From Microbacterium sp. SLBN-154 (GTDB lineage Bacteria > Actinomycetota > Actinomycetes > Actinomycetales > Microbacteriaceae), in NCBI RefSeq assembly GCF_006715565.1, contig NZ_VFNL01000001.1:496001-560000 (forward strand): 64,000 nucleotides of DNA, read 5' to 3'. The position numbers and the translations under genes are program-made. The notes below the pieces were generated by a model. The model ran no database searches, was not told where the DNA came from, and saw only the letters and a list, made by a program, of their open reading frames with translations. This document shows, one piece after another, positions 1 through 64,000 of this stretch. Within the stretch, counting starts at the first letter, position 1; each line of letters opens with the position of its first letter.

Positions 1-1704
1 GCAGCGCTTCTGCCGTGGGAGTGGGCGCAGACCGAGGCGGCCGCGCTGGATGTGGGCGCCTCGGGCGGCACCATGGCGTGCATCGCGGCGGCGGTCGGCC
101 TCTTCCCGCCACCGTGGCGGGTGCGCGCCTGGCTCGTGCTGCTCGGCTTCGTCTTCGTCGCGCTGCTGTTCTGGGGCGCGCTCCCCGACCTCGAGCACGT
201 CGTCGCCGTCGTGCTCATCCTCTTCGTCGACCGGTCGCTGCGCCTCCAGCGCATCACGGTGCGCGAGCAGAGACTTCTGGCCTTCGTGACGATCGTCGTG
301 CTCGGCGTCATCCAGATCGCCCTCATCATCGTGCCGACCAACGGGCCGTTCGGTCCCACCGAACCGGTCTCGGGCGGCTTCTTCGACGTCGCCGTCGACA
401 CCGTCATCATCGCCGTCGTCGCCAACGGCCTGCGTCTCGGGCGCCGCTGGGCATGGGTGCTCGCCGTCGTCCTCGGCATCCTCAACGTGCTCGTCGGTGT
501 GCTGATCCTGGTCGCGATCACCGTGAGCACCGAGGCCCAGGTCGAGGTCGTGATCGACGGCGAGACCGAGATCGGTCTCGTCTCGGCGGCGCTCTGGCTG
601 ATGCTCGTGATCTATCTCGTCTGGGTGCGCGCGGCGTTCCGCGCGAAGCCGCGCCGCGGGTTCGGCGTGACACCGCTGCCGACCGTGGCCGACGTGAAGC
701 AGATGATCCGCGCCGACGGTGGCGGCACCCTGTCGTGGATGGCGACGTGGGAGGGCATGGCCTACGCCCGGACGACCGGGGGCGTCGTGCCCTACCAGCG
801 GCACCTCGGCACGGCCATCGCCCTCGGCGATCCGCTCGGGCCGGAGGAGTCGCGGCCGGGCTCGGTGCGCGAGTTCGCCGATGCGGCCGAGCGCGCGGGA
901 CTCATCCCCTGCTTCTTCAGTGCCGGCGAAGCCACCCGCGCGGCGGTTCCCGACGGATGGCGGAGTCTCGTCGTCGCCGACGACACGATCGTCGACCTCC
1001 CCGGCCTGCAGTTCACGGGCAAGGCGTGGGGCGCGGTGCGCTCGTCGCTCAATCGCGCCGAGCGCGAGGGCATGACATTCCGGATGACCCGGCTCGGCGA
1101 CGAGCCGTGGGGCGTTCAGGCGCAGCTGCGCGCGATCTCGGAGGCGTGGGTGGGCGACAAGGGCCTCCCCGAGATGCGGTTCACCCTGGGAACGCTCATC
1201 GAAGCGGCCGACCCCGAAGTGCGTCTGGCGTTGGCGCTGTCGCCCGCGGGCGACGTCGACGGCTTCCTCTCGTGGCTGCCCGTCTACGGCGCGGGCGGCG
1301 AGGTGCGCGGGTGGACGCTCGACCTCATGCGCCGCCGCGAAGGCGGCTTCGGCCCGGTGATGGAGTTCCTGATCGGATCATCCGCGCGGCACTTCGCCGA
1401 CGAGGGCGCGGCCGTGCTCTCACTCTCGGGCGCGCCGCTCGCCCACGAGAACCCGGCCGACGCCGGGGTCATCGCCGACCTCACCGACCGCCTCGCGCAG
1501 ATGCTCGAGCCGGTCTACGGGTTTCGGTCGCTGCACCGGTTCAAGCAGAAGTTCAACCCGCGCTACGAGACGATGTACCTGCTGTACCGCGATGAGGGCG
1601 ACCTGTCGCGGATTGCGGCCGGCCTCACCCGTGCGTTCCTCCCCGACGCGACCCTCCGGCAATTCGCCGGCGCGGGCCTGGAGCTGGTTCGCGGGAAGGA
1701 CTGA
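1..1704 (+). CDS. MprF-like phosphatidylglycerol lysyltransferase domain protein, 5' end outside window
   Basis: The reading frame is open from base 1, so the gene starts upstream; a GTG at 52 is only an internal candidate. The visible ~567 residues begin with several hydrophobic segments (roughly residues 20-220 of the visible part). A soluble C-terminal half follows, of the DUF2156 type (GNAT-like aminoacyl-lipid transferase; motifs LSWMATWEGM, FTGKAWGAVRSSLNRAEREG, LDLMRRR, FKQKFNPRYETMYLLY). In MprF/LysX-type proteins this domain moves lysine from Lys-tRNA to phosphatidylglycerol, lowering surface charge and giving resistance to cationic peptides. The amino acid used cannot be told from sequence. 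The gene is convergent with the cold-shock gene, only 9 bases away, so there is no room for a terminator between them. Confidence 0.8.
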   Translation, partial: AALLPWEWAQTEAAALDVGASGGTMACIAAAVGLFPPPWRVRAWLVLLGFVFVALLFWGALPDLEHVVAVVLILFVDRSLRLQRITVREQRLLAFVTIVVLGVIQIALIIVPTNGPFGPTEPVSGGFFDVAVDTVIIAVVANGLRLGRRWAWVLAVVLGILNVLVGVLILVAITVSTEAQVEVVIDGETEIGLVSAALWLMLVIYLVWVRAAFRAKPRRGFGVTPLPTVADVKQMIRADGGGTLSWMATWEGMAYARTTGGVVPYQRHLGTAIALGDPLGPEESRPGSVREFADAAERAGLIPCFFSAGEATRAAVPDGWRSLVVADDTIVDLPGLQFTGKAWGAVRSSLNRAEREGMTFRMTRLGDEPWGVQAQLRAISEAWVGDKGLPEMRFTLGTLIEAADPEVRLALALSPAGDVDGFLSWLPVYGAGGEVRGWTLDLMRRREGGFGPVMEFLIGSSARHFADEGAAVLSLSGAPLAHENPADAGVIADLTDRLAQMLEPVYGFRSLHRFKQKFNPRYETMYLLYRDEGDLSRIAAGLTRAFLPDATLRQFAGAGLELVRGKD

Positions 1705-1713
1705 GCCCCTGCG

Positions 1714-1920
1714 TCAGACGGGACGGATGTTCTCGGCCTGCAGGCCCTTGGGACCCTGCGCCACCTCGAACTCGACGCGCTGGTTCTCCTCGAGGGAGCG
1801 GTAGCCGCTCGCCTGGATGGCCGAGTAGTGCGCGAACACGTCGGCGCTCCCGTCATCCGGTGCGATGAAGCCGAAGCCCTTCTCGGAGTTGAACCACTTG
1901 ACCGTGCCCTGCGTGCTCAT
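1714..1920 (-). CDS. Cold-shock protein, CspA family
   Basis: A 68-residue single cold-shock domain protein. The two RNA-binding motifs are visible: RNP1 (KGFGFI, residues ~15-20) and RNP2-like VFAHYSAI (~28-35). The start [11 protein letters not shown] is typical of the family. Such proteins bind single-stranded RNA or DNA and melt mRNA structure. A -10-like TAGCGT (minus strand, 1970-1975) lies about 50 bases upstream of the ATG and implies a 5' leader of some 40 bases. Several Csp paralogues are usual in actinobacteria, so this one need not be cold-induced. Confidence 0.93.
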
Positions 1921-2236
1921 CTACTGCCTTCGTTCCACCCGCGAGCCCGGTGCCCGCGTGGCGTGACCCACGCTAACGAAGGCCGCCGCCCCGCCGGGAG
2001 ATGGTGACACAAACGTTGCGAAACAAGACGACGATGGATGCCGCCCGGCGACGAGGCACCCGGTTCCATCGTCCGCCCGGGCCGAGCAGAGAGCTCGAGG
2101 CCCGGGCGTCGACGGATCCCCCCGGATGTGTCGCGGGCGCCGTCGCAGGGACGGCGCGTGGTCGCGACAATTCACACTGTACCGATATATCAGTGATGAT
2201 GCGAGCAATGTGTCGGTTGAATACACTTGTGGCGCC
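1921..2236. other. 316-bp divergent intergenic region with hairpin and operator-like repeat
   Basis: No gene is seen. The left end holds the cspA promoter and leader. At 2137-2157 there is a hairpin with 8-bp arms (GCGCCGTC / GACGGCGC). At 2175-2195 an inverted repeat CACTG-N11-CAGTG lies in AT-richer DNA, followed by a -10-like TACACT (2222-2227) nine bases before the GntR start. The repeat is a plausible operator for the regulator; this is inference from position only. Confidence 0.4.
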
Positions 2237-2905
2237 ATGGCCGACAATGACTTCGTTCCGCTGACGCCCCGCGAGGGCACGGCGCTCGGCGACGACGTCT
2301 ATGCGGTCCTGGGCGAGGCCATTCTGCGCGGCACTCTGCGGCCGGGGGATCGGCTCCGCGATGTCGAGCTCGCCTCCCGCCTCGGCGTCTCTCGCACCCC
2401 GGTGCGGGAAGCGCTGCAGCGCCTGGAGCGACTCGGTCTCGTCGAGGTCGCCGCGAACAAATACACGCGGGTGAAAGAGCCGCACCCCGACGCCTACCCG
2501 CACACCACCGAGTTCATGACCTACATCGCCGGCGATGCGGCGATCCTCGGGTTGGCGCGCGCGACCCCCGACGAGCACGCCGACCTGATCGACGCCGTCG
2601 ACGCCCTCATCGACTGCTCTGCGCGCGACGACGCTCTGGGGGTCCTCGGGGGCACGACGGCCTTCTATCAGCTGCTGATCCGGGCGACGGCGAACCACGT
2701 GTTCATCACCATCATGCGCGAGGCGGGGCTCGCCCTCCAGCGGAACCTCCAGGCGTGGACCCCGCCGGAAGAAGACATCGAGCTGCGTACCGCCCGCTAC
2801 CGACGGCTGCGGGACGCCGTGGTCGCGCGAGACGGCCGCGCGGCCGAGCGCGTCCTCATGGAGCTGAACAACATCGCCTCGCCCGGCGGGGACGACCCTC
2901 GCTAG
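2237..2905 (+). CDS. GntR-family transcriptional regulator, FadR/FCD type
   Basis: A 222-residue regulator starting at ATG 2237; upstream codons lie in the promoter region and read as non-protein sequence. The N-terminal winged helix (about residues 10-80) has the family signature ILRGTLRPGDRL and VSRTPVREALQRLERLGLVEV. The C-terminal all-helical FCD-like effector domain follows. In many FCD proteins three histidines bind a metal. Here the expected sites read FYQLLIRATANH and YRRLRDAVVARD, without the usual histidines, so a metal-independent effector pocket is likely. The target is unknown: the next gene is an acetyltransferase with its own promoter. Confidence 0.85.
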   Translation: MADNDFVPLTPREGTALGDDVYAVLGEAILRGTLRPGDRLRDVELASRLGVSRTPVREALQRLERLGLVEVAANKYTRVKEPHPDAYPHTTEFMTYIAGDAAILGLARATPDEHADLIDAVDALIDCSARDDALGVLGGTTAFYQLLIRATANHVFITIMREAGLALQRNLQAWTPPEEDIELRTARYRRLRDAVVARDGRAAERVLMELNNIASPGGDDPR

Positions 2906-2908
2906 GTT
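2903..2908 (+). promoter_or_regulatory. -10 box TAGGTT of a probable leaderless mRNA
   Basis: TAGGTT ends exactly six bases before the GTG start at 2915 and no ribosome-binding site is visible. Transcription would then begin at or next to the start codon. The same spacing recurs at several other genes in this window. Confidence 0.5.
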
Positions 2909-2914
2909 GGCCTC

Positions 2915-3406
2915 GTGGGCCACATCGAACTGCGAGACCTCGACGACGACGACCTCGACGCGGTGTTCGAGATGATGCGCGACCCCGCGGCGGTCGAGCT
3001 CGCCGCCTTCACCGCCGACGATCCGGATGATCGCGCGGCCTTCGACCGGTGGATCGCCCGCATCCGGGGCGATGCCGACGTCACCTACCGCATCGTCACG
3101 GAAGACGGGGCCTTCGCCGGTGCCGTCGGGTCGTTCACCGTCGACGGCGATCGCGAGGTGACCTACTGGATCGCCCGCCACGCGTGGGGGAGGGGCGTGG
3201 CCACGCAGGCGCTGCGCCTCCTGGTCTCCCGCGAGCCCGTGCGTCCGCTGTTCGCGCGCGTGGCCGTCCACAATGAGGCCTCCCGCGCCGTTCTCACGCG
3301 GTGCGGCTTCACCGAGGTCTCCCGCACGACATCGTTCGCGCCCGGTGTCGGTCGCGACGTGGAAGAGGCCGTGTACACGCTGCTGCCCGTCCTCGACGGC
3401 AACTGA
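2915..3406 (+). CDS. GNAT-family N-acetyltransferase, RimJ/RimL-like
   Basis: A 163-residue protein with the acetyl-CoA binding motif HAWGRGVATQAL (about residues 88-99) and the late motif NEASRAVLTRCGFTE that is typical of RimJ/RimL-type enzymes. It would acetylate an amino group on a protein or small molecule; the substrate cannot be predicted. The GTG start is chosen because a TAGGTT -10 box sits six bases upstream. The gene is therefore probably transcribed separately from the GntR gene, which ends nine bases before it. Confidence 0.85.
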   Translation: MGHIELRDLDDDDLDAVFEMMRDPAAVELAAFTADDPDDRAAFDRWIARIRGDADVTYRIVTEDGAFAGAVGSFTVDGDREVTYWIARHAWGRGVATQALRLLVSREPVRPLFARVAVHNEASRAVLTRCGFTEVSRTTSFAPGVGRDVEEAVYTLLPVLDGN

Positions 3407-3486
3407 CGCCGCCCCGCGGCATCCTCTTTCCCGCCCCGCCCGCCCCGGCCCGCGCGTTCGCCCCGTGCGTTCAGGGAGCTGTTGCG

Positions 3487-3536
3487 CTTTCAGTAGTCAG
3501 CGTTACTATATACTGGTACTCATCATCACTGAGTAC
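3487..3536 (+). promoter_or_regulatory. padR promoter with palindromic operator
   Basis: A near-consensus -10 (TATACT, 3509-3514) has a weak -35 candidate CTTTCA 16 bases upstream. A perfect inverted repeat, GTACTCA-N7-TGAGTAC, covers 3516-3536, where transcription should start. A second, weaker AGTA-N8-TACT pair lies at 3492-3507. Position and symmetry suggest binding by the PadR protein encoded 14 bases downstream (autoregulation). Confidence 0.6.
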
Positions 3537-3549
3537 TGAGGGAGGCGCC

Positions 3550-3882
3550 GTGGGAAAGCAGACGACCGAGATGCTGAAGGGCATCCTCGAGGGCATCGTG
3601 CTGGCGATTCTGGCCACGCGCCGCGCATACGGCTACGAGATCACCGCGTGGCTGCGAGACGAGGGCTTCACCGACATCGCCGAGGGCACCGTGTACGCGC
3701 TCCTGGTGCGCATCGAGCAGCGCGGTCTCGTCGATGTCGAGAAGGTGCCGTCGGAGAAGGGCCCGCCCCGCAAGGTCTACAGCCTCAACGCCGCCGGCCG
3801 CGACTCCCTCGATGAGTTCTGGAGGACCTGGAGCTTCCTCTCCGAACGACTGGAACAGCTCCGCGAAGGGGGATCATCATGA
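3550..3882 (+). CDS. PadR-family transcriptional regulator
   Basis: A 110-residue PadR winged-helix protein starting at GTG 3550, with a good ribosome-binding site (GAGGGAGG, 3538-3545). Family features are ILEGIVLAILATRRAYGYEI (helices 1-2), EGTVYALLVRIEQRGLV (recognition helix) and the wing GPPRKVYSLNAAGR. PadR proteins usually repress a neighbouring exporter or detoxification operon and are released by a small molecule. It overlaps the next gene by four bases (ATGA), so regulator, DUF1048 protein and ABC exporter form one operon. The palindrome over its promoter suggests it represses the whole operon. Confidence 0.93.
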   Translation: MGKQTTEMLKGILEGIVLAILATRRAYGYEITAWLRDEGFTDIAEGTVYALLVRIEQRGLVDVEKVPSEKGPPRKVYSLNAAGRDSLDEFWRTWSFLSERLEQLREGGSS

Positions 3883-4244
3883 CCAACTGGATCGAGTGGG
3901 TGACCGGATCGCTCGCCGACAAACGACGCTGGAAGGCGTACCGCGCGCGGGTCGAGGCGCTGCCGACCCCGTACCGCACGGCCGCCAAAGGCGTCGAGCG
4001 CTACCTGATGTACAACGGCGGCACCGACCAGGGCGAGCTGCTGCTGCAGATGTTCGACGACCTGGCCGAGCTCTTCGAGGGTGCTGCCGCCGATGGCACG
4101 CCGGTGCGCGAGATCGTCGGCGACGACCCCGTCGAATTCGTCGACGCCTTCAAGTCCAACTACGGGATCGGATCATGGATCACCAAGGAGCAGAAGCGTC
4201 TCGCCGCGGCCATCGAGCAGGCGGAGAGGGAGGAGACGTCGTGA
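3879..4244 (+). CDS. DUF1048 family protein
   Basis: A 121-residue protein of the DUF1048 type, which is commonly found between PadR regulators and drug-type ABC exporters. Recognisable stretches are KRRWKAYRARVEALPTPYR, KGVERYLMYNG and VEFVDAFKSNYG. It is soluble and probably helical. Its biochemical role is unknown; the conserved location suggests an accessory or sensing role for the regulator-exporter unit. It overlaps padR at its start and the ATP-binding gene at its end (GTGA). Confidence 0.85.
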   Translation: MTNWIEWVTGSLADKRRWKAYRARVEALPTPYRTAAKGVERYLMYNGGTDQGELLLQMFDDLAELFEGAAADGTPVREIVGDDPVEFVDAFKSNYGIGSWITKEQKRLAAAIEQAEREETS

Positions 4245-5023
4245 GCGCCGCGCTCACCCACGACGTCCGGTCCGCGGTGCGGATCCGCGGGCTCGAGAAG
4301 GCCTTCGGTGACCTCTCGGTCCTGAGGGGCGTCGACCTCGACGTGCCGACGGGCTCGATCTACGCCCTGCTGGGCTCCAACGGCGCGGGCAAGACGACGG
4401 CGATCCGCATCCTCGCCACCCTGCTCCGCGCCGACGCCGGCACGGTCGAGATCCAGGGACAGGATGCCGCGGCCGAGCCTGCGCGCGTGCGCGAAGCCAT
4501 CAGCCTCACCGGCCAGTTCGCCGCGGTGGATGAGGTGCTCACGGGACGCGAGAACCTCGTTCTCGTGGCCCGACTGCGCCACGTCGCCGACCCCGGAGAC
4601 ACGGCGGACAGACTGCTGGCGCGGTTCTCCCTGACGGAGGCCGGTGGTCGGCGCGTCGGGACGTACTCGGGCGGGATGCGTCGCCGGCTCGACATCGCGA
4701 TGAGCCTCATCGGCGATCCGCCCGTGGTGCTGCTCGACGAACCGACCACCGGGTTGGACCCCCAGGCACGCATCGAGGTGTGGGATGCCGTGCGCGAGCT
4801 CGCCCGTGGCGGCACGACCATCCTCCTCACCACCCAGTACCTCGACGAGGCCGAGCAGCTGGCCGACCGCATCGCGATCCTCCACGAGGGCCGCATCATC
4901 GCCGAGGGCACCCTCGACGATCTCAAGCGGCGGTTCCCGCCCGCGCGCGTGGAGTACGTCGAGAAGCAGCCGACCCTCGAGGAGATCTTCCTCGCGATCG
5001 TCGGCGGGAAGGACACCCCGTGA
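4241..5023 (+). CDS. ABC exporter ATP-binding protein, DrrA-like
   Basis: A 260-residue ATPase starting at GTG 4241, overlapping the stop of the previous gene. All motifs are intact: Walker A GSNGAGKTT (about residue 45), signature YSGGMRRR, Walker B VVLLDEPTTGLDP and a final switch histidine region (TTQYLDEAEQLAD). The C-terminal extension, with LEEIFLAIVGGKD at its end, is typical of drug and lipid exporters of the DrrA/daunorubicin type. It pairs with the permease encoded next. Substrate unknown; control by PadR suggests a toxic amphipathic compound. Confidence 0.92.
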   Translation: MSAALTHDVRSAVRIRGLEKAFGDLSVLRGVDLDVPTGSIYALLGSNGAGKTTAIRILATLLRADAGTVEIQGQDAAAEPARVREAISLTGQFAAVDEVLTGRENLVLVARLRHVADPGDTADRLLARFSLTEAGGRRVGTYSGGMRRRLDIAMSLIGDPPVVLLDEPTTGLDPQARIEVWDAVRELARGGTTILLTTQYLDEAEQLADRIAILHEGRIIAEGTLDDLKRRFPPARVEYVEKQPTLEEIFLAIVGGKDTP

Positions 5024-5781
5024 CCACGCACGTCGTCGGCGACACCGCCGCGCTGACCGGTCGATCACTGCGCCACATCCTGCGGAGCCCCGACACGATC
5101 GTCACCACCGCGGTGATGCCGATCGCCTTCCTGCTCCTGTTCGTCTTCGTCTTCGGCGGGGCCATCCAGACCGGAGGCGAGTCCTACGTGGACTATCTCC
5201 TTCCCGGCATCCTGCTCATCACCGTGGCGTCGGGCGTCGCCTACACGGCGTATCGGCTCTTCCTCGATCTGCAGGGCGGGATCTTCGAGCGTTTCCAGTC
5301 GATGCCCATCGCCCGGTCGTCGGTGCTGTGGGCGCACGTCCTCACCTCCGTCGTCGCGAACGCGGTGTCGCTGGCCGTCGTCGTGGGCGTGGCGCTCGTC
5401 ATCGGGTTCCGGAGCCCGGCGAGCCTCGGGGCATGGCTCGCTGTCGGCGGCATCCTGCTCCTGTTCACCCTCGCACTCACCTGGCTCGCCGTGATCGCCG
5501 GACTCACGGCGAAGACCGTCGACGGCGCCAGCGCCTTCTCGTACCCGCTGATCTTCCTGCCGTTCCTGAGCTCGGCCTTCGTCCCGACCGACTCGATGCC
5601 CGGGCCGGTGCGGTGGTTCGCGGAGTATCAGCCGGTCACGTCGATCGTGAACGCGATGCGGACGCTGCTGGCGGGCGAGGTCCCGGGCCCCGACCTCTGG
5701 ATCGCCCTCGTCTGGTGCGGAGGGATCCTCATCGTGGCCTACCTCGGTGCGGCGTTGGCGTACCGGCGCCGGTTCCGCTGA
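5020..5781 (+). CDS. ABC-2 type exporter permease, DrrB-like
   Basis: A 253-residue membrane protein starting at GTG 5020, overlapping the ATPase stop. It has about six membrane segments and the ABC-2 signature in the second half (YPLIFLPFLSSAFVPTDSMPGPVRWFAEYQPVTSIVNAMR), close to the DrrB family. With the upstream ATPase it forms a half-transporter pair, probably a 2+2 complex, that moves a hydrophobic drug or lipid outward. It is the last gene of the padR operon, followed by two strong hairpins. Confidence 0.92.
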   Translation: MTTHVVGDTAALTGRSLRHILRSPDTIVTTAVMPIAFLLLFVFVFGGAIQTGGESYVDYLLPGILLITVASGVAYTAYRLFLDLQGGIFERFQSMPIARSSVLWAHVLTSVVANAVSLAVVVGVALVIGFRSPASLGAWLAVGGILLLFTLALTWLAVIAGLTAKTVDGASAFSYPLIFLPFLSSAFVPTDSMPGPVRWFAEYQPVTSIVNAMRTLLAGEVPGPDLWIALVWCGGILIVAYLGAALAYRRRFR

Positions 5782-5796
5782 GCCGAGGCGCGACGT

Positions 5797-5858
5797 CGTC
5801 CTCGCGGGGCGCGCGTGCAGCCCCGCGAGGACGAGCACGCCCCGCGAGCACGGGGCGT
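5797..5858. terminator. Tandem hairpins between convergent genes
   Basis: Hairpin one has perfect 14-bp arms (CGTCCTCGCGGGGC, 5797-5810, and its complement at 5820-5833). Hairpin two has 8-bp arms (5837-5844 and 5851-5858). They fill the space between the ends of the permease gene and the formaldehyde dehydrogenase gene and can stop transcription from both sides. There is no U-run, as is common at high GC. Confidence 0.7.
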
Positions 5859-5860
5859 CG

Positions 5861-7084
5861 TCACGCGGCCTTGATGTAGCCGTTCGGGTTCAGGACGTAC
5901 TTGCGCGCGGCGCCCTGGTCGAACTCCTCGTAGCCGCGCGGGGCGTCGTCGAGCGAGATGGGCGTGGCCTTGACGGCCTTGGCGATCTGCACCTTGTCGT
6001 GGAGGATCGCCATCATCAGCTGCCGGTTGTACTTCATCACGGGGCACTGACCCGTCGTGAACGACAGCGACTTCGCCCACCCGAGGCCGAGTCGCAGCGA
6101 CAGCGAGCCGACCTTCGCGGCCTCATCGATGCCGCCCGGGTCGCCCGTGACGTAGAGCCCGGGAATGCCGAGGGCACCGCCGGCGGCGGTGAGGTCCATC
6201 AGCGAGTTCAGCACCGTCGCCGGCGCCTCGTGGCTGGAGTCCGAGCCGTGTCCGCGCGCCTCGAACCCGACCGCATCGACCGCGCAGTCGACCTCGGGCA
6301 CCCCGAGGATCTGCTCGATCTGGTCCTTCGGATCGCCCTTGGACACGTCCACGGTCTCGGCGCCGAACGAGCGTGCCTGCGCGAGGCGCTCTTCGTTCAG
6401 GTCGCCGACGATCACGACCGCCGCGCCCAGCAGCTGCGCGCCCACGGCCGCGGCGAGCCCGACAGGACCGGCGCCGGCGATGTAGACGGTGGAACCCGGC
6501 CGGACCCCGGCGGTGTACGCACCGTGGAACCCGGTCGGGAAGATGTCGGACAGCATCGTCAGGTCGAGGATCTTCTCCAGGGCCTGGTCGCGGTCGGGGA
6601 ACTTCAGCAGATTCCAGTCGGCGTAGGGCACCAGCACGAACTCGGCCTGGCCGCCCACCCAGCCGCCCATGTCGACGTAGCCGTAGGCGCTGCCCGGTCG
6701 GTCGGGATTGACGTTGAGGCAGATGCCGGTCTTGCCCTCCTTGCAGTTGCGGCACCGGCCGCAGGCGATGTTGAAGGGGACCGAGACGATGTCCCCGACC
6801 TTGATGAATTCGACGTCGGGGCCCACCTCCACGACCTCGCCGGTGATCTCGTGCCCGAGGACGAGACCCTCGGGAGCGGTGGTGCGACCGCGCACCATGT
6901 GCTGGTCCGACCCGCAGATGTTCGTCGAGACCGTTTTGAGGATCGCGCCGTGGGGCACCTTCCGGCCGACGTTCGCCGGGTTCACGCCTGGACCGTCCTT
7001 GAGTTCGAACTCCGGGTAGGCGGTGTCGATCACCTCGACCACTCCGGGCCCTTTGTACGCGACAGCTCTGTTCGTTGACATCAT
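5861..7084 (-). CDS. fdhA: Glutathione-independent formaldehyde dehydrogenase (zinc MDR family)
   Basis: A 407-residue zinc-dependent medium-chain dehydrogenase resembling the formaldehyde dehydrogenase/dismutase of Pseudomonas putida (length ~400). Catalytic zinc ligands lie in STNICGSDQH and LGHEITGE. The structural zinc lobe has four cysteines in ACGRCRNCKEGKTGIC. The nucleotide-binding site is IAGAGPVGLAAA, and the long insert with GFEARGHGSDSSHEAP is typical of this subgroup. It oxidises formaldehyde to formate with a tightly bound NAD, or dismutates aldehydes. Two ATGs are adjacent (7084, 7081), with GAGAGGA upstream as ribosome-binding site. It stands alone as a single-gene transcript. 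Confidence 0.88.
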   Translation of the reverse strand: MMSTNRAVAYKGPGVVEVIDTAYPEFELKDGPGVNPANVGRKVPHGAILKTVSTNICGSDQHMVRGRTTAPEGLVLGHEITGEVVEVGPDVEFIKVGDIVSVPFNIACGRCRNCKEGKTGICLNVNPDRPGSAYGYVDMGGWVGGQAEFVLVPYADWNLLKFPDRDQALEKILDLTMLSDIFPTGFHGAYTAGVRPGSTVYIAGAGPVGLAAAVGAQLLGAAVVIVGDLNEERLAQARSFGAETVDVSKGDPKDQIEQILGVPEVDCAVDAVGFEARGHGSDSSHEAPATVLNSLMDLTAAGGALGIPGLYVTGDPGGIDEAAKVGSLSLRLGLGWAKSLSFTTGQCPVMKYNRQLMMAILHDKVQIAKAVKATPISLDDAPRGYEEFDQGAARKYVLNPNGYIKAA

Positions 7085-7224
7085 CGTCCTCTCGTCGTGC
7101 GCGACACAGGGCGGCTGGCGCCCCGCATTTCCAGCATGACCCAGGGGCAGTTGCGGCTCTACGCCTTGACAGGATCGCGTACGCGTCGATCATGCACGGG
7201 TCGCAGTCGGGCCGCGCACGACGA

Positions 7225-7256
7225 AGCCCCCGACCGGGAATCCCAGGTCGGGGGCT
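7225..7256 (-). terminator. Hairpin terminator of tRNA-Leu
   Basis: Perfect 11-bp arms (AGCCCCCGACC, 7225-7235, and its complement at 7246-7256) with a 10-base loop, just downstream of the tRNA on its strand. Confidence 0.75.
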
Positions 7257-7268
7257 GATTCGTCGCTG

Positions 7269-7352
7269 TGCGCGAGGGGGGAGTTGAACCCCCACGCCCT
7301 TTCGGGCACTGGCACCTGAAGCCAGCGCGTCTGCCTATTCCGCCACTCGCGC
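7269..7352 (-). tRNA. tRNA-Leu (anticodon CAG)
   Basis: An 84-base tRNA with a long variable arm, as expected for leucine. The acceptor GCGCGAG pairs with CTCGCGC. The anticodon loop TTCAGGT lies between CTGGC and GCCAG. The T arm GGGGGTTCAACTCCCCC is intact. The 3' CCA is not encoded. A tRNA-Leu just upstream of fhaA is common in actinobacteria. Confidence 0.95.
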
Positions 7353-7647
7353 GAGCCGCGGATCATCGACCCGCGAAACTCAACTTCCCGAGGATATCAC
7401 GCCTCCCGGGCGGCCTCCGGCGTCGCCGGTCGCCACGTGCGACCGCCCGCCGTCGCGCGTGAGACGGCAGAAAGCGCGGCTCGGGATGCTGCGCGGCCGC
7501 GTTTTCTGACGGGTCGCGGCCCCGCGCGCGACGTGCGGAGGGATGAGCGGCGGAATCCCGGGAACGGCGGGTCGAACCGGGTGTGGATCGCCTGTCCAGA
7601 CTGGACAACTAACATGTACCGACTGGATCGCCTGCCTGAGGAGCCCC
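7353..7647. other. 295-bp region between tRNA-Leu and fhaA
   Basis: No gene is seen. The left end must hold the leftward tRNA promoter; the right end holds the fhaA promoter and an operator-like palindrome (listed separately). The middle is GC-rich with no clear structure. Confidence 0.5.
7593..7615 (+). promoter_or_regulatory. fhaA operon promoter with 15-bp perfect palindrome
   Basis: TGTCCAGACTGGACA (7593-7607) is a perfect palindrome with a single central base. It ends two bases before a -10-like TAACAT (7610-7615). It thus sits in the -35/-10 spacer of the promoter that should drive the whole kinase and cell-wall operon. No -35 consensus is visible. The cognate regulator is unknown. Confidence 0.5.
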
Positions 7648-8388
7648 GTGGGACTACTAGACAGCTTCGAGAAGGGACTCGAACGCGCCGTCAACAGCGC
7701 CTTCGCCAAGACCTTCCGTAGCGGGATCCAGCCTGTCGAAATCGCGTCGGCGCTTCGCAGTGAACTGGACAAGAAGGCCGCCGTCGTCAGCCGCGACCGC
7801 ATCCTCACCCCGCACACCTTCACGGTTCGTCTCGCCCCGAGCGACGATGAGCGGATGCGCGCGATCGGCCCGGCCCTCGCTGAGGAACTGCAGTCCCTCG
7901 TGCACACGCATGCGCGCGCGCAGGGTTACAGCTTCGCCGGCCCCGTCACGATCACCCTCGAGCGCGACGACCAGCTCTCCACGGGAACGCTCCGCGTGGA
8001 CAGCTCCAGCGCCGAAGGTGCGGTGTCGTGGCGCGGCGTGATCGACGTCGAGGGCAAGCGGCACCCGCTGCTGAAGGGCCGCACGGTCATCGGCCGCGGC
8101 AGCGACGCCGACGTCACGATCTCGGATGCCGGGACGAGCCGCAAGCACGTCGAGGTGCTGTGGGACGGCGAGCGCGCCATGGTCCGCGACCTCGGCTCGA
8201 CCAACGGCACCCTTCTCAACGGCAGCCGTGTGAGCGAGGCACCGCTGGCGCCCGACTCCACCATCACGATCGGTCGAACCGATATCGTCTTCCGCGTGGT
8301 GGCGCAGGCGGTACCTCCTCGGCCCTCCCGGCCGGCTCCCGACGCCACGCGCGCCTTCGACATCCGCGAACAGGGGCCGCTGTCGTGA
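7648..8388 (+). CDS. fhaA: FHA domain protein FhaA (DUF3662)
   Basis: A 246-residue protein starting at GTG 7648, with GAGGAG upstream; the reading frame extends further up but through the promoter. The N-terminal DUF3662 domain (VGLLDSFEKGLERAVNSAFAKTFRS onward) is followed by a flexible link and a C-terminal FHA domain. The phosphothreonine-binding loops are visible: VIGRGSDADVTI, SRKHVEV and DLGSTNGTLLNG. In mycobacteria FhaA binds phosphorylated MurJ partners and PknB substrates and restrains peptidoglycan synthesis. It is the first gene of a seven-gene operon; its stop overlaps fhaB. Confidence 0.93.
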   Translation: MGLLDSFEKGLERAVNSAFAKTFRSGIQPVEIASALRSELDKKAAVVSRDRILTPHTFTVRLAPSDDERMRAIGPALAEELQSLVHTHARAQGYSFAGPVTITLERDDQLSTGTLRVDSSSAEGAVSWRGVIDVEGKRHPLLKGRTVIGRGSDADVTISDAGTSRKHVEVLWDGERAMVRDLGSTNGTLLNGSRVSEAPLAPDSTITIGRTDIVFRVVAQAVPPRPSRPAPDATRAFDIREQGPLS

Positions 8389-8945
8389 GTGAACTGACCC
8401 TCCTGCTGCTGCGCATCGGCTTCCTGGTGCTGCTGTGGTTCTTCGTCTTCGCGGTGGTGTATTCGCTGCGGGCCGACCTGTTCGGCATGAAGGCACGCAA
8501 GATGCCCGAGCCGGCCGCCGCGGCCGCCGCCCCGGTGGGCCCCGCCGTCACGAAGTCGCCGTCCTCGCCCTCGGCGCTCACCGAGCCCGTCGCCCGCGCG
8601 CGCCCCGCCGCAGCCCCCACCGCCCCGCAGAAGGGCGGACCCGCGACCCCCACCACCGTCTCGCGCATCGTCATCACCAGCGGCCCGAAGGCCGGCCTCG
8701 AACTGCCGCTCGGCAGCGAGCCGCTCACCATCGGACGCTCCAGCGAGTCGGGCCTGGTGATCCGCGACGACTACACCTCCAGCCACCATGCCCGCATCAT
8801 GCTGTGGGGCAATCAGTGGATGCTGCAGGACCTCGATTCCACAAACGGCACCTGGCACGACGGCGCGCGCGTGTCGGCGCCGGTCGCGATCACCGTCGGT
8901 GCGCCGATCCGCGTGGGGGCGACCACCTTCGAGCTCCGGAAGTAG
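8385..8945 (+). CDS. fhaB: FHA domain membrane protein FhaB/FipA
   Basis: 186 residues, GTG start overlapping the fhaA stop. One N-terminal membrane segment (LLLLRIGFLVLLWFFVFAVVYSLRADLFG), an Ala/Pro-rich linker and a C-terminal FHA domain (TIGRSSESGLVI, SSHHARI, DLDSTNGTWHDG). In mycobacteria this protein (FipA) links FtsZ and FtsQ at the septum and is phosphorylated by PknA. The layout matches that family exactly. Confidence 0.93.
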   Translation: MSELTLLLLRIGFLVLLWFFVFAVVYSLRADLFGMKARKMPEPAAAAAAPVGPAVTKSPSSPSALTEPVARARPAAAPTAPQKGGPATPTTVSRIVITSGPKAGLELPLGSEPLTIGRSSESGLVIRDDYTSSHHARIMLWGNQWMLQDLDSTNGTWHDGARVSAPVAITVGAPIRVGATTFELRK

Positions 8946-8963
8946 CGGACGGACCCCTCCTTC

Positions 8964-10202
8964 ATGGTCTTCCAGGGCTCGAGCGCCGCGATCTCGCACA
9001 CCGGCAAGGTGCGCTCCAACAACCAGGACTCCGGGTACGCCGGGTCGAACCTCTTCGTCGTCGCCGACGGCATGGGCGGCCACGCGGGCGGAGATGTCGC
9101 CTCGAGCCTCGCCATCGAGAGGCTGCGCGACCTCGACGACTCGTTCTCGTCGACCGCGACGGCCGAACGCGCGCTCCGCGACGCCATCGCCGAGACCGCG
9201 CAGCACCTGATCGACACCGTCGGCGTCAAGCCCGAGCTCGCCGGCATGGGCACGACCGTCAGCGCGCTGCTGATGGTCGACGACTACGCCGTCATCGCCC
9301 ACATCGGCGACTCGCGCATCTATCTGTACCGCGACGGCGCGCTCACCCAGATCACCACCGATCACACGTTCGTCCAACGGCTGGTGGACTCGGGGCGCAT
9401 CACCCCGGAGGAGGCGCGCTACCACCCGCGCCGGTCGGTGCTGATGCGGGTGCTCGGCGACATGGATCCCGATCCCGAGGTCGACACGTTCATCATGCCG
9501 ACCCAGCCGGGCGACCGGTGGCTGCTGTGCTCCGACGGGCTGTCGGGCGTGGTCGACGACCCGCATACCGCAAAGGCCCTCGGGCTCGGCCTTGCCCCGG
9601 GCCGCACCGCCGATGCGCTGCTCAAGCAGGCCCTCGACGGCGGTGCCCCCGACAACGTCACCATCGTCCTGGTCGACGTCGGCGGGCAGCATCCGGTCTT
9701 CTTCGGCACCCCCACGATCGTCGGGTCGGCCTCGAACCCGATCGGCGTCGAGGTGCCCGCCGCCCGCCCCGGACGCAGCAGCTGGCTGCACCCCAACCGT
9801 GGGGCGGCGAACGAACCCACGCACTTCGAACCCGACGCCGAGTTCCTCGAAGAGCTCATCGAGGAAGACCGGCGCCGCGCGCGCCGGCGACGGATCGCGT
9901 GGTTCGCGGGGCTGATCCTGGTCATCGCCGCCATCGCGACGACGCTCATCCTGGCGTACCAGTGGACCCAAACCCGCTACTTCGTCGGTGCCGACGACGA
10001 CACGGTCGTCATCTACCGCGGCGTCCAGCAGGACATCGGTCCGCTCCCGCTGTCGACCCCCTTCGAAGACACCGGCATCGACCTCACCGACCTCCCCCCG
10101 TTCTCGCGCACGACCGTCGAACGGACGATCACCGCACAATCGCTCGACGACGCCCGGACGATCGTCGATCGACTGCGCATCGCCGCGGAGGCGAACTCAT
10201 GA
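8964..10202 (+). CDS. pstP: PP2C-type Ser/Thr protein phosphatase PstP
   Basis: 412 residues. The PP2C metal-binding motifs are present in order: SNNQD, VVADGMGGHAGGD, GTTVSALLM, AHIGDSRIYLYRDG, LLCSDGLSG and PDNVTIVLVDV. A basic linker and a single membrane helix (about residues 311-332) follow, then an extracellular C-terminal part of about 80 residues. It removes phosphates from PknA, PknB and their substrates. The shape matches mycobacterial PstP. The gene stop overlaps rodA. Confidence 0.95.
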   Translation: MVFQGSSAAISHTGKVRSNNQDSGYAGSNLFVVADGMGGHAGGDVASSLAIERLRDLDDSFSSTATAERALRDAIAETAQHLIDTVGVKPELAGMGTTVSALLMVDDYAVIAHIGDSRIYLYRDGALTQITTDHTFVQRLVDSGRITPEEARYHPRRSVLMRVLGDMDPDPEVDTFIMPTQPGDRWLLCSDGLSGVVDDPHTAKALGLGLAPGRTADALLKQALDGGAPDNVTIVLVDVGGQHPVFFGTPTIVGSASNPIGVEVPAARPGRSSWLHPNRGAANEPTHFEPDAEFLEELIEEDRRRARRRRIAWFAGLILVIAAIATTLILAYQWTQTRYFVGADDDTVVIYRGVQQDIGPLPLSTPFEDTGIDLTDLPPFSRTTVERTITAQSLDDARTIVDRLRIAAEANS

Positions 10203-11602
10203 CCGCACCTCCCGGCGTCACCCGACCGGACGCCCCTTCGACCGACACCGCAGTTATCCGCGCGCTCAAGCGCATCCGCGTGCCGCAGACGCAGCGCAAC
10301 CGCGAGCTGTTCCTGCTGCTCTTCGCCTGCGCGCTGACGTGGGCGGCCGTCGCCCTGGTGCAGCTCGGCGCGATCGGCGCGATCGAGCCGACGTTCCTCT
10401 ACTACTGCGGTGGCCTTACCGTGCTGGTGCTGGCACTCCACATCGTGCTGCGCTTCCGCGCGCGCGACGCCGATCCGTTCGTCGTCCCGATCGCCACGAT
10501 CCTCACCGGCCTCGGCATCGCGATGATCTACCGGATCGACATCGCGATCCGCGACGAGGGATGGGATGCCGCGTCGACGCGCCAGATGGCCTGGGCGGCG
10601 ATCGCGGTGGTCGCCGCGGTGCTCGTGGTGATCTTCCTCCGCAACTACCGGGTGCTCTTCCGCTACACCTATGTCTCCGGCTTCGCCGGCATCGCCCTGC
10701 TGCTGCTTCCGATCGTCCCCGGCCTCGGCACGAACGCGAACGCCGATGTCTGGGTCTCGCTCGGGTTCGTGTCGTTCCAGCCGGGCGAGCTGGCCAAGAT
10801 CGCCCTGGCCATCTTCTTCGCCGGCTACCTCGTCCGCACCCGCGAGAGCCTCACCTCGACGGGCACCCGGTTCCTCGGCATGACGTGGCCGCGGGCCCGA
10901 GAGCTCGGTCCGCTGCTGGTGATCTGGCTCGTCTCGCTCGGCATCATCGTCATGCAGCGCGACCTGGGCACCGGCACGCTCATCTTCGGCATGTTCGTGG
11001 CGATGCTCTATGTCGCCACCGGAAAGACCAGCTGGGTGCTGATCGGTGTCGCCCTCGCCGCCTCCGGCGCCTTCCTCGCCTCGCGCGTGCTGCCCTACGT
11101 CGGCGGGCGCTTCGCCAACTGGCTGAACGCGTTCGACCCCGAGATCATCGAGCGCTCCGGCGGCAGCTACCAGCTCGTGCAGGGCATCTTCGGGCTCGCC
11201 CACGGCGGCCTCATCGGCACCGGCCTCGGTCAGGGCCGCCCGTACATCACCCCGCTGTCGCAGAGCGACTACATCCTGCCGAGCCTCGGCGAGGAGCTCG
11301 GACTCGTGGGCGTCTTCGCGATCCTCTGCCTGTACATGGTGTTCGTCAGCCGCGGCATCCGGATCGGGCTGGCCGGACAGGATGACTTCGGCAAGCTCCT
11401 GGCCACGGGCCTGGCGTTCACCATCGCGCTGCAGGTGTTCATCATGGTCGGCGGCGTCACTCGCCTCATCCCCCTCACCGGCCTCACGACACCGTTCCTC
11501 GCCGCGGGCGGTTCATCGCTCGTGGCGAACTGGATCATCGTCGCCCTGCTCCTGCGCATCTCGGACGCCGTCCGCAGCCGTCCCCGGGTGGTGATCGGAT
11601 GA
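10199..11602 (+). CDS. rodA: SEDS peptidoglycan glycosyltransferase RodA/FtsW family
   Basis: A 467-residue polytopic membrane protein (about 10-12 helices) starting at ATG 10199, which overlaps the pstP stop. SEDS features include QPGELAKIALAIFFAGYL, QRDLGTGTLIFGMFVAMLYVATG and the long extracellular loop leading to AHGGLIGTGLGQGRPYITPLSQSDYILPSLGEELG. It polymerises lipid II into glycan strands for elongation, together with the class B PBP encoded immediately downstream. Location between pstP and pbpA identifies it as RodA rather than FtsW. Confidence 0.94.
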   Translation: MTAPPGVTRPDAPSTDTAVIRALKRIRVPQTQRNRELFLLLFACALTWAAVALVQLGAIGAIEPTFLYYCGGLTVLVLALHIVLRFRARDADPFVVPIATILTGLGIAMIYRIDIAIRDEGWDAASTRQMAWAAIAVVAAVLVVIFLRNYRVLFRYTYVSGFAGIALLLLPIVPGLGTNANADVWVSLGFVSFQPGELAKIALAIFFAGYLVRTRESLTSTGTRFLGMTWPRARELGPLLVIWLVSLGIIVMQRDLGTGTLIFGMFVAMLYVATGKTSWVLIGVALAASGAFLASRVLPYVGGRFANWLNAFDPEIIERSGGSYQLVQGIFGLAHGGLIGTGLGQGRPYITPLSQSDYILPSLGEELGLVGVFAILCLYMVFVSRGIRIGLAGQDDFGKLLATGLAFTIALQVFIMVGGVTRLIPLTGLTTPFLAAGGSSLVANWIIVALLLRISDAVRSRPRVVIG

Positions 11603-13056
11603 CGAAGGAACTGCGCCGGCTCAGCATCATCGTGCTGCTGATGTTCCTCGCCCTCTTCGGGTCGACGAGCATCATCCAGGTCATCCAGGCCGAGACCCTC
11701 GCGACGAACTCGGCCAACACCCGCGCGCTCTACGACTCGTACGAGGTTCAGCGCGGCTCGATCGTCGCGAGCGGCATCGAGATCGCGTCATCCGTCCCCT
11801 CCGACGATGTCTACAGCTGGCAGCGGGTGTACCAGAACGGCGACATGTGGGCACCGGTCACCGGGTACATCAACCCCGCTCTGGGCGCGTCGACCGGAAT
11901 CGAACAGGCGATGAACGGCGAACTCAGCGGCACCTCCAACGCGCAGTTCCTCTCACGCATCGAGCGCATCTTCACCGGACAGCCGCCGCGCGGCTCGAAC
12001 GTCGAACTGAGCCTGGATGCCACGGTGCAGCAGGCCGCCTACGACGCCCTCGGCGACCTGCAGGGCGCGGTCATCGCGATCGAGCCCGACACGGGCCGCG
12101 TGCTCGCGCTCGTGACCAGCCCGAGCTACGACACCAACTCGCTGGCCATCCACGACCCCGAGCAGGTGAACGCGACCTACGAGCAGCTGCTGGCCGACCC
12201 GGCCGACCCGCTCATCGACCGCGCGATCGGCGGCGATCTGAACCCGCCGGGATCGACGTTCAAGCTCGTCGTCGCCTCGGCCGCCCTCGCCTCCGGCGAC
12301 TACACGCCCGAGTCCGAGCTGCCGAACCCGGCGGTGTATCAGCTGCCGCAGTCGAGCAACGTGGTCTACAACGCCAGCCGCGGTGCGTGCGGTCCGGGCG
12401 AGACGGTCACGCTGGCCGAGGCGCTGCGCCTCAGCTGCAACATCCCCTTCGCCGAGCTCGCCGTCGAACTCGGTGACACCGCGATCCGCGAAGAGGCCGA
12501 GAAGTACGGCTTCAATCGGAGCTTCGACATCCCGCTCACCTCGACCGCCTCGCCCTACCCTCGCGCACTGGATGACCCGCAGACCGCGCTCACCGGCTTC
12601 GGCCAGGGTCAGGTCGATGCGACGCCGCTGCAGATCGCCATGGTCTCGGCGGGGATCGCCAACGGCGGCGTCGTCATGAACCCCCGCATGGTCGATCAGG
12701 TCATCGGGCCGGATCTGTCGGTGCAGCAGACCTTCGAGAACACCGAGTTCGGCCGCGCGCTGGATGAGGATCTCGCCGAGGAGATGGTGGCGATGATGGT
12801 CGCCAATGTCCAGGACGGCGCGGCGAGCGGTGCAAGAATAGACGGGGTCGACGTGGCCGGGAAGACCGGCACGGCGGAGAACGGATCAGACGAGCCGTAC
12901 ACGCTCTGGTTCACCGGTTTCGCACCCGCCGACGACCCCCAGGTCGCCGTCGCGGTGGTCATCGAAGACGGTGGCGGACAGGGCCAGTCCGGCAGCGGGA
13001 ACACAATCGCGGCGCCCATCGCGAAGACGGTCATGGAGGCGGTGTTGGGAAGATGA
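11599..13056 (+). CDS. pbpA: Class B penicillin-binding protein PbpA (transpeptidase)
   Basis: 485 residues, ATG overlapping the rodA stop. An N-terminal membrane anchor (residues ~9-28), a dimerisation-type linker (QRGSIVASG), then the transpeptidase domain. The three penicillin-binding motifs are intact: STFK with Ser219, SCN at 279-281 and KTG at 422-424 (GKTGTAE). It cross-links new peptidoglycan as the partner of RodA. It is typical of actinobacterial PbpA. Confidence 0.95.
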   Translation: MTKELRRLSIIVLLMFLALFGSTSIIQVIQAETLATNSANTRALYDSYEVQRGSIVASGIEIASSVPSDDVYSWQRVYQNGDMWAPVTGYINPALGASTGIEQAMNGELSGTSNAQFLSRIERIFTGQPPRGSNVELSLDATVQQAAYDALGDLQGAVIAIEPDTGRVLALVTSPSYDTNSLAIHDPEQVNATYEQLLADPADPLIDRAIGGDLNPPGSTFKLVVASAALASGDYTPESELPNPAVYQLPQSSNVVYNASRGACGPGETVTLAEALRLSCNIPFAELAVELGDTAIREEAEKYGFNRSFDIPLTSTASPYPRALDDPQTALTGFGQGQVDATPLQIAMVSAGIANGGVVMNPRMVDQVIGPDLSVQQTFENTEFGRALDEDLAEEMVAMMVANVQDGAASGARIDGVDVAGKTGTAENGSDEPYTLWFTGFAPADDPQVAVAVVIEDGGGQGQSGSGNTIAAPIAKTVMEAVLGR

Positions 13057-14810
13057 GACCGACGCAGGGAGTGACCTTCGGAGGACGCTACGAGCTGGAC
13101 TCGCGCATCGCCATCGGCGGGATGGGCGAGGTCTGGGAGGCGACCGACCACGTCATCGGACGGACGGTCGCCATCAAGATCCTCAAGGACGAGTACATGG
13201 GCGACCCCGGGTTCCTCGAGCGCTTCCGCGCCGAGGCCCGGCACGCGGCCCTCGTGAACCACGAGGGGATCGCGAGCGTCTTCGACTACGGCGAGGAGGC
13301 AGGCTCGGCCTTCCTCGTCATGGAGCTCGTGCCCGGCGAGGCGCTGTCGACGATCCTCGAGCGCGACGGCGCACTGTCGACCGACAAGACCCTCGACATC
13401 GTCGCGCAGACCGCGGCGGCGCTGCAGGCCGCGCACGCGGCGGGCCTGGTGCACCGCGACATCAAGCCCGGCAACCTCCTCATCACCCCCGACGGCCGGG
13501 TGAAGATCACCGACTTCGGCATCGCCCGCATCGCCGACCAGGTGCCGCTGACCGCGACCGGTCAGGTCATGGGAACCGTGCAGTACCTCTCGCCTGAGCA
13601 GGCATCGGGTCACCCGGCATCTCCTGCGACCGACACCTACTCGCTCGGCATCGTCGCCTACGAATCCCTCGCCGGAAAGCGTCCCTTCACGGGTGAGTCG
13701 CAGGTCGCGATCGCCATGGCGCAGATCAACGAGCAGCCCCCGCCGCTCCCGCCGACGGTCGCGCAGCCGGTGCAGAACCTCGTCATGGCGATGATCGCGA
13801 AGAAGCCCGAGGATCGACCGGCCTCCGCCGCCGCGGTCGCGCGGGCGGCATCCGCTCTCCGCCGGGGAGACCTCGCCGCTGCCGCAGCCGCCGTGCCCGC
13901 CGTCGCCGGTGCCGCAGTCCTGGCCGATGACGCCACCCAGCTGCTCGCCCCTGCCGGTGCCACGGCCGCGGCGACCCAGATCCTGTCGGCGCCGCTGCCC
14001 GACTACGCCGAGTCGGAGGAGCCGGAGAGGAAGAAGCGCAGCCGCTGGACCTGGCCGCTCGTCGCCCTCATCGTCATCCTCCTCCTCGTGCTCGGCGGCA
14101 CGCTCTGGGCCCTGTTCGCCAACCAGGGCGACCCGTCACCCGATCCCTCCGGGTCGACCTCGACGCCCCCGCGCCCGACGCCCTCCCAGACGACTCCGTC
14201 GGCGACGCCCACTCAGGACCGCATCGACCTCGACGCGCTGGGTCTCGTGGGCGTCGACTGCGACACCGCGCGTGCGGCGGCGCTGGATGCCGGTGTCCTC
14301 ACCGTCAACTGCCAGCAGGGCAACGCCGCGCCCACCGCCGACGAGATCTCGCTCGTGTACGACTACGAGCCGCAGGGATCCATCACCCCCGATCAGGTGC
14401 TGACGCTGTCGTTCTACGGTCCGCAGACCGAGCTGCCGCAGCCGACCGCGCCGACCCTCAGCTCAGGGACGGTCGCCCCCGGCGGCACCCTCACCGTCAA
14501 CTGGCAGGGCTACTCCTGCCCCGCCGGCGAGGGATCGCCCGGTGCGTACACGCTGACCGCGGTGAACGGCACGTTCTCGAACGGGCAGAACACCATGCCC
14601 TTCGACACCAACACGCGTCAGGCGCAGCTGTCGGTGCCGAACAACGCCAGCGGCACGGTGCTCGTCACCTACACGGTCACCTGCACCGGCGGACCGTCCG
14701 GCGAGCGCACCTCCGGCAACTCGCCCGAAGCCCAGGCGTCGATCGAGGCCGCACCCTCGCCCTCGCCCTCCGGCGGCGGCGACGGCGGTGACGACGGCGC
14801 AGACGGCTGA
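13053..14810 (+). CDS. pknA: Ser/Thr protein kinase PknA-like
   Basis: 585 residues, ATG overlapping the pbpA stop. The kinase domain (1-~275) has the glycine loop IGGMGEVWEA, Lys42, HRD at 134-136, DFG at 154-156 and the TGQVMGTVQYLSPEQ activation segment. An Ala-rich juxtamembrane region leads to one helix (about 331-356). The outer part is Ser/Pro/Thr-rich with one PASTA-like stretch (DALGLVGVDCDTARAAALDAGV), an Ig-like Thr-rich segment and a glycine/aspartate tail. Mycobacterial PknA lacks this long outer part, so this copy may sense the wall directly. It phosphorylates division and wall proteins. Confidence 0.92.
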   Translation: MRPTQGVTFGGRYELDSRIAIGGMGEVWEATDHVIGRTVAIKILKDEYMGDPGFLERFRAEARHAALVNHEGIASVFDYGEEAGSAFLVMELVPGEALSTILERDGALSTDKTLDIVAQTAAALQAAHAAGLVHRDIKPGNLLITPDGRVKITDFGIARIADQVPLTATGQVMGTVQYLSPEQASGHPASPATDTYSLGIVAYESLAGKRPFTGESQVAIAMAQINEQPPPLPPTVAQPVQNLVMAMIAKKPEDRPASAAAVARAASALRRGDLAAAAAAVPAVAGAAVLADDATQLLAPAGATAAATQILSAPLPDYAESEEPERKKRSRWTWPLVALIVILLLVLGGTLWALFANQGDPSPDPSGSTSTPPRPTPSQTTPSATPTQDRIDLDALGLVGVDCDTARAAALDAGVLTVNCQQGNAAPTADEISLVYDYEPQGSITPDQVLTLSFYGPQTELPQPTAPTLSSGTVAPGGTLTVNWQGYSCPAGEGSPGAYTLTAVNGTFSNGQNTMPFDTNTRQAQLSVPNNASGTVLVTYTVTCTGGPSGERTSGNSPEAQASIEAAPSPSPSGGGDGGDDGADG

Positions 14811-14888
14811 GCCCCGTCATCCGATCCGGTCTCAGGGAGTACCTCGGGACCGTCCGTTAGGCTGTACCCGTTCCACCAGGGGGTGACT

Positions 14889-16589
14889 GTGACCACTGAG
14901 ACGCGCGTGCTTTCAGGGCGATACCGCGTCGATGAGATCATCGGTCGCGGCGGGATGGCCACGGTGTACCGCGGCGAAGACCTGACGCTCGGCCGTCAGG
15001 TCGCGATCAAGATCCTCGACCGCGATCTCGCCGACGACAACGCCTTCCGCACGCGTTTCCGGCTCGAGGCGCAGGCAGCCAGTCGCATGGCCAACCCCGC
15101 GATCGTGCGTGTCTACGACGCCGGCGAAGACTCCGAGTCCGGCGTCGACGGAGTGACGCGTCCGGTGCCGTTCATCGTCATGGAGCTCGTGCGCGGGCGT
15201 CTGCTGAAGGACATCATCGCCGCGGGCCCGGTGCCCGTCTCTGATGCGGTGCGCTACGTCGACGGCATCCTCGAGGCCCTCGAGTACTCGCACCGCGCCG
15301 GCGTGGTGCATCGCGACATCAAGCCCGGCAACGTCATGGTCACCGACGCCGGCCAGGTCAAGGTGATGGACTTCGGGATTGCGCGAGCGGTGTCGGACTC
15401 GTCATCCACCGTCGCCGAGACGACGCAGATCCTCGGCACCGCCGCCTATTTCTCCCCCGAGCAGGCCAAGGGCGAGCCGGTCGACGCGCGCGCCGACCTG
15501 TACTCCACCGGTGTGGTGCTCTACGAGCTGCTGACCGGGCGTCAGCCGTTCCGTGGCGATTCCCCGGTGGCGGTGGCCTATCAGCACGTCAGCGAGACCC
15601 CGCTCACCCCGTCGGAGGTCGTCGAGACCGTGCCGCGCGCGCTCGACACCGTCGTCCTGCGGGCGCTGGCGAAGGATCCTTTCCAGCGGTATCAGGATGC
15701 CGCGGGCTTCCGCGAGGCACTGGATGCCACCATCGACGGCAAGGCCCCGTCCAAGCGTCAGGTGGGGGCCCTCACCAGCGAGCTCTACGGTCCGAACCCG
15801 CGCGCCGCTGCCGAGACCGCGCGATCACTGCGTCAGCTCAGCACCGACACCACGATGAAGCGCACCCAGGCGGGCCCGCCGGTCGCATGGATCTGGGCGG
15901 GCGTCGCGCTGCTGGCGGTTCTTCTGATCTCGGTACTGTTCTGGGCGGTGACGATCCAGCCGTCGAACGAGGTGCCCTCGAGCGCCCGCATCGTCCCCGA
16001 CGTGTCGGGCATGACCTACGAGCGCGCCGTGGTGGAGCTGGAGGGGGAGGACCTCGTCCCGTCCCAGATCACCGAACCCAGTGTCGACGTGCCCGAGGGT
16101 GCGGTCATCCGCACCGACCCCGCCTCCGGCGTCTCGGTCTCCCCCGGGCAGGACGTGCTCGTCGTGGTCTCTGAGGGTCAGGATCTCGCGACGGTGCCCA
16201 CGCTCGAGGGATTGACCCGGGACGCCGCGGCCCAGGCGCTCACCGATGCGGGACTGCGCGTGGGAACCATCCGCACCGAGAACGATCCCGGCCGTGAAGC
16301 GGGCATGGTGCTCTCGGCCGATCGTGACGCGGGCACCGAGGTGCCGGCGGGCACGGTGGTCAACCTCGTCGTCGCCACGGGCAACGTCACGATCCTCGAT
16401 TACCGCGGTTACACCGTGGAGGCCGCGACGCGCGAGCTGCAGTCCGACGAGCTCGGCCTCACGGTCGAGACGGCGGAAGACCCCGGCTGCCCCGCGACGA
16501 ACCCGGCGACGGTGTCGCAGCAGTCGCTCGCCCCGGGTGACGTTCCGGTGCGATCGACGATCACGCTGACGTACTGCACCGGAGCCTGA
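14889..16589 (+). CDS. pknB: PASTA-domain Ser/Thr protein kinase PknB
   Basis: 566 residues. GTG 14889 is preferred over GTG 14883 because the AGGGGG ribosome-binding site sits directly against 14883. The kinase domain has GRGGMATVYRGED, Lys41, HRD 141-143, DFG 161-163 and the activation loop SSSTVAETTQILGTAAYFSPEQ. One membrane helix lies at ~334-356. Three outer PASTA repeats follow (~362-430, 431-498, 499-566), beginning VPDVSGMTYERAV, VPTLEGLTRDAAA and ILDYRGYTVEAA. They bind muropeptides or lipid II. A TAGGCT in the 78-base gap after pknA hints at its own promoter as well. Confidence 0.95.
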   Translation: MTTETRVLSGRYRVDEIIGRGGMATVYRGEDLTLGRQVAIKILDRDLADDNAFRTRFRLEAQAASRMANPAIVRVYDAGEDSESGVDGVTRPVPFIVMELVRGRLLKDIIAAGPVPVSDAVRYVDGILEALEYSHRAGVVHRDIKPGNVMVTDAGQVKVMDFGIARAVSDSSSTVAETTQILGTAAYFSPEQAKGEPVDARADLYSTGVVLYELLTGRQPFRGDSPVAVAYQHVSETPLTPSEVVETVPRALDTVVLRALAKDPFQRYQDAAGFREALDATIDGKAPSKRQVGALTSELYGPNPRAAAETARSLRQLSTDTTMKRTQAGPPVAWIWAGVALLAVLLISVLFWAVTIQPSNEVPSSARIVPDVSGMTYERAVVELEGEDLVPSQITEPSVDVPEGAVIRTDPASGVSVSPGQDVLVVVSEGQDLATVPTLEGLTRDAAAQALTDAGLRVGTIRTENDPGREAGMVLSADRDAGTEVPAGTVVNLVVATGNVTILDYRGYTVEAATRELQSDELGLTVETAEDPGCPATNPATVSQQSLAPGDVPVRSTITLTYCTGA

Positions 16590-16724
16590 GCCGGCGAGGC
16601 ACTCATTGGGCAGGCTCGAGCCGCGGCATCCTCCTTCTCGCACGCGGACGATCGGCCGACGCGAGTACAGCTGGCGCGAGATCGCCCTCGCCTCGACCGA
16701 TCCTCCTCGTGTCGGCGAGCGGAG

Positions 16725-17357
16725 TCAGCGCCGCGGGCTCAACTCCGCACCGCGCTCGGCGGCCCCGTCGAAACCGAGCGTCTCGAGCCAATTGCCCAGC
16801 AGCCGGTGACCACCCTCGGTGAGCACGCTCTCGGGGTGGAACTGCACGCCCAGCACCGGCGCGGAGCGGTGAGCGATGCCCATGATCACACCGCTCTCGG
16901 TCTCGGCCGTCACCTCGAGCTCGGGCGGGAGCGTCGGACGCTCGATGGCGAGCGAGTGATATCGGGTGGCGGTGAACGGATCGCTGAGCCCGCTGAAGAG
17001 CGTGCTGCCGTCGTGACGCACCTCCGAGGTCATCCCGTGCATCAGCTCCGGGGCGTGACCCACCCGGGCACCGAAAGCCTCGGCGATGGCCTGGTGGCCG
17101 AGACACACCCCGAGAAGAGGGATGCGGCGGGCCGATGCAGCGCGCACGACCTCGATCGACGCCCCGGCGCCGGCGGGGGTGCCGGGACCGGGGGAGATGA
17201 GGATCCCGCGGTGGCCCTCGAGGGTCTCGTCGAGAGCTTCCGGATCCAGCGCGTCGGCCTCCACCATGCGGGTGGACGCGCCGAGCTGGTGGAGGTAGCC
17301 GACGAGCGTGTGGACGAAGCTGTCGTGATTGTCGACGACGAGCACGTCGGCCGTCAC
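16725..17357 (-). CDS. Glutamine amidotransferase of anthranilate/aminodeoxychorismate synthase (TrpG/PabA type)
   Basis: 210 residues starting at GTG 17357, whose first bases overlap the stop of the small gene upstream (GTGA). This is a class I glutamine amidotransferase with the nucleophile in GVCLGHQAI, the His/Glu pair in VQFHPES and ISPGPGTP near residue 55. It would release ammonia from glutamine for chorismate amination (folate or tryptophan branch). A pabA/trpG-like gene downstream of the sortase and opposite pknB is a conserved actinobacterial arrangement. TrpG and PabA cannot be separated by sequence alone. Confidence 0.88.
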   Translation of the reverse strand: MTADVLVVDNHDSFVHTLVGYLHQLGASTRMVEADALDPEALDETLEGHRGILISPGPGTPAGAGASIEVVRAASARRIPLLGVCLGHQAIAEAFGARVGHAPELMHGMTSEVRHDGSTLFSGLSDPFTATRYHSLAIERPTLPPELEVTAETESGVIMGIAHRSAPVLGVQFHPESVLTEGGHRLLGNWLETLGFDGAAERGAELSPRR

Positions 17358-17509
17358 TCGACCGTCACTTCCTGCGGATTGACGAACTGGCTCACCCAGG
17401 GGAAGGCATAGAAGAACAGCCCGTAGAGGATCGCGGCGACGAGGACGATCACGATGAACAGCCGAACCCACCAGGGGCCGGGAAGAACCCGCCAGAACGC
17501 GGCGTACAT
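17354..17509 (-). CDS. Small single-span membrane protein between sortase and amidotransferase genes
   Basis: 51 residues, ATG at 17509 sharing one base with the sortase stop (TGATG); its stop overlaps the next GTG. One hydrophobic segment (VRLFIVIVLVAAILYGLFFYAFPWV, about residues 15-39) and an acidic C-terminus. Translational coupling on both sides shows it is expressed. Small proteins occur at this place in many actinobacteria. Function unknown. Confidence 0.8.
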   Translation of the reverse strand: MYAAFWRVLPGPWWVRLFIVIVLVAAILYGLFFYAFPWVSQFVNPQEVTVE

Positions 17510-18366
17510 CAGCTGACTCCCTCGGTGAGCGAGGCCGGCGGTCCGTCGGCGTAGGGCTGGAAGGACTCGAAGACGCCGTAGGCGACGATGCGCTCGGCCA
17601 GTGAGAACATCGGGCTGCAGCTGGTCATCGTGATGTAACGCCCGTTCGCCGGGACGTCGGGCATCTGCGGCACCGGAAGCAGCACCTCGACCTCGTCGGG
17701 CGTGACGTACTCCAGGGTGCGGAAGCGGTAGGTGTACCACCCCGCCGGCGTCTCGATCACGATGGCATCCCCGACATGGAGCTCGGCGATCCGGTTGAAC
17801 GGCGCGCCGTAGGTGGTGCGGTGACCCGCGACGGCGAAGTTGCCGACTTCGCCGGGCATCTTGCTTCCGGGGTAGTGGCCGATGCGGAAGTTGTCCAGCG
17901 TGCCCGCGCGGGTGACCCCACCCGCCATGGTCCAGGCGTAGTCCGAGCCGAAGCGCGGGATGCGCATGATGGCGAAGTCCTCGGTGCCGGTCGGCTCAGG
18001 AAGGATCACCGGCTCGGCCGGCACCGGCTCAGCGTCGGCGGGTTGGTCGGAGGGGGTCGGCACGGCCTCGGGCAGACCGTCGCCGTACTGCTCGGCCCAC
18101 TGCTCCGACAGCTCGCGTCCCTCGGCATTGGCCTGTGCGCCGAAGATGAGGTCGCCGAGGTACATCTGCCACCCGACGTAGAGCAGGGTCACGACGCCCG
18201 CGGTGATGAGCAGTTCGCCGAAGACGCCGACGATCGATACCCGCGGTCTCGGCTTCGCGTGGCGCGGTGGCTTCCCGGGAGGCGACGCCTGTGACGGCGC
18301 CGCGCGGGCGGTGCGATCACGGCGCAGGGCCGGCTCGGTCATCCGCACGTCACGCTCGTCACCCAC
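17509..18366 (-). CDS. srtE: Class E sortase
   Basis: 285 residues with an N-terminal cytoplasmic tail, one membrane anchor (~45-65), an acidic Pro-rich linker and a sortase domain. The catalytic triad is visible: His182 (AGHRTTYG), Cys250 (TMTSCSP) and Arg259 (AERIV). Class E enzymes join proteins with an LAXTG signal to peptidoglycan. A fitting LAATG substrate is encoded at 61265-63019. GTG 18366 is chosen because a TACAAT -10 box ends six bases upstream. Divergent from crgA; first gene of a three-gene coupled operon. Confidence 0.93.
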   Translation of the reverse strand: MGDERDVRMTEPALRRDRTARAAPSQASPPGKPPRHAKPRPRVSIVGVFGELLITAGVVTLLYVGWQMYLGDLIFGAQANAEGRELSEQWAEQYGDGLPEAVPTPSDQPADAEPVPAEPVILPEPTGTEDFAIMRIPRFGSDYAWTMAGGVTRAGTLDNFRIGHYPGSKMPGEVGNFAVAGHRTTYGAPFNRIAELHVGDAIVIETPAGWYTYRFRTLEYVTPDEVEVLLPVPQMPDVPANGRYITMTSCSPMFSLAERIVAYGVFESFQPYADGPPASLTEGVS

Positions 18367-18372
18367 GGGGCG

Positions 18373-18378
18373 ATTGTA
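18373..18378 (-). promoter_or_regulatory. -10 box TACAAT of srtE, leaderless type
   Basis: On the minus strand TACAAT is followed by CGCCCC and then the GTG start at 18366. The six-base spacing implies a leaderless mRNA; no ribosome-binding site is visible. Confidence 0.6.
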
Positions 18379-18408
18379 GCCACCTCTCGCTGGGATCCCG
18401 CTGGCGGA

Positions 18409-18414
18409 TAGAAT
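18409..18414 (+). promoter_or_regulatory. -10 box TAGAAT of crgA, leaderless type
   Basis: TAGAAT is followed by GGGCCC and then ATG at 18421, the same six-base spacing as its divergent neighbour srtE. The two start codons are only 54 bases apart, so the two promoters overlap back to back. Confidence 0.6.
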
Positions 18415-18420
18415 GGGCCC

Positions 18421-18660
18421 ATGGCACGCTCAGGCAGGGACGACGACACGCTCATCGAGCGCGCGGAGGGCGAAGCCGCCCCCAACCCGGTGTGGTTCAA
18501 GCCGATCATGATCGGCCTCATGCTGATCGGACTCGTCTGGGTCCTGGTCTTCTACATCAGCGGCATGCAGTGGCCGATCCCCGGCATCGGCGCCTGGAAC
18601 CTCGCGATCGGCTTCGGCATCGCCTTCATCGGGTTCCTGATGACCACCCGCTGGCGCTGA
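18421..18660 (+). CDS. crgA: Cell division protein CrgA
   Basis: 79 residues with two membrane helices (PIMIGLMLIGLVWVLVFYISG and LAIGFGIAFIGFLMTTRW) joined by a short loop MQWPIPGIGAWN, the typical CrgA layout. It recruits or stabilises FtsZ and PBPs at the septum in mycobacteria and inhibits FtsZ ring formation in Streptomyces. Its place next to pknB and the sortase is the conserved one. Confidence 0.94.
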   Translation: MARSGRDDDTLIERAEGEAAPNPVWFKPIMIGLMLIGLVWVLVFYISGMQWPIPGIGAWNLAIGFGIAFIGFLMTTRWR

Positions 18661-18983
18661 CCCTCCCACCCCCTGGCCCTGATCCTGCCTGTTCGCTGGC
18701 ACCCGCCCGGGCCATGAGCCGTCCCCGACCCGGGAACCTGCTGGCCATGACGCCTTTTTCCCGCGCACCGCGCGATAGGCGTGCATCCGGCGTTCGGCGG
18801 CGACTTCTCCCGCTCCTCGCCGCGGCGATATCCCCAACCGCGGCGATCTGGGCACCCACGAACCGCAGCACGGTGAATCTCCGCGGGAGGGGGACGGCGC
18901 GGGCGGGCCGACGGGCGGGCCCGGTCGAGGAATCGGGATGCCGCGGCATCCGTCCTCTCCACAGGACCTAATTACACCGGTGT

Positions 18984-19009
18984 GATTCATCCCCAGGTGG
19001 GGATGAATC
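18984..19009 (-). terminator. Hairpin 16 bases after the rhomboid gene
   Basis: Perfect 11-bp arms (GATTCATCCCC and complement) around an AGGT loop. It lies directly after the rhomboid stop on the minus strand; there is no U-run. Confidence 0.55.
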
Positions 19010-19018
19010 TGTGGATAA
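19010..19018. promoter_or_regulatory. Isolated perfect DnaA box
   Basis: TGTGGATAA is the exact complement of the consensus TTATCCACA, about 12 kb from oriC and between two gene ends. It may titrate DnaA, or be chance. Confidence 0.4.
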
Positions 19019-19024
19019 CTACCC

Positions 19025-19906
19025 TCAGAAATACAGGGCGGGCGGCACCAGCAGCAGCGCGAGCAACCCGACCGTCAGGGCGATGAGCAGGGCGATCTGC
19101 AGGGGGCGTCGCGATCGGGCACGCGTCCGGGTGAGGATGACCGCGACGAGAAGTCCCGCGATCAGACCGCCGACGTGCGCCTGCCAGGAGATGTTGAATC
19201 CGGGGATGAACCCGATGACGAGGTTGATGCCGAGCACGATGGCGATGCCGGTCACCGGCGCACCGAGGTGCCGGCCGATGATGAGCAGCGCCCCGAAGAG
19301 GCCGAAGACCGCACCCGAGGCACCGACGACCGGGGTTCCGAACGACAGCAGCGCCACCGCCACCGAGCCGCCGAGCGTGCTGATCAGGTAGAGCGCGATG
19401 AACCGCCATCTGCCCAGGAGCGGTTCGAGACTGCGACCGATGAGCCACAGCGCCAGCATGTTCAGACCGATGTGCCAGAAACCGGAGTGGACGAGCGACA
19501 CCGTGAGCAGGCGCCACGGCTGGAAGACACCGAAGGCCTCGGGGTAGAGGGTAGGCGCCCAGAACGAAAGGGTGTCGGTCACGGCGCCCCCGAACCCGGG
19601 GATCAACGAGATGAGGTAGACGAGTGCCGTGAGGCCGATGATCGCGTACGTCGCGAGGGGCCGGGTGTCGCCGACGACGACCGCGGCGGGGCGGCGGGCC
19701 CAGCGGCGCTCCGCCTTCTTCTGCGCGGTCGTGCGCGACGCCTGCTGCTCGGCGAGGCACTCGGGGCAGATGACGCCCACAGGCGCCTGGGTCTGACACT
19801 CGGGACAGATGGTGCGCAGGCACCGCTGACACAGGACGAAGCTCTGCCGATCGGGATGCCGGTAGCAGAAGTTGTCGCTGTTGCGACGAAGGTCGTCGGA
19901 GCTCAC
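19025..19906 (-). CDS. Rhomboid-family intramembrane serine protease with N-terminal zinc finger
   Basis: 293 residues. The N-terminus has a Cys/His-rich B-box-like zinc finger (residues 14-50: CYRHPDR, CQRCLRTICPEC, ICPEC). Six to seven membrane helices follow. The catalytic dyad is Ser197 in GASGAVFG and His244 in WQAHVGG; the WR and HIGLNM motifs are also present. It cleaves membrane proteins within the bilayer; substrates unknown. It lies 23 bases after the cyclophilin gene, so the two probably form one operon. Confidence 0.92.
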   Translation of the reverse strand: MSSDDLRRNSDNFCYRHPDRQSFVLCQRCLRTICPECQTQAPVGVICPECLAEQQASRTTAQKKAERRWARRPAAVVVGDTRPLATYAIIGLTALVYLISLIPGFGGAVTDTLSFWAPTLYPEAFGVFQPWRLLTVSLVHSGFWHIGLNMLALWLIGRSLEPLLGRWRFIALYLISTLGGSVAVALLSFGTPVVGASGAVFGLFGALLIIGRHLGAPVTGIAIVLGINLVIGFIPGFNISWQAHVGGLIAGLLVAVILTRTRARSRRPLQIALLIALTVGLLALLLVPPALYF

Positions 19907-19929
19907 GTCCGTGTCAGCGGCGCCGCCGC

Positions 19930-20487
19930 TCAGGCGGTGACGACGTCGATCGACTCGATGACGACCGGCTCGACCGGACGGTCACCGGCCGCGGTGGGAA
20001 CCTTCGCGATCGCGTCGACGACGGCGCGCGAGGCGTCGTCGGCGACCTCCCCGAAGATCGTGTGCTTGCCCTGCAGCCACGGGGTGGGGTCGGTGGTGAT
20101 GAAGAACTGCGAACCGTTGGTGCCTTCGGGCTTGCCGGTGAGGCCGTTGCGCCGAAGACCGGCGTTGGCCATCGCCAGCTTGTAGGGGGCGTTGAAGTCG
20201 AGCTCGGGGCTGATCTCGTCGTTGAAGGTGTATCCCGGGCCGCCGGTACCCTGACCGAGCGGGTCGCCGCCCTGGATCATGAAGCCGGGGATGATGCGGT
20301 GGAAGATGACGCCGTTGTAGAGGGGGCCTTCTCCGGGCTTGCCGGTGGCGGGGTGGGTCCAGGAGCCCGAGCCGTCGGCGAGGCCGACGAAGTTCTGAAC
20401 CGTGCGGGGGGCCTGGTCGCCGAAGAGGTTGACCACGATGTCTCCGTGGTTGGTGTGGATCGTGGCGACAGCGGTGTGAATGGGCAT
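19930..20487 (-). CDS. Peptidyl-prolyl cis-trans isomerase, cyclophilin type
   Basis: 185 residues, cytoplasmic (no signal peptide). Cyclophilin core motifs: TVQNFVGLADG, FHRIIPGFMIQGGDP, GTNGSQFFITTDPTPWLQGKHTIFGEV. The active-site Arg in FHRI and Phe/Gln in MIQGGD are intact. The Trp equivalent of the cyclosporin-binding residue is present in PWLQGKH. It speeds proline isomerisation during folding. In mycobacteria the equivalent PpiA is also encoded next to the rhomboid and crgA. Confidence 0.94.
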   Translation of the reverse strand: MPIHTAVATIHTNHGDIVVNLFGDQAPRTVQNFVGLADGSGSWTHPATGKPGEGPLYNGVIFHRIIPGFMIQGGDPLGQGTGGPGYTFNDEISPELDFNAPYKLAMANAGLRRNGLTGKPEGTNGSQFFITTDPTPWLQGKHTIFGEVADDASRAVVDAIAKVPTAAGDRPVEPVVIESIDVVTA

Positions 20488-20588
20488 GAGTACATTCTTT
20501 CAGAGTCCCGTGCAAGCCCTGGCGGTCAGGGGGCAGTCTGGCAAGATGGACGAAACGTCCGATCACGCCTGTCCAGAGGGAGGGCCCC

Positions 20589-21173
20589 GTGAGCCTCAGC
20601 CGTAAGCGCAAGAAGGAACTCCGCAAGCTTCAGCGTGAAGCCAACAATCTGTGGGAGTCGCAGCAGGTGCTCGTCGGCCAGGCGGCGAACGTCGCCCGTG
20701 AAGCCGGCCGTCAGCTCGGCAAGTACGGTCGCGAAGACCTCGGCCCGCAGGTGCAGGCCACGTACGGCAAGTACGCCGAGCCGTACATCACGAAGAGCCT
20801 CGACGTCTCGCGCGACGTGCTGACCCACCGTGTCATCCCGGCCACGGGTGCCGTGGTCGGTTCGGCGATGTCGGTGTGGGATGCGGCCAACGACACCCGC
20901 GCCCGGCTGGCCAAGGGGAAGGGTCTGGCGCTGCCCGACTCGAAGACCTACTCCAAGAAGGCCGAGAAGTACGGCAAGGACGCCACCAAGGCGCTGTCGA
21001 AGAAGTTCTCGGTGCTCGAGCCCAAGAAGCAGGGCATGGGTGCGGGCGGGGTCATCGCGATCATCCTCGGCGTCGCCGCCGCCGCCGGCGTGCTCTACGC
21101 CGCCTGGCAGACCCTGCGGGCAGACGACGAGCTGTGGGTGGCCGACGACCCGCTGCGTGCCCCCGACGCCTGA
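20589..21173 (+). CDS. Conserved actinobacterial single-span membrane protein of unknown function
   Basis: 194 residues starting at GTG 20589, with a strong ribosome-binding site (GGGAGG). A very basic N-terminus (MSLSRKRKKELRKLQREANNLW) and a lysine-rich amphipathic middle part are followed by one membrane helix (GAGGVIAIILGVAAAAGVLYAAWQTL, about 155-178) and a short acidic tail (ADDELWVADDPLRAPDA). The bulk would be cytoplasmic and positively charged, so it could bind nucleic acid or acidic lipid. I do not recognise a named family. Confidence 0.75.
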   Translation: MSLSRKRKKELRKLQREANNLWESQQVLVGQAANVAREAGRQLGKYGREDLGPQVQATYGKYAEPYITKSLDVSRDVLTHRVIPATGAVVGSAMSVWDAANDTRARLAKGKGLALPDSKTYSKKAEKYGKDATKALSKKFSVLEPKKQGMGAGGVIAIILGVAAAAGVLYAAWQTLRADDELWVADDPLRAPDA

Positions 21174-21211
21174 GACATGGCGGGCGAAGCCCGCGAATCG
21201 AGATCTCATTC

Positions 21212-21691
21212 GTGAACGCAGCGCTGAACCGCGTTGAAGAGGCCGCACGAGAGCGCGGCCTCTTCGTCGAGTTCCGCGAGCGTCCGGCAGCGAAGAGCCT
21301 CCCCGAGGCCGCCGAGCTTCTCGGCATCCCTCCCGCGGGCATCGTGAAGACACTGGTGGTGAAGAGAGCGGATGACTCGTATCTGTTCGCCCTGGTGCCG
21401 GGTGACCGGGCGATCTCGTGGCCGAAGCTCCGCGCGGTCGTCGGCGTCAATCGTCTGAAGCTTTCTGATCCGGATGCCGCTCTCGCCGCCACCGGTTACG
21501 AGCGCGGGACGATCGTGCCCATCGGAAGCACGACCGACTGGCCGATCTTCGCTGACGAGCGGATCGTGGGCGAGCGGATCGCGATGGGCGCGGGTGCGCA
21601 CGGGTACAGCCTCTTCGTCGATGCCGACGCGCTGATCTCCGCCTACGGCGCGACGGTGGCGGACATCTCGCAGCCGGCAGAGGGCGACTAG
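21212..21691 (+). CDS. YbaK/EbsC-type aminoacyl-tRNA deacylase
   Basis: 159 residues starting at GTG 21212. The YbaK/ProX fold is recognised by PPAGIVKTLVVKRADDSYLFALVPGD, SWPKLRAVVGVNRLKLSD and the glycine-rich end (MGAGAHGYSLFVD). These enzymes hydrolyse mischarged aminoacyl-tRNAs such as Cys-tRNA-Pro or Ala-tRNA-Pro. The ribosome-binding site is weak. Its TAG stop overlaps the TAG of the convergent NUDIX gene within a single CTAG. Confidence 0.88.
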   Translation: MNAALNRVEEAARERGLFVEFRERPAAKSLPEAAELLGIPPAGIVKTLVVKRADDSYLFALVPGDRAISWPKLRAVVGVNRLKLSDPDAALAATGYERGTIVPIGSTTDWPIFADERIVGERIAMGAGAHGYSLFVDADALISAYGATVADISQPAEGD

Positions 21692-22146
21692 CCCGAGGCG
21701 GCGGCGACGCCGGGGTGCTGATCGCTGTACCCCGCCATACCGAGGGCGAGGTCGACAAGCCGCACGTGCTGCAGCTGAGCCACCTCGCTGAGAGCGAACC
21801 ATCCCGCTCTGTCGGTGCTGCCGCCGACCTCGTAACGCAGACTTCCGCCGGTGACATGCGCGCGGTAGACGATCTGCAGGGTGTGAAGCGGCTCGGTGGC
21901 GCCCGGTGTGATGCGGCGGTTGCCCGGAATGACACGGGAGTTGATGCCGAGCAGCTCGACGAGCTCGACGTCGAAGCCGGTTTCCTCGAACACTTCGCGG
22001 CGGGCCGCCGATGCCGGATCCTCGCCAGGCTCGAGCCCGCCCCCGGGCAGCGTCCAGGCCGCCCGGCGCCCCTCGTTCCAGTGTGCGAGGAGAAGGCGAT
22101 CAGCGGCGTCGACGACGACCGCATACGCGGCGACGCGCAGGTCCAT
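21688..22146 (-). CDS. NUDIX hydrolase
   Basis: 152 residues. The Nudix box is complete (GG, then LEPGEDPASAARREVFEETG, about residues 36-58). The frame extends upstream through both tRNA genes, so ATG 22146 is chosen; it has a TAGGGT -10 box seven bases before it. It hydrolyses nucleoside diphosphate derivatives; substrate unknown. Its 3' end overlaps that of the YbaK-type gene by four bases. Confidence 0.88.
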   Translation of the reverse strand: MDLRVAAYAVVVDAADRLLLAHWNEGRRAAWTLPGGGLEPGEDPASAARREVFEETGFDVELVELLGINSRVIPGNRRITPGATEPLHTLQIVYRAHVTGGSLRYEVGGSTDRAGWFALSEVAQLQHVRLVDLALGMAGYSDQHPGVAAASG

Positions 22147-22153
22147 ACGCACG

Positions 22154-22159
22154 ACCCTA
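22154..22159 (-). promoter_or_regulatory. -10 box TAGGGT of the NUDIX gene, leaderless type
   Basis: On the minus strand TAGGGT is followed by seven bases and ATG 22146. It lies just beyond the tRNA terminator hairpin. Confidence 0.5.
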
Positions 22160-22166
22160 AACCAGC

Positions 22167-22197
22167 AGAAGGGCCGACCCTTCGGGCCGGCCCTTCT
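22167..22197 (-). terminator. Terminator of the tRNA-Ile/tRNA-Ala transcript
   Basis: 10-bp arms (AGAAGGGCCG and complement, 22167-22176 and 22188-22197) with an 11-base loop; a short T-rich run (GGTTT) follows on the minus strand. Confidence 0.7.
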
Positions 22198-22204
22198 CGC
22201 GTTG

Positions 22205-22277
22205 TGGAGCCTAGGAGATTCGAACTCCTGACATCCTGCTTGCAAAGCAGGCGCTCTACCAACTGAGCTAAGGCCCC
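22205..22277 (-). tRNA. tRNA-Ala (anticodon TGC)
   Basis: 73 bases. The acceptor GGGGCCT pairs with AGGCTCC (one G-U pair). The anticodon loop TTTGCAA lies in the stem CCTGC/GCAGG. D and T arms are intact. CCA is not encoded. It lies 13 bases after tRNA-Ile on the same strand. Confidence 0.96.
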
Positions 22278-22290
22278 GGGGCAGGGATGG

Positions 22291-22364
22291 TGGGGCTACC
22301 AGGACTTGAACCTGGGACCTCTTCATTATCAGTGAAGCGCTCTAACCGCCTGAGCTATAGCCCC
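22291..22364 (-). tRNA. tRNA-Ile (anticodon GAT)
   Basis: 74 bases. The acceptor GGGGCTA pairs with TAGCCCC. The anticodon loop CTGATAA lies in CTTCA/TGAAG. Here a 3' CCA is encoded (22288-22290), unlike the neighbouring tRNA-Ala. A tRNA-Ile/tRNA-Ala pair downstream of gyrA is a conserved actinobacterial arrangement. Confidence 0.96.
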
Positions 22365-22433
22365 GATTGTGTCGGCGACTCGCGTCGCCAACCTCCAAGA
22401 GATTACCGGACGCGACCGGTTTTCTCGAATCGG

Positions 22434-22838
22434 TCAGTTGGAGGTGAAGCCGACCAGCAGGCCGCCGGTGACCTTCACCGCGAGGTTGTAGATGCCGGCC
22501 ATGACCGCACCGAGCACCGTGACGACGACGAGGTTCAGGATGCCCACGACCGCCGCGAACGCGAGCACCTGCGGGAGGCCGAGGAACTGCGCCAGCACGA
22601 AGCCGCCGTCGGTGAAGCTCGCCAGCAGCTCGTCGACTTCGGCGATGAGCCCGGTGGTCGACACCACGAGGTAGATCATGACGAGCGAGACGACAGTGAC
22701 GATCGCCACTGCCACAGCCGCGAGGAACGACAGCTTGACCGCCGACCAGAAGTCGACGTACACCAGACGCAGGCGCACCTGCTTGGCGCTGGTCTTGCTG
22801 CTGGACTTACGGGCGAGCTTGTCGGCTACCGTGCTCAT
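22434..22838 (-). CDS. DUF3566 membrane protein
   Basis: 134 residues of the DUF3566 family, which is found directly after gyrA in actinobacteria (Rv0007 position in M. tuberculosis). A basic N-terminus is followed by [19 protein letters not shown], typical of the family, and two or three membrane helices. The ATG overlaps the gyrA stop (ATGA), so it is translationally coupled to gyrase. Function unknown. Confidence 0.92.
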
Positions 22839-25459
22839 GCGTCAGTACTTCCTTCGGGCGTCTCGGGGGTGTCGGGTGCATCCGCCTCCTGCGGCACCGC
22901 ACCGGCCGGGAGGTCTGGGTCGGCCGCCAGACTCGAGTCTGCCTCGGGTGCCTCGCCGTTCTCTGTGAGATTGCGCTCGGAGTTCCTGGCGATCGCGATG
23001 ATCCGATCATCGTCGCCGGCACGGGCGAACACGACACCCATCGTGTCGCGTCCCTTGGCAGGCACCTCGGCCACCGCAGAGCGTACCACCTTGCCGCTGG
23101 CAAGGACCACCAAGACCTCGTCGTCCTCCGAGGCGATGAGACCGCCCGCGAGAACACCGCGATCCTCCGTCAGACGCGCCACCTTGATGCCGAGACCGCC
23201 TCGCGTCTGACTGCGGTACTGATCGACCGAGGTGCGCTTGGCATACCCGCCTTCGGTGACGACGAAGACGAAACCGTCTTCCGAGACCACCGAAGCCGAC
23301 AGCAGCGAGTCGTCGCCGCGGAACGACATGCCCTTCACACCCTCGGTGGCGCGCCCCATCGGGCGCAGCGCCTCATCGGTGGCGGTGAAGCGCAGCGACA
23401 TCCCGTGCCGACTGATGAGAAGGAGGTCGTCGCCGTCGTTCACGAGCATCGCGCTAACGAGCTCATCGCCGTTCTCCTCATCGGCGCCGCGCAGCTTGAT
23501 GGCGATGACACCGCCCTGACGGTTCGTGTCGTACTCGGTGAGGCGGGTCTTCTTGACCAGCCCGCTGCGCGTTGCGAGCACGAGGTGCGTGGCAACGTTG
23601 TAGTCGCGGATGTCGAGGATCTGCGCGATCTCCTCACCGGGCTGCAGCGCGAGCAGGTTCGCGACGTGCTGTCCCTTCGCATCGCGTCCTGCTTCGGGGA
23701 CCTCGTACGCCTTCGCGCGGTAGACGCGGCCCTTCGTGGTGAAGAAGAGCAGCCAGTGGTGGGTGGTGGTGACGAAGAAGTGCTCCACCACATCGTCGGC
23801 GCGAAGCTGCGCCCCCTTCACCCCGCGACCGCCCCGGTGCTGCGAGCGGTAGTTGTCGCTGCGCGTGCGCTTGATGTAGCCGTCGCGCGTGACGGTGACG
23901 ACCATCTCCTCTTCAGGGATCAGGTCTTCGACCGACATGTCGCCGTCGTAGCCGGGCAGGATCTCGGTGCGGCGGTCGTCGCCGAACTTGTCCACGATGG
24001 CGGTCAGCTCGTCGCGGATGATCTCGCGCTGACGCGCCGGATCGGCGAGGATCGCGTTGAACTCGGCGATCTGCGCTTCGATCTCGCGCGCCTCGTCGAC
24101 GATCTTCTGACGCTCGAGGGCCGCCAGGCGGCGCAGCTGCATCGCCAGGATCGCATCCGCCTGGAGATCGTCGATGTCGAGAAGGGTCTTCAGGCCCTCG
24201 CGCGCGTCATCGACGGTCGGCGACCGCCGGATGAGCGCGATGACCTCGTCGAGCGCGTCGAGCGCCTTGAGGTAGCCGCGGAGGATGTGCATCCGCTCCT
24301 CCGCCTTGCGCAGGCGGAAGCGGGTGCGGCGGACGATCACATCGACCTGGTGGGTGATCCAGTAGGAGATGAACTGGTCGAGCGAGAGCGTGCGGGGCAC
24401 ACCGTCGACGATCGCCAGCATGTTGGCGCCGAAGTTCTCCTGCAGCTGGGTGTGCTTGTACAGGTTGTTCAGCACGACCTTGGCGACCGCGTCGCGCTTG
24501 AGGACGATGACCAGGCGCTGACCGGTACGGCCCGAGGTCTCGTCGCGGATGTCGGCGATGCCGGTGATCTTGCCGTCCCGGGCGAGGTCGCCGATCTTCA
24601 CGGCGACGTTGTCAGGGTTCACCTGGTAGGGGAGCTCGGTGATCACGAGGCAGGTGCGGCCCTGGATCTCCTCGACGTTGACCACCGCCCGCATGGTGAT
24701 CGATCCGCGGCCGGTGCGGTACGCCTCTTTGATGCCGCGGGTGCCGAGGATCTGCGCGGAGGTGGGGAAGTCCGGCCCGGGGATGCGCTCCATCAGCGCC
24801 TCGAGCAGCTCCTCGCGCGTGGCATCGGGGTTCTCAAGCGCCCAGAGCGCTCCGGAGGCGACCTCCCGCAGGTTGTGGGGAGGGATGTTGGTGGCCATGC
24901 CGACCGCGATGCCGACGGATCCGTTGACGAGGAGGTTCGGGAATCGCGAGGGGAGGACGACGGGCTCCTGGGTGCGTCCGTCGTAGTTCGGCTCGAAGTC
25001 GACCGTTTCCTCTTCGATGTCGCGCACCATCTCCAGCGCGAGAGGAGCCATCTTCGTCTCGGTGTAACGAGGCGCGGCAGCGCCCTGATTGCCGGGCGAG
25101 CCGAAGTTCCCCTGCCCCAGGGCGAGCGGGTACCGCAGCGCCCACGGCTGCACGAGGCGGACGAGGGTGTCGTAGATCGGCGCGTCGCCGTGTGGGTGGA
25201 ACTGACCCATGACCTCACCGACGACACGGGTGCACTTGGAGAAGGCCTTGTCGGGACGGTAACCGCCGTCGTACATGCCGTAGATCACGCGGCGGTGGAC
25301 GGGCTTCAAGCCGTCCTCCACCCGCGGCAGGGCACGACCCACGATCACGCTCATCGCGTAGTCGAGGTAGCTGCGCTGCATCTCCAGCTGCAGGTCGACC
25401 TGGTCGATGCGCCCGTGGTTGTGTCCGGCGTTCACGTCAGGACGCTCGTCGTCAGCCAT
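22835..25459 (-). CDS. gyrA: DNA gyrase subunit A
   Basis: 874 residues. The catalytic Tyr132 lies in APRYTE. The breakage-reunion domain begins [29 protein letters not shown]. The C-terminal beta-pinwheel carries the GyrA box-like stretch [10 protein letters not shown] and repeated blades. In the quinolone-determining region GDAPIYDT, Ala93 replaces the Ser83 of E. coli, while the Asp87 equivalent (Asp97) is kept. Mycobacteria also have alanine here. The acidic C-terminal tail ([16 protein letters not shown]) is lineage-specific. It lies downstream of gyrB, 61 bases apart. Confidence 0.98.
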
Positions 25460-25520
25460 CAGTTGTCTCTACTTTCTTCGTTTCGTCTCGCGAGAGACGG
25501 AACGCGCATGGATCGCGTCG

Positions 25521-27569
25521 TCAGATGTCGAGGAAGCGCACGTCTTTGGCGTTGCGCTGGATGAATCCGCGCCGCGACTCGACGTCTTCGCCCATCAGGA
25601 CCGAGAAGATCTCGTCGGCCGCCGCGGCGTCGTCGATGGTCACCTGGCGGAGGATCCGGGTCTCGGGATTCATGGTGGTCTCCCACAGCTCGTGATCGTT
25701 CATCTCACCGAGACCCTTGTAGCGCTGGATGCCGCCGTCGTTGGCCTTGGGCAGGCGGTTGCCGCGGGCCTGCCCTTCGACGAGCATCGCATCGCGCTCC
25801 CGGTCGCTGAAGGCGTACTCATGATCGGCATTCGACCACTTCAGCCGGAAGAGCGGCGGCTGTGCGAGGTAGACGTAGCCCGCCTCGATCAGTCCGCGCA
25901 TGTAACGGAAGAGGAGAGTGAGCAGCAGCGTCGTGATGTGCTGACCATCGACGTCGGCATCGGCCATGAGCACGATCTTGTGATAGCGCGCCTTCGCGAT
26001 GTCGAAGTCCTCGCCGATCCCCGTGCCGAAGGCCTGGATCATCGCCTGGACCTCTTTGTTGCCGAGTGCCCGGTCGAGGCGCGCACGCTCGACGTTGAGG
26101 ATCTTGCCCCGCAGCGCGAGGATCGCCTGGGTGCGCGGGTCGCGCCCCTGCACGGCCGATCCGCCGGCCGAGTCGCCCTCGACGAGGAAGATTTCGCTGA
26201 TCGAGGGGTCCTTGCTGGTGCAGTCCTTCAGCTTGTCGGGCATCGCCGCCGACTCGAAGACGCTCTTGCGGCGCGCGGTCTCGCGGGCCTTGCGGGCGGC
26301 GAGACGTGCGGTCGCGGCGTCGATGGCCTTGCGGATGATGTTCTTCGCCTGCACCGGATTGCGGTCGAACCAGTCGCCCAGTCGATCGCCGACGACCTTC
26401 TGCACGAACGCCTTGGCCTCGGTGTTGCCGAGCTTGGTCTTGGTCTGCCCCTCGAACTGCGGCTCGGAGAGCTTGACCGAGATGACCGCGGTGAGCCCCT
26501 CGCGGACGTCTTCGCCCGAGAGGTTCTCGTCCTTCTCCTTCAGGAGGTTGTTGGCACGGGCGTACCGGTTCACGAGCGCGGTCAGCGCCGCGCGGAACCC
26601 TTCCTCGTGCGTCCCGCCCTCGTGGGTGTTGATGGTGTTGGCGAAGGTGAACACGTTCTCGGTGTAGCTCGTGGTCCACTGCATCGCCATCTCGAGGGCG
26701 ATCTTGCGGTCGGTGTCCTCGGACTCGAACGCGATCACCTCTTCGTTGACGATCTCGGCTCGGCGCACCTTGTTGAGGTACTCGACGTAGTCGACCAGCC
26801 CGCGCTCGTAGAAGAAGCTGTCACGCGGATGGTGCGGCTTCTCCTCGCCCGACTCGTCGGCCTCGACCGACACAGCGCTCTCGCGCTCGTCGCTCAGGGT
26901 GATCCGCAGCCCCTTGTTGAGGAACGCCATCTGCTGGAAGCGGGTGCGCAGGGTCTCGTAGTCGAAGTCGACCGTGTCGAAGATGCCGGCGTCTGGCCAG
27001 AACGTCACCGTCGTTCCGGTCTGGTCGCTCGGCTCGTCCTTCGACAGGGGCGCCTGCGGTACGCCGCCGTTGCGGTACGACTGCCGCCACACGTGGCCTT
27101 GACGGCGCACCTCGACCTCGAGGCGAGACGACAGCGCGTTCACGACCGACGAACCGACGCCGTGCAGACCACCCGAGACCGCGTACCCGCCGCCGCCGAA
27201 CTTTCCGCCGGCGTGCAGGACGGTCAGCACGACCTCGACGGTGGACTTGCCCTCGGTGCGGTGCATGTCGACGGGGATGCCACGGCCGTTGTCGATCACG
27301 CGGATGGCGCCGTCTTCGAGGATCGTGACCTCGATCGCATCGCAGTAGCCCGCAAGCGCCTCATCGACGGCGTTGTCGACGATCTCGTAGACCAGGTGGT
27401 GCAGGCCGCGCTCGCCGGTCGAGCCGATGTACATGCCCGGGCGTTTGCGGACCGCTTCGAGGCCCTCGAGCACCTGGATGTCGTCGGCTCCGTATTCGCC
27501 TGCCACGCGGTTGTCCGCGGAACGCGGCTCGGTGCTTTCGGGAACGCTTTCAGGGGTCACAGACGTCAT
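25521..27569 (-). CDS. gyrB: DNA gyrase subunit B
   Basis: 682 residues from ATG 27569; an in-frame GTG at 27587 is possible, but the family usually starts close to MTSVTPE. The GHKL ATPase has [29 protein letters not shown] and [22 protein letters not shown]. The TOPRIM domain has [20 protein letters not shown] and DADVDGQHI. It ends RFLDI, as usual. With GyrA it forms the A2B2 gyrase that introduces negative supercoils. A minus-strand TAGACT some 50 bases upstream is a likely -10 box. Confidence 0.98.
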
Positions 27570-27690
27570 AGATTTCCAGCGCTCCACATCGGTTCACGAA
27601 CCTTCACAGTCTATCAAGCCGATGACTCGTTTCACGCCCTCTACGCCGCTGTGGCGGCATGAAATGCGCCCGGACAGGATCGGACGTGGC

Positions 27691-28188
27691 TCAACCGTAG
27701 GTATCGCGCGGACCGCGCCCTGGAATGGCTCTCGGACCCCATTTCCAGGAGGGGACGTCCGGTCCGATGAAACGGATGGACTCCACACCCGCCTCGGGAT
27801 AGCGGCGAACGATCTCCGACAGGATGTGCGCGCGCATCAGCTGCAGTTGCTTGGCCCAGGCCGTCGAGTCGGCCTGGACGGTGAGGATGCCGCGATCGAA
27901 GGCGACCGGACGGGTGTGGTGCGCGGTGTTGTCGCCTGCCACCTCGTTCCATGTGCGCACCACGTCTTCCCGGGCCAGCTGGGGCTCCCACCCGGCTTGC
28001 CGGGTGAGGTCGGCCAGCACATCGGCCACACCTTTGGGGTCGCGCCCCGGCGCGAAGGGCTGATGCGCCTCGTCGACGTCTCGTGTGCGACGGCGACGAC
28101 GCAGTGCGCGGGGCGAGGGGTCGAGACCGCGCAGTCGCAGATAGGTGGCGATCGTCTCGGGAACCGATTCGGCGTCGGGCTCAGTCAT
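27691..28188 (-). CDS. DUF721 (DciA-like) protein
   Basis: 165 residues. The DUF721 core is GWEPQLAREDVVRTWNEVAGDNTAHHTRPVAFDRGILTVQADSTAWAKQLQLMR (pieces of about residues 65-120), preceded by a basic Arg-rich N-terminal region. DciA proteins help load the DnaB helicase in bacteria without DnaC. Actinobacterial members sit between recF and gyrB exactly as here. Its first eight bases overlap the recF end. Confidence 0.88.
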   Translation of the reverse strand: MTEPDAESVPETIATYLRLRGLDPSPRALRRRRRTRDVDEAHQPFAPGRDPKGVADVLADLTRQAGWEPQLAREDVVRTWNEVAGDNTAHHTRPVAFDRGILTVQADSTAWAKQLQLMRAHILSEIVRRYPEAGVESIRFIGPDVPSWKWGPRAIPGRGPRDTYG

Positions 28189-29434
28189 TCACGCCGCCCC
28201 CGTCGACCGGGTCGACCGAGTCGACGACGATGGCCGCCGACGCCGGGGACCCGGAGTCCTCGGGACCGAAGATCTCGCCCGCCTCGACTCGGAGTGTGTG
28301 CGCGCGCAGCGCGCCGGGCACGTCGGCGCCGACCGCTGCCGTGACGATCACCTGCTCGAACCCCGCCGTCAGCTCCGCCAGGCGTCCCCGACGCCCGCTG
28401 TCGAGTTCGGCGAAGACGTCGTCGAGGATGACGATCGGATCGCCGAGCTGCGAGTCGGCCCGCAGCAGCTCGGCCGACGCGAGACGCAGCGACAGGGCGA
28501 CCGACCACGACTCGCCGTGCGATGCGTAGCCCTTGACGGGCAGTCCGCGCACGCGCAGGACGAGGTCGTCTCGATGGGGACCGACGAGGGTGACGCCGCG
28601 GTCGAGCTCGGCGGGACGCCGCGCTGCCAGCGCGGCGCGGAACTGTGCGACGACGTCGGCCGTCGGGGGAACGGTCGCAGACGCGGCATCCCTCCTCGGC
28701 TCGTCCGCGGCGGCGTCGTCGTCGGAGTCGGAATCGCGCGAGAACGACAGGGCCCATTCGAGCTCGGGACGATGATCCTCACCCGCGATCGCACGGTACG
28801 CCGCGGCGACAGGCGGGGTGAGATCGGCGGCGAGCGCGATCCGCGCACGGATGATCTCGGTTCCGAGTGCGACGAGCTTGTCGTCCCACACATCGAGGGT
28901 CGAAAGCGCGTCGGCTTTGAGCCCTCGGGCGCGCGCCGACTTCAGCAGTGCGGTGCGCTGCTTGAGCACGCGATCGTAGTCGGCCAGGACTCCGGCCATG
29001 CGCGGGGTTTGCTGAACGAGCAGCTGATCGGCGAAACGGCGTCGCGCCGACGGATCGCCGCGAACGATCTGAAGATCCTCGGGGGCGAACAGCACCACTT
29101 GCGCGTAGCGCGGCAATTCGGCGGTGCGCACCGGGGCACCATTGACACGTGCCTTGTTGGATCCCTGTCGATTGACCTGGGCCTCGAGCTGCACGCGACG
29201 CTCGCCGTGGGCGAGACGTGCACGCACGATCGCGTATTCGGCTCCGTCGCGCACCATCGGCGCATCACTTGAGACTCGATGCGACCCCAGGGTGGCGAAG
29301 AAGGCGATCGCCTCGACGAGATTCGTCTTCCCCTGCCCGTTCTTGCCGACGAAGACGTTGGGACCGGGGACCAGGGTCAGGTCGACGGCCGCGTAGTTGC
29401 GGAAGTCGACGAGGCTCAGGTGCTCCACGATCAC
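28181..29434 (-). CDS. recF: DNA replication and repair protein RecF
   Basis: 417 residues with the SMC-like ATPase motifs: Walker A GKNGQGKTN (30-38), signature LSLRLASAELL and Walker B PIVILDDVFAELD. It loads RecA at gaps and helps restart forks. The start is GTG 29434, with a TAGGCT -10 six bases upstream, so it may be transcribed as a leaderless mRNA independently of dnaN, 51 bases away. Residues around 245-265 form a charged Asp/Glu insert. Confidence 0.97.
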   Translation of the reverse strand: MIVEHLSLVDFRNYAAVDLTLVPGPNVFVGKNGQGKTNLVEAIAFFATLGSHRVSSDAPMVRDGAEYAIVRARLAHGERRVQLEAQVNRQGSNKARVNGAPVRTAELPRYAQVVLFAPEDLQIVRGDPSARRRFADQLLVQQTPRMAGVLADYDRVLKQRTALLKSARARGLKADALSTLDVWDDKLVALGTEIIRARIALAADLTPPVAAAYRAIAGEDHRPELEWALSFSRDSDSDDDAAADEPRRDAASATVPPTADVVAQFRAALAARRPAELDRGVTLVGPHRDDLVLRVRGLPVKGYASHGESWSVALSLRLASAELLRADSQLGDPIVILDDVFAELDSGRRGRLAELTAGFEQVIVTAAVGADVPGALRAHTLRVEAGEIFGPEDSGSPASAAIVVDSVDPVDGGGVND

Positions 29435-29440
29435 CGTGAC

Positions 29441-29446
29441 AGCCTA
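29441..29446 (-). promoter_or_regulatory. -10 box TAGGCT of recF, leaderless type
   Basis: On the minus strand TAGGCT is followed by GTCACG and the GTG start at 29434. Confidence 0.5.
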
Positions 29447-29485
29447 GTTCGACGCTCCGACGTCGTCCCCGGGACCCGGATCGAG

Positions 29486-30637
29486 TCAGCGCAGCAGCAG
29501 GTTCGGCTGCAGCAGGTACTTGAACGACTCCGCGCCACCCTTGTCGACCGAGGTCTGCGGGGTGATCAGCACCGGGCTCAGCTTGTTGGCGTTCTCGCTC
29601 GAGGTGAACGTGATGCGGGTGAACTCGCTGCGCACTGCGCCCAGGGATTCGAGGAGGTACTGCGGGTTCAGACCCAGCGTCACATCGTCGCCGACGAGCG
29701 TGGCGTCCACCGACTCGGTCGCGCGGGCCTGCTCGGTGCCCGACGCGTCCATGGCGACCCCCTCCGACGTGAAGGTGAACCGCAGCGGTGCGGAACGGTC
29801 GAGCACGAGGGAGACGCGACGCACGGCCTCGGCCAGCTCGGCGGTGTTGACCACCGCGTGGTGCTCGGTCTGCTCGGGGAACAGACGTCGCACGGGCGGG
29901 AAGTTCCCCTTGATCAGCAGGGAGGTCACCGTCTTGTTGCCGGCAGTGAAGGCGATGATCTCGCGGTCACCCGCGCCCGAGAAGGCGATCGAGATGTCGC
30001 CGCCGTGGGCGAAGGTCTTGCCCACCTCGGTCAGGGTGCGCGCGGGAACCAGAGCGGTGGTGGCCTCATCGGATGCCGCAGAGCCGCCATCCCACGGGAT
30101 CTCACGCAGCGCCACGCGGTACCGGTCTGTTGCGACGAGGCTGAGCCGGGTACCGGTGACCTCGAGCTGGACGCCCGTGAGGACGGGGGTGACGTCATCA
30201 CGGGATGCCGCGAAAGCCACCTGCGCGATGGCGGTGGCGAAGTCCTCCGCGGGCACGAGGCCCGATTCGCCCGTGACCTCGGGGATCGCCGGGTACTCCT
30301 GCACCGGCATCGACGACAGCGTGAAGCGCGCCGACCCGCACGTAAGGAGGATCCCGCCGTCATCCTCCACCGCGATCTGGATCGGGGCGTTGGGCAGGCG
30401 GCTGGCGATCTCGGAGAGCAGGCGTCCGTGGACGAGGATCGTTCCGGGCTCATCGACCGTGGCGTCGATCGTCGTACGAGCCGACGCTTCGTAGTCGAAC
30501 GCCGACAGAGACAGTCCGGACTCACCCGCCTCGATGAGCACACCGGCCAGGATCGGCTGCGGATTGCGCTGCGGAAGGAGCTTCACCACGAATGACACGG
30601 CTTCGCTGAACACATCGCGATTGACGTGGAACTTCAC
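29486..30637 (-). CDS. dnaN: DNA polymerase III sliding clamp (beta subunit)
   Basis: 383 residues, GTG start at 30637 with GGGAG six bases upstream. Three clamp domains are recognisable (MKFHVNRDVFSEAVSFVVK; ARTLTEVGKTF; the C-terminal LNPQYLLESLGAV and PVLIT). It forms the ring that holds polymerase III on DNA. The gene reads away from oriC and directly borders it. There is no gnd between dnaN and recF, unlike in some streptomycetes. Confidence 0.97.
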   Translation of the reverse strand: MKFHVNRDVFSEAVSFVVKLLPQRNPQPILAGVLIEAGESGLSLSAFDYEASARTTIDATVDEPGTILVHGRLLSEIASRLPNAPIQIAVEDDGGILLTCGSARFTLSSMPVQEYPAIPEVTGESGLVPAEDFATAIAQVAFAASRDDVTPVLTGVQLEVTGTRLSLVATDRYRVALREIPWDGGSAASDEATTALVPARTLTEVGKTFAHGGDISIAFSGAGDREIIAFTAGNKTVTSLLIKGNFPPVRRLFPEQTEHHAVVNTAELAEAVRRVSLVLDRSAPLRFTFTSEGVAMDASGTEQARATESVDATLVGDDVTLGLNPQYLLESLGAVRSEFTRITFTSSENANKLSPVLITPQTSVDKGGAESFKYLLQPNLLLR

Positions 30638-31109
30638 GGGTGCTCCCTCGACGTCGGGCTGGGCCTTCTCATGCTAGTAGTCGGCCTCGCCCATGCTAGT
30701 GCCCGCATCAAGCCGCATCCGGACGTGTTCTCCCCACGGACCGAGCCTGTGGAGGTGATCGGATGAGCTTTCTCTAGATCTTTCTCTGTCTTCTTGTTAA
30801 CAGCTGTGGAAACTGTGGAGAACCGGCTCGATGCCACTCAGCACAGGGGAACTACACGTATGTGAGTTGTGGAGCGGCTGCGGACGAGGGGGTGAACAGT
30901 CCGAGCGCTGACGCCGGGTTATCCCCAGTTCTCCACAGGTAGGTGCAAAGCGTGCACAGTGATTCCGCAGGGCTACGGAGTTATCCACAAGTTTTCCACA
31001 CTGTGAGGAACCGGATAATGGCGTCGTCCAGGGGGTCGTGTCAAGCACGGATTACGGCATACGCCGTTGCACGACGCCGCGTCGCATGCGGCATGGGAAA
31101 TCGGTTCGG
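30638..31109. other. oriC: Origin of replication oriC
   Basis: A 472-bp gene-free region between dnaA and dnaN, the usual actinobacterial origin site. It contains one perfect DnaA box TTATCCACA (30981-30989) and close variants at 30748-30756, 30805-30813, 30814-30822, 30868-30876, 30919-30927, 30929-30937 and 30992-31000. They point in both orientations. An AT-richer patch at 30763-30800 (CTTTCTCTAGATCTTTCTCT and what follows) is the best unwinding-element candidate. Flanking gyrase, dnaN and parAB genes support the call. Confidence 0.9.
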
Positions 31110-32561
31110 TCAGCGTCCGCCGCGACCCAGCTGCGTGGTGATCTCGGTCACCTGGTTGTAGATCGAGCGGCGTTCCTTCATCAGGTCGCTGATCTTCTTG
31201 TAGGCGTACATCACCGTCGTGTGATCACGGTTTCCGAAGAGCTGTCCGATTTTCGGCAGCGACAGGTTGGTGCGTTCCCGACAGAGGTACATCGCGATCT
31301 GTCTCGCGGTCGCCACGGCCTGGGATCTGCTTGAGCCGTAGAGGTCGTCGACGGTCAGTTTGAAGTACTGAGCGGTCGCCGTGATGATGTCGGTCGGCGA
31401 GATGATGTTCGCGTCATCCTGATCGACGATGTCTCGCAGCACCGTCTGGGCGAGGGACATGTCCAGACTCGAGCGGTTGAGACTGGCGAACGCCGACACG
31501 CGGATCAGGGCGCCCTCGAGTTCGCGGATGTTGCTGGAGACGACGGTGGCGATGTATTCGAGCACCTCGTCGGGGATGTGCAACCGCTCCGACTGCGCCT
31601 TCTTGCGGAGGATGGCGATGCGTGTCTCGAGGTCGGGGGCCTGCACGTCGGTGATGAGACCCCACTCGAACCGGCTGCGCATGCGGTCTTCGAAGCCGGT
31701 GAGGTGCTTGGGCGGCACATCGCTGGTGATCACGACCTGCTTGTCGTGGTCATGCAGTGTGTTGAACGTGTGGAAGAAGGCCTCCTGCGTCTCGGCACGG
31801 CCCTGGAGGAATTGGATGTCGTCGATGAGGAGGATGTCGACATCGCGATACCTGGCCTGGAAGGCCGATCCGCGGTTGTTGGCGATCGAGTTGATGAAGT
31901 CGTTCGTGAACTCTTCGCTCGAGACGTATCGGACCTTGATGCCGGCGTAGAGGCTGATCGCGTAGTCGCCGATGGCGTGCAGCAGGTGAGTCTTCCCGAG
32001 CCCGGAGTCGCCGTAGATGAACAGCGGGTTATAGGCCTTGGCCGGAGCCTCGGCGACGGCGACCGCCGCGGCATGGGCGAACCGGTTGGACTGTCCGATG
32101 ACGAAGTTGTCGAAGGTGTACTTCGGATTCAGTCGCGTGTCGGTGCGCGACACGGATGCAGGTTCCACGGGTTCTTCACGCGGCGACCGGATCGGGGTGA
32201 GCGTGGCGGTGACCGTCGGCGCCGAGCCGTTGGATTCCACCGCTGCTGCCTGCGCGACCGGGGCGGACATCGGCGTAGCCACCAGGTCGGGATTGACCAC
32301 GACCCGGAAAGCACTGGCTGCCGGACTGCCGTCGACATCCACGCGGGAGAGTGCCTCGAGGAGTGGTGCGCGCATGCGCTTGTTCACCTGTGCAGCGGTG
32401 AGGTCGTTGGGGACGTCGAGGTAGAGCGTTCCGCCGATGACACCCTGAGGGACGGCGAGGTTCAGGAAGCCGTGGAGCTGCGGGGTGACACGTTCGTCCG
32501 TCGCCAGAATCTCCATGACGGCAGGCCAGAACGGTACATCTGGTGCGTCCTGCTCGGCCAT
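31110..32561 (-). CDS. dnaA: Chromosomal replication initiator DnaA
   Basis: 483 residues from ATG 32561 (GGGGGG upstream). The frame extends further up but through the promoter and a DnaA box. Domain I is ~1-80 and a variable Pro/Ala-rich domain II ~95-140. The AAA+ domain has Walker [10 protein letters not shown] (184-192) and Walker [10 protein letters not shown]. The C-terminal DNA-binding domain carries [23 protein letters not shown]. It binds the boxes in oriC and opens the origin. It is read away from rpmH. Confidence 0.98.
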
Positions 32562-32887
32562 GTGCCCCCCGGGTGAGATTCGCGGTCCCAGGCCGTGCGG
32601 AGTCGACACGCCGGGCCTGTGGATAACTGCCGGAGCCACGCTAGTCAGCGCAGGTCGCGGGAGCAAACTCCACTGTATGGCGCGGCGGCGTGTCGTGCCA
32701 CTGCCGAAGTAGGTCACACTGGTAATGCGACGAGAAGCCCGCAGAGCGCGTCGGTTTGAGTTCTCAGGCATCTCGACGTAGCCTTAGTCGGTTGACTTAT
32801 GCCCTCGTGGCAGTCCCCGTAACGTCGTCCCCGGTCCTCCAAGGGTAGAACCCCGTCCCGGTGACACCTGATCCGGAGTTGATCTCT
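32562..32887. other. 326-bp dnaA-rpmH divergent regulatory region
   Basis: No gene is seen. It holds the dnaA promoter with its DnaA box on the left. On the right are candidate rpmH promoters: TTTGAG-N18-TAGCCT (32755-32784) and a TTGACT hexamer at 32792-32797 without a clear -10. The 5' leader of rpmH would be about 95 bases. Confidence 0.5.
32618..32666 (-). promoter_or_regulatory. dnaA promoter with DnaA box at the transcription start
   Basis: Minus strand: -35 TTGCTC (32661-32666), 17-base spacer, -10 TAGCGT (32638-32643). A perfect DnaA box TTATCCACA (plus-strand 32618-32626) lies about six bases past the expected start site. This arrangement fits repression of dnaA by its own product. 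Confidence 0.65.
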
Positions 32888-33025
32888 ATGAGCAAGCGCA
32901 CCTACCAGCCCAACAACCGTCGCCGGGCCAAGAAGCACGGCTTCCGCGCCCGCATGCGCACCCGCGCCGGCCGCGCCATCCTCTCGGCTCGCCGCTCCAA
33001 GGGGCGCACCGAGCTCTCCGCCTGA
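32888..33025 (+). CDS. rpmH: 50S ribosomal protein L34
   Basis: 45 residues, very basic: begins [20 protein letters not shown] and contains [18 protein letters not shown]. It is a full-length match to the L34 pattern, too short to stand out among long frames. It is the first gene of the rpmH-rnpA-yidD-yidC-jag-rsmG cluster. Confidence 0.98.
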
Positions 33026-33033
33026 TCTGACCG

Positions 33034-33372
33034 GTGCTCGCGCGGTCGCATCGGCTCACCCGCGGATCGGACTATAAAGCTGTCGTCCGGCGGGGGCGCC
33101 GCTGTGCAGGCGCTCATACCGTGACGTATTCGATGCGCGCCGCGGACTCCACCGCACCCAGGTTCGGTTTCATCGTCAGCCGGCAGGTCGGCGGCGCGGT
33201 CGTACGCAACACTGTTCGGCGACGGCTGAAAGCGGTGTGTGCAGAGGCGTTGCCCGATGTCGACGAGGGACGGGACATCGTCATCCGCGCCCTTCCCAGT
33301 GCGGCGAACGCGACGTTCGCCGACCTTCGCGACGAAGTCACCCGGTGCCTGTCGCGGAAGATCGCGTCATGA
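33034..33372 (+). CDS. rnpA: Ribonuclease P protein component
   Basis: 112 residues from GTG 33034, eight bases after rpmH. The family motif is VVRNTVRRRLKAVCAEAL (RNR-type), with PRFGFIVSRQVGGA before it. It assists the RNA subunit in trimming tRNA 5' leaders. It overlaps yidD by four bases (ATGA). Confidence 0.95.
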   Translation: MLARSHRLTRGSDYKAVVRRGRRCAGAHTVTYSMRAADSTAPRFGFIVSRQVGGAVVRNTVRRRLKAVCAEALPDVDEGRDIVIRALPSAANATFADLRDEVTRCLSRKIAS

Positions 33373-33725
33373 GCGTTCTGCCGGCCTATGCCCGTGGCGA
33401 GGCGCACTTCGACGCATCCGCTCTTCTCTCCTCGGTGCCGCTCCTTCCTCGCAACGCGCTTCTCGGTCTTCTCCATGCCTACCGTGCGACGATCTCCCAC
33501 ACGTACGGTGATGTGTGCAAGTACTACCCGTCTTGTTCGGCCTATGCGGTCGGTGCGGTGCAGCAGCACGGCGCGATTGTCGGGACGGCCATGACGGCGG
33601 CGCGACTTGCGCGCTGCCACCCCTGGGCGAAGGGCGGCGTCGATGACGTTCCTCTCCGCCCCGACTTCCGTCACGGCATCACCCCTCACGGCTTCGTCGT
33701 GCCTGCCACCCCTGGAAAGGACTGA
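33369..33725 (+). CDS. yidD: Membrane protein insertion efficiency factor YidD
   Basis: 118 residues from ATG 33369. YidD family motif: LLGLLHAYRATISHTYGDVCKYYPSCSAYAVGAVQQHG, cited in part, with the conserved cysteines in CKYYPSCS. The later block RLARCHPWAKGGVDDVP is also diagnostic. A peripheral membrane protein that aids YidC. The N-terminal ~25 residues are longer than the E. coli form. Confidence 0.95.
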   Translation: MSVLPAYARGEAHFDASALLSSVPLLPRNALLGLLHAYRATISHTYGDVCKYYPSCSAYAVGAVQQHGAIVGTAMTAARLARCHPWAKGGVDDVPLRPDFRHGITPHGFVVPATPGKD

Positions 33726-33733
33726 TCCGTCAC

Positions 33734-34783
33734 ATGGATCTCATCGGCATCATCCTCTGGCCACTGAAATGGGTGGTCGAGCTCGTGCTCGTCGCGTGGC
33801 ACACGCTCTTCACCGCGGTGGGCCTCCCGCCCGCAGACGGCATCACGTGGGTGCTTTCGATCGTCGGTCTCGTCATCGTGGTGCGGGCGGCGCTGATTCC
33901 GCTGTTCGTGCGGCAGATCAAGAGCCAGCGCAAGATGATGGAGATCGCTCCTGAACTGCGGAAGGTTCAGGAGAAGTACCGGGGCAAGCGTGATCAGCTC
34001 TCTCGCGAGGCGATGAGCCGTGAGACGATGGCGCTGTACAAGAAGCACGGTACGACGCCGGTCTCGAGCTGTCTGCCGCTGCTGGTGCAGATGCCGATCT
34101 TCTTCGCGCTGTTCAGTGTGCTCAACGACGTGCGTTTCATCGCCGACCGACCGGATTTTGCTGGTGTCGGCCTGCTCAACAATGAGCTGACGCAGCAGTT
34201 CTACGACGCCAAACTCTTCGGCGTCGCGTCGCTCCACGAGACCTTGATCGACGCGTTCAACAGTCAGAACACCGTTGCGATCATCATCCTGCTCACCCTC
34301 GTGGTGCTGATGATCGTTTCGCAGTTCTTCACCCAGTTGCAGATCATCTCGAAGAACCTGTCCCCCGAGGCCAAGACCGGCCAGGCGTATCAGATGCAGA
34401 AGGTCATGCTCTACGTCCTGCCGTTCGCCTTCGTGTTCTCGGGTGTCTTCTTCCCGCTCGGTGTCGTCATCTACTGGTTCGTGTCGAACCTGTGGACGAT
34501 GGGTCAGCAGTTCCTCGTCATCCGTGAGATGCCGACGCCTGGTTCGGATGCCGCGAAGGCACGTGAGGAGCGACTCGCGCGAAAGGGCAAGGCCATCGAT
34601 TCGTCGGGCAAGGTCGTCCCGATCGAGAAGTTCCAGGCCGAGCAGCAGCGACTGCTCGAAGAGGCCGAGCGGGCGAAGGCGACGCAGCCTAAGCGTCAGC
34701 AGCCGATGAGCAAGCAGCGAGCCAAGAAGCAGCAGCGTCCGAATTCGCAGGCGGGGCAGAAGCCCGATCCTGCGGCGAGCTGA
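33734..34783 (+). CDS. yidC: Membrane protein insertase YidC
   Basis: 349 residues of the short, Gram-positive Oxa1/YidC type, without the large periplasmic domain. About five membrane helices are visible, with the hydrophilic-groove arginine region (IVGLVIVVRAALIPLFVRQIKSQRKM) and the KKHGTTPVSSCLPLLVQMPIFFALF hairpin. A long Lys/Arg/Gln-rich C-terminal tail (from ~residue 275) could contact ribosomes. It inserts and folds membrane proteins with or without SecYEG. Confidence 0.96.
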   Translation: MDLIGIILWPLKWVVELVLVAWHTLFTAVGLPPADGITWVLSIVGLVIVVRAALIPLFVRQIKSQRKMMEIAPELRKVQEKYRGKRDQLSREAMSRETMALYKKHGTTPVSSCLPLLVQMPIFFALFSVLNDVRFIADRPDFAGVGLLNNELTQQFYDAKLFGVASLHETLIDAFNSQNTVAIIILLTLVVLMIVSQFFTQLQIISKNLSPEAKTGQAYQMQKVMLYVLPFAFVFSGVFFPLGVVIYWFVSNLWTMGQQFLVIREMPTPGSDAAKAREERLARKGKAIDSSGKVVPIEKFQAEQQRLLEEAERAKATQPKRQQPMSKQRAKKQQRPNSQAGQKPDPAAS

Positions 34784-34811
34784 TCCCAACCCTCCCCCTC
34801 GAAGGAAACCC

Positions 34812-35321
34812 ATGTCTGACGTCGCGCCTGTTGACGCACGCCCACACCGCGAAGAGCCGTCCGTCGAGCAGCTGGAGGAGGAGGGCGATATCGCCGCCGA
34901 CTTCATCGAGGGGCTCCTCGACATCGCGGACGTCGACGGCGACCTGACTTTGGACGTCCGTGGAGGTCGTCCGTACGTGTCGGTCGAGGGTGACACGGGG
35001 CAATCGCTTTCCCTCCTGTCGGACCCCGACACCGTGCAGGCGCTCCAGGAGTTGACGCGCATCGCGGTGCAGAATCGTACCGGGCGGCTGTCGCGCGTCA
35101 TTCTCGACATCGGTGGTTCGCGCGATGCACGTCAGCGCGAGCTGGAGAAGCTCGTGGACCGGGCGGCCGCGCGTCTGGACGAGGGAGCGACGCAGGCCTC
35201 TCTGCCGGCGATGTCGAGCTACGAGCGCAAGCTCATCCACGACATCGTCGCTGAGCGTGGGCTCGTGTCGGAGTCGTACGGCGAGGGTGCAGACCGTCAC
35301 ACCGTCATCCGACGTGGCTGA
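34812..35321 (+). CDS. jag: Jag/KhpB-type KH-R3H RNA-binding protein
   Basis: 169 residues with good GAAGGA ribosome-binding site. A KH-like domain covers the middle (DGDLTLDVRGGRPYVSVEGDTGQSLSLLSD). The R3H domain is at the end (MSSYERKLIHDIVAERGLVSESYGEGADRHTVI). Relatives bind RNA and affect cell division and wall synthesis. Always found after yidC. Its stop lies inside the start of rsmG. Confidence 0.93.
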   Translation: MSDVAPVDARPHREEPSVEQLEEEGDIAADFIEGLLDIADVDGDLTLDVRGGRPYVSVEGDTGQSLSLLSDPDTVQALQELTRIAVQNRTGRLSRVILDIGGSRDARQRELEKLVDRAAARLDEGATQASLPAMSSYERKLIHDIVAERGLVSESYGEGADRHTVIRRG

Positions 35322-35982
35322 CGGCCGCGTTTCACGTGAAACCACGGCAGCGGTAGAGGCCGAGCCGGCGGTTGCTGCGACGCTGTTCGGTAACGCGAGC
35401 GCCGTTGATCAGGCGCGGCGCTTCACGCGTGCTCTGGCGGAGCAGGGTGAGGAGCGCGGTCTGATCGGTCCGCTGGAACTCCCCCGCCTCTGGACACGTC
35501 ATGTTTTGAACAGTGTGATCGCCGCACCGCTGTTCCCTGTCGGGCGAGTGGGCGATGTCGGTTCCGGTGCAGGACTCCCGGGAATCGTGTTGGCAATCGC
35601 GCGCCCCGATGTGCAGTGGGTGCTCATCGAACCGATGGAGCGCCGTGTTGCATGGCTGTCGGAGCAGGTCGATGCGCTCGGGCTTTCGAACGTCGAGATC
35701 GTGCGAGCCCGCGCCGAAGAGTGGTCCGAGGGCGCGGTTCTCGATGCGGTAACGGCTCGCGCAGTCAGTGCCCTCCGAACTCTGCTGCCGTTGACTGCGC
35801 CTCTCGTACGCAACGGTGGCGAGCTGATCTTCCTCAAAGGGCAGAACGCGCAGGCGGAGATCGACGCGGCAGCGAAGCAGCTGCGCACGTTCAACGTGGT
35901 CGACACGCGCGTCGAGCTCCTGGGCGAGGGCGTGGTCGCCGAACCCACCCGCGCACTCCGCGGTCGCATCGCCCGCCGCTAG
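35314..35982 (+). CDS. rsmG: 16S rRNA (guanine527-N7) methyltransferase RsmG
   Basis: 222 residues from GTG 35314, overlapping the jag stop by eight bases. SAM-binding motif VGDVGSGAGLPGIVLAIARPD; family stretches RLWTRHVLNS and VTARAVSALRTLLPL. It methylates G527 of 16S rRNA; loss gives low-level streptomycin resistance in many bacteria. A perfect parS site lies inside codons 5-10 of the gene and encodes part of RVSRETT, so parS is conserved within protein-coding DNA here. Confidence 0.95.
   Translation: MADGRVSRETTAAVEAEPAVAATLFGNASAVDQARRFTRALAEQGEERGLIGPLELPRLWTRHVLNSVIAAPLFPVGRVGDVGSGAGLPGIVLAIARPDVQWVLIEPMERRVAWLSEQVDALGLSNVEIVRARAEEWSEGAVLDAVTARAVSALRTLLPLTAPLVRNGGELIFLKGQNAQAEIDAAAKQLRTFNVVDTRVELLGEGVVAEPTRALRGRIARR
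35329..35342. promoter_or_regulatory. parS: parS site 1, inside rsmG
   Basis: GTTTCACGTGAAAC, a perfect 14-bp palindrome identical to the ParB-binding core. Confidence 0.95.
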
Positions 35983-36706
35983 CTTCGCCGGCCCCTGCGA
36001 TCGAGTGGCGCCGAAGGCGGGTATCGAGGCCGCACCGTTTAGGGCGGTGACTCGTTGTTCTCGTCGTGGTCGCGGGTACGCTGCGGACAGCTTCCGGTGA
36101 TCAAGGATCGCGGCGCTCGCGTATCGAGTTCACTCTCCCGTCGCGGTGGTTGATGATCCAGTGTCGGTCTTCTGAATATGGAGCCGTTCGCGTCCGGGTG
36201 ATCGAGTAGCGTCCCGGGCCCTCATCGAGGTCCCGCGCGTGAGGTGGCCCCGGACCACGATTCTCCCTGCCCATACGCGTTGAAGCCGCGATCACCCACA
36301 CCCGCGCCTCAACGCGAAATCTCTACACGGCGTGTAACAACGATCGTCGTGTGACGCAGGTGGAGATCCTCGAGCACAGCGAGCGGTCAACAACCCAGAA
36401 CCGTGGAGTTTCACTTCGCTGTTCACGCAGACACGACCGCTCATCCGTCTCCTGTACACGGAGGACCTCGCGAAGGTCGCCGATGCTTTCAGACGCGGGA
36501 CGCACGTGAATGCATAGGTTTCGGCGGAACGCCTTGTGCTCACGTATGGATAACAGGCGCAGTTGAGACGACCGAACCGCACGTCCGCTCGAGCGCGGTG
36601 ATGCCTCTTCGCCCGATATCGCCGATTTGCGTCCGACAGATCGGAAGGGATCGGCGCGGGCCGGCCATCTGCGACGTCCTCGGATCGTCCTGCTCCACAA
36701 AGAGGC

Positions 36707-36720
36707 GTTTCACGTGAAAC
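36707..36720. promoter_or_regulatory. parS: parS site 2
   Basis: Perfect GTTTCACGTGAAAC core in non-coding DNA, 41 bases before the next site. Confidence 0.95.
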
Positions 36721-36747
36721 TGATATCCGAAGCGCCGGCCGCACGGT

Positions 36748-36761
36748 GTTTCACGTGAAAC
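36748..36761. promoter_or_regulatory. parS: parS site 3
   Basis: Perfect GTTTCACGTGAAAC core in non-coding DNA, preceded by T. Confidence 0.95.
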
Positions 36762-37002
36762 GCCCGAGGGAGGCCTGCCGATTTGAGGCGCGAGCGTTTG
36801 AGCCCTAAGTGGGAGTTTGATTCGTGCGACGACTCTGGAGGAAGACCTCTCGATTCACTGACCGTGGAAGCCGCGCGGACAGCAACGGGCACACGCGGAG
36901 GTCGAGTTCACCTCGACGTGCATCTCGGTGACGCGCGCGGCCAGCAGACAGCTCGATGAAGGCCAGTCATGCCGCGAGCCTTCAGTCGTCGCGAGCAGTC
37001 CA

Positions 37003-37016
37003 GTTTCACGTGAAAC
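37003..37016. promoter_or_regulatory. parS: parS site 4
   Basis: Perfect GTTTCACGTGAAAC core in non-coding DNA. Confidence 0.95.
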
Positions 37017-37167
37017 GTCGAAAGGGTCAACCGTTCGACAGATCGAGCACGGATCTAAGCTCCGGCCGTCAGGGTGCGACGCCGTCGCCAACGTGGGGCC
37101 GTCTCTCGAGCGGCGTCGCTCGATGTCGGCTGGGTGGGGTCGAGGCCACTCTGCGCGGACGCGCCGC

Positions 37168-37181
37168 GTTTCACGTGAAAC
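37168..37181. promoter_or_regulatory. parS: parS site 5
   Basis: Perfect GTTTCACGTGAAAC core in non-coding DNA, followed by A. Confidence 0.95.
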
Positions 37182-37368
37182 ATCGGGCGCAGTGACCGTT
37201 ATTTATCGCGCGTCAGAGCCGCGGCCACGGAAACGCGACGTTGTGCCGCTCCTTCATCACCGGCGAAAGTCGATCCCCGCCGTAGAGTTGGATGCCGGCT
37301 ACCGGAAATGACCGCTCGAGTTGGGAACACGGCTTATACCGTCGACTCGACTAACGAACGCGGCCGAA

Positions 37369-37384
37369 TGTTTCACGTGAAACA
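37369..37384. promoter_or_regulatory. parS: parS site 6, full 16-bp form
   Basis: TGTTTCACGTGAAACA, the complete 16-bp consensus. Confidence 0.97.
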
Positions 37385-37697
37385 GGGTGCGCATCTGAAT
37401 AGGTGGCGGGAATCGCCCGGTGCTGGCCCCACGAGACGCTTCTCCCTCCTCCGCGATTACGCGTGACGGCGTCCTATCGGGTTGCGCTTGAGGAGACCGA
37501 TGTCGATACGCCGTCTCGACGCATACTCGACCATGGAAATGCGACGCCTGAGGGAGGCAAGCGCAGGTGTGCGATGGTCTCGGTACGGCGGACGCGGCGC
37601 CTGCCCGAGCACCGGTACGGCGTTGAGTCACGATCACTCGAGATCTGGGCTCGATACGGCGACTGCGCCGCTCAACTCCGCCGCCAGCGCAGGCCGA

Positions 37698-37713
37698 TGT
37701 TTCACGTGAAACA
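37698..37713. promoter_or_regulatory. parS: parS site 7, full 16-bp form
   Basis: TGTTTCACGTGAAACA, complete consensus, ~95 bases before the parA start; ParB bound here could affect parAB expression. Confidence 0.97.
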
Positions 37714-37790
37714 GAGTTGAGGTCGCTTCTGACGCGGGCCGGGTGTCGCTGTGACGCGGTGGGGTGTCAGGGGATGTCCGGTGGGGCGAT

Positions 37791-37796
37791 TAGAGT
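37791..37796 (+). promoter_or_regulatory. Candidate parA -10 box TAGAGT
   Basis: Ends ten bases before ATG 37807 and seven before an in-frame GTG at 37804, which would allow a leaderless or nearly leaderless transcript. Confidence 0.4.
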
Positions 37797-37806
37797 GGAA
37801 CGAGTG

Positions 37807-38766
37807 ATGAACGAAGCGAGCGGAGCGTTTCACGTGGAACACGCCGAGAACCGGACGCCCGCAGCATCCGTCACTCTTGACGACACACCCCTCGCACGAG
37901 AGCTCGCGGACCTCACAGCCCGACGCCGACGACTCGAGAATATCGACGTCCACTTCTCAGGGAAGACCCGTGTCTTCACGGTCGCGAACCAAAAGGGTGG
38001 CGTCGGGAAGACGACGACGACGGTCAACCTCGCCGCCGCGCTCGCGTCTCTCGGCGCACGCGTCCTTGTCATCGACCTCGACCCACAGGGAAACGCCTCC
38101 ACGGCGCTTGGTGTCCCGCACGACGCCGACACGCCGAGCATCTACGACGTCCTCATTGACGACTTCCCCCTCGCGGACATCATCCAGACCAGCCCCGAGT
38201 CCGACAACCTGCTCTGCGCACCGAGTACGATCCACCTGGCCGGTGCCGAGATCGAGCTGGTATCCCAAGTCGCCCGGGAGCATAGGCTCCGCACAGCCGT
38301 CGATGACTTCCTCGCCACGACGACCGAACACCTCGACTTCGTCCTGATCGACTGCCCTCCCTCACTCGGATTGCTGACGATCAACGCCTTCGCGGCCGGC
38401 CACGAGCTCTTGATCCCCATCCAGTGCGAGTACTACGCGCTCGAAGGTCTGAGCCAGCTGCTCGGCACGGTGAGGATGATCCAGAAGCACCTGAATCCGC
38501 GACTTCACCTTTCGACCATCATGCTGACGATGTACGACGGGCGCACCCGGCTCGCCCAGCAGGTCGCCGAGGAAGTACGGCAACACTTCCCGAAGGAGGT
38601 GCTGCAGACGGTGATCCCGCGCTCTGTCCGCGTGTCGGAGGCTCCGAGCTTCGGTCAGACCGTCATCGCCTACGACGGCCAGTCCGCGGGCGCCGTCGCG
38701 TACCGCGAAGCAGCGGTGGAGGTCCTCCGCCGCGAAAGCACCACCCAGCATGAAGGAGACGCCTGA
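37807..38766 (+). CDS. parA: Chromosome partitioning ATPase ParA (Soj)
   Basis: 319 residues from ATG 37807; the frame extends upstream into the parS region. Deviant Walker A KGGVGKTTTT (63-72), the switch VLIDLDPQGNAST and LIDCPPSLGLLT. A ~50-residue N-terminal extension precedes the ATPase. ParA dimers on the nucleoid pull ParB-parS complexes apart. Codons ~7-12 carry a one-mismatch parS. The stop shares one base with the parB start (TGATG). Confidence 0.97.
   Translation: MNEASGAFHVEHAENRTPAASVTLDDTPLARELADLTARRRRLENIDVHFSGKTRVFTVANQKGGVGKTTTTVNLAAALASLGARVLVIDLDPQGNASTALGVPHDADTPSIYDVLIDDFPLADIIQTSPESDNLLCAPSTIHLAGAEIELVSQVAREHRLRTAVDDFLATTTEHLDFVLIDCPPSLGLLTINAFAAGHELLIPIQCEYYALEGLSQLLGTVRMIQKHLNPRLHLSTIMLTMYDGRTRLAQQVAEEVRQHFPKEVLQTVIPRSVRVSEAPSFGQTVIAYDGQSAGAVAYREAAVEVLRRESTTQHEGDA
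37827..37840. promoter_or_regulatory. parS: Degenerate parS site 8, inside parA
   Basis: GTTTCACGTGGAAC differs from the core at one position, where it encodes Val-Glu of FHVEH. Confidence 0.7.
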
Positions 38767-39803
38767 TGGCGAAGCGCACAGGACTCGGACGCGGCATCGG
38801 CGCGCTGATCCCCACCAGTGAACCCAGCGAGTCGCGGCCCGCCGACGTCTTCTTCGCCCGCAGCGCCGTCGCTGTCGAAGAACGCCCGGAGGATACCCGA
38901 GACGCTGCACCGGACGCTGACTCGGCTGCGGCCTCAGCGAGCGGCGGCGCTTCGCCGGCCGCGTCGAACGACGAAACCGTGGATCTCGTCGCCGTGCCCG
39001 GTGCGCGCCTCGTACAGGTCGACCCGCACGCGATCGTGCCGAACCCCCGGCAGCCGCGCACGCACTTCGATGCGGACGACCTGGCCGAGCTCGTGCACAG
39101 CGTTCGCGAGTTCGGCGTCCTCCAGCCGGTCGTCGTCCGCGACCTCGGCGACGGCTCGTACGAACTCATCATGGGGGAGCGCCGCACGCGCGCAGCGCGC
39201 GAGGCAGGACTCGCCACCATTCCCGCGGTGGTCCGCGACACATCCGATGAACACCTGCTCCGCGACGCGCTACTGGAGAACCTGCACCGCTCGCAGCTGA
39301 ATCCGCTCGAAGAAGCGTCCGCATACCAGCAGCTCCTCGAGGACTTCGGCATCACCCAGGAGGAGCTCGCAGCCCGTATCGGCCGGTCGCGTCCCCAGAT
39401 CAGCAACACCATCCGTTTGCTCAAGCTGCCCGTCCCTGTCCAGCAGCGCGTGGCCGCGGGAGTGCTGAGCGCCGGGCATGCCCGTGCCATCCTGTCGCTC
39501 GCCGACGATGACGCGATGCAGCGCCTCGCCGACAAGATCGTGAACGAGGACCTGTCGGTCCGCGCGGCGGAGTCGGCCGCGAAGCTGACGGATGCCGGTC
39601 TGATCCGCACCTCCCGCCCGAAGGCCGGCGCACGCCGCGGCCATCTCGACGAGCTGGCGGAACGGCTCGGGGATCGCCTGAACACCCGCGTGAAGATTTC
39701 GCTGACCGCGCGAAAAGGCCAGATCAGCATTGATTTCGCCAGCATCCAGGATCTGAACCGGATCCTCGGCGAATTGGGCGAGAACGGCTACGGCGACAGC
39801 TGA
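38766..39803 (+). CDS. parB: Chromosome partitioning protein ParB (Spo0J)
   Basis: 345 residues. The N-terminus KRTGLGRGIGALIP is the ParA-contact motif. A ~50-residue acidic Ala-rich linker precedes the CTP-binding ParB/Srx domain with GERRTRAAREAG (137-148). The helix-turn-helix TQEELAARIGRSRPQISNTIRLLKLP reads parS. The C-terminal dimerisation part ends LNRILGELGENGYGDS. It loads at the parS sites just upstream and spreads as a CTP-dependent clamp. Confidence 0.97.
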   Translation: MAKRTGLGRGIGALIPTSEPSESRPADVFFARSAVAVEERPEDTRDAAPDADSAAASASGGASPAASNDETVDLVAVPGARLVQVDPHAIVPNPRQPRTHFDADDLAELVHSVREFGVLQPVVVRDLGDGSYELIMGERRTRAAREAGLATIPAVVRDTSDEHLLRDALLENLHRSQLNPLEEASAYQQLLEDFGITQEELAARIGRSRPQISNTIRLLKLPVPVQQRVAAGVLSAGHARAILSLADDDAMQRLADKIVNEDLSVRAAESAAKLTDAGLIRTSRPKAGARRGHLDELAERLGDRLNTRVKISLTARKGQISIDFASIQDLNRILGELGENGYGDS

Positions 39804-39849
39804 GTCCACAACCTCGGACTGGGATGAGCCGAGTGTCAGGGAGGGCACG

Positions 39850-39855
39850 TACGCT
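39850..39855 (+). promoter_or_regulatory. -10 box TACGCT, leaderless type
   Basis: TACGCT, then GGTTGG, then the GTG start at 39862. Confidence 0.5.
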
Positions 39856-39861
39856 GGTTGG

Positions 39862-40209
39862 GTGACATCTCACGACCGCTCACCACGCCGCCGTGCCAGC
39901 CTCGAACTCTTGCGCGCGGAAGCTTCGGACGAGCTGTCGGTGATCGTCACCGAACGACTCCGTGCGGGTGAGGACCCATGGGACTTCATGGAGGATCTTC
40001 CGACGGTCGACGAACTCGTCGTCTTCACTCTCCGCGCCGAGCACATCGAAGCCAACGGCGGGGTTCGTCTGACCGCGTCACGCCACTACCGGGTTCTCCG
40101 GCAGATCGCCTTGGACTATCCGCCGCTCACCCGGGCCGTCTGGCGTCTCCTGGGGACCGACACTCCCTATCGCCGCTGGGATGCTTCGGTTCAGGCTGAC
40201 GCCTCGTGA
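39862..40209 (+). CDS. Conserved protein of unknown function downstream of parB
   Basis: 115 residues from GTG 39862. The protein is soluble, mixed alpha/beta, with no known motif; notable stretches are ERLRAGEDPWDFMEDLPTVDELVVFTLRAE and RHYRVLRQIALDYPPLTRAVWRLLGTDTPYRRW. It has its own -10 box six bases upstream, so it is probably a separate leaderless transcript and not part of parAB. It ends at a shared bidirectional terminator. Confidence 0.75.
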   Translation: MTSHDRSPRRRASLELLRAEASDELSVIVTERLRAGEDPWDFMEDLPTVDELVVFTLRAEHIEANGGVRLTASRHYRVLRQIALDYPPLTRAVWRLLGTDTPYRRWDASVQADAS

Positions 40210-40268
40210 GCCCACAACCCACTCGTCACTGCTTCATGCCGCTCGCGGCATAGACCGGGCGAGACGAC

Positions 40269-40304
40269 GAAAGCCCCGATCCGCGAGGTGGGATCGGGGC
40301 TTTC
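40269..40304. terminator. Bidirectional terminator between convergent genes
   Basis: Perfect 14-bp arms (GAAAGCCCCGATCC and complement) with an eight-base loop; AAAG/CTTT at the stem base gives short U-runs in both directions. Serves the parB-downstream gene and trxA. Confidence 0.85.
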
Positions 40305-40315
40305 GTGCGAAGACG

Positions 40316-40639
40316 TCAGGACAGGTAGGACGCCAGGTCCTGCTCGAGCGCGAACTTCGGCTTGGCACCGATGATCGTCTTCTCGACCTCGCCCTTGTTG
40401 AAGACCTTCATCGCCGGGATCGACGTGATCTGGTACTTCATCGCGAGATCGGGGTTCTCGTCGACGTTGAGCTTCAGAACCGTGATCTTCTCGGGGTTCT
40501 CGGCCTGGATCTGGTCCAGAACAGGCGAGACCATGCGACACGGTCCGCACCACTCGGCCCAGAAGTCGACGAGCACGGGGCCGTCGGCCTTCAGGACATC
40601 CTGCTCGAACGTGGCGGAGGTGGTGGCCTTCGCGGTCAT
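40316..40639 (-). CDS. trxA: Thioredoxin
   Basis: 107 residues with the active site WCGPC (Cys31 and Cys34) and the cis-proline loop ITSIPAM. It reduces protein disulfides using electrons from the reductase encoded just upstream (84 bases). Ends KFALEQDLASYLS, as usual. Confidence 0.97.
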   Translation of the reverse strand: MTAKATTSATFEQDVLKADGPVLVDFWAEWCGPCRMVSPVLDQIQAENPEKITVLKLNVDENPDLAMKYQITSIPAMKVFNKGEVEKTIIGAKPKFALEQDLASYLS

Positions 40640-40723
40640 AGCTGTCTCCTTCGTTTCAAGTCCAACTGTGTGGTCAACGCTCTCAGGCGCTGCGATGTTC
40701 CCGGGGGTGTGCGCCGTCGCGCC

Positions 40724-41710
40724 TCACGCGGCGTTGACGCCGGGCAGGTTGTCGATCTCCGCGACGTCGGGTGCCGGCTCACCGGCCTCGCCGAGAGCAG
40801 CGAGGTAGTGCTCCACATCCAGTGCCGCGACCGTGCCACTGCCGGCCGCGGTGACGGCCTGGCGGTAGGTCGGGTCGATGACGTCCCCCGCGGCGAAGAC
40901 GCCCGGCACCGAGGTGCGCGAGGAGCGGCCGTCGACCCACACGGTGCCCGCATCGGTGAGGTCGAGCTTGCCGTGCACGAGGTGCACGCGCGGGTCGTAC
41001 CCGATGGCGACGAAGATCCCGTCGAGCGCGAGCTCACGACGCGACCCGTCGACCGTCGACTCGAGGACCAGACCGGTGACGGCCTCCTCGCCGAGGATGT
41101 CGACGACCTCGCTGTTCCAGACGAACTCGATCTTGTCGCTCTTGAACGCGCGCTCCTGCATGATCTTCGAGGCGCGCAGCTCGTCGCGGCGGTGGATGAC
41201 GTAGACCTTCGAGGCGAACTTCGTCAGGAACGTGGCCTCTTCCATGGCCGAGTCGCCACCGCCGACGACAGCGATGACGCGCTCACGGAAGAAGAAGCCG
41301 TCGCAGGTGGCGCAGTACGACACACCCCGGCCCGACAGGCGCGACTCGCCCTCGATACCGATCTTGCGCGGGGCCGATCCGGTCGCGAAGACGATCGACT
41401 CCGCCTCGTGCGAGGCTCCGCTTCCCAGGGTGACGCGCTTGACGTCGCCGTCGAGCTCGAGCGACACGACGTCGTCGTAGACGACCTCAGCGCCGAACTT
41501 CTCGGCCTGCTCCTGCATCTTGGCCATGAGCTCGGGGCCCTGGATGCCCTCGGGGAACCCGGGGAAATTCTCCACCTCGGTGGTGTTCATCAGCTCACCG
41601 CCCGCCTCGACCGAGCTGGCGATGACGAGGGGTTCGAGGTTGGCCCGGGCCGCGTAGATGGCCGCCGTGTAGCCGGCGGGGCCCGATCCGATGATGATGA
41701 CGTGACGCAC
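40724..41710 (-). CDS. trxB: Thioredoxin reductase
   Basis: 328 residues. FAD-binding GSGPAGYTAAIYAARA at the N-terminus, redox pair CATC (133-136) and NADPH-binding VVGGGDSAMEEA. It passes electrons from NADPH to thioredoxin. The GTG start has GGGG upstream. The trxB-trxA pair near parAB and murJ is the common actinobacterial order. Confidence 0.97.
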   Translation of the reverse strand: MRHVIIIGSGPAGYTAAIYAARANLEPLVIASSVEAGGELMNTTEVENFPGFPEGIQGPELMAKMQEQAEKFGAEVVYDDVVSLELDGDVKRVTLGSGASHEAESIVFATGSAPRKIGIEGESRLSGRGVSYCATCDGFFFRERVIAVVGGGDSAMEEATFLTKFASKVYVIHRRDELRASKIMQERAFKSDKIEFVWNSEVVDILGEEAVTGLVLESTVDGSRRELALDGIFVAIGYDPRVHLVHGKLDLTDAGTVWVDGRSSRTSVPGVFAAGDVIDPTYRQAVTAAGSGTVAALDVEHYLAALGEAGEPAPDVAEIDNLPGVNAA

Positions 41711-41809
41711 GACGCGCCCCTTTCGATTGCTTCCGGGGTTCTCAACACATGGTAGACGCCCGACATTCCACAGCCGGGAGGTGAACGACAGGTAGCGCGG
41801 CTGCTCGGC

Positions 41810-43429
41810 TCAGCGCCGGCCGGGCAGGAACCGTCGCACCATTCCCAGCGCCGGCGTCAGCTCCGGCGCGCGCAGAAGCGCGAGCACCCCGACGTACACG
41901 CCCAGCACCACGACGCCGATCACCACGGTGCCGAGAGCACCGAGGAAGCGGTCGGACACCGTCCAGCCGTCGACCCCGCCGAAGAGCAGGAACACGCCCC
42001 AGCCGACGGCCGCCGCGGGAAGGGCGGCGAGAGCGAAACGGCCGAGCGACAGCATCCATCCCCGCACGTGGATGTCTCCGACTCGTCGCCGCAGCAGCAG
42101 CGTCGCGATGATCACCTGCACGAGGCTCGCGAACGACTGTCCGAGGGCGACGGCAGCCGCGAGACTTTCGAGGGGGAGGATGCCGGCCTGCTGCGCCGCA
42201 CCCGCTGCCCACGCCGTCGCGACCACGACCCCGCACTGGAACAGGGTGAAGAAGAACGGCGTGCGGGTGTCGTTGTAGGCATAGAAGGTGCGCTGGATGG
42301 TGAACAGCACCGCGAGGGGTACCAGCCCGACGAGATAGGCCAGCAGCACCCAGGCCGCCTCGACGGCGTCGCCGGAGGAATTGGTAAAGATCCGGGACGC
42401 GGGCACGGCGGCGACCGCGACGGCAGCCGTTGCCACCACGATGAAGAAGCCGAGGGTGCGGATGCTGCGCCCGACGTCGGCGCGCACCTCGGCCTCGCGG
42501 CCTGCGGCCGCATGCTCGCTGAGCTGGGTGAAGTACGGCGTCCCGATCGAGATGACGATGATCGAGTACGGGAGCATGAAGATCAGCCACGCGTTGGCCA
42601 TGACGGTCAGCGACGCCCCGTCACCCGACGCCTCGGAGACCACGCGGGTCTGCACGAGACCGGCGAGCTGCCCCGCGAGCACCATGAGGAAGGTCCAGCC
42701 CGCAAGGCGTCCGACCTGACCGAGGCCGACGCCGCGCCAGACGAAGTCGGGCCGGACCCGGATTCCGGTGCGCCGCCAGAACGCCAGCAGCAGCACCGCC
42801 TGCACGACGATGCCGAGGGTGGCGGTGCCGCCGAGGACGGCCACGCGCGTGGCATCCCACTGGCTCACGAGCGTCAGATCGGAGCCGAACACGGCGATGA
42901 AGACGCCGAACCCGATGATCGAGATGATGTTGTTGACGATCGGTGCCCACGTGAACGGCCCGAACACGCGGCGGGCGTTGAGGGTCTCGCCGACGAGCGC
43001 GTACAGGCCGTAGAAGAAGATCTGCGGCAGACACCAGTAGGCGAAGGCCGTGGCGAGGGCGAGCTGGTCGGCGGTGAAGCCGTCGGCGTAGAGCGCGATC
43101 AGCCACGGTGCGACGAGGAGGGCGATCGCCGTGGTGAGGAGGAGCACGACGGTGCCGAGGGTGAACAGCTTGGAGATGAAGCGCTGCCCGCCGTCGGTGT
43201 CGGTGCTGGCGCGGACGATCTGCGGGACGATCACGGCGGTGAGGATGCCGGTGGAGATGATCGCGTAGATGTTGTTCGGGAGCTGGTTGGCGATCGTGAA
43301 GGCGTCGGCGGCGCGGCTGCCGACCGAGCCGATCGCGGCGACGAGCACGATGGTGCGGAGGAGCCCCGTCACGCGGGAGACGATCGTTCCCGCTCCGATG
43401 AGGACGCTCGCGCGCCCGATGCCGCTCAC
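41810..43429 (-). CDS. murJ: Lipid II flippase MurJ
   Basis: 539 residues starting at GTG 43429, overlapping the stop of the DUF6049 gene (GTGA). About 14 membrane helices. Family motifs: GTIVSRVTGLLRTIVLVAAIG near the start, QLPNNIYAI and QRTFYAYNDTRTPFFFTL. It flips lipid II across the membrane. The mycobacterial protein carries a cytoplasmic pseudokinase and an outer domain; this one lacks both, ending soon after the last helix. Any FhaA-linked regulation would need another partner. Confidence 0.94.
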   Translation of the reverse strand: MSGIGRASVLIGAGTIVSRVTGLLRTIVLVAAIGSVGSRAADAFTIANQLPNNIYAIISTGILTAVIVPQIVRASTDTDGGQRFISKLFTLGTVVLLLTTAIALLVAPWLIALYADGFTADQLALATAFAYWCLPQIFFYGLYALVGETLNARRVFGPFTWAPIVNNIISIIGFGVFIAVFGSDLTLVSQWDATRVAVLGGTATLGIVVQAVLLLAFWRRTGIRVRPDFVWRGVGLGQVGRLAGWTFLMVLAGQLAGLVQTRVVSEASGDGASLTVMANAWLIFMLPYSIIVISIGTPYFTQLSEHAAAGREAEVRADVGRSIRTLGFFIVVATAAVAVAAVPASRIFTNSSGDAVEAAWVLLAYLVGLVPLAVLFTIQRTFYAYNDTRTPFFFTLFQCGVVVATAWAAGAAQQAGILPLESLAAAVALGQSFASLVQVIIATLLLRRRVGDIHVRGWMLSLGRFALAALPAAAVGWGVFLLFGGVDGWTVSDRFLGALGTVVIGVVVLGVYVGVLALLRAPELTPALGMVRRFLPGRR

Positions 43430-45741
43430 GCGGCCCCGTCCGCGGCGTCCGCGGTCTTCCGCCGGCGAAGGCGCCGGACGGTGCGGATGACCCCGATCAC
43501 GAGGAAGAGCCCGACGAACGAGGCCAGCACGATCAGTCCGATCGACTCCCACTCGGCGCTGACGACGACCTCGACCGACTGCGTCTGACCGATCGGCTCG
43601 AGGGTGGGGCTTCGCAGCTGAAGGTCGACCTGCACCTCGCCGTTGCCGAGCCGTGCCTGAACGGGGATCTCGACGCGGGCGTTCGACCCGGCGGGAACGG
43701 TGAAGGCCGTCACCTCCTGCACGTCGAGGCGGACGTCGTCGGGGGCGGCGCGCAGCTCGAGGTTCACCGGCCATGGCAGGTCGTTGCGCACCCACGGACG
43801 CAGCGCCGAGTCGGCGCTGATGAGCTGCGTGGTGCTCGGCGGCAGCATCTCCACCGACGCCAGGGTCTCTTCGGTCGCGGTGCGGTGCTCGGTGACCGCG
43901 AGTGAGCGAGCGGCGGGCGTGGCCAGCCACGACACCCCGAGAAGCTGGAGCAGCTCAGCGCGCTCGGGTCCGGTGAGCAACTGGGCGTCGTCCATGATGC
44001 TGGAGAACCGGCCGATCCGGGCTTCATCGTCGATGAGCGCGGATGTCGCCACCGCGCGCTCGGCTTCGAGGGCGGCCTCGTCGTCGGTGAGGGAGACGAT
44101 CTCGGTCGTCGTCGGTGGCACGGCGATGAGCCCCGGAAGGGAGAGGGCGGTCACGCCCGGCGCCTCGAGGGCGGCGGCGATCGCGGTGTCGAGGGCCACA
44201 TAGGAGCGGGCCGACGACCGGTCGAAGGCCACCATGAGGGCGGCTCCGGGCGCGTCGGCCTTGGCGAACGCGAGCTCGGCGCTCGCCGTGGCGAGCTCGG
44301 CGCCGCGCAGCACGGCGTCGTCGAGGAGGGAGGCGGTCTGCAGTGCATCGGAGAGCCGGCTGTCGTAGGCCAGCACGCCGGCACCGCCGGCGTCTCCTCG
44401 CGCCGGCACGGCCGCGCCCTCCGAGCCGGCGGCGGTGCGGTCGGACGGCACGAGCGTGAGGGCCGGCGAGCTCTCGGTGCCCAGCGGCGCGAGTCCGGCG
44501 ACGGTATCGGGTGCGACCGCGTCGCCGGCGGGCCAGTACACCGCCTCGCGCGCGTTGCCGATCGAGAGCAGCTCGGCGAGGTCGGGGTAGACGGGGGCGG
44601 AGGGGTCGACGGGCGCCGACGGGGTGGCCGACGGTGTGGCCGAGTCCGCCCCGGGCGTCGCGGTGCCTGCTCCCGGGGTGGATGCCTGCCCGCTCGGCGC
44701 ACCCGACGGGCCGTTCTCGGCGGTGCTGTCGGCGGTGCCGTCCTCGACGGTCTCGTCGTCGCCCGGGGCGAAGTCGTCGGCGTCCATGTACGACAGCAGC
44801 GACGTCGGCTGGAGCGGCACGGTGAGCCCGGCCCGCAGCTGGGTGGCCACATCGGCGTCGCCGAACTGGGTCGCGAATCGGGAGTTCGGCAGTGACAGCA
44901 GGCGATCGAGCCACTCGGCGGCCTGCTCGGGGGCGCTGTCGCCGAGAACGCGGATGCTGGCGGGAATGGCCGGATCGATCGCGAGGATGGCCGCGGTTCC
45001 TTCCACGCCGGTCAGCTGCGCGTCGAGATCGCCGCCGGGTGCGGTGAGGGTGGAGAGCTCGTCGGCCGTGAGAAGCCCGCCCGAGAGAGCGGGGGCGGTG
45101 ATCGGCACCACGGCGGCCACGGCGGCGGTGGCGGCGGGATCGGGCACGACGATGACGCTGCGGGCCTCGAGCTCGCCCTCAGGGCCCGCAACACGGGCGG
45201 CGAGCGGGTAGACACCGGGGGCCTTCCCGGCGAGGACGGCGTCATCGGCGGCGACCGTGACGGCGACCGTCTGCCGAGCCCCGGACGCCACCGGCTCAAC
45301 CTGTGCCCCTCCGGCCTCCTGCACGGTGGCGCCCTCCGTGCCCCCGAGCCATGCGTCGAGCGCGGCGCGGTTCGGCAGCGCCTCGAGTCCTACCGAGACG
45401 ACCGCCTCGGCCCCGGCGGTGGGGAGCTCGGTGCCGTTGTCGACGGTCACCGAGGCGGTGAGCGACTGACCGGGGGCCACGACGCCGCCGCCGATCGGGG
45501 CGAGGAGGAGTGCCACCTCGCCAGAGAGCGTGGGGGTGTCCGACGGGGTCGGCGTCGGATCGGGGGTGGCTGCGGTACGCCCCTGGGTCGCCGAGACCGG
45601 CTCCGCGGCAGCCGAGGCGGTCGCGCTCGTCGGGGCTCCCACCAGCGCCAGCAGGGTCACGAACGCGGCGACCGCCGCGCTCCAGGGGGCGCGCGTGCCG
45701 CGTCGGGATCTCGCCCGCGACTCGGAGGGGCTCAGCGTCAT
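43426..45741 (-). CDS. DUF6049 secreted/membrane-anchored protein
   Basis: 771 residues. A signal peptide (basic start, hydrophobic 21-45) leads to a large outer part rich in Ala, Thr and Pro, with a Ser/Thr/Pro linker near ~330-370. A single C-terminal helix (IGLIVLASFVGLFLVIGVI, ~732-750) and the basic tail RTVRRLRRRK anchor it. Translationally coupled to murJ, as in most actinobacteria. Its role is unknown; location suggests a wall-synthesis accessory. Confidence 0.85.
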   Translation of the reverse strand: MTLSPSESRARSRRGTRAPWSAAVAAFVTLLALVGAPTSATASAAAEPVSATQGRTAATPDPTPTPSDTPTLSGEVALLLAPIGGGVVAPGQSLTASVTVDNGTELPTAGAEAVVSVGLEALPNRAALDAWLGGTEGATVQEAGGAQVEPVASGARQTVAVTVAADDAVLAGKAPGVYPLAARVAGPEGELEARSVIVVPDPAATAAVAAVVPITAPALSGGLLTADELSTLTAPGGDLDAQLTGVEGTAAILAIDPAIPASIRVLGDSAPEQAAEWLDRLLSLPNSRFATQFGDADVATQLRAGLTVPLQPTSLLSYMDADDFAPGDDETVEDGTADSTAENGPSGAPSGQASTPGAGTATPGADSATPSATPSAPVDPSAPVYPDLAELLSIGNAREAVYWPAGDAVAPDTVAGLAPLGTESSPALTLVPSDRTAAGSEGAAVPARGDAGGAGVLAYDSRLSDALQTASLLDDAVLRGAELATASAELAFAKADAPGAALMVAFDRSSARSYVALDTAIAAALEAPGVTALSLPGLIAVPPTTTEIVSLTDDEAALEAERAVATSALIDDEARIGRFSSIMDDAQLLTGPERAELLQLLGVSWLATPAARSLAVTEHRTATEETLASVEMLPPSTTQLISADSALRPWVRNDLPWPVNLELRAAPDDVRLDVQEVTAFTVPAGSNARVEIPVQARLGNGEVQVDLQLRSPTLEPIGQTQSVEVVVSAEWESIGLIVLASFVGLFLVIGVIRTVRRLRRRKTADAADGAA

Positions 45742-45916
45742 AGATAGTCGCCCCGGGAGTCGCTGTGTGCGACCGAAGACCCGCGGCCGGGTGTGATTCT
45801 ACGGTCCGGGCCTTCGAGGTTGCCGATGCCCTTCCGCGCAGCGGCTGATCGGTCGCGCGCGCACCGGCTGATCGCACGGCTCGAGGGTGAATCGGACGAT
45901 CGGCTTGAATGGGCAG

Positions 45917-47506
45917 ATGCCACACCGCGGATCCCGCCCGAGCGTCGCGCCGCTTCCCGAGCCCGACCCGGTGCGCTGCCGGTCGCTCGCCGACGACCTG
46001 CGGGCTGCCGGCTTCACGTCCGAGACGCTTCGCGGGGCGTGGGGACCGACGGCCGACACCGCCATCGCCCGGGGTCTGCGGGGCCCCGCGGTGGCAGCCC
46101 TCGGTGACCGGACCGATCCGCTCGCCGTGCTCGGGCGCCTCTTCGTGCTCGGCGTCACCGAGCAGGCCGGCCGCGTCGCGGCATCCGTCCCCCGCACCGG
46201 TATCGACGGGCTGGTCGCACTCGGGCTGGTGAAGACGACGGATGAACCGGATGCTGCGGTGCAGCCGCTCGCGATCGTGCGCCCCCAGTCGTTCGTCGAC
46301 GAGCACGGCGAGGGCGAGTGGTGGATCGCCAGCGACCTCGACGAGGCAGCCCTCGCGGGTCCGCTCGCGGAGGGTCATGTGCTCGGAGTCGGCGGCGCGT
46401 CGCAGACGCTCGCGCGGTTGCAGCTGCCGGGTGATTCCGTCCACGGCGGCGAGCGCGGACTCGATCTCGGCACCGGCTGCGGCATCCAGGCTCTGCGGCT
46501 CCGGCGCGGGGTGCGACGGGTGGTGGCGACCGACATCTCGGAGCGTGCTCTCCGCTTCACCCGTCTGAACGCGCTCCTCAACGACGTCGCCGAGGTGGAG
46601 ACTCGCGCCGGCAGCCTCTTCGACCCCCTCGAGCCGGGCGAGCAGTTCGAACGGATCGTCTCCAACCCGCCCTTCGTCATCACCCCTCGCGTCGAGGGGG
46701 TGCCGGCCTACGAGTACCGCGACGGCGGGCGCGTCGGCGATGCCCTCGTCGCCGAGGTGGTCACCGGGCTCGGGGTGCATCTCGCTCCCGGCGGGGTCGC
46801 CCAGCTGCTCGGCAACTGGGAGTACCGCGATGGTCAGGACGGTCTCGATCGGGTTCGCGGCTGGGTGGCCGACGCCCCCGTGGCCCTCGACGCCTGGGTG
46901 ATCGAGCGCGAGCGCCTCGACCCCTTGGCGTACGCGGAACTGTGGATCCGCGACGGAGGGACGGCGCCAGGAACGCCGGAGTACGCCCGTCTCATGGAGG
47001 CGTGGCTCGATGACTTCGCCCGCCGCGGGGTCACCGAGGTCGGGTTCGGCTACATCCTGCTGCACCGGCCCCCGTCGTGGCGGGTCACCCTCGAGCGGTA
47101 CGAACGGGTCCGCGGCACGGCCGAGGCCACCGGTGCCGACCTCGCCGCCTCGCTCGCGGCGCACGCACAGCTGGTGTCGCTCGGCGACGGACCCGCCGGC
47201 GACGCCGCGCTCGCCGCATCCGTCCTCCGGGTCGCGCCCGACGTGACGGAGGCCCGTCACCACCGCCCCGGCGAAGAAGCGCCCACCGTCATCGAGCTGC
47301 ACCAGGGGGGAGGATTCGGTCGGGTCGTACCCGTCGACCCCGCGCTCGCCGCCCTCGTCGGCGCGAGCGACGGCGATCTGGCTGTCGGACCGCTCGTCGA
47401 CGCGATCGCCCAACTGCTCGAGGTCGACCCGGTCGCCTTGCGCGCAGACCTGCTGCCGCGGGTGCGGGAGCTGCTGTTTACCGGCTTCCTCCGGTTCGCC
47501 GACTGA
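45917..47506 (+). CDS. Class I SAM-dependent methyltransferase, HemK/N6-adenine type
   Basis: 529 residues from ATG 45917. SAM site LDLGTGCGIQALRLRRG (~190) and catalytic NPPF in IVSNPPFVI, typical of enzymes that methylate amide or adenine nitrogens (PrmC/RsmC-like). A ~150-residue N-terminal helical domain and a ~220-residue C-terminal domain are actinobacterial additions. A TTGAAT hexamer sits six bases before the ATG. Target unknown; 22 bases before the CCA enzyme gene. Confidence 0.85.
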   Translation: MPHRGSRPSVAPLPEPDPVRCRSLADDLRAAGFTSETLRGAWGPTADTAIARGLRGPAVAALGDRTDPLAVLGRLFVLGVTEQAGRVAASVPRTGIDGLVALGLVKTTDEPDAAVQPLAIVRPQSFVDEHGEGEWWIASDLDEAALAGPLAEGHVLGVGGASQTLARLQLPGDSVHGGERGLDLGTGCGIQALRLRRGVRRVVATDISERALRFTRLNALLNDVAEVETRAGSLFDPLEPGEQFERIVSNPPFVITPRVEGVPAYEYRDGGRVGDALVAEVVTGLGVHLAPGGVAQLLGNWEYRDGQDGLDRVRGWVADAPVALDAWVIERERLDPLAYAELWIRDGGTAPGTPEYARLMEAWLDDFARRGVTEVGFGYILLHRPPSWRVTLERYERVRGTAEATGADLAASLAAHAQLVSLGDGPAGDAALAASVLRVAPDVTEARHHRPGEEAPTVIELHQGGGFGRVVPVDPALAALVGASDGDLAVGPLVDAIAQLLEVDPVALRADLLPRVRELLFTGFLRFAD

Positions 47507-47528
47507 GTCGGCGGATATCGTGGAAGCC

Positions 47529-48959
47529 ATGCTCAACATGGCCGAAGGCCTTGCGCGCCTGAGCGCGCTCGCCGCATCGCCGGTCGTGTCCACCCTCGCC
47601 GCGGCGTTCGACGCCGCCGGCCGAGAGTTGTCGATCGTGGGGGGACCGGTGCGCGACGCGTTCCTCGGGCGTCGCACGAACGACCTCGACTTCACCACCG
47701 ATGCGTCGCCCGACGACATCCTTCGGATCGTGACTCCGATCAGCTCCACGCAGTGGGACATCGGGCGCGCCTTCGGCACGATCGGCGCGAAGGTGCAGGG
47801 CGAGAGCGTCGAGATCACGACCTACCGCGCCGACAGCTACGACGGCGTCACCCGCAAGCCCACCGTCGAGTTCGGTGACACGCTCGACGGTGACCTCGCG
47901 CGGCGCGACTTCACGGTGAACGCGATGGCGTTGCGGGTGCCCTCGTGCACCCTCGTCGATCCGACCGGCGGCGTCGAAGACCTCGTCGGGCGGCGGCTGC
48001 GCACTCCCGGCGACCCGCGGGTGAGTTTCGGCGATGACCCGCTCCGGATGCTGCGGGCCGCCCGATTCGCGTCGCAGCTGGAGTTCGACGTCGACGCCGA
48101 CACGGTGGCGGCGATGGCCGAATTGCGCGACACCCTTTCGATCGTGAGTCCCGAGCGGATCCAGGGCGAGCTGGTGAAGCTGCTGCAGACCGATGACCCG
48201 GCGCGCGGCATCCGACTTCTCGTCGAGACCGGGCTGATCGACCTCTTCCTTCCCGAGGTGCCCGCGCTGCGCCTCGAGATCGATGAGCACCATCACCACA
48301 AGGACGTCTACGAGCACTCGTTGACGGTGCTGCGTCAGACGATCCAGCTCGAAGAACAGCGCTTCCCGGAGGCCGCGCCCGACGTGCCGCTGCGCCTGGC
48401 GGCCCTGCTGCATGACATCGGCAAGCCCGCGACGCGGCGGCTCGAGCCCGGCGGTGGGGTGACGTTCCACCACCACGACGTCAAGGGTGCGCGCATGGCG
48501 CGCAAGCGCCTCCAGGCGCTGCGGTTCGACAGCGACACCATCGCCTCGGTGACCCGGCTGATCGAGCTGCACCTGCGCTTCTTCGGCTACGCCGAAGGCG
48601 CATGGACGGATTCGGCCGTGCGGCGATACGTGCGCGACGCCGGCGCCGAGCTCGAGCGGCTGCACATCCTCACCCGGGCCGACGTCACCACCCGCAATCG
48701 CCGCAAGGCGGCGCGGCTCGCCTCGGCGTACGACGACATCGAGAACCGCATCGCCGCCCTCCGCGAGCAGGAGGAGATCGACGCGGTGCGCCCTGAGCTC
48801 GACGGCAATCGTATCCAGGAGGTGCTCGGCATCCGCCCCGGCCGAGAGGTCGGCGAGGCGTACCGGTTCCTCCTCGACCTGCGCCTCGACGAAGGTGTGC
48901 TCGGCGAGGAGGAGGCCGAGCGGCGCCTCCGCGCCTGGTGGGCGGCCCGGTCGGCCTGA
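47529..48959 (+). CDS. cca: CCA-adding tRNA nucleotidyltransferase with HD domain
   Basis: 476 residues from ATG 47529; a GTG at 47520 is in frame. Head motif IVGGPVRDAFLGRRTNDLDFTTDA with the catalytic aspartates, then RRDFTVNAMAL and the template-like RMLRAARFASQL. A C-terminal HD domain has DEHHHHKDVYEHSL and ALLHDIGKPATR. It builds or repairs the tRNA 3' CCA, needed here because at least two tRNA genes of the window lack it. A TATCGT box lies seven bases before the ATG. Confidence 0.95.
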   Translation: MLNMAEGLARLSALAASPVVSTLAAAFDAAGRELSIVGGPVRDAFLGRRTNDLDFTTDASPDDILRIVTPISSTQWDIGRAFGTIGAKVQGESVEITTYRADSYDGVTRKPTVEFGDTLDGDLARRDFTVNAMALRVPSCTLVDPTGGVEDLVGRRLRTPGDPRVSFGDDPLRMLRAARFASQLEFDVDADTVAAMAELRDTLSIVSPERIQGELVKLLQTDDPARGIRLLVETGLIDLFLPEVPALRLEIDEHHHHKDVYEHSLTVLRQTIQLEEQRFPEAAPDVPLRLAALLHDIGKPATRRLEPGGGVTFHHHDVKGARMARKRLQALRFDSDTIASVTRLIELHLRFFGYAEGAWTDSAVRRYVRDAGAELERLHILTRADVTTRNRRKAARLASAYDDIENRIAALREQEEIDAVRPELDGNRIQEVLGIRPGREVGEAYRFLLDLRLDEGVLGEEEAERRLRAWWAARSA

Positions 48960-48995
48960 GTGTCGCCGCGCGGCTGCGCCGCGGCGCCGCTTGAC

Positions 48996-49068
48996 CCTGA
49001 GAGTGCATCTGCGCGCCGAGAATCCGGGTGAACCCCGCGCCTTCGGCGCGCAGATGCACTCTCGCGGG
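48996..49068. repeat. Intergenic palindromic repeat, copy 1
   Basis: Outer arms GAGAGTGCATCTGCGCGC / GCGCGCAGATGCACTCTC enclose an inner GCCGAGAATCCGGGTGAA part. It sits between the convergent ends of cca and the oxidoreductase gene. Same layout as copies at 50205 and 53880. Confidence 0.85.
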
Positions 49069-49089
49069 TCGGTGGGGTCGACCGGAGCG

Positions 49090-49746
49090 TCAGGCGACGC
49101 GCGAGCGGTGCGCCTCGGCGATCTCGCGACCCGAGCGGCGCGCGCCCTCCTCTGCCTGCACGCGCAGTTCGGCGGCGGTGTCGACGAAGGCATCGAGTGC
49201 CGGATTCACACCCACGAGGGTGAACGGACGCTGCACCACTCGGAGGTCGAGGCCCCAGACATCCTGCAGTACGCGGCGCAGCCACCCGGTCGAGTGGTCC
49301 CAGCCCTCCTTCGGTGTCCCCGGCGCGTAGTTGCCGCCGAGAACGGTGACCAGGGTCGCAGGCTTGCCGTTCAGCGCGGTTCCCTGCGGGTCGATGCGCG
49401 GGTCGGTGTACGCGACGTCGAACCACGCCTTGAAGTGCTGCGAGACCCCGTAGTTGTACAGCGGCACGGCGAACAGCAGCGCGTCGGCGCCGATCAGCTC
49501 ATCGGCGAACGTTCGGGCGAGGTCGAGCGCCTCGCGCTGTCCGGGCGACCGGTCGCCCTCGGGCGTCATCCCGCCCGTCACAGCGTCGACCCACGCGGTG
49601 GCGGGGACGGGGTCGGCGGCGATGTCACGGCGGGTGACAACCGAGTTCGGATGAGCGGTCACCCACTCGGCTTCGACGAGGTCTGCGAGCTCGCGGCTGG
49701 CGGACCGGGCGGGGAAGACGCTGGCGTCCAAGCGGAAGAATGACAT
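49090..49746 (-). CDS. FMN-dependent NAD(P)H oxidoreductase, azoreductase/quinone reductase type
   Basis: 218 residues with a flavodoxin-like fold. FMN-binding features are the N-terminal RLDASVFPARSASRELAD loop, FAVPLYNYGVSQHFKAWFDV and VTVLGGNYAPGTP. It resembles AzoR-type NADH:quinone/azo reductases (about 200 residues). Probably a two-electron quinone reductase for redox-active toxins. Divergent from the HxlR gene, which likely controls it through the repeats between them. Confidence 0.88.
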   Translation of the reverse strand: MSFFRLDASVFPARSASRELADLVEAEWVTAHPNSVVTRRDIAADPVPATAWVDAVTGGMTPEGDRSPGQREALDLARTFADELIGADALLFAVPLYNYGVSQHFKAWFDVAYTDPRIDPQGTALNGKPATLVTVLGGNYAPGTPKEGWDHSTGWLRRVLQDVWGLDLRVVQRPFTLVGVNPALDAFVDTAAELRVQAEEGARRSGREIAEAHRSRVA

Positions 49747-49757
49747 GCTGTTCCTAC

Positions 49758-49800
49758 CTCACTGGGAAATGGTGAGTCGCTAAGAAAAAAAGAGCGACTC
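49758..49800. promoter_or_regulatory. Operator repeats between oxidoreductase and hxlR genes
   Basis: Two inverted repeats: CTCAC-N9-GTGAG (49758-49776) and GAGTCGCT-N11-AGCGACTC (49774-49800). They overlap slightly; the second has an A-rich centre. Good candidates for HxlR dimers controlling both genes. Confidence 0.6.
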
Positions 49801-49818
49801 CGGTGAGCGTAGCACGCG

Positions 49819-49824
49819 TACAAT
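49819..49824 (+). promoter_or_regulatory. -10 box TACAAT of hxlR gene, leaderless type
   Basis: TACAAT, then GGCCGG, then the GTG start at 49831. Confidence 0.6.
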
Positions 49825-49830
49825 GGCCGG

Positions 49831-50169
49831 GTGGACGAACAGGCGACGGAAGCGCATCAGTGCGACGCTGCCGTCACGTTGGCGTTCTCGATCCTCGGCA
49901 AGCGCTGGAACGGAATGATCATCGACGCCCTCGGTGGCGGCGAGATGTCATTCGTCGTGCTCCGGCGGACTGTCACGGGGATCAGCGATGCCGTGCTGTC
50001 AGATCGACTCAGTGAGTTGTCAGACGCGGGCCTGGTCCTTCGCGAGGTGAACGCCGGTCCGCCCGTCACCGTCGTCTACCGGCTGACCGATGCGGGGCGT
50101 GAACTCGTGCCGGTGCTCGCTCAGCTGGGTGACTGGGCCCGGTTGAATCTCATCGCCGCCCCCCGCTGA
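49831..50169 (+). CDS. HxlR-family transcriptional regulator
   Basis: 112 residues, a single winged helix. Family motifs: CDAAVTLAFSILGKRWNGMIIDAL, MSFVVLRRTVTGISDAVLSDRLSELSDAGLV and the wing PVTVVYRLTDAGREL. The N-terminal Cys17 matches the redox-sensing position of QorR/YodB-type regulators, so it may respond to quinones or diamide, in keeping with the divergent reductase gene. That link is inferred. Confidence 0.93.
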   Translation: MDEQATEAHQCDAAVTLAFSILGKRWNGMIIDALGGGEMSFVVLRRTVTGISDAVLSDRLSELSDAGLVLREVNAGPPVTVVYRLTDAGRELVPVLAQLGDWARLNLIAAPR

Positions 50170-50204
50170 CGCCCGACCCCCCGCACTCGGGCAGCTCTCC
50201 GAGA

Positions 50205-50278
50205 CCGCGAGAGTGCATCCGGGCGCCGAGGATGCGGGAAAACCCCGCATCCTCGGCGCGCACATGCACTCTCGCGGA
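50205..50278. repeat. Intergenic palindromic repeat, copy 2
   Basis: Arms CGCGAGAGTGCAT / ATGCACTCTCGCG plus inner CGCCGAGGATGCGGG / CCCGCATCCTCGGCG around AAAA. Between the hxlR end and the next gene, which reads in the same direction. Confidence 0.85.
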
Positions 50279-50320
50279 GCAAGGGCGAGCTCAGCCGCCC
50301 GTCGCGGCGACGGGCGGACG

Positions 50321-50326
50321 TACACT
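50321..50326 (+). promoter_or_regulatory. -10 box TACACT of the GAF regulator gene
   Basis: Lies 33 bases before GTG 50360, leaving a short leader with a GGAG ribosome-binding site. Confidence 0.45.
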
Positions 50327-50359
50327 GGCGGCAACCGCTCGCTGACGAACGGAGCCGGC

Positions 50360-51703
50360 GTGATATCGTCGTGGTCGTCGCGCCGCGAAGTCTCGCCCGA
50401 GACCACGCGGCTTCTGATCGAGCGCGCCCACGAAGAACTGCTCGCGGGCAACGCCGCTGACCGCCGACTCGACGATGTGCGCCCACTCGTGCGCGAGTCG
50501 TGGCGCCGTTCGCTGCAGGGTCTCGTCGGCGTCGAAGATCTTCCGCCACTCGACCTCGACGCGGATGCGCTCGAGCAGTACCGGCGCAGTCATCCGCTCG
50601 GGTCGGTGATCGACATGGTGCGCGGGCTGCTGCTCCCCGGCGGCGCGGCCGAGTCGGGCGTCATCGTCGCCGTCGGCGACGCCGCGGGCCGGCTCATCTG
50701 GGTCGACGGCGATCACCGCATCCGGACGCTCACGGGGGACATGGGATTCGTCGCGGGCGCGAACTGGTCGGAGGATGCGGTGGGCACCTCCGCGCCCGGT
50801 ACCGCCCTCGCCCTCGACCGATCGGTGCAGATCCACGGCGCCGAGCATTTCAACCGCCTCGTTCAGCCGTGGTCGTGCACGGCCGCCCCGGTGCACGACC
50901 CCGAGACGCGGCGCCTCCTCGGGGTGATCGACGTCACCGGCGGACCCGAGGCCGCAACACCGCAGGCGCAGTTGCTGGTGGATGCCGCGGCTCGAGCCAT
51001 CGAGGGGGAGTTGCTCATCACGCGGCTGCGCGAGCGGGCGGCGCCGTCGCATCCGTCCCCCTCCCCGCGCCCGCGCCCGCGGTCGCGCACCGCCGGCCCG
51101 ACACCCATCCGGGCCACCCTGCGCGTGCTCGGACGCGACCGGGCGCTCTTGGAGGTCGGCGCCGGTGACAGCGAGACCGTCGTCGAAGTGAGCGGCCGTC
51201 ACGCCGAGTTGCTGCTGCTCCTCGCCATCCACCGGCAGGGCCTCTCGGCCGAGCGCCTGAGCGAGCTCGTCTACGGCGATGCCGAATCTGTCGTCACGCT
51301 TCGCGCCGAGATGGTGCGGCTGCGCAAGATGCTGGAGAAGATCTCGCCCGACCTCGTCCCCGTGTCACGTCCGTACCGTCTGACGACGGCCGTCGAGACC
51401 GACGCGCACCACCTTCTGTCGCTGCTCGACCGCGGCGCCCACCGGGTGGCCCTGTCGGCGTATCGAGGCGAGGTGCTGCCCGATTCGATCGCGCCGGGGG
51501 TGGAGGAGTTCCGCGACACGGTCGCCTCGACCCTGCGCGAAGCGCTGCTCGCCGAGGCGTCCGTCGAGGTCCTCCTCGCTTACGCCGACACCGCTGCGGG
51601 TGCCGACGACGTCGAGGTGCTGCGCCTGTGCCTTTCTATGCTGCCGCCGCGCTCGCCGAAACGGGCGGCCCTCGTCGCTCGGGTCGCGCAGCTCGAGGAG
51701 TGA
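50360..51703 (+). CDS. GAF-domain transcriptional regulator of the aldehyde dehydrogenase module
   Basis: 447 residues from GTG 50360 (GGAG at 50351). The N-terminal half resembles the sensory part of AcoR-type activators: VRPLVRESWRRSLQGLV, then a GAF domain ending in RLLGVIDVTGGPE (~195). Instead of an AAA+ sigma-54 domain and Fis helix there is a ~150-residue C-terminal domain with a winged-helix look (LSAERLSELVYGDAESVVTLRAEMVRLRKML). It directly precedes the aldehyde dehydrogenase gene and probably senses an aldehyde or alcohol. Confidence 0.8.
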   Translation: MISSWSSRREVSPETTRLLIERAHEELLAGNAADRRLDDVRPLVRESWRRSLQGLVGVEDLPPLDLDADALEQYRRSHPLGSVIDMVRGLLLPGGAAESGVIVAVGDAAGRLIWVDGDHRIRTLTGDMGFVAGANWSEDAVGTSAPGTALALDRSVQIHGAEHFNRLVQPWSCTAAPVHDPETRRLLGVIDVTGGPEAATPQAQLLVDAAARAIEGELLITRLRERAAPSHPSPSPRPRPRSRTAGPTPIRATLRVLGRDRALLEVGAGDSETVVEVSGRHAELLLLLAIHRQGLSAERLSELVYGDAESVVTLRAEMVRLRKMLEKISPDLVPVSRPYRLTTAVETDAHHLLSLLDRGAHRVALSAYRGEVLPDSIAPGVEEFRDTVASTLREALLAEASVEVLLAYADTAAGADDVEVLRLCLSMLPPRSPKRAALVARVAQLEE

Positions 51704-51746
51704 CCTCGCAACCGGATGCAACCTCCGCTGACCTAGCGTCGGGGCA

Positions 51747-51766
51747 CGCGACGACGACCTGTCGCG
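51747..51766. promoter_or_regulatory. Inverted repeat before the aldehyde dehydrogenase gene
   Basis: CGCGAC-N8-GTCGCG, 22 bases before the ATG; possible binding site of the regulator encoded upstream. Confidence 0.4.
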
Positions 51767-51787
51767 AACCTGTCGAAGGAGACATCC

Positions 51788-53338
51788 ATGACCATCGTCG
51801 AAGAAGGCGTGTCGAGCATCTACGCCGCCCCCGGCCAGCGCGGCGCTCTGGCCGCTTATCGACCCCGGTACGGCCACTACATCGGCGGCGAGTTCGTCGA
51901 GCCGATCAAGGGCCAGTACTTCGAGAACATCTCACCCGTCAACGGCAAGCCCTTCTGCGAGGTGGGGCGCGGCACCTCCGAAGACATCGACCGGGCGGTG
52001 GATGTCGCGTGGCGGGCGTTCGAGGGCTGGAAGCGGACGACGCCGGCCGAGCGCGCGGTGATCCTCAACAAGATCGCCGACCGCATCGAGGAGAACCTCG
52101 AGAAGATCGCCGTCGCCGAGACGTGGGAGAACGGCAAGCCCGTCCGCGAGACGCTCGCCGCCGACATCCCGCTCGCCGTCGACCACTTCCGCTACTTCGC
52201 CGGGGTGCTGCGCGCTCAGGAGGGCTCGCTCAGTCAGCTCGATGAAGACACTGTCGCGTACCACTTCCACGAGCCGCTCGGTGTGGTCGGGCAGATCATC
52301 CCCTGGAACTTCCCGATCCTCATGGCGACGTGGAAGCTCGCGCCGGCCCTCGCCGCGGGCAACTGCGTCGTGCTGAAGCCGGCCGAGCAGACCCCGGCAT
52401 CGCTGCTGTTCCTCTTCGAGATCATCGGCGACCTGCTGCCCGCCGGGGTGGTCAACATCGTCAACGGCTTCGGCATCGAGGCGGGTGCGCCGCTCGCGCA
52501 GCACAAGCGCATCCGGAAGGTCGCCTTCACGGGTGAGACCACCACCGGGCGCCTCATCATGCAGTACGCGTCGCAGAACCTCATCCCGGTCACGCTCGAA
52601 CTCGGGGGCAAGAGCGCCAACGTCTTCTTCGAGGACGTGGCGCGTTCCACGGACGATGCCTACTACGACAAGGCCCTCGAGGGCTTCACATTCTTCGCGC
52701 TCAACCAGGGCGAGGTCTGCACGTGTCCGTCGCGGGCGCTGATCCAGCGCTCGATCTACGACCGCTTCCTCGGCGACGGCCTCGAGCGCGTCTCGAAGAT
52801 CGTGCAGGGGAACCCGCTCGACCCGGCGACGATGATCGGCGCGCAGGCGTCGAACGACCAGCTCGAGAAAATCCTGTCGTACATCGACATCGGGAAGGCC
52901 GGCGGCGCGAAGCTGCTCACCGGCGGCGAGCGCGTCGACCTCGGAGGCGACCTGTCCGAGGGCTACTACGTCGCCCCGACGGTGTTCGAGGGGACGAACG
53001 ACATGCGGATCTTCCAGGAGGAGATCTTCGGGCCCGTGGTCTCGGTCACCTCGTTCGACGACTTCGACGATGCCATCTCGATCGCCAACGACACCCTCTA
53101 CGGCCTGGGCGCCGGGGTGTGGAGCCGTTCGGGCGACACTGCCTACCGGGCGGGCCGCGCGATCGAAGCCGGTCGCGTCTGGACGAACACCTACCACCAG
53201 TACCCCGCCCACGCGGCGTTCGGCGGGTACAAGCAGTCGGGCATCGGTCGCGAGAACCACCTGAAGATGCTCGATCACTATCAGCAGACGAAGAACCTGC
53301 TGGTGTCGTACGCCGAAGGCGCGATGGGCTTCTTCTGA
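51788..53338 (+). CDS. NAD-dependent aldehyde dehydrogenase, acetaldehyde type (ExaC-like)
   Basis: 516 residues. Catalytic Cys in [13 protein letters not shown] (~310), catalytic Glu in LELGGKSAN and NAD-binding [32 protein letters not shown]. The C-terminal [23 protein letters not shown] is typical of the ExaC/AcoD group that oxidises acetaldehyde to acetate. Good ribosome-binding site (GAAGGAG). With the DUF779 gene and the alcohol dehydrogenase nearby it forms an ethanol oxidation module. Confidence 0.94.
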
Positions 53339-53349
53339 GTCGACCGGCC

Positions 53350-53387
53350 GGGCCGCGGCATCCGTCCCCCGGAGGATGCTGCGGCCC
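53350..53387 (+). terminator. Hairpin after the aldehyde dehydrogenase gene (GGATGC-arm family)
   Basis: 14-bp arms GGGCCGCGGCATCC and GGATGCTGCGGCCC with one G-U pair, 10-base loop. Same arm sequence as the hairpins at 18936, 60993 and 61153. Confidence 0.7.
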
Positions 53388-53448
53388 GGTGTCTGATTTC
53401 GCCGCCACATCTGGAACACGCCCCTCAGCACCGAGACGGAGGATCGAC

Positions 53449-53844
53449 ATGGAAGATGCGCCCCACAGCCGCGTGGCTGTCACCGACGCGGCGGCGAGCC
53501 TGCTGCGCACCCTCACCGCGCAGCACGGCCCGCTGATGTTCCATCAGTCGGGGGGATGCTGCGACGGCAGCGCACCGATGTGTTACCCGGTCGGCATGTT
53601 CCTGATCGGTCCCGGCGACGTGCACCTGGGCTCGCTCGAGGTAGGGCTCGACGAACCGATCGAGGTCTACATCTCCGAGGCGCAGTTCGAGTACTGGAAG
53701 TACACCCACCTCACCATCGACGTGGTGCCCGGCCGCGGCGCGGGCTTCAGCGTCGAGGGGCCGACAGGCAACCGCTTCATCATCCGCTCCCGCATGCTCG
53801 TCGACGCCGAACTGGAGGCGTTCGGTCTCGCCCCGTCGGCGTGA
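53449..53844 (+). CDS. DUF779 family protein
   Basis: 131 residues from ATG 53449 (GGAGGA upstream). DUF779 motifs: FHQSGGCCDGSAPMCYP, IEVYISEAQFEYWKYTHLTIDVVPGRGAGFS and EGPTGNRFIIRSR. Members are found next to aldehyde dehydrogenases; the paired cysteines (GGCCDGS...CYP) could bind metal or undergo redox. Function otherwise unknown. Confidence 0.9.
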   Translation: MEDAPHSRVAVTDAAASLLRTLTAQHGPLMFHQSGGCCDGSAPMCYPVGMFLIGPGDVHLGSLEVGLDEPIEVYISEAQFEYWKYTHLTIDVVPGRGAGFSVEGPTGNRFIIRSRMLVDAELEAFGLAPSA

Positions 53845-53879
53845 TCGCCCCACCGAGCCCCGCCCTCGCCGGTCTCATC

Positions 53880-53953
53880 CCGCGAGAGTGCCTCGGCGCG
53901 CCGAGAATGCGGGTGAACCCCGCGCTCTCGGCGCCCAGGTGCACTCTCGGCGA
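53880..53953. repeat. Intergenic palindromic repeat, copy 3
   Basis: CGCGAGAGTGC ... GCACTCTCG outer arms, inner GCGCCGAGAATGCGGG / CCCGCGCTCTCGGCGC around TGAA. Located between the convergent ends of the DUF779 and FusB-type genes. Confidence 0.85.
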
Positions 53954-53964
53954 GCGGATGGGCG

Positions 53965-54453
53965 TCAGGTGTTGTCGCGGAGGTCGCGCGCGAAGTCGGT
54001 GATGCGCAGGCGCAGCGCCTCCATCCGGCGCGCCCGGGCCGCCTCGACGTCGAAGCCGAGATAGGCGGGCGGCGGCAGCCGGCGGACGTTCTGCGAGCAC
54101 TCGAAGTGTTCGCAGACGAGCGTTCCAACTGTGTTGCCGTTGCGCCCCGCGCGCCCGGCGCGCTTCGCGCTGAAGAGCACGACCTCGTTCGGAAGGGTCA
54201 CGTCCTCGCACCATGCACACTGGGTGCGAGCGAGCGTGCGCTGTTCGGTCTGGCGGAGGACGATCCCGATGAGGTCGTCGTCGACGGGGATCACCGCGTA
54301 GGCGGCAAGCGGCGTCTTCGGCGGACGCCAGCCGAGGAAGTCGCGTTCGGCCCAGTCGATCCCCGCGAGATCGGGCATGACGACGGCGGCGCGTTCGCGC
54401 TGCGAGGCGTTGACGAAGGACGCGCGGATGTCCTTCTCGGTGAGTGCGTGCAT
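53965..54453 (-). CDS. FBP (FusB-type, EF-G-binding) zinc-finger protein
   Basis: 162 residues from ATG 54453 (GAAAG upstream; GTG 54459 also possible). FBP-type C-terminal treble-clef finger: cysteines in TQCAWCEDV and VCEHFECSQN. The N-terminal part (LTEKDIRASFVNASQRERAAVVMPDL) and GWRPPKTPLAAYAVIP match actinobacterial FBP proteins. FusB relatives bind elongation factor G and rescue it from fusidic acid. A short frame with a leaderless promoter lies upstream and may regulate it. Confidence 0.8.
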   Translation of the reverse strand: MHALTEKDIRASFVNASQRERAAVVMPDLAGIDWAERDFLGWRPPKTPLAAYAVIPVDDDLIGIVLRQTEQRTLARTQCAWCEDVTLPNEVVLFSAKRAGRAGRNGNTVGTLVCEHFECSQNVRRLPPPAYLGFDVEAARARRMEALRLRITDFARDLRDNT

Positions 54454-54558
54454 AGTCACGGCTTTCGTGTGCGGCTCGCTCGGAGCGAGCGGAATCGGAT
54501 GCCGCGGGCAGACCGCCCGCGAAGAAGAGGCGTCGGCGCCGCTTCGCGGCGCGCACGA

Positions 54559-54627
54559 CTACCTCCGCTCGGCGCACAGAGCGCCGGCGACCTCCTCACG
54601 CCCCGCGGGCGTCACACGAATCTGCAC
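54559..54627 (-). CDS. Possible 22-residue leader peptide
   Basis: GTG 54627 to TAG 54559 encodes VQIRVTPAGREEVAGALCAERR. The start is exactly six bases after a TAGGGT -10 box, matching the leaderless genes of this window. It precedes the FusB-type gene by about 105 bases, with hairpins between. fusB genes elsewhere are controlled through leader peptides. Coding is not proven; a plain 5' leader is the alternative. Confidence 0.3.
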   Translation of the reverse strand: MQIRVTPAGREEVAGALCAERR

Positions 54628-54633
54628 CGCAAT

Positions 54634-54639
54634 ACCCTA
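54634..54639 (-). promoter_or_regulatory. -10 box TAGGGT upstream of FusB-type gene
   Basis: Minus strand TAGGGT, then ATTGCG, then GTG 54627. The FusB-type start is about 175 bases further. Confidence 0.45.
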
Positions 54640-54798
54640 ACCCCGGCCTCGGCCGGCCGCTCCGGGAGCATGCGACTTCTCGGGTCGGTCGCAACCACGG
54701 GGGTCGGGGCCGACTCGCCGCGCCGCGGCATCCCTCCCACGGCGTTGTCCGCCATCCCCGCGGTCGCCCGCAGCGCCGATCTGCCGCTGCGCCCGGGT

Positions 54799-55836
54799 TC
54801 AGCTCGGAACGACGACCGCGCGCCCTCGCACCGTGCCCTCGTGCAGCTTCCGATACGCCGCGACAGCGTCGTCGATGCCGTAGCGCTCGACGTGCACCGA
54901 GACCTCGCCGACCCGGGCGAGGTCGAACACCTCCTGCAGCTCCGACCGTGTTCCCCAGTACGGCGCCCGGACGGCCGCGCCGAACGGTGTGGAGAAGAAC
55001 CCCGTGGGGAGCACCCCGCCGCCGATCCCGACGATGTGGATGTACCCGTCGATCGCGACGACCTCACGCGACATGTCCAGCGTCGGCTGCGCACCGACGA
55101 AGTCGAAGACCGCCTCCGCTCCGCGTCCGCCGGTCAGCTCGCGGATGCGCACCGCCGTGTCCGGCCCCGACACCAGCGTCTCGTGCGCGCCGACCTCGGC
55201 GGCCAGGGCGAGCTTGTCGTCGTTGAGGTCGACGGCGATGACGCGAGCGGCCGAGATCGCACGGAGGATCTGGATGCCCACGTGCCCGAGACCGCCTGCC
55301 CCGATCACCACCGCCGTGGCGCCCGGGTAGAGCTTGTGCTGTGCGGCTCGGATCGCGTGGTACGGCGTCAGGCCGGCATCCGTCAGCGACACGAACTCGA
55401 CCGGATCGAGATCGCCGAGCGGCACCAGGTGACGCGGGTCGTCGACGATCATGTACTCGGCCATGGCGCCGGGGGCCCCGAGCCCGGGAGGGGCGATGCC
55501 GAGGTCGGCGGCGTTCGGGCAGTAGTTCTCCGCGCCCTGCGCGCAGGCGTGGCAGAGGCCGCATCCCCAGGGGCCGTACACCGCGTACGCGCCGCCGACC
55601 TCGACTCCCGAGACACCGTCGCCGAGCTTGTCGACGATGCCGGCGCCCTCGTGACCGAGCGTGAGCGGAAGGCCGTAGATGTACTGCTCCTCGGGCAGAT
55701 CCATGAGGAACCAGTCGGAGTGGCAGAGCCCGGCCGCCGTCACCTTCAGCCGGATCTCGCCGGGCCCCGGCTCGGGAACGTCGATCTCGACGACCTCCGG
55801 CCCCCTTCCGATCTCGCGATACTGCACGGCCTTCAT
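54799..55836 (-). CDS. Zinc-dependent alcohol dehydrogenase
   Basis: 345 residues, medium-chain family. Catalytic zinc ligands in GLCHSDWF and GHEGAG; structural zinc cysteines in CGLCHACAQGAENYC. NAD site VIGAGGLGHVGIQIL with Asp (VIAVDLND), favouring NAD over NADP. It resembles the broad-range enzyme of Rhodococcus. AAGGAGG ribosome-binding site. Probably supplies acetaldehyde to the dehydrogenase encoded at 51788. Confidence 0.93.
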   Translation of the reverse strand: MKAVQYREIGRGPEVVEIDVPEPGPGEIRLKVTAAGLCHSDWFLMDLPEEQYIYGLPLTLGHEGAGIVDKLGDGVSGVEVGGAYAVYGPWGCGLCHACAQGAENYCPNAADLGIAPPGLGAPGAMAEYMIVDDPRHLVPLGDLDPVEFVSLTDAGLTPYHAIRAAQHKLYPGATAVVIGAGGLGHVGIQILRAISAARVIAVDLNDDKLALAAEVGAHETLVSGPDTAVRIRELTGGRGAEAVFDFVGAQPTLDMSREVVAIDGYIHIVGIGGGVLPTGFFSTPFGAAVRAPYWGTRSELQEVFDLARVGEVSVHVERYGIDDAVAAYRKLHEGTVRGRAVVVPS

Positions 55837-55953
55837 GGCGCCTCCTTGCTCGAGGTGGTCTCTTCACCCCCACTCTCCGCCGTCGCGGGACTCCCCACCA
55901 CCCCTTCTCCCGCTGAGTGCACCCGAGAACGGGAGAAGGTGGACACCCGCGGG

Positions 55954-57165
55954 TCAGCGGAAGAACAGGCCGAGGAATCCCGTCTGACCGATGAGCCAGA
56001 ACAGCCCGATCACGCCGAAGACGATGATCGCGACCCACGGCACCCCGCGCTTCAGGCGCCGCCCGGGGGCGGCGACCCCGGGCGGAGGACGCAGCGCCGC
56101 CGGCGGCACCGCGAACGGGACGGCGGTCGCGGCGGGTGCCGACGATCCGGACGGGGGAAGAGCGGATGCCGCGGCCGCAGCGTGGGCGGCATGCGCGGCC
56201 GCGTCGCCGAGTCTCTCGTCGCGCCAGCGCGCCCACTGGGCGAGTTTGTCGAGCAGGGCGCCGACGACGGAGAACAGCCAGGCCCACGTGGCGGGGTCGA
56301 GGGTGGAGAAGTCGCGCTTGGCGTAGAGGAAGAGCCAGTCATCGACGATCTCGACGTCGAGGGCCGCGGCGTTGTCGATGAAGCGCGCCATGATGTCGGG
56401 GGTGAAGAGGTAGAGGGCGTCGCGCTCGTAGCCGGTCGGGCAGTACAGCGAGAAGTAGCGGTCGAAGTCGCCCTCGAGTCCGAGACGCTGGTCTTTGTCG
56501 AAGGTGAGCGGCAGATTCGAGCCGAACAGCCCGTTGTTGCCGGTGGCGTCGAGCACGATGTGCGGCAGCGGTACGTCGAGCTTCACTGCCACGTACCCCC
56601 ACTTGTGGGTGGTCTGGTTCTTGCCCGAACCGGTGACGTAGCGGTAGTTCGCGAACTCCACGAATCGTGGCCGTTCCCCGCGCACGAGGTCGGTCGACTG
56701 GCGCGACCGCCCCTGCGAGAAGATCATGCCGGGCAGGCCCGGCGAGCCGAACTGCGGCACGTAGGTCATGCCGTTCGCCCGGGCGAACCAATCGAGGCGG
56801 TACCGGCGTTCGCTTCCGCCGCGCAGCGACCTGACGGTCAACACCGTCGCGAGCGCGATGACGCCGGCGAAGAACAGCACGGGCACGATGGCGACCAGGC
56901 TGAACGCGCCACTGCCGCTCTGCGCCAGCGCGGCGAAGACGCCGACGAAGATGCTGAGGGCGCTCGACCCGATGATGAGCGCGGCGATGCCGCCGACGAC
57001 GAGGCCGACGATCGCCTGAGGCGATGCGAACACGCTCGCGATGCGCCCTTCGGCGCGCAGCCGGCGCGTGAACTCGCGTACCGCATGGCCGTCGACCGGC
57101 TGCACGAGCGGGTTGGCGTCGAACGGGTAGGCCGTCCGCATCCCGCCTTCCCCCGGCGCGGTCAT
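55954..57165 (-). CDS. Conserved membrane protein of unknown function
   Basis: 403 residues from ATG 57165, overlapping the stop of the gene upstream (ATGA). Two helices near residues 50-115, a soluble middle domain (WFARANGMTYVPQFGSPGLPGMIF to WLFLYAKRDFSTLDPATW), a Pro/Ala-rich linker and a last helix at the C-terminus (VPWVAIIVFGVIGLFWLIG). No enzyme motif. Coupled to the 331-residue protein; they probably act together. Confidence 0.7.
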   Translation of the reverse strand: MTAPGEGGMRTAYPFDANPLVQPVDGHAVREFTRRLRAEGRIASVFASPQAIVGLVVGGIAALIIGSSALSIFVGVFAALAQSGSGAFSLVAIVPVLFFAGVIALATVLTVRSLRGGSERRYRLDWFARANGMTYVPQFGSPGLPGMIFSQGRSRQSTDLVRGERPRFVEFANYRYVTGSGKNQTTHKWGYVAVKLDVPLPHIVLDATGNNGLFGSNLPLTFDKDQRLGLEGDFDRYFSLYCPTGYERDALYLFTPDIMARFIDNAAALDVEIVDDWLFLYAKRDFSTLDPATWAWLFSVVGALLDKLAQWARWRDERLGDAAAHAAHAAAAASALPPSGSSAPAATAVPFAVPPAALRPPPGVAAPGRRLKRGVPWVAIIVFGVIGLFWLIGQTGFLGLFFR

Positions 57166-58157
57166 GCGTTCACCTCGTCGCCACCCCACGACAGGTTCGC
57201 GCCCTCGTCGATGGCCCACGCCTCGAGGCGAGTGTCGGTGCACACGGCGCGGATCGCCGCAGCAGAGCCCCCGATCACCGTGGAATCGGCGTCCACGTCG
57301 GTCGCGAAGACCCAGGCGCGATCGGCCGGCCACACCAGACTCGGCGACAGAGCGGATGCCGCGCCGCCGGGCGCCTCCAGGGCGGTGTCGCGCCACGGCA
57401 CCTGCCACGGCCACTCCGGGTCGGCGAGCAGGGCGAGGTCGGTGCGGAAGAGCACGTGGTCGCGGTTCGGCAGGCGCAGCCGTGGTCCTCGCGACACCTC
57501 GTCGTCGAGGATGCCCGGCTGCCACGAGGGTTTCCGGAACACGTCGTTGAAGCGGTCGCGAGCAGATGTCGCGAGGAAGTTCGCATGCCGATCGGTGGTC
57601 GGGTCGCCGGCGGCGGCGGTGAGGAGCACGCGCGACGGACCATATCCGAGGTGTCCGACGAGCCCACCCCATCCCTCCCAGAGGGCGACGAACCCGTCGG
57701 CCGGGGTGATGGTGTGCGCGAGCAGCGTCTGGGTCACGGCGGCGACGAGATCGCTCGGCAGCTCGCCCGCCTGCGGGTCGGAGTAGCGCCAGCCCGCGGC
57801 ATCCCTCGGTCCGTCCTCGTTCTCGACCTCGCGGGGTCCGACGATGCTCTGCCACTGGGCCCGCGGATGCATGGTGGTGCCGAAGGCGTCGGCGGTGGCG
57901 GCCCAGCTCACCCGTTCGACGTCGATCTGGGGCGCATCGGCCTGGAAGGCCGCCCACTCGCGGTGGTGGCGATCGTAGGGGAGCGGCGGCCAGGGGCGTC
58001 CGACGGGGCGATCGCGGTCGGCAGGGTGGAAGACGCGTGCGTAGGCCTCGTACCCGCGCGGCGCCCAGGCGTGCATGGTCGCGCCCCATGAGGGACCGTC
58101 CGCGTCGAGCCGGTCGCGCAACCAGTCGCCCGCGGCGACGTCCCCGGTCCATTCCAT
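57162..58157 (-). CDS. Conserved actinobacterial soluble protein of unknown function
   Basis: 331 residues from ATG 58157. Rich in Trp (SWGATMHAW, GWGGLVG, WPWQVPWRDTAL); no signal peptide or helix. No catalytic motif recognised. A TAGCGT box six bases before the ATG indicates a leaderless mRNA that also covers the membrane protein gene downstream. Divergent from homocysteine methyltransferase. Confidence 0.7.
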   Translation of the reverse strand: MEWTGDVAAGDWLRDRLDADGPSWGATMHAWAPRGYEAYARVFHPADRDRPVGRPWPPLPYDRHHREWAAFQADAPQIDVERVSWAATADAFGTTMHPRAQWQSIVGPREVENEDGPRDAAGWRYSDPQAGELPSDLVAAVTQTLLAHTITPADGFVALWEGWGGLVGHLGYGPSRVLLTAAAGDPTTDRHANFLATSARDRFNDVFRKPSWQPGILDDEVSRGPRLRLPNRDHVLFRTDLALLADPEWPWQVPWRDTALEAPGGAASALSPSLVWPADRAWVFATDVDADSTVIGGSAAAIRAVCTDTRLEAWAIDEGANLSWGGDEVNA

Positions 58158-58163
58158 CCGTTC

Positions 58164-58169
58164 ACGCTA
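58164..58169 (-). promoter_or_regulatory. -10 box TAGCGT, leaderless type
   Basis: Minus strand TAGCGT, then GAACGG, then ATG 58157. Confidence 0.55.
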
Positions 58170-58236
58170 GCCCGGCCGGCTTCGCTTCGTGGGTGTCACA
58201 TGTCGATATCCCCGACTTCACGACACCCGAGCGACC

Positions 58237-58242
58237 TACACT
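58237..58242 (+). promoter_or_regulatory. -10 box TACACT, leaderless type
   Basis: TACACT, then GTCGCC, then GTG 58249. Start codons of the two divergent genes are 91 bases apart. Confidence 0.55.
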
Positions 58243-58248
58243 GTCGCC

Positions 58249-59151
58249 GTGCCGACACTCGCCGAGGCTCTGATGCGGGGCACCGTCGTGCTCGACGGCG
58301 GGCTCGGCACCCTCCTCGAGGCGCACGGTCACGACCTGACGTCGCACCTGTGGACCGCCCGCCTGCTGCGCGACGACCCGGACGCGGTGCGCCGCGCACA
58401 TGAGGCGTACTTCGCCGCCGGTGCGCGGGTGGCGATCTCGGGGTCGTACCAGGTCAGCTACGAGGGACTCGCCGCCGTCGGGTTGGACCGGACCGAGGTC
58501 GATGCGCTCCTGACCCGCAGCGTCGAGATCGCCCGTGAGGCGCGCACCTCGTCGGGACTCGAGCCCGGCGAGGCCTGGGTCGCCGCGTCGGTCGGACCGT
58601 ACGGGGCCGCCCGCGCCGACGGCAGCGAGTACACCGGCGAGTACGGGATGACGGTGGGCGAGCTCCGGGCCTGGCATCGCCCGCGCCTTGCGGCGCTCGC
58701 CGCAGCCGGCGCCGATGTGCTGGCGGTCGAGACGATCCCGTCGCTCATCGAGGTCGAGGCGATCTGCGCCGAGCTCGCCGACCTCGACGTGCCGGCATGG
58801 GTGAGCCTCACGATTGCCGATGACGGCACGCTGCGCACCGGCGAGTCACTCGCGCAGGCGGCCGGGATCGCGGCATCCCTCCCCCGGCTCGTCGCCGTGG
58901 GACTCAACTGCTGCGACCCGCGCGGTGCCGCGGATGCCCTCGGAGTGCTGCGTGCGGCGACGGATGCTCCGCTGCTGGTGTACCCCAACAGCGGAGAGGC
59001 GTGGCGGGCGGACGAGCGGCGGTGGTCAGGCGCCGGCCGCGCACGGGCCGACGATGCCGCGGCGTGGCGCGACGCCGGCGCGAGCGGCATCGGAGGGTGC
59101 TGCCGCGTCGGCCCGGATGAGATCCGCGCGATCGCCCGCGCCCTCGGCTGA
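58249..59151 (+). CDS. mmuM: Homocysteine S-methyltransferase
   Basis: 300 residues from GTG 58249. Family features: VLDGGLGTLLEAHGHDL at the N-terminus, SYQVSYEG and the zinc-binding cysteines in GLNCCDP and GGCCRVGPDEI. It methylates homocysteine to methionine using S-methylmethionine or a related donor, with a catalytic zinc. Length (about 300) is usual for MmuM. No amino-acid permease is adjacent. Confidence 0.93.
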   Translation: MPTLAEALMRGTVVLDGGLGTLLEAHGHDLTSHLWTARLLRDDPDAVRRAHEAYFAAGARVAISGSYQVSYEGLAAVGLDRTEVDALLTRSVEIAREARTSSGLEPGEAWVAASVGPYGAARADGSEYTGEYGMTVGELRAWHRPRLAALAAAGADVLAVETIPSLIEVEAICAELADLDVPAWVSLTIADDGTLRTGESLAQAAGIAASLPRLVAVGLNCCDPRGAADALGVLRAATDAPLLVYPNSGEAWRADERRWSGAGRARADDAAAWRDAGASGIGGCCRVGPDEIRAIARALG

Positions 59152-59173
59152 CCCGCGGAATCGCGCCGGGACG

Positions 59174-59269
59174 GGGCATCCGGTAGCATGGGAGGGTTGT
59201 CCGGCTGGGCCTGTGCGCCTGTGAGCCCGTGACGACGTGCACACACCCTCCTGCTACCGGGAAATGCCC
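59174..59269 (+). promoter_or_regulatory. Long self-complementary region before rpsF, possible S6:S18 leader
   Basis: Left arm GGGCAT-C-CGGTAGCA-T-GGGAGGGT (59175-59197), right arm ACCCTCC-TGCTACCG-GGAA-ATGCCC (59245-59269). They pair over more than 20 bases with small bulges. S6:S18 complexes bind structured rpsF leaders in many bacteria. A possible -10 (TAGCAT, 59183-59188) lies inside the left arm, so either the transcript starts further upstream or the pairing acts at DNA level. Confidence 0.45.
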
Positions 59270-59301
59270 GGCAGCCGTTCTAGTCCGAAGGAGGTGGGTA
59301 A

Positions 59302-59706
59302 GTGACGCACACGCACCAGTACGAGCTCATGGTCATCCTGAACCCTGAGATCGACGAGCGCCAGGTCGCCCCGAACCTCGACAAGTTCTTGAAGGTCATC
59401 ACCAACGCTGATGGCTCGATCGACAACGTCGACATCTGGGGTCGCCGCCGTCTCGCCTACGAGATCCAGAAGAAGACCGAGGGCATCTACGCCGTCGTGA
59501 ACTTCACCTCGACCAGCGAGGCCGCTCAGGAGCTCGACCGTCAGCTGAAGCTCAACGAGAGCATCATGCGCACCAAGGTCCTGCGCGCCGAAGAGGCACA
59601 GGCCATGGTCGCCGCCGAGAAGAAGCGCGCCGACGAGAAGGCCGCCCGCAAGGCTGCCGCTCCCGCCCGGGCCCCGCGCCGCGAGTCGGCTGAAGCGAAG
59701 GCGTAA
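59302..59706 (+). CDS. rpsF: 30S ribosomal protein S6
   Basis: 134 residues from GTG 59302 with a strong AAGGAGG site. S6 fold: [53 protein letters not shown]. The C-terminal Ala/Lys/Arg tail of ~30 residues is an actinobacterial extension. First gene of the rpsF-ssb-rpsR-rplI operon. Confidence 0.98.
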
Positions 59707-59711
59707 CGACG

Positions 59712-60224
59712 ATGGCCGGCGAAACGATCATCACCGTCGTGGGCAACCTCACGGCAGATCCCGAACTGCGCTACACGCAGAACGGCCTGCCCGTCGCGAA
59801 CTTCACGATCGCATCGACGCCGCGTACCTTCGACCGTCAGGCGAACGAGTGGAAGGACGGCGACGCGCTGTTCCTCCGCGCGAGCGTGTGGCGGGAGTTC
59901 GCCGAGCATGTCGCCGGTTCGCTGACGAAGGGCTCCCGTGTCATCGCGACCGGTCGCCTGAAGCAGCGCAACTACCAGGACCGCGAGGGCAACAACCGCA
60001 CCTCCATCGAGCTCGAGGTCGACGAGATCGGTCCGTCGCTGCGTTATGCGACGGCCCAGGTCACGCGCGCATCGAGCGGTGGTGGCGGAGGTGGCGGCGG
60101 AGGCCGTCAGCAGGCGCAGGTGGCGGATGAGCCGTGGGCGACCCCCGGCTCGTCGAACGCCGGCGGCGCCGACGCCTGGAGCACCCCCGGGTCCGCCGCC
60201 TACGGCGACGACACGCCCTTCTAA
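59712..60224 (+). CDS. ssb: Single-stranded DNA-binding protein
   Basis: 170 residues. OB fold: [67 protein letters not shown] Gly-rich linker leads to the acidic protein-binding tip DDTPF. It coats single-stranded DNA in replication and repair. Five bases after rpsF. Confidence 0.98.
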
Positions 60225-60252
60225 GAGATCTCAAGAAACGTAAAGGAAAACC

Positions 60253-60507
60253 ATGGCTGGAAAGTCGAGCGGCGACCGCCGCAAGCCGCGGAAGGGCGCG
60301 AAGAACGCCGCTCCCGCGAAGGCGATCCGCGTTGGCGTCATTGACTATAAGGACGTCGCCACGCTTCGCAAGTTCATCTCGGAGCGCGGCAAGATCCGCG
60401 CCCGTCGTATCACCGGTGTCTCGGTGCAGGAGCAGCGTCTGATCGCCCGCGCGATCAAGAACGCCCGCGAAATGGCGCTCCTCCCCTACTCCGGCGCTGG
60501 CCGCTAA
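60253..60507 (+). CDS. rpsR: 30S ribosomal protein S18
   Basis: 84 residues. [50 protein letters not shown], cited in part, is the S18 core. No Cys-rich zinc finger is present (zinc-independent or C-minus form question): the N-terminus is [17 protein letters not shown]. It binds S6. Confidence 0.97.
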
Positions 60508-60516
60508 GGAGCACCC

Positions 60517-60969
60517 ATGTCGAAGCTGATTCTCACGAACGAGGTTGCCGGCCTCGGCTCGGCCGGTGACGTCGTCGATGTCAAGGACGGGTACGCCCGT
60601 AACTACCTCATCCCGCAGGGCTTCGCCGTGCAGTGGACCCGCGGTGGCGAGAAGCAGGTGGCGTCGATTCGCGCCGCCCGCGAGGCCCGCGCCTTCCACG
60701 ACCACGAAGAAGCCGTGGCGCTGAAGAACCGTCTCGAGTCCAACACCGTCAAGCTGACCGTCAAGGCCGGCGCCGAGGGGCGTCTGTTCGGTTCGGTCAA
60801 GACCGGTGACGTGGCCGACGCGGTCAAGGCCGCCGGCCTCGGTGAGCTGGACAAGCGCACCATCCACATCACCTCGCCGATCAAGGCCGTGGGCGAGCAC
60901 GAGGCGACCGTTCGCCTCCGTGACGACCTCACCGCCGTCATCACCCTGCAGGTCGTCGCCGCGAAGTAA
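60517..60969 (+). CDS. rplI: 50S ribosomal protein L9
   Basis: 150 residues. N-terminal domain [34 protein letters not shown] and C-terminal domain [14 protein letters not shown] are both typical. Last gene of the operon, followed by two hairpins of the GGATGCCGCGG family. Confidence 0.98.
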
Positions 60970-60992
60970 CGCGCCGACACCTCACGCGGTTC

Positions 60993-61042
60993 CGGATGCC
61001 GCGGAGCGGCCCTCTCCCGAGAGGGCGGCCCCGCGGCATCCG
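60993..61042. terminator. Two-part hairpin after rplI (GGATGC-arm family)
   Basis: Outer 12-bp arms CGGATGCCGCGG / CCGCGGCATCCG; inner 8-bp arms GCCCTCTC / GAGAGGGC around CC. Can act in both directions. Confidence 0.75.
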
Positions 61043-61152
61043 TCGTTCCCGGGTCTCGCGAGCCGCCGCGATTGCGACGAGCCACCGTGCGGGTGACAGC
61101 CGCTCGGCGCGGACCGGGTGGCTCGGTGAGCGACCCCACTCGACGAAAGAGC

Positions 61153-61203
61153 CGGATGCCGCGGAGCAGCCCTTCCCCAGGGGCTGTCGCCCCGCGGCAT
61201 CCG
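61153..61203. terminator. Two-part hairpin before the chaplin-like gene end (GGATGC-arm family)
   Basis: The same outer arms CGGATGCCGCGG / CCGCGGCATCCG as the hairpin 150 bases to the left; inner arms CAGCCC / GGGCTG. Probably stops the leftward transcript of the surface-protein gene. Confidence 0.75.
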
Positions 61204-61264
61204 TCGTAGCGGCGTGACGACACGGACGCGCATCCCTCGCGACGCGCGTCCGTGACCGTGTGAT

Positions 61265-63019
61265 TCACGCCGTACGGTTACGCACCTTCCGCAGGCCCGC
61301 GCCCAGGACGATGAGTCCGAGCGCCAGCAGCAGCGCCGCCGGACCTGTCGTCGTGCCGCCGGTGGCGGCGAGGGGTGCGGTGGCGGTCGCTGCGCCTGCC
61401 ATCACGCGCTCGGCGGCGAGTGACGGAACAGCGGATGCACCGGTCGCCCCAGGCGTTCCCGGGCTACCAGGGGTGCCGGGGGTACCCGGCTGACCGGGCT
61501 GGCCGGGAGTACCCGGGGTGCCGGGCTGGCCGGGGGTGCCGGGCGTGCCGGGGGTGCCGGGCTGGCCGGGGGTGCCGGGCGTGCCGGGGGTTCCGGGTGT
61601 GCCGGGCTGGCCGGGCGTGCCGGGGGTGCCAGGCGTACCCGGGGTGCCAGGCGTACCCGGGGTGCCAGGCGTTCCCGGCGTACCGGGCTCGCCCGGAGTT
61701 CCCGGCGTACCGGGCTCGCCCGGAGTTCCCGGCGTACCCGGGTTACCAGGCGTACCCGGGCTGCCAGGAGTTCCCGGCGTACCGGGGGTGCCAGGAACGA
61801 CCGTGGTCGAGCCGCTTTCGCTGTCGCCGATGACCGAGACGGCGTTGCCGCCGATGGTGATCGGCAGTGACATCGGGGCGAGGATCTGGGTGCCGCCGAG
61901 GAGGCTGTCCTCGCCGGAGGTCACTCCGGTCATCCCCCCGCCGCTGCCGTTCGCGCCGGTCTGCGTCGTTGACGAGCTGGTGCTGTCGCCGATGCCGGAG
62001 ATGGCATTGCCGGCCACGGTGACGGGTGCGGTGATCGGGGCGATGACCTGGGTGCCGCCGAGGATGCTGTCCTCGCCGGAGGTCACGCCGGTGATCCCCC
62101 CGCCGCTGTCGCCGTTCCCGCCGTTCGCGCCGGTCTGCGTCGTCGACGAGCTGGTGCTGTCGCCGATGCCGGAGATGGCGTTGCCGGCCACGGTGACGGG
62201 TGCGGTGATCGGGGCGATGACCTGGGTTCCGCCGAGGATGCTGTCCTCGCCGGAGGTCTCGCCGGTGATCCCCCCGCCGCTGTCGCCGTTCCCGCCGGTC
62301 CCGTCGGTCTGCGTCGTGGACGAGCTGGTGCTGTCGCCGATGCCGGAGATGGCGTTGCCGGCCACGGTGACGGGTGCGGTGATCGGGGCGATGACCTGGG
62401 TTCCGCCGAGGATGCTGTCCTCGCCGGAGGTCTCGCCGGTGATCCCGCCGTCGCCGTTCCCGCCGTTCGCGCCGGTCTGCGTCGTGGACGAGCTGTCGCT
62501 GTCGCCGACGACCGATACGGCGTTGCCCGAGACAGTGATCGGAGCGTCGACCGACACGATCCCCTGCGTTCCGCCGAGGATGCTGTCCTCGCCGGAGGTC
62601 TCCGCCGAAACGGGCGCGGAAGCCGGGGCGGACGTCATCGTCGACGAGTCGGACGAGCTGTCGCCCAACACCGAGACCGCGTTGCCGGTGACGGTGACGG
62701 GGGCTTCGACGTCGAGCAGGGCTTGCGAGCCCGACCCGATCGCGTCGGAGCCGTCGGTGGTCGCCACCGGCTGCGATGCCGATGAGGCCCCGGGCGGCTG
62801 AGCCGTCGAGGATTCCGACGTCGATTCGCTGTCACCGATGACGGAGACCGCGTTGCCGACGACCGAGACCGGTGCGTTCAGATCGACGACGGCTTGGGTA
62901 CCGGAGAGGAGGCCGTCCTCCCCCGTGGTTTCGGCCGCCGTGGCGACCGTTGCGCCGAACAGCGTGAGGCCGCCGGCAATGACCGCGCCCCAGAGGGCAC
63001 GCTTGACGAACGTGTGCAT
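61265..63019 (-). CDS. Chaplin-like repeat and collagen-like surface protein with LAATG sorting signal
   Basis: 584 residues. Signal peptide 1-~29. Seven repeats (29-90, 91-139, 140-195, 196-253, 254-311, 312-365, 366-406) share a GTQ-x8[15 protein letters not shown] core, close to the chaplin pattern but with Ala, Val, Ser, Thr or Gly where chaplins have Cys. Residues 407-527 are about 40 Gly-X-Y triplets, mostly GTP, with GQP and GEP. The C-terminus has LAATG (550-554), a helix (559-576) and RKVRNRTA. A class E sortase should attach it to the wall. It may be an adhesive or amyloid-forming coat. Confidence 0.85.
61439..61801 (-). repeat. Collagen-like Gly-X-Y coding repeat
   Basis: About 360 bases of nine-base-periodic DNA (CCG GGG GTG CCG-type units on the plus strand) coding for PGTPGTPG. 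Slippage-prone; length is likely to vary between strains. Confidence 0.9.
61802..62602 (-). repeat. Tandem ~160-175-bp repeats coding for the chaplin-like units
   Basis: Repeats 3 to 7 of the surface protein. Units 4, 5 and 6 are almost identical at DNA level over more than 120 bases, which suggests recent duplication or gene conversion. Confidence 0.88.
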
Positions 63020-63097
63020 GGAAGTTTCTCCCTAGAACTGATGGATGTCGCGCGAACGCGGTGACTCTCGTGCCGCCGCAGGGCGGCGCAGAGTCCA

Positions 63098-64000
63098 TCA
63101 GTCGGGAGAAGCGTCTGTCTCGAAGATCGGCGCCCCGGGAAGGCGATCGTCCTCAGGACCGGCTCGTCGCATCCAGGCACGGTATGCGAAGAGCGGTCCG
63201 AAGGCGATCAGCCCCCAGGTGCCGAGGCTGGCGCCGCCAGACCCGGCGGCAGTGGCATCGCCGGGGAGAACTCCCCCGGGTGAGTCGAAGAGTCCACCGC
63301 GCTTCGCGGTGAGGTCGGGGCTGGCGGTGGCGCCGTCGCCCACGACGGGCGACGCGGAAGTCGACCCGCCCGCGGCGGACGGCCGAGTCCCGTCGCTCAG
63401 GCGGTGGGCGAGCTGAAGAACACCGGATGCCGCGAACGAGGCCGTCACAGCGGCATCCGCTTCCGAGGTTCCGGCGGCGACGACGTTGACCAGAGAAGTG
63501 TCGATCGCATGTGAGGGAGGCGTGGCGGCAGGGGAGCCAGGCCCCTCACCTGCCGCCGGGGGCCGGACGGCAGGTGCGGCGGGCACGGGGCCCGCAGGAG
63601 CGAGGATGTGTCCCGAATCGCCGACGGTTTCGCCGACCGACTCGACACCGTCGTCGATCGATCCGCCGATCTGCTCGACGGCGTCGGGGATGCCGGCGGC
63701 CTCGGCCACCTTGCCGACGACGGGCGTCTGCTCGACGACGTCCGTCACCACCTCGACCACGTGCGACACCGGACGCTGCTCGCCGACGGACGCCGTCAGC
63801 TCCCCGACGGCGTCGACGGCGGATGCCGCGACCTCGGCCACCGGGCGGACGACAGGCTGCAGGGGCGCGGCGGCTGCGAGATCCCCCGCCGTCTTCGTCA
63901 CGTCTTCGGCAACGGTTCCCACGGTTCCCGTCAGCGCGCCGGAAGCGTCATCGACGACAGACGCACCCGCACCGACGATCTCACTGACGGGCGCGGTGGC
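63098..64000 (-). CDS. Surface-type protein of unknown function, 5' end outside window
   Basis: The frame is open to base 64000, so the start is beyond the window; GTG 63922 is internal. About 300 visible residues. An alternating Val/Ala-rich region (VVRPVAEVAASAVDAVGELTAS, HVVEVVTDVVEQTPVVGKVAEAAG) looks amphipathic. A Pro/Ala/Gly linker and one weak hydrophobic C-terminal segment (LGTWGLIAFGPLFAYRAWMRR) follow. No sorting motif. It is 78 bases upstream of the chaplin-like gene on the same strand, probably one operon. Confidence 0.65.
   Translation of the reverse strand, partial: ATAPVSEIVGAGASVVDDASGALTGTVGTVAEDVTKTAGDLAAAAPLQPVVRPVAEVAASAVDAVGELTASVGEQRPVSHVVEVVTDVVEQTPVVGKVAEAAGIPDAVEQIGGSIDDGVESVGETVGDSGHILAPAGPVPAAPAVRPPAAGEGPGSPAATPPSHAIDTSLVNVVAAGTSEADAAVTASFAASGVLQLAHRLSDGTRPSAAGGSTSASPVVGDGATASPDLTAKRGGLFDSPGGVLPGDATAAGSGGASLGTWGLIAFGPLFAYRAWMRRAGPEDDRLPGAPIFETDASPD

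Follow-up and report, generated by a model that had tools for sequence, protein, structure and literature searches.

The 64,000-nt stretch of the Microbacterium sp. SLBN-154 genome analysed here (the window) probably carries, with considerable room for doubt, a two-gene operon for a cell-surface coat, in which a secreted partner protein and a chaplin-like protein would be coupled through an RNA structure. This RNA covers the junction of the two genes, where the stop codon of the upstream gene is predicted to share a stem with the SD sequence of the downstream gene, and it appears to be an undescribed regulatory family. SD masking and translational coupling are themselves known principles. Chaplins are known from Streptomyces, where they form the amyloid coat that aids growth into the air.

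The chaplin-like protein and its partner

The downstream gene encodes the protein on which the earlier note had centred (Table 1). The signal peptide, the seven repeats and the LAATG motif with its hydrophobic stretch and basic tail are all present in the 584-residue frame, which is indeed free of cysteine, and the Gly-X-Y tract, put at about 40 triplets, has exactly 40 without interruption. The 15-residue core quoted for all seven repeats is found in its exact form only in repeats 4-6, while the number of repeats stands. Repeats 4-6 share all 38 residues, with a DNA identity of 97-99%, and are therefore recent copies; the four variant repeats (1, 2, 3 and 7) show 50-71% identity to the rest. 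Repeats 1, 2 and 3 find their best matches at the corresponding positions of P0001, the nearest relative compared, and repeat number varies among the relatives. Of 80 related loci, 59 have dnaB and 54 have rplI.

Table 1. Coordinates of the features discussed, as positions within the window
Feature	Position	Strand	Remarks
Partner gene	63098..64000, on past the window edge to genome position 560414	-	438 aa; predicted signal peptide; amphipathic helical periodicity
Conserved structured RNA	63014..63118	-	over the partner stop and the SD and start of the chaplin-like gene
Closing stem, 5' arm	63094..63111	-	last codons of the partner, TGA stop and a few bases beyond
Closing stem, 3' arm	63027..63046	-	holds the SD GGGAGA (63028-63033)
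Chaplin-like (PF03777) repeat protein gene	61265..63019	-	wall-anchor signal; 584 aa, 0 Cys
Signal peptide, residues 1-29	62933..63019	-	by eye; N-terminus kept in relatives
Chaplin-like repeat 1, residues 31-68	62816..62929	-	
Chaplin-like repeat 2, residues 88-125	62645..62758	-	
Chaplin-like repeat 3, residues 141-178	62486..62599	-	
Chaplin-like repeat 4, residues 197-234	62318..62431	-	exact 15-residue core
Chaplin-like repeat 5, residues 255-292	62144..62257	-	same as repeat 4 over 38 residues
Chaplin-like repeat 6, residues 313-350	61970..62083	-	same as repeat 4 over 38 residues
Chaplin-like repeat 7, residues 367-404	61808..61921	-	
Spacer of 40 Gly-X-Y triplets (28 GTP), residues 410-529	61433..61792	-	not conserved in relatives
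LAATG sorting signal, residues 550-554	61358..61372	-	then hydrophobic stretch and basic tail
rplI, convergent neighbour	60517..60969	+	identified by eye from sequence
Class E sortase gene	17509..18366	-	expected LAXTG anchoring enzyme; NF033747, 230.7 bits, cut-off 160

Judged by profile comparison, the repeat protein is related to the chaplins, though it is no canonical chaplin. As a whole it scored 50.2 bits against PF03777 (cut-off 21, E 2.3e-13), and five stretches passed singly. The profile check of the separate repeats, set beforehand as the refuting test for the proposed chaplin relationship, likewise found similarity: six of the seven repeats, with repeat 5 left out, scored 26.5, 21.7, 19.4, 19.3, 18.3 and 18.2 bits, two of them above the cut-off. 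The match of the repeats ends at profile position 45-50 of 57. A canonical chaplin domain is described as having two cysteines and three GN motifs spaced 12-13 residues apart (PMC13251363); in our protein the two conserved cysteines per domain are absent, and instead of three GN motifs at that spacing there is one per repeat, the flanking positions being GT/GS and GD. Across the whole genome (3.57 Mb, one contig) PF03777 is matched at a single place at E<=0.001, and short and long chaplins were thus not found together at this threshold, which could miss a diverged short chaplin.

With GRAVY values of 0.72-1.01, the 24-residue cores of the repeats are hydrophobic; the repeat region overall, at 0.04, is not, and the mature protein is acidic, with a net charge of -40 over residues 30-550. 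Therefore, adhesion or a hydrated scaffold would be as likely a role as a water-repellent coat. For published short chaplins, GRAVY values of 0.163-0.600 are given (PMC3079736).

The sorting signal is complete, LAATG and the hydrophobic stretch being followed by the basic tail RKVRNR, and the genome holds a class E sortase gene, which bears out the LAXTG signal recognised earlier. Class E sortases are reported to act on LAXTG (PMC5148588), and we infer that this enzyme anchors the chaplin-like protein to the wall through LAATG. Two further sortase places in the genome had class F as their best match, under its cut-off for the pieces given. In the family, class E sortase was found in 281 of 299 genomes, including all 74 that are positive for PF03777, none of which is among the 18 genomes without it. 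Since the enzyme is nearly universal in the family, we take this co-occurrence as consistency and not as proof.

A collagen stalk had been proposed as a defining part of the protein. The tract, 28 of whose triplets are GTP, is written in mixed synonymous codons, and the whole protein matched Collagen PF01391 at 46 bits (cut-off 27.2); since no single stretch passes alone, this match rests on composition along the tract. NCBIfam SclA was matched weakly, at 21.7 bits against a cut-off of 400. A survey of 80 fetched loci, which gave 75 parsed ORFs and 65 with a visible anchor, found spacers with at least 10 Gly-X-Y triplets in just 18 of the 65, two of these being identical copies on one contig and one consisting of GTD with almost no proline; others have different spacer units, such as PTD, TDPG or GGGNP. 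This does not support the stalk as a defining part. As far as the compared sequences go, what the anchored relatives have in common is a low-complexity spacer of variable length, in which glycine at every third place is not kept. We read the tract as a wall-spanning spacer, and the window protein itself may still form a triple helix.

The architecture of the chaplin-like protein is not unique, contrary to the earlier note, which knew of no described protein with this combination. A protein search gave at least 571 relatives at E<=1e-3 among 8000 candidates scored, and PF03777 was found in 74 of 299 Microbacteriaceae genomes. A source used "chaplin" in the name of 26 of 120 relatives among the matches listed, these including proteins of Microbacterium, Agromyces, Mycetocola and Nonomuraea. 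Chaplin-like, LAXTG-anchored multi-repeat proteins are already a recognised annotation. Among named loci matched over the full length, that of Microbacterium sp. AK009 is the closest (81% identity in the best segment). Microbacterium-type relatives among the matches listed have mostly 0-2 Cys; in those from Nonomuraea, Planotetraspora, Microbispora and Streptosporangium the repeat type is shared, the Cys number is 12-18 and L[AP]xTG is missing towards the C-terminus. No study of such a protein from Microbacteriaceae turned up among the papers listed in the literature searches, judged by title and start of abstract. According to a 2013 review, Arthrobacter chlorophenolicus, which does not sporulate, has a chaplin-like gene, and surface attachment is proposed there as a possibly older chaplin role (PMC4255298).

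The partner gene, which like the RNA element comes to light through comparison and is missing from the earlier note, lies directly upstream on the same strand, with its stop codon at 63098-63100, and the C-terminus of its product reads ...DDRLPGAPIFETDASPD. No Pfam family was found above cut-off for the in-window part, or for the whole protein and five relatives; PF27499, from a newer precomputed Pfam, is listed for some relatives. Below threshold, phasin was matched by the partner, phasin and apolipoprotein by two relatives, and perilipin by one. The hydrophobicity of 71 proteins including the partner has its peak excess over shuffles at a period of 3.7, which is also the partner's own top period. 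A period of about 3.7 is the mark of 11-residue amphipathic helices, as in apolipoproteins and similar proteins. The AlphaFold2 model of the partner is all helix and weak (pLDDT 54.8, pTM 0.36). Based on these predictions, the partner is a putative secreted protein made up of amphipathic helices with a period of 11 residues.

The RNA element at the gene junction

The end of the partner is kept among the relatives. An upstream ORF with such a tail was found in 78 of 80 named loci (SPD 66, TPD 9, RPD 2, APD 1), the two remaining loci (L036, L045) having the gene at a contig end; among 8048 long ORFs of those loci, such tails occur in 86, the 78 included. The proline codon of the tail is CCT or CCC in 78 of 78 loci, which are related and not independent draws, as compared with CCY at 52% of 2415 proline codons in gene bodies. 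At more distant prolines CCG is frequent (37 of 74 at position -13, 24 of 62 at -10). In the farther-upstream tail, DDxLPxSPxxxTD, the residues are conserved and the proline codons vary freely, so that this part is selected as protein. We attribute the restriction of the tail proline codon to pairing, since the last codons and the stop are predicted to pair with the SD stretch.

For the leader of the window a folding energy of -49.9 kcal/mol was calculated (z -3.06 relative to 200 shuffles), a value to be read with the stability that GC-rich RNA has anyway. The predicted shape is a three-way junction, made of a closing stem between the stop region and the SD and of two inner hairpins. Over 79 sequences (the window and 78 loci), the stop arm and its own SD arm paired at a mean of -26.9 kcal/mol, compared with -12.2 for shuffled, -11.5 for reversed and -15.3 for decoy arms taken after the start, and the own pairing was the stronger one in all 79 when set against the shuffled mean, in 78 against the reversed arm and in 76 against the decoy. 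When arms were swapped between loci, own pairs remained stronger, both in 70 sequences (-28.1 versus -22.2; 0 of 2000 permutations) and in 19 dereplicated ones (-24.5 versus -18.1; 0 of 5000 permutations). Other tandem ORF pairs of the same loci (51, with gaps of 50-150 nt) had no excess pairing (mean +0.3; one of 51 at -8 or below).

Pairing of the SD with the end of the upstream coding sequence is kept across the relatives. In the ensemble, the SD and the stop region pair with p>0.5 in 69 of 79 sequences and with p<0.35 in nine. In the minimum-energy folds of 77 sequences, the wobble base of the Asp codon is in a C-G pair in 47, in a U-A pair in 4 and unpaired in 26; that of the Ser codon is in U-A in 41, C-G in 25 and A-U in one, and unpaired in 10. 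The stop-codon arm is the best-conserved block, since all seven invariant columns of alignment A3 outside the start codon lie there. In 77 loci, stop and start are 77-134 nt apart. A scan for promoter- or terminator-like sites, which says little here, found none.

We built a covariance model (R1) on 24 sequences of the Microbacterium type, leaving the window out and setting the structure by hand. Over 81 sources, R1 matched the expected place in 72 at E<=0.0064, of which 48 were outside training; it missed L036, L052, L060, L067, L105, L108, L109, L113 and L115. One other match fell under E 0.01, an opposite-strand echo of the element in L045, and weaker off-place matches began at E 0.016 (L099) and included one at window positions 7214-7264 (E 0.28). 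In the whole genome (best 150 of 4229 candidates), the junction element was the one match at E<=1 (E 0.0036). Two-sided changes were present at 29 of 38 pairs in the 71 aligned matches, in 310 cells as against 95 +/- 11 in shuffles, and the covariation score was 0.257 versus 0.101 shuffled and 0.033-0.065 slid; the alignment behind these values was fitted to the model and leans towards its structure.

A second model (R2), built from the 71-match R1 alignment, recovered L052, L105, L108 and L109 (E<=0.005) and L060 (E 0.023). It matched L036 in part, cut by the contig end (E 0.08), gave E 0.8 for L115 and E 0.45 for L113 (Nonomuraea), and found nothing at the right place in L067; weaker off-place matches were in L108 (E 0.021) and at window positions 54448-54537 (E 0.048). 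Locus L113, of the Streptosporangiales, has an upstream SPD tail, yet no significant RNA match.

With stricter filters, R2 gave matches in 35 of the 299 family genomes, one in each. Twenty-five of the 35 are among the 74 PF03777-positive genomes (R2 at E<=0.001), and in 24 of them the RNA lies 167-891 nt from the PF03777 match, start to start. In the remaining one (G235) the PF03777 match is on another contig, and chaplin-like repeats, recognised by eye, still follow the RNA. Inspection of the other ten genomes by eye showed chaplin-like repeats after the RNA in eight; in L126 and L127 the RNA is followed by a repeat protein of another kind with an LAXTG anchor. The upstream tails of the ten end in PD in nine and in PA in one. 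In 30 further PF03777 loci (L002-L031), an upstream frame ending in CCYGAYTGA, which served as the search key, precedes the gene in 29; in 24 of these the pairing is equalled by no more than 5% of 200 shuffles, and in the other five by more than 5%. Since some of these genomes are without an R2 match, R2 evidently misses diverged copies.

In the order, R2 was found in 23 of 297 genomes, 11 of which belong to three other families. In all 11 of these loci the arms pair better than 95% of shuffles, partly by construction. Four of the tails read SPD, two of these before a TAG stop; four read SPA, two SPG and one APD, so that in other families the amino acid at the tail changes and the predicted pairing stays. 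Ten of the 11 elements precede a protein with a signal-like start, and an LPXTG or LAXTG is recognisable in seven of these proteins; L140 has apparently lost its downstream gene.

A search of Rfam 15 (4227 families) over window positions 60900-64000 at E<=1 gave only mir-605 (60993-61042, E 0.45), far below its gathering score. Among the open-access papers listed in the literature searches, judged by title and start of abstract, no such element was seen, a scope outside which subscription journals mostly lie; where the 2013 review speaks of "translational coupling", another gene pair is meant (PMC4255298), and a further paper with mentions of both chaplins and coupling is about water structure.

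Proposed coupling and competing explanations

According to the model that we favour, both genes would be read from a single transcript. Gene 1 would give the secreted amphipathic-helix protein with its 11-residue periodicity and gene 2 the chaplin-like repeat protein, linked to the wall by class E sortase through LAATG, with the Gly-X-Y tract spanning the wall as a spacer. The last codons and stop of gene 1 (UCUCCCGACUGA) would pair with the SD of gene 2 inside the three-way-junction RNA, whose fold would place the stop beside the SD across the 77-134 nt gap. A ribosome arriving at the gene 1 stop would then open the stem, expose the SD and allow gene 2 to be translated. Since the partner stop and the SD are predicted to share one stem, synthesis of the anchored protein should hinge on that of the partner. 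Unwinding of a blocking structure is one of two mechanisms proposed for coupling in E. coli, where a gap under 25 nt is given as optimal (PMC7538156). At the surface, the amphipathic secreted protein and the chaplin-like anchored one may together form a coat or an adhesive layer.

One challenge to coupling comes from the way in which covariation is spread over the helices. Two-sided changes were seen at 27 of 28 pairs in the upper stem and inner hairpins and at 2 of 10 in the stop/SD stem, a split that slightly lowered our confidence in the coupled operon. Together with a gap well above the E. coli optimum (PMC7538156), it would suit an RNA that acts as a sensor or processing element (a thermometer, a ligand- or protein-binding leader, or an RNase site) with the inner three-way junction as its working part. 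We think this unlikely, since the stop-codon arm, and not the junctions, is the best-conserved block and the stop/SD stem is paired in most sequences. The few changes in that stem can be explained by the stop codon and the SD, which allow little change, and it is therefore the swap and shuffle comparisons that carry weight for it. In a further reading, the C-terminal SPD could be selected as a protein signal, a recognition or processing tag of the secreted partner that the RNA pairing merely follows. The protein-level selection on the farther-upstream tail and the two loci of another family that keep SPD with a TAG stop would agree with such a tag. We nevertheless hold it to be very improbable, because position -3 varies between S, T, R and A in the 78 loci while the bases still pair, because D is replaced by A or G in 6 of 11 loci of other families and the pairing stays, and because the proline codon inside the stem is restricted whereas those outside are free.

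The nature of the anchored protein allows different readings as well. The earlier view, in which a chaplin amyloid coat or adhesin is anchored to the wall and stands on a triple-helical collagen stalk, is in line with the whole-protein matches to PF03777 and PF01391, with LAATG and the class E sortase, and with the fibrils that ChpE, which also lacks cysteine, is reported to form in vitro (PMC3079736). Against it stand a spacer in which glycine is not kept at every third place in most anchored relatives, the single GN per repeat in place of three and a profile match that stops short of the domain end, and we regard it as distinctly improbable. The repeats could instead form a rigid beta-solenoid adhesin stalk and no amyloid coat, which we consider a genuine but rather unlikely alternative. 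The AlphaFold2 model of the repeats is all beta and solenoid-like, and weak (pLDDT 61.8, pTM 0.60).

Returning to the coupled operon, a broader proposal can be made with a little less than even confidence, namely that the junction element is a new cis-acting RNA family, present in one copy per genome across several families of the order, that hard-wires an obligatory two-protein surface coat. If true, the pair would be a counterpart of the short-plus-long chaplin system in non-sporulating actinobacteria, and the RNA would be better kept than the anchored proteins it couples, which are chaplin-like or exchanged. The conserved partner gene and the RNA offer direct handles on the role of chaplin-like proteins in bacteria not known for aerial growth.

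Relation to known systems

Scl1, a bacterial collagen-like protein, combines an uninterrupted Gly-X-Y tract with a sortase signal, as does the window protein. Unlike that of Scl1, the window tract is not conserved among orthologues and is almost all GTP.

The repeat protein resembles ChpA-C of Streptomyces coelicolor in its PF03777 domains, signal peptide and LAXTG signal of the class-E-anchored type (PMC5148588, PMC5618241). It differs in having seven domains instead of two, those of ChpA-C being described with two cysteines and three GN motifs (PMC13251363), and in that ChpA-C are accompanied by short chaplins whereas here a single PF03777 place is found at E<=0.001. Chaplin domains without the two cysteines are described in ChpE and in the C-terminal (second) domain of ChpB (PMC3079736, PMC13251363); unlike the window protein, ChpE is a single short peptide and the ChpB domain is one of two.

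The "chaplin family proteins" of Nonomuraea, Planotetraspora and Microbispora are closer in layout, with tandem repeats of the GGNQ..APIxxPxNxxGNxVxVxG type and a similar length, but they have 12-18 Cys, keep GN at the first position and show no L[AP]xTG within their final 70 residues. CwpA and CwpB of Actinoplanes missouriensis are, like the window protein as predicted, wall-anchored proteins outside Streptomyces, their anchoring being SrtE-dependent; according to their authors, they have no chaplin domain (PMC13251363).

For the RNA, the nearest parallels are the E. coli rplK-rplA pair and the MS2 coat-replicase pair, in which the upstream ribosome opens a structure over the downstream start (PMC7538156), as we propose here. 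Unlike in rplK-rplA, the predicted structure is a three-way junction conserved in several families, and the upstream stop codon itself lies in the SD stem.

The partner tail and the RNA element

The C-terminal tail of the partner gene, the secreted protein encoded upstream of the chaplin-like gene, is conserved as DDxLPxSPxxxTD, and its codons directly precede the stem of the RNA element, the three-way junction that pairs the partner stop region with the Shine-Dalgarno sequence of the chaplin-like gene. Since the prolines of this motif show free codon choice, the tail seems to be under selection at the protein level in addition to the part played at the RNA level.

Features with coordinates
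Feature	Position	Strand	Length
Partner tail, DDxLPxSPxxxTD	window, about 63112-63150		
Open frame antisense to the chaplin-like repeats	window, 61518-62801	+	427 aa
dnaB frame with insert	L035, 7299-9989	+	

Open frames and frame integrity

The open frame opposite the repeats was taken as an artefact arising from repeat composition. In public assemblies, an apparent break within the spacer or repeats of the chaplin-like gene was seen in four related loci (L037, L071, L087 and L096) and in the relative protein P0001; it may stem from sequencing errors where the repeats are GC-rich, or the slippage may be genuine. The dnaB frame of L035, just outside the window, contains a long, in-frame, intein-like insert, and in L037, L042, L077 and L095, too, the N- and C-parts of dnaB lie further apart than in most loci.

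Related loci

One Microbacterium-type copy (L036) lies on a contig assigned to a metagenome bin of Fulvimarina, probably through a binning error. Agrococcus sp. Marseille-P2731 carries two copies of the locus with the same match about 280 kb apart on one contig (L052 and L109); either the locus is truly duplicated or the assembly is at fault.

In L126 and L127, the RNA element and an SPD/TPD partner precede repeat proteins that carry an LAXTG anchor and show no evident resemblance to chaplins in their bodies; it looks as though the protein behind the element had been swapped for another anchored one. In L113 (Nonomuraea indica), a cysteine-rich chaplin with multiple repeats is likewise preceded by a frame ending in SPD-TGA, but neither of our two RNA models (R1 and R2) detects the RNA element at this locus.
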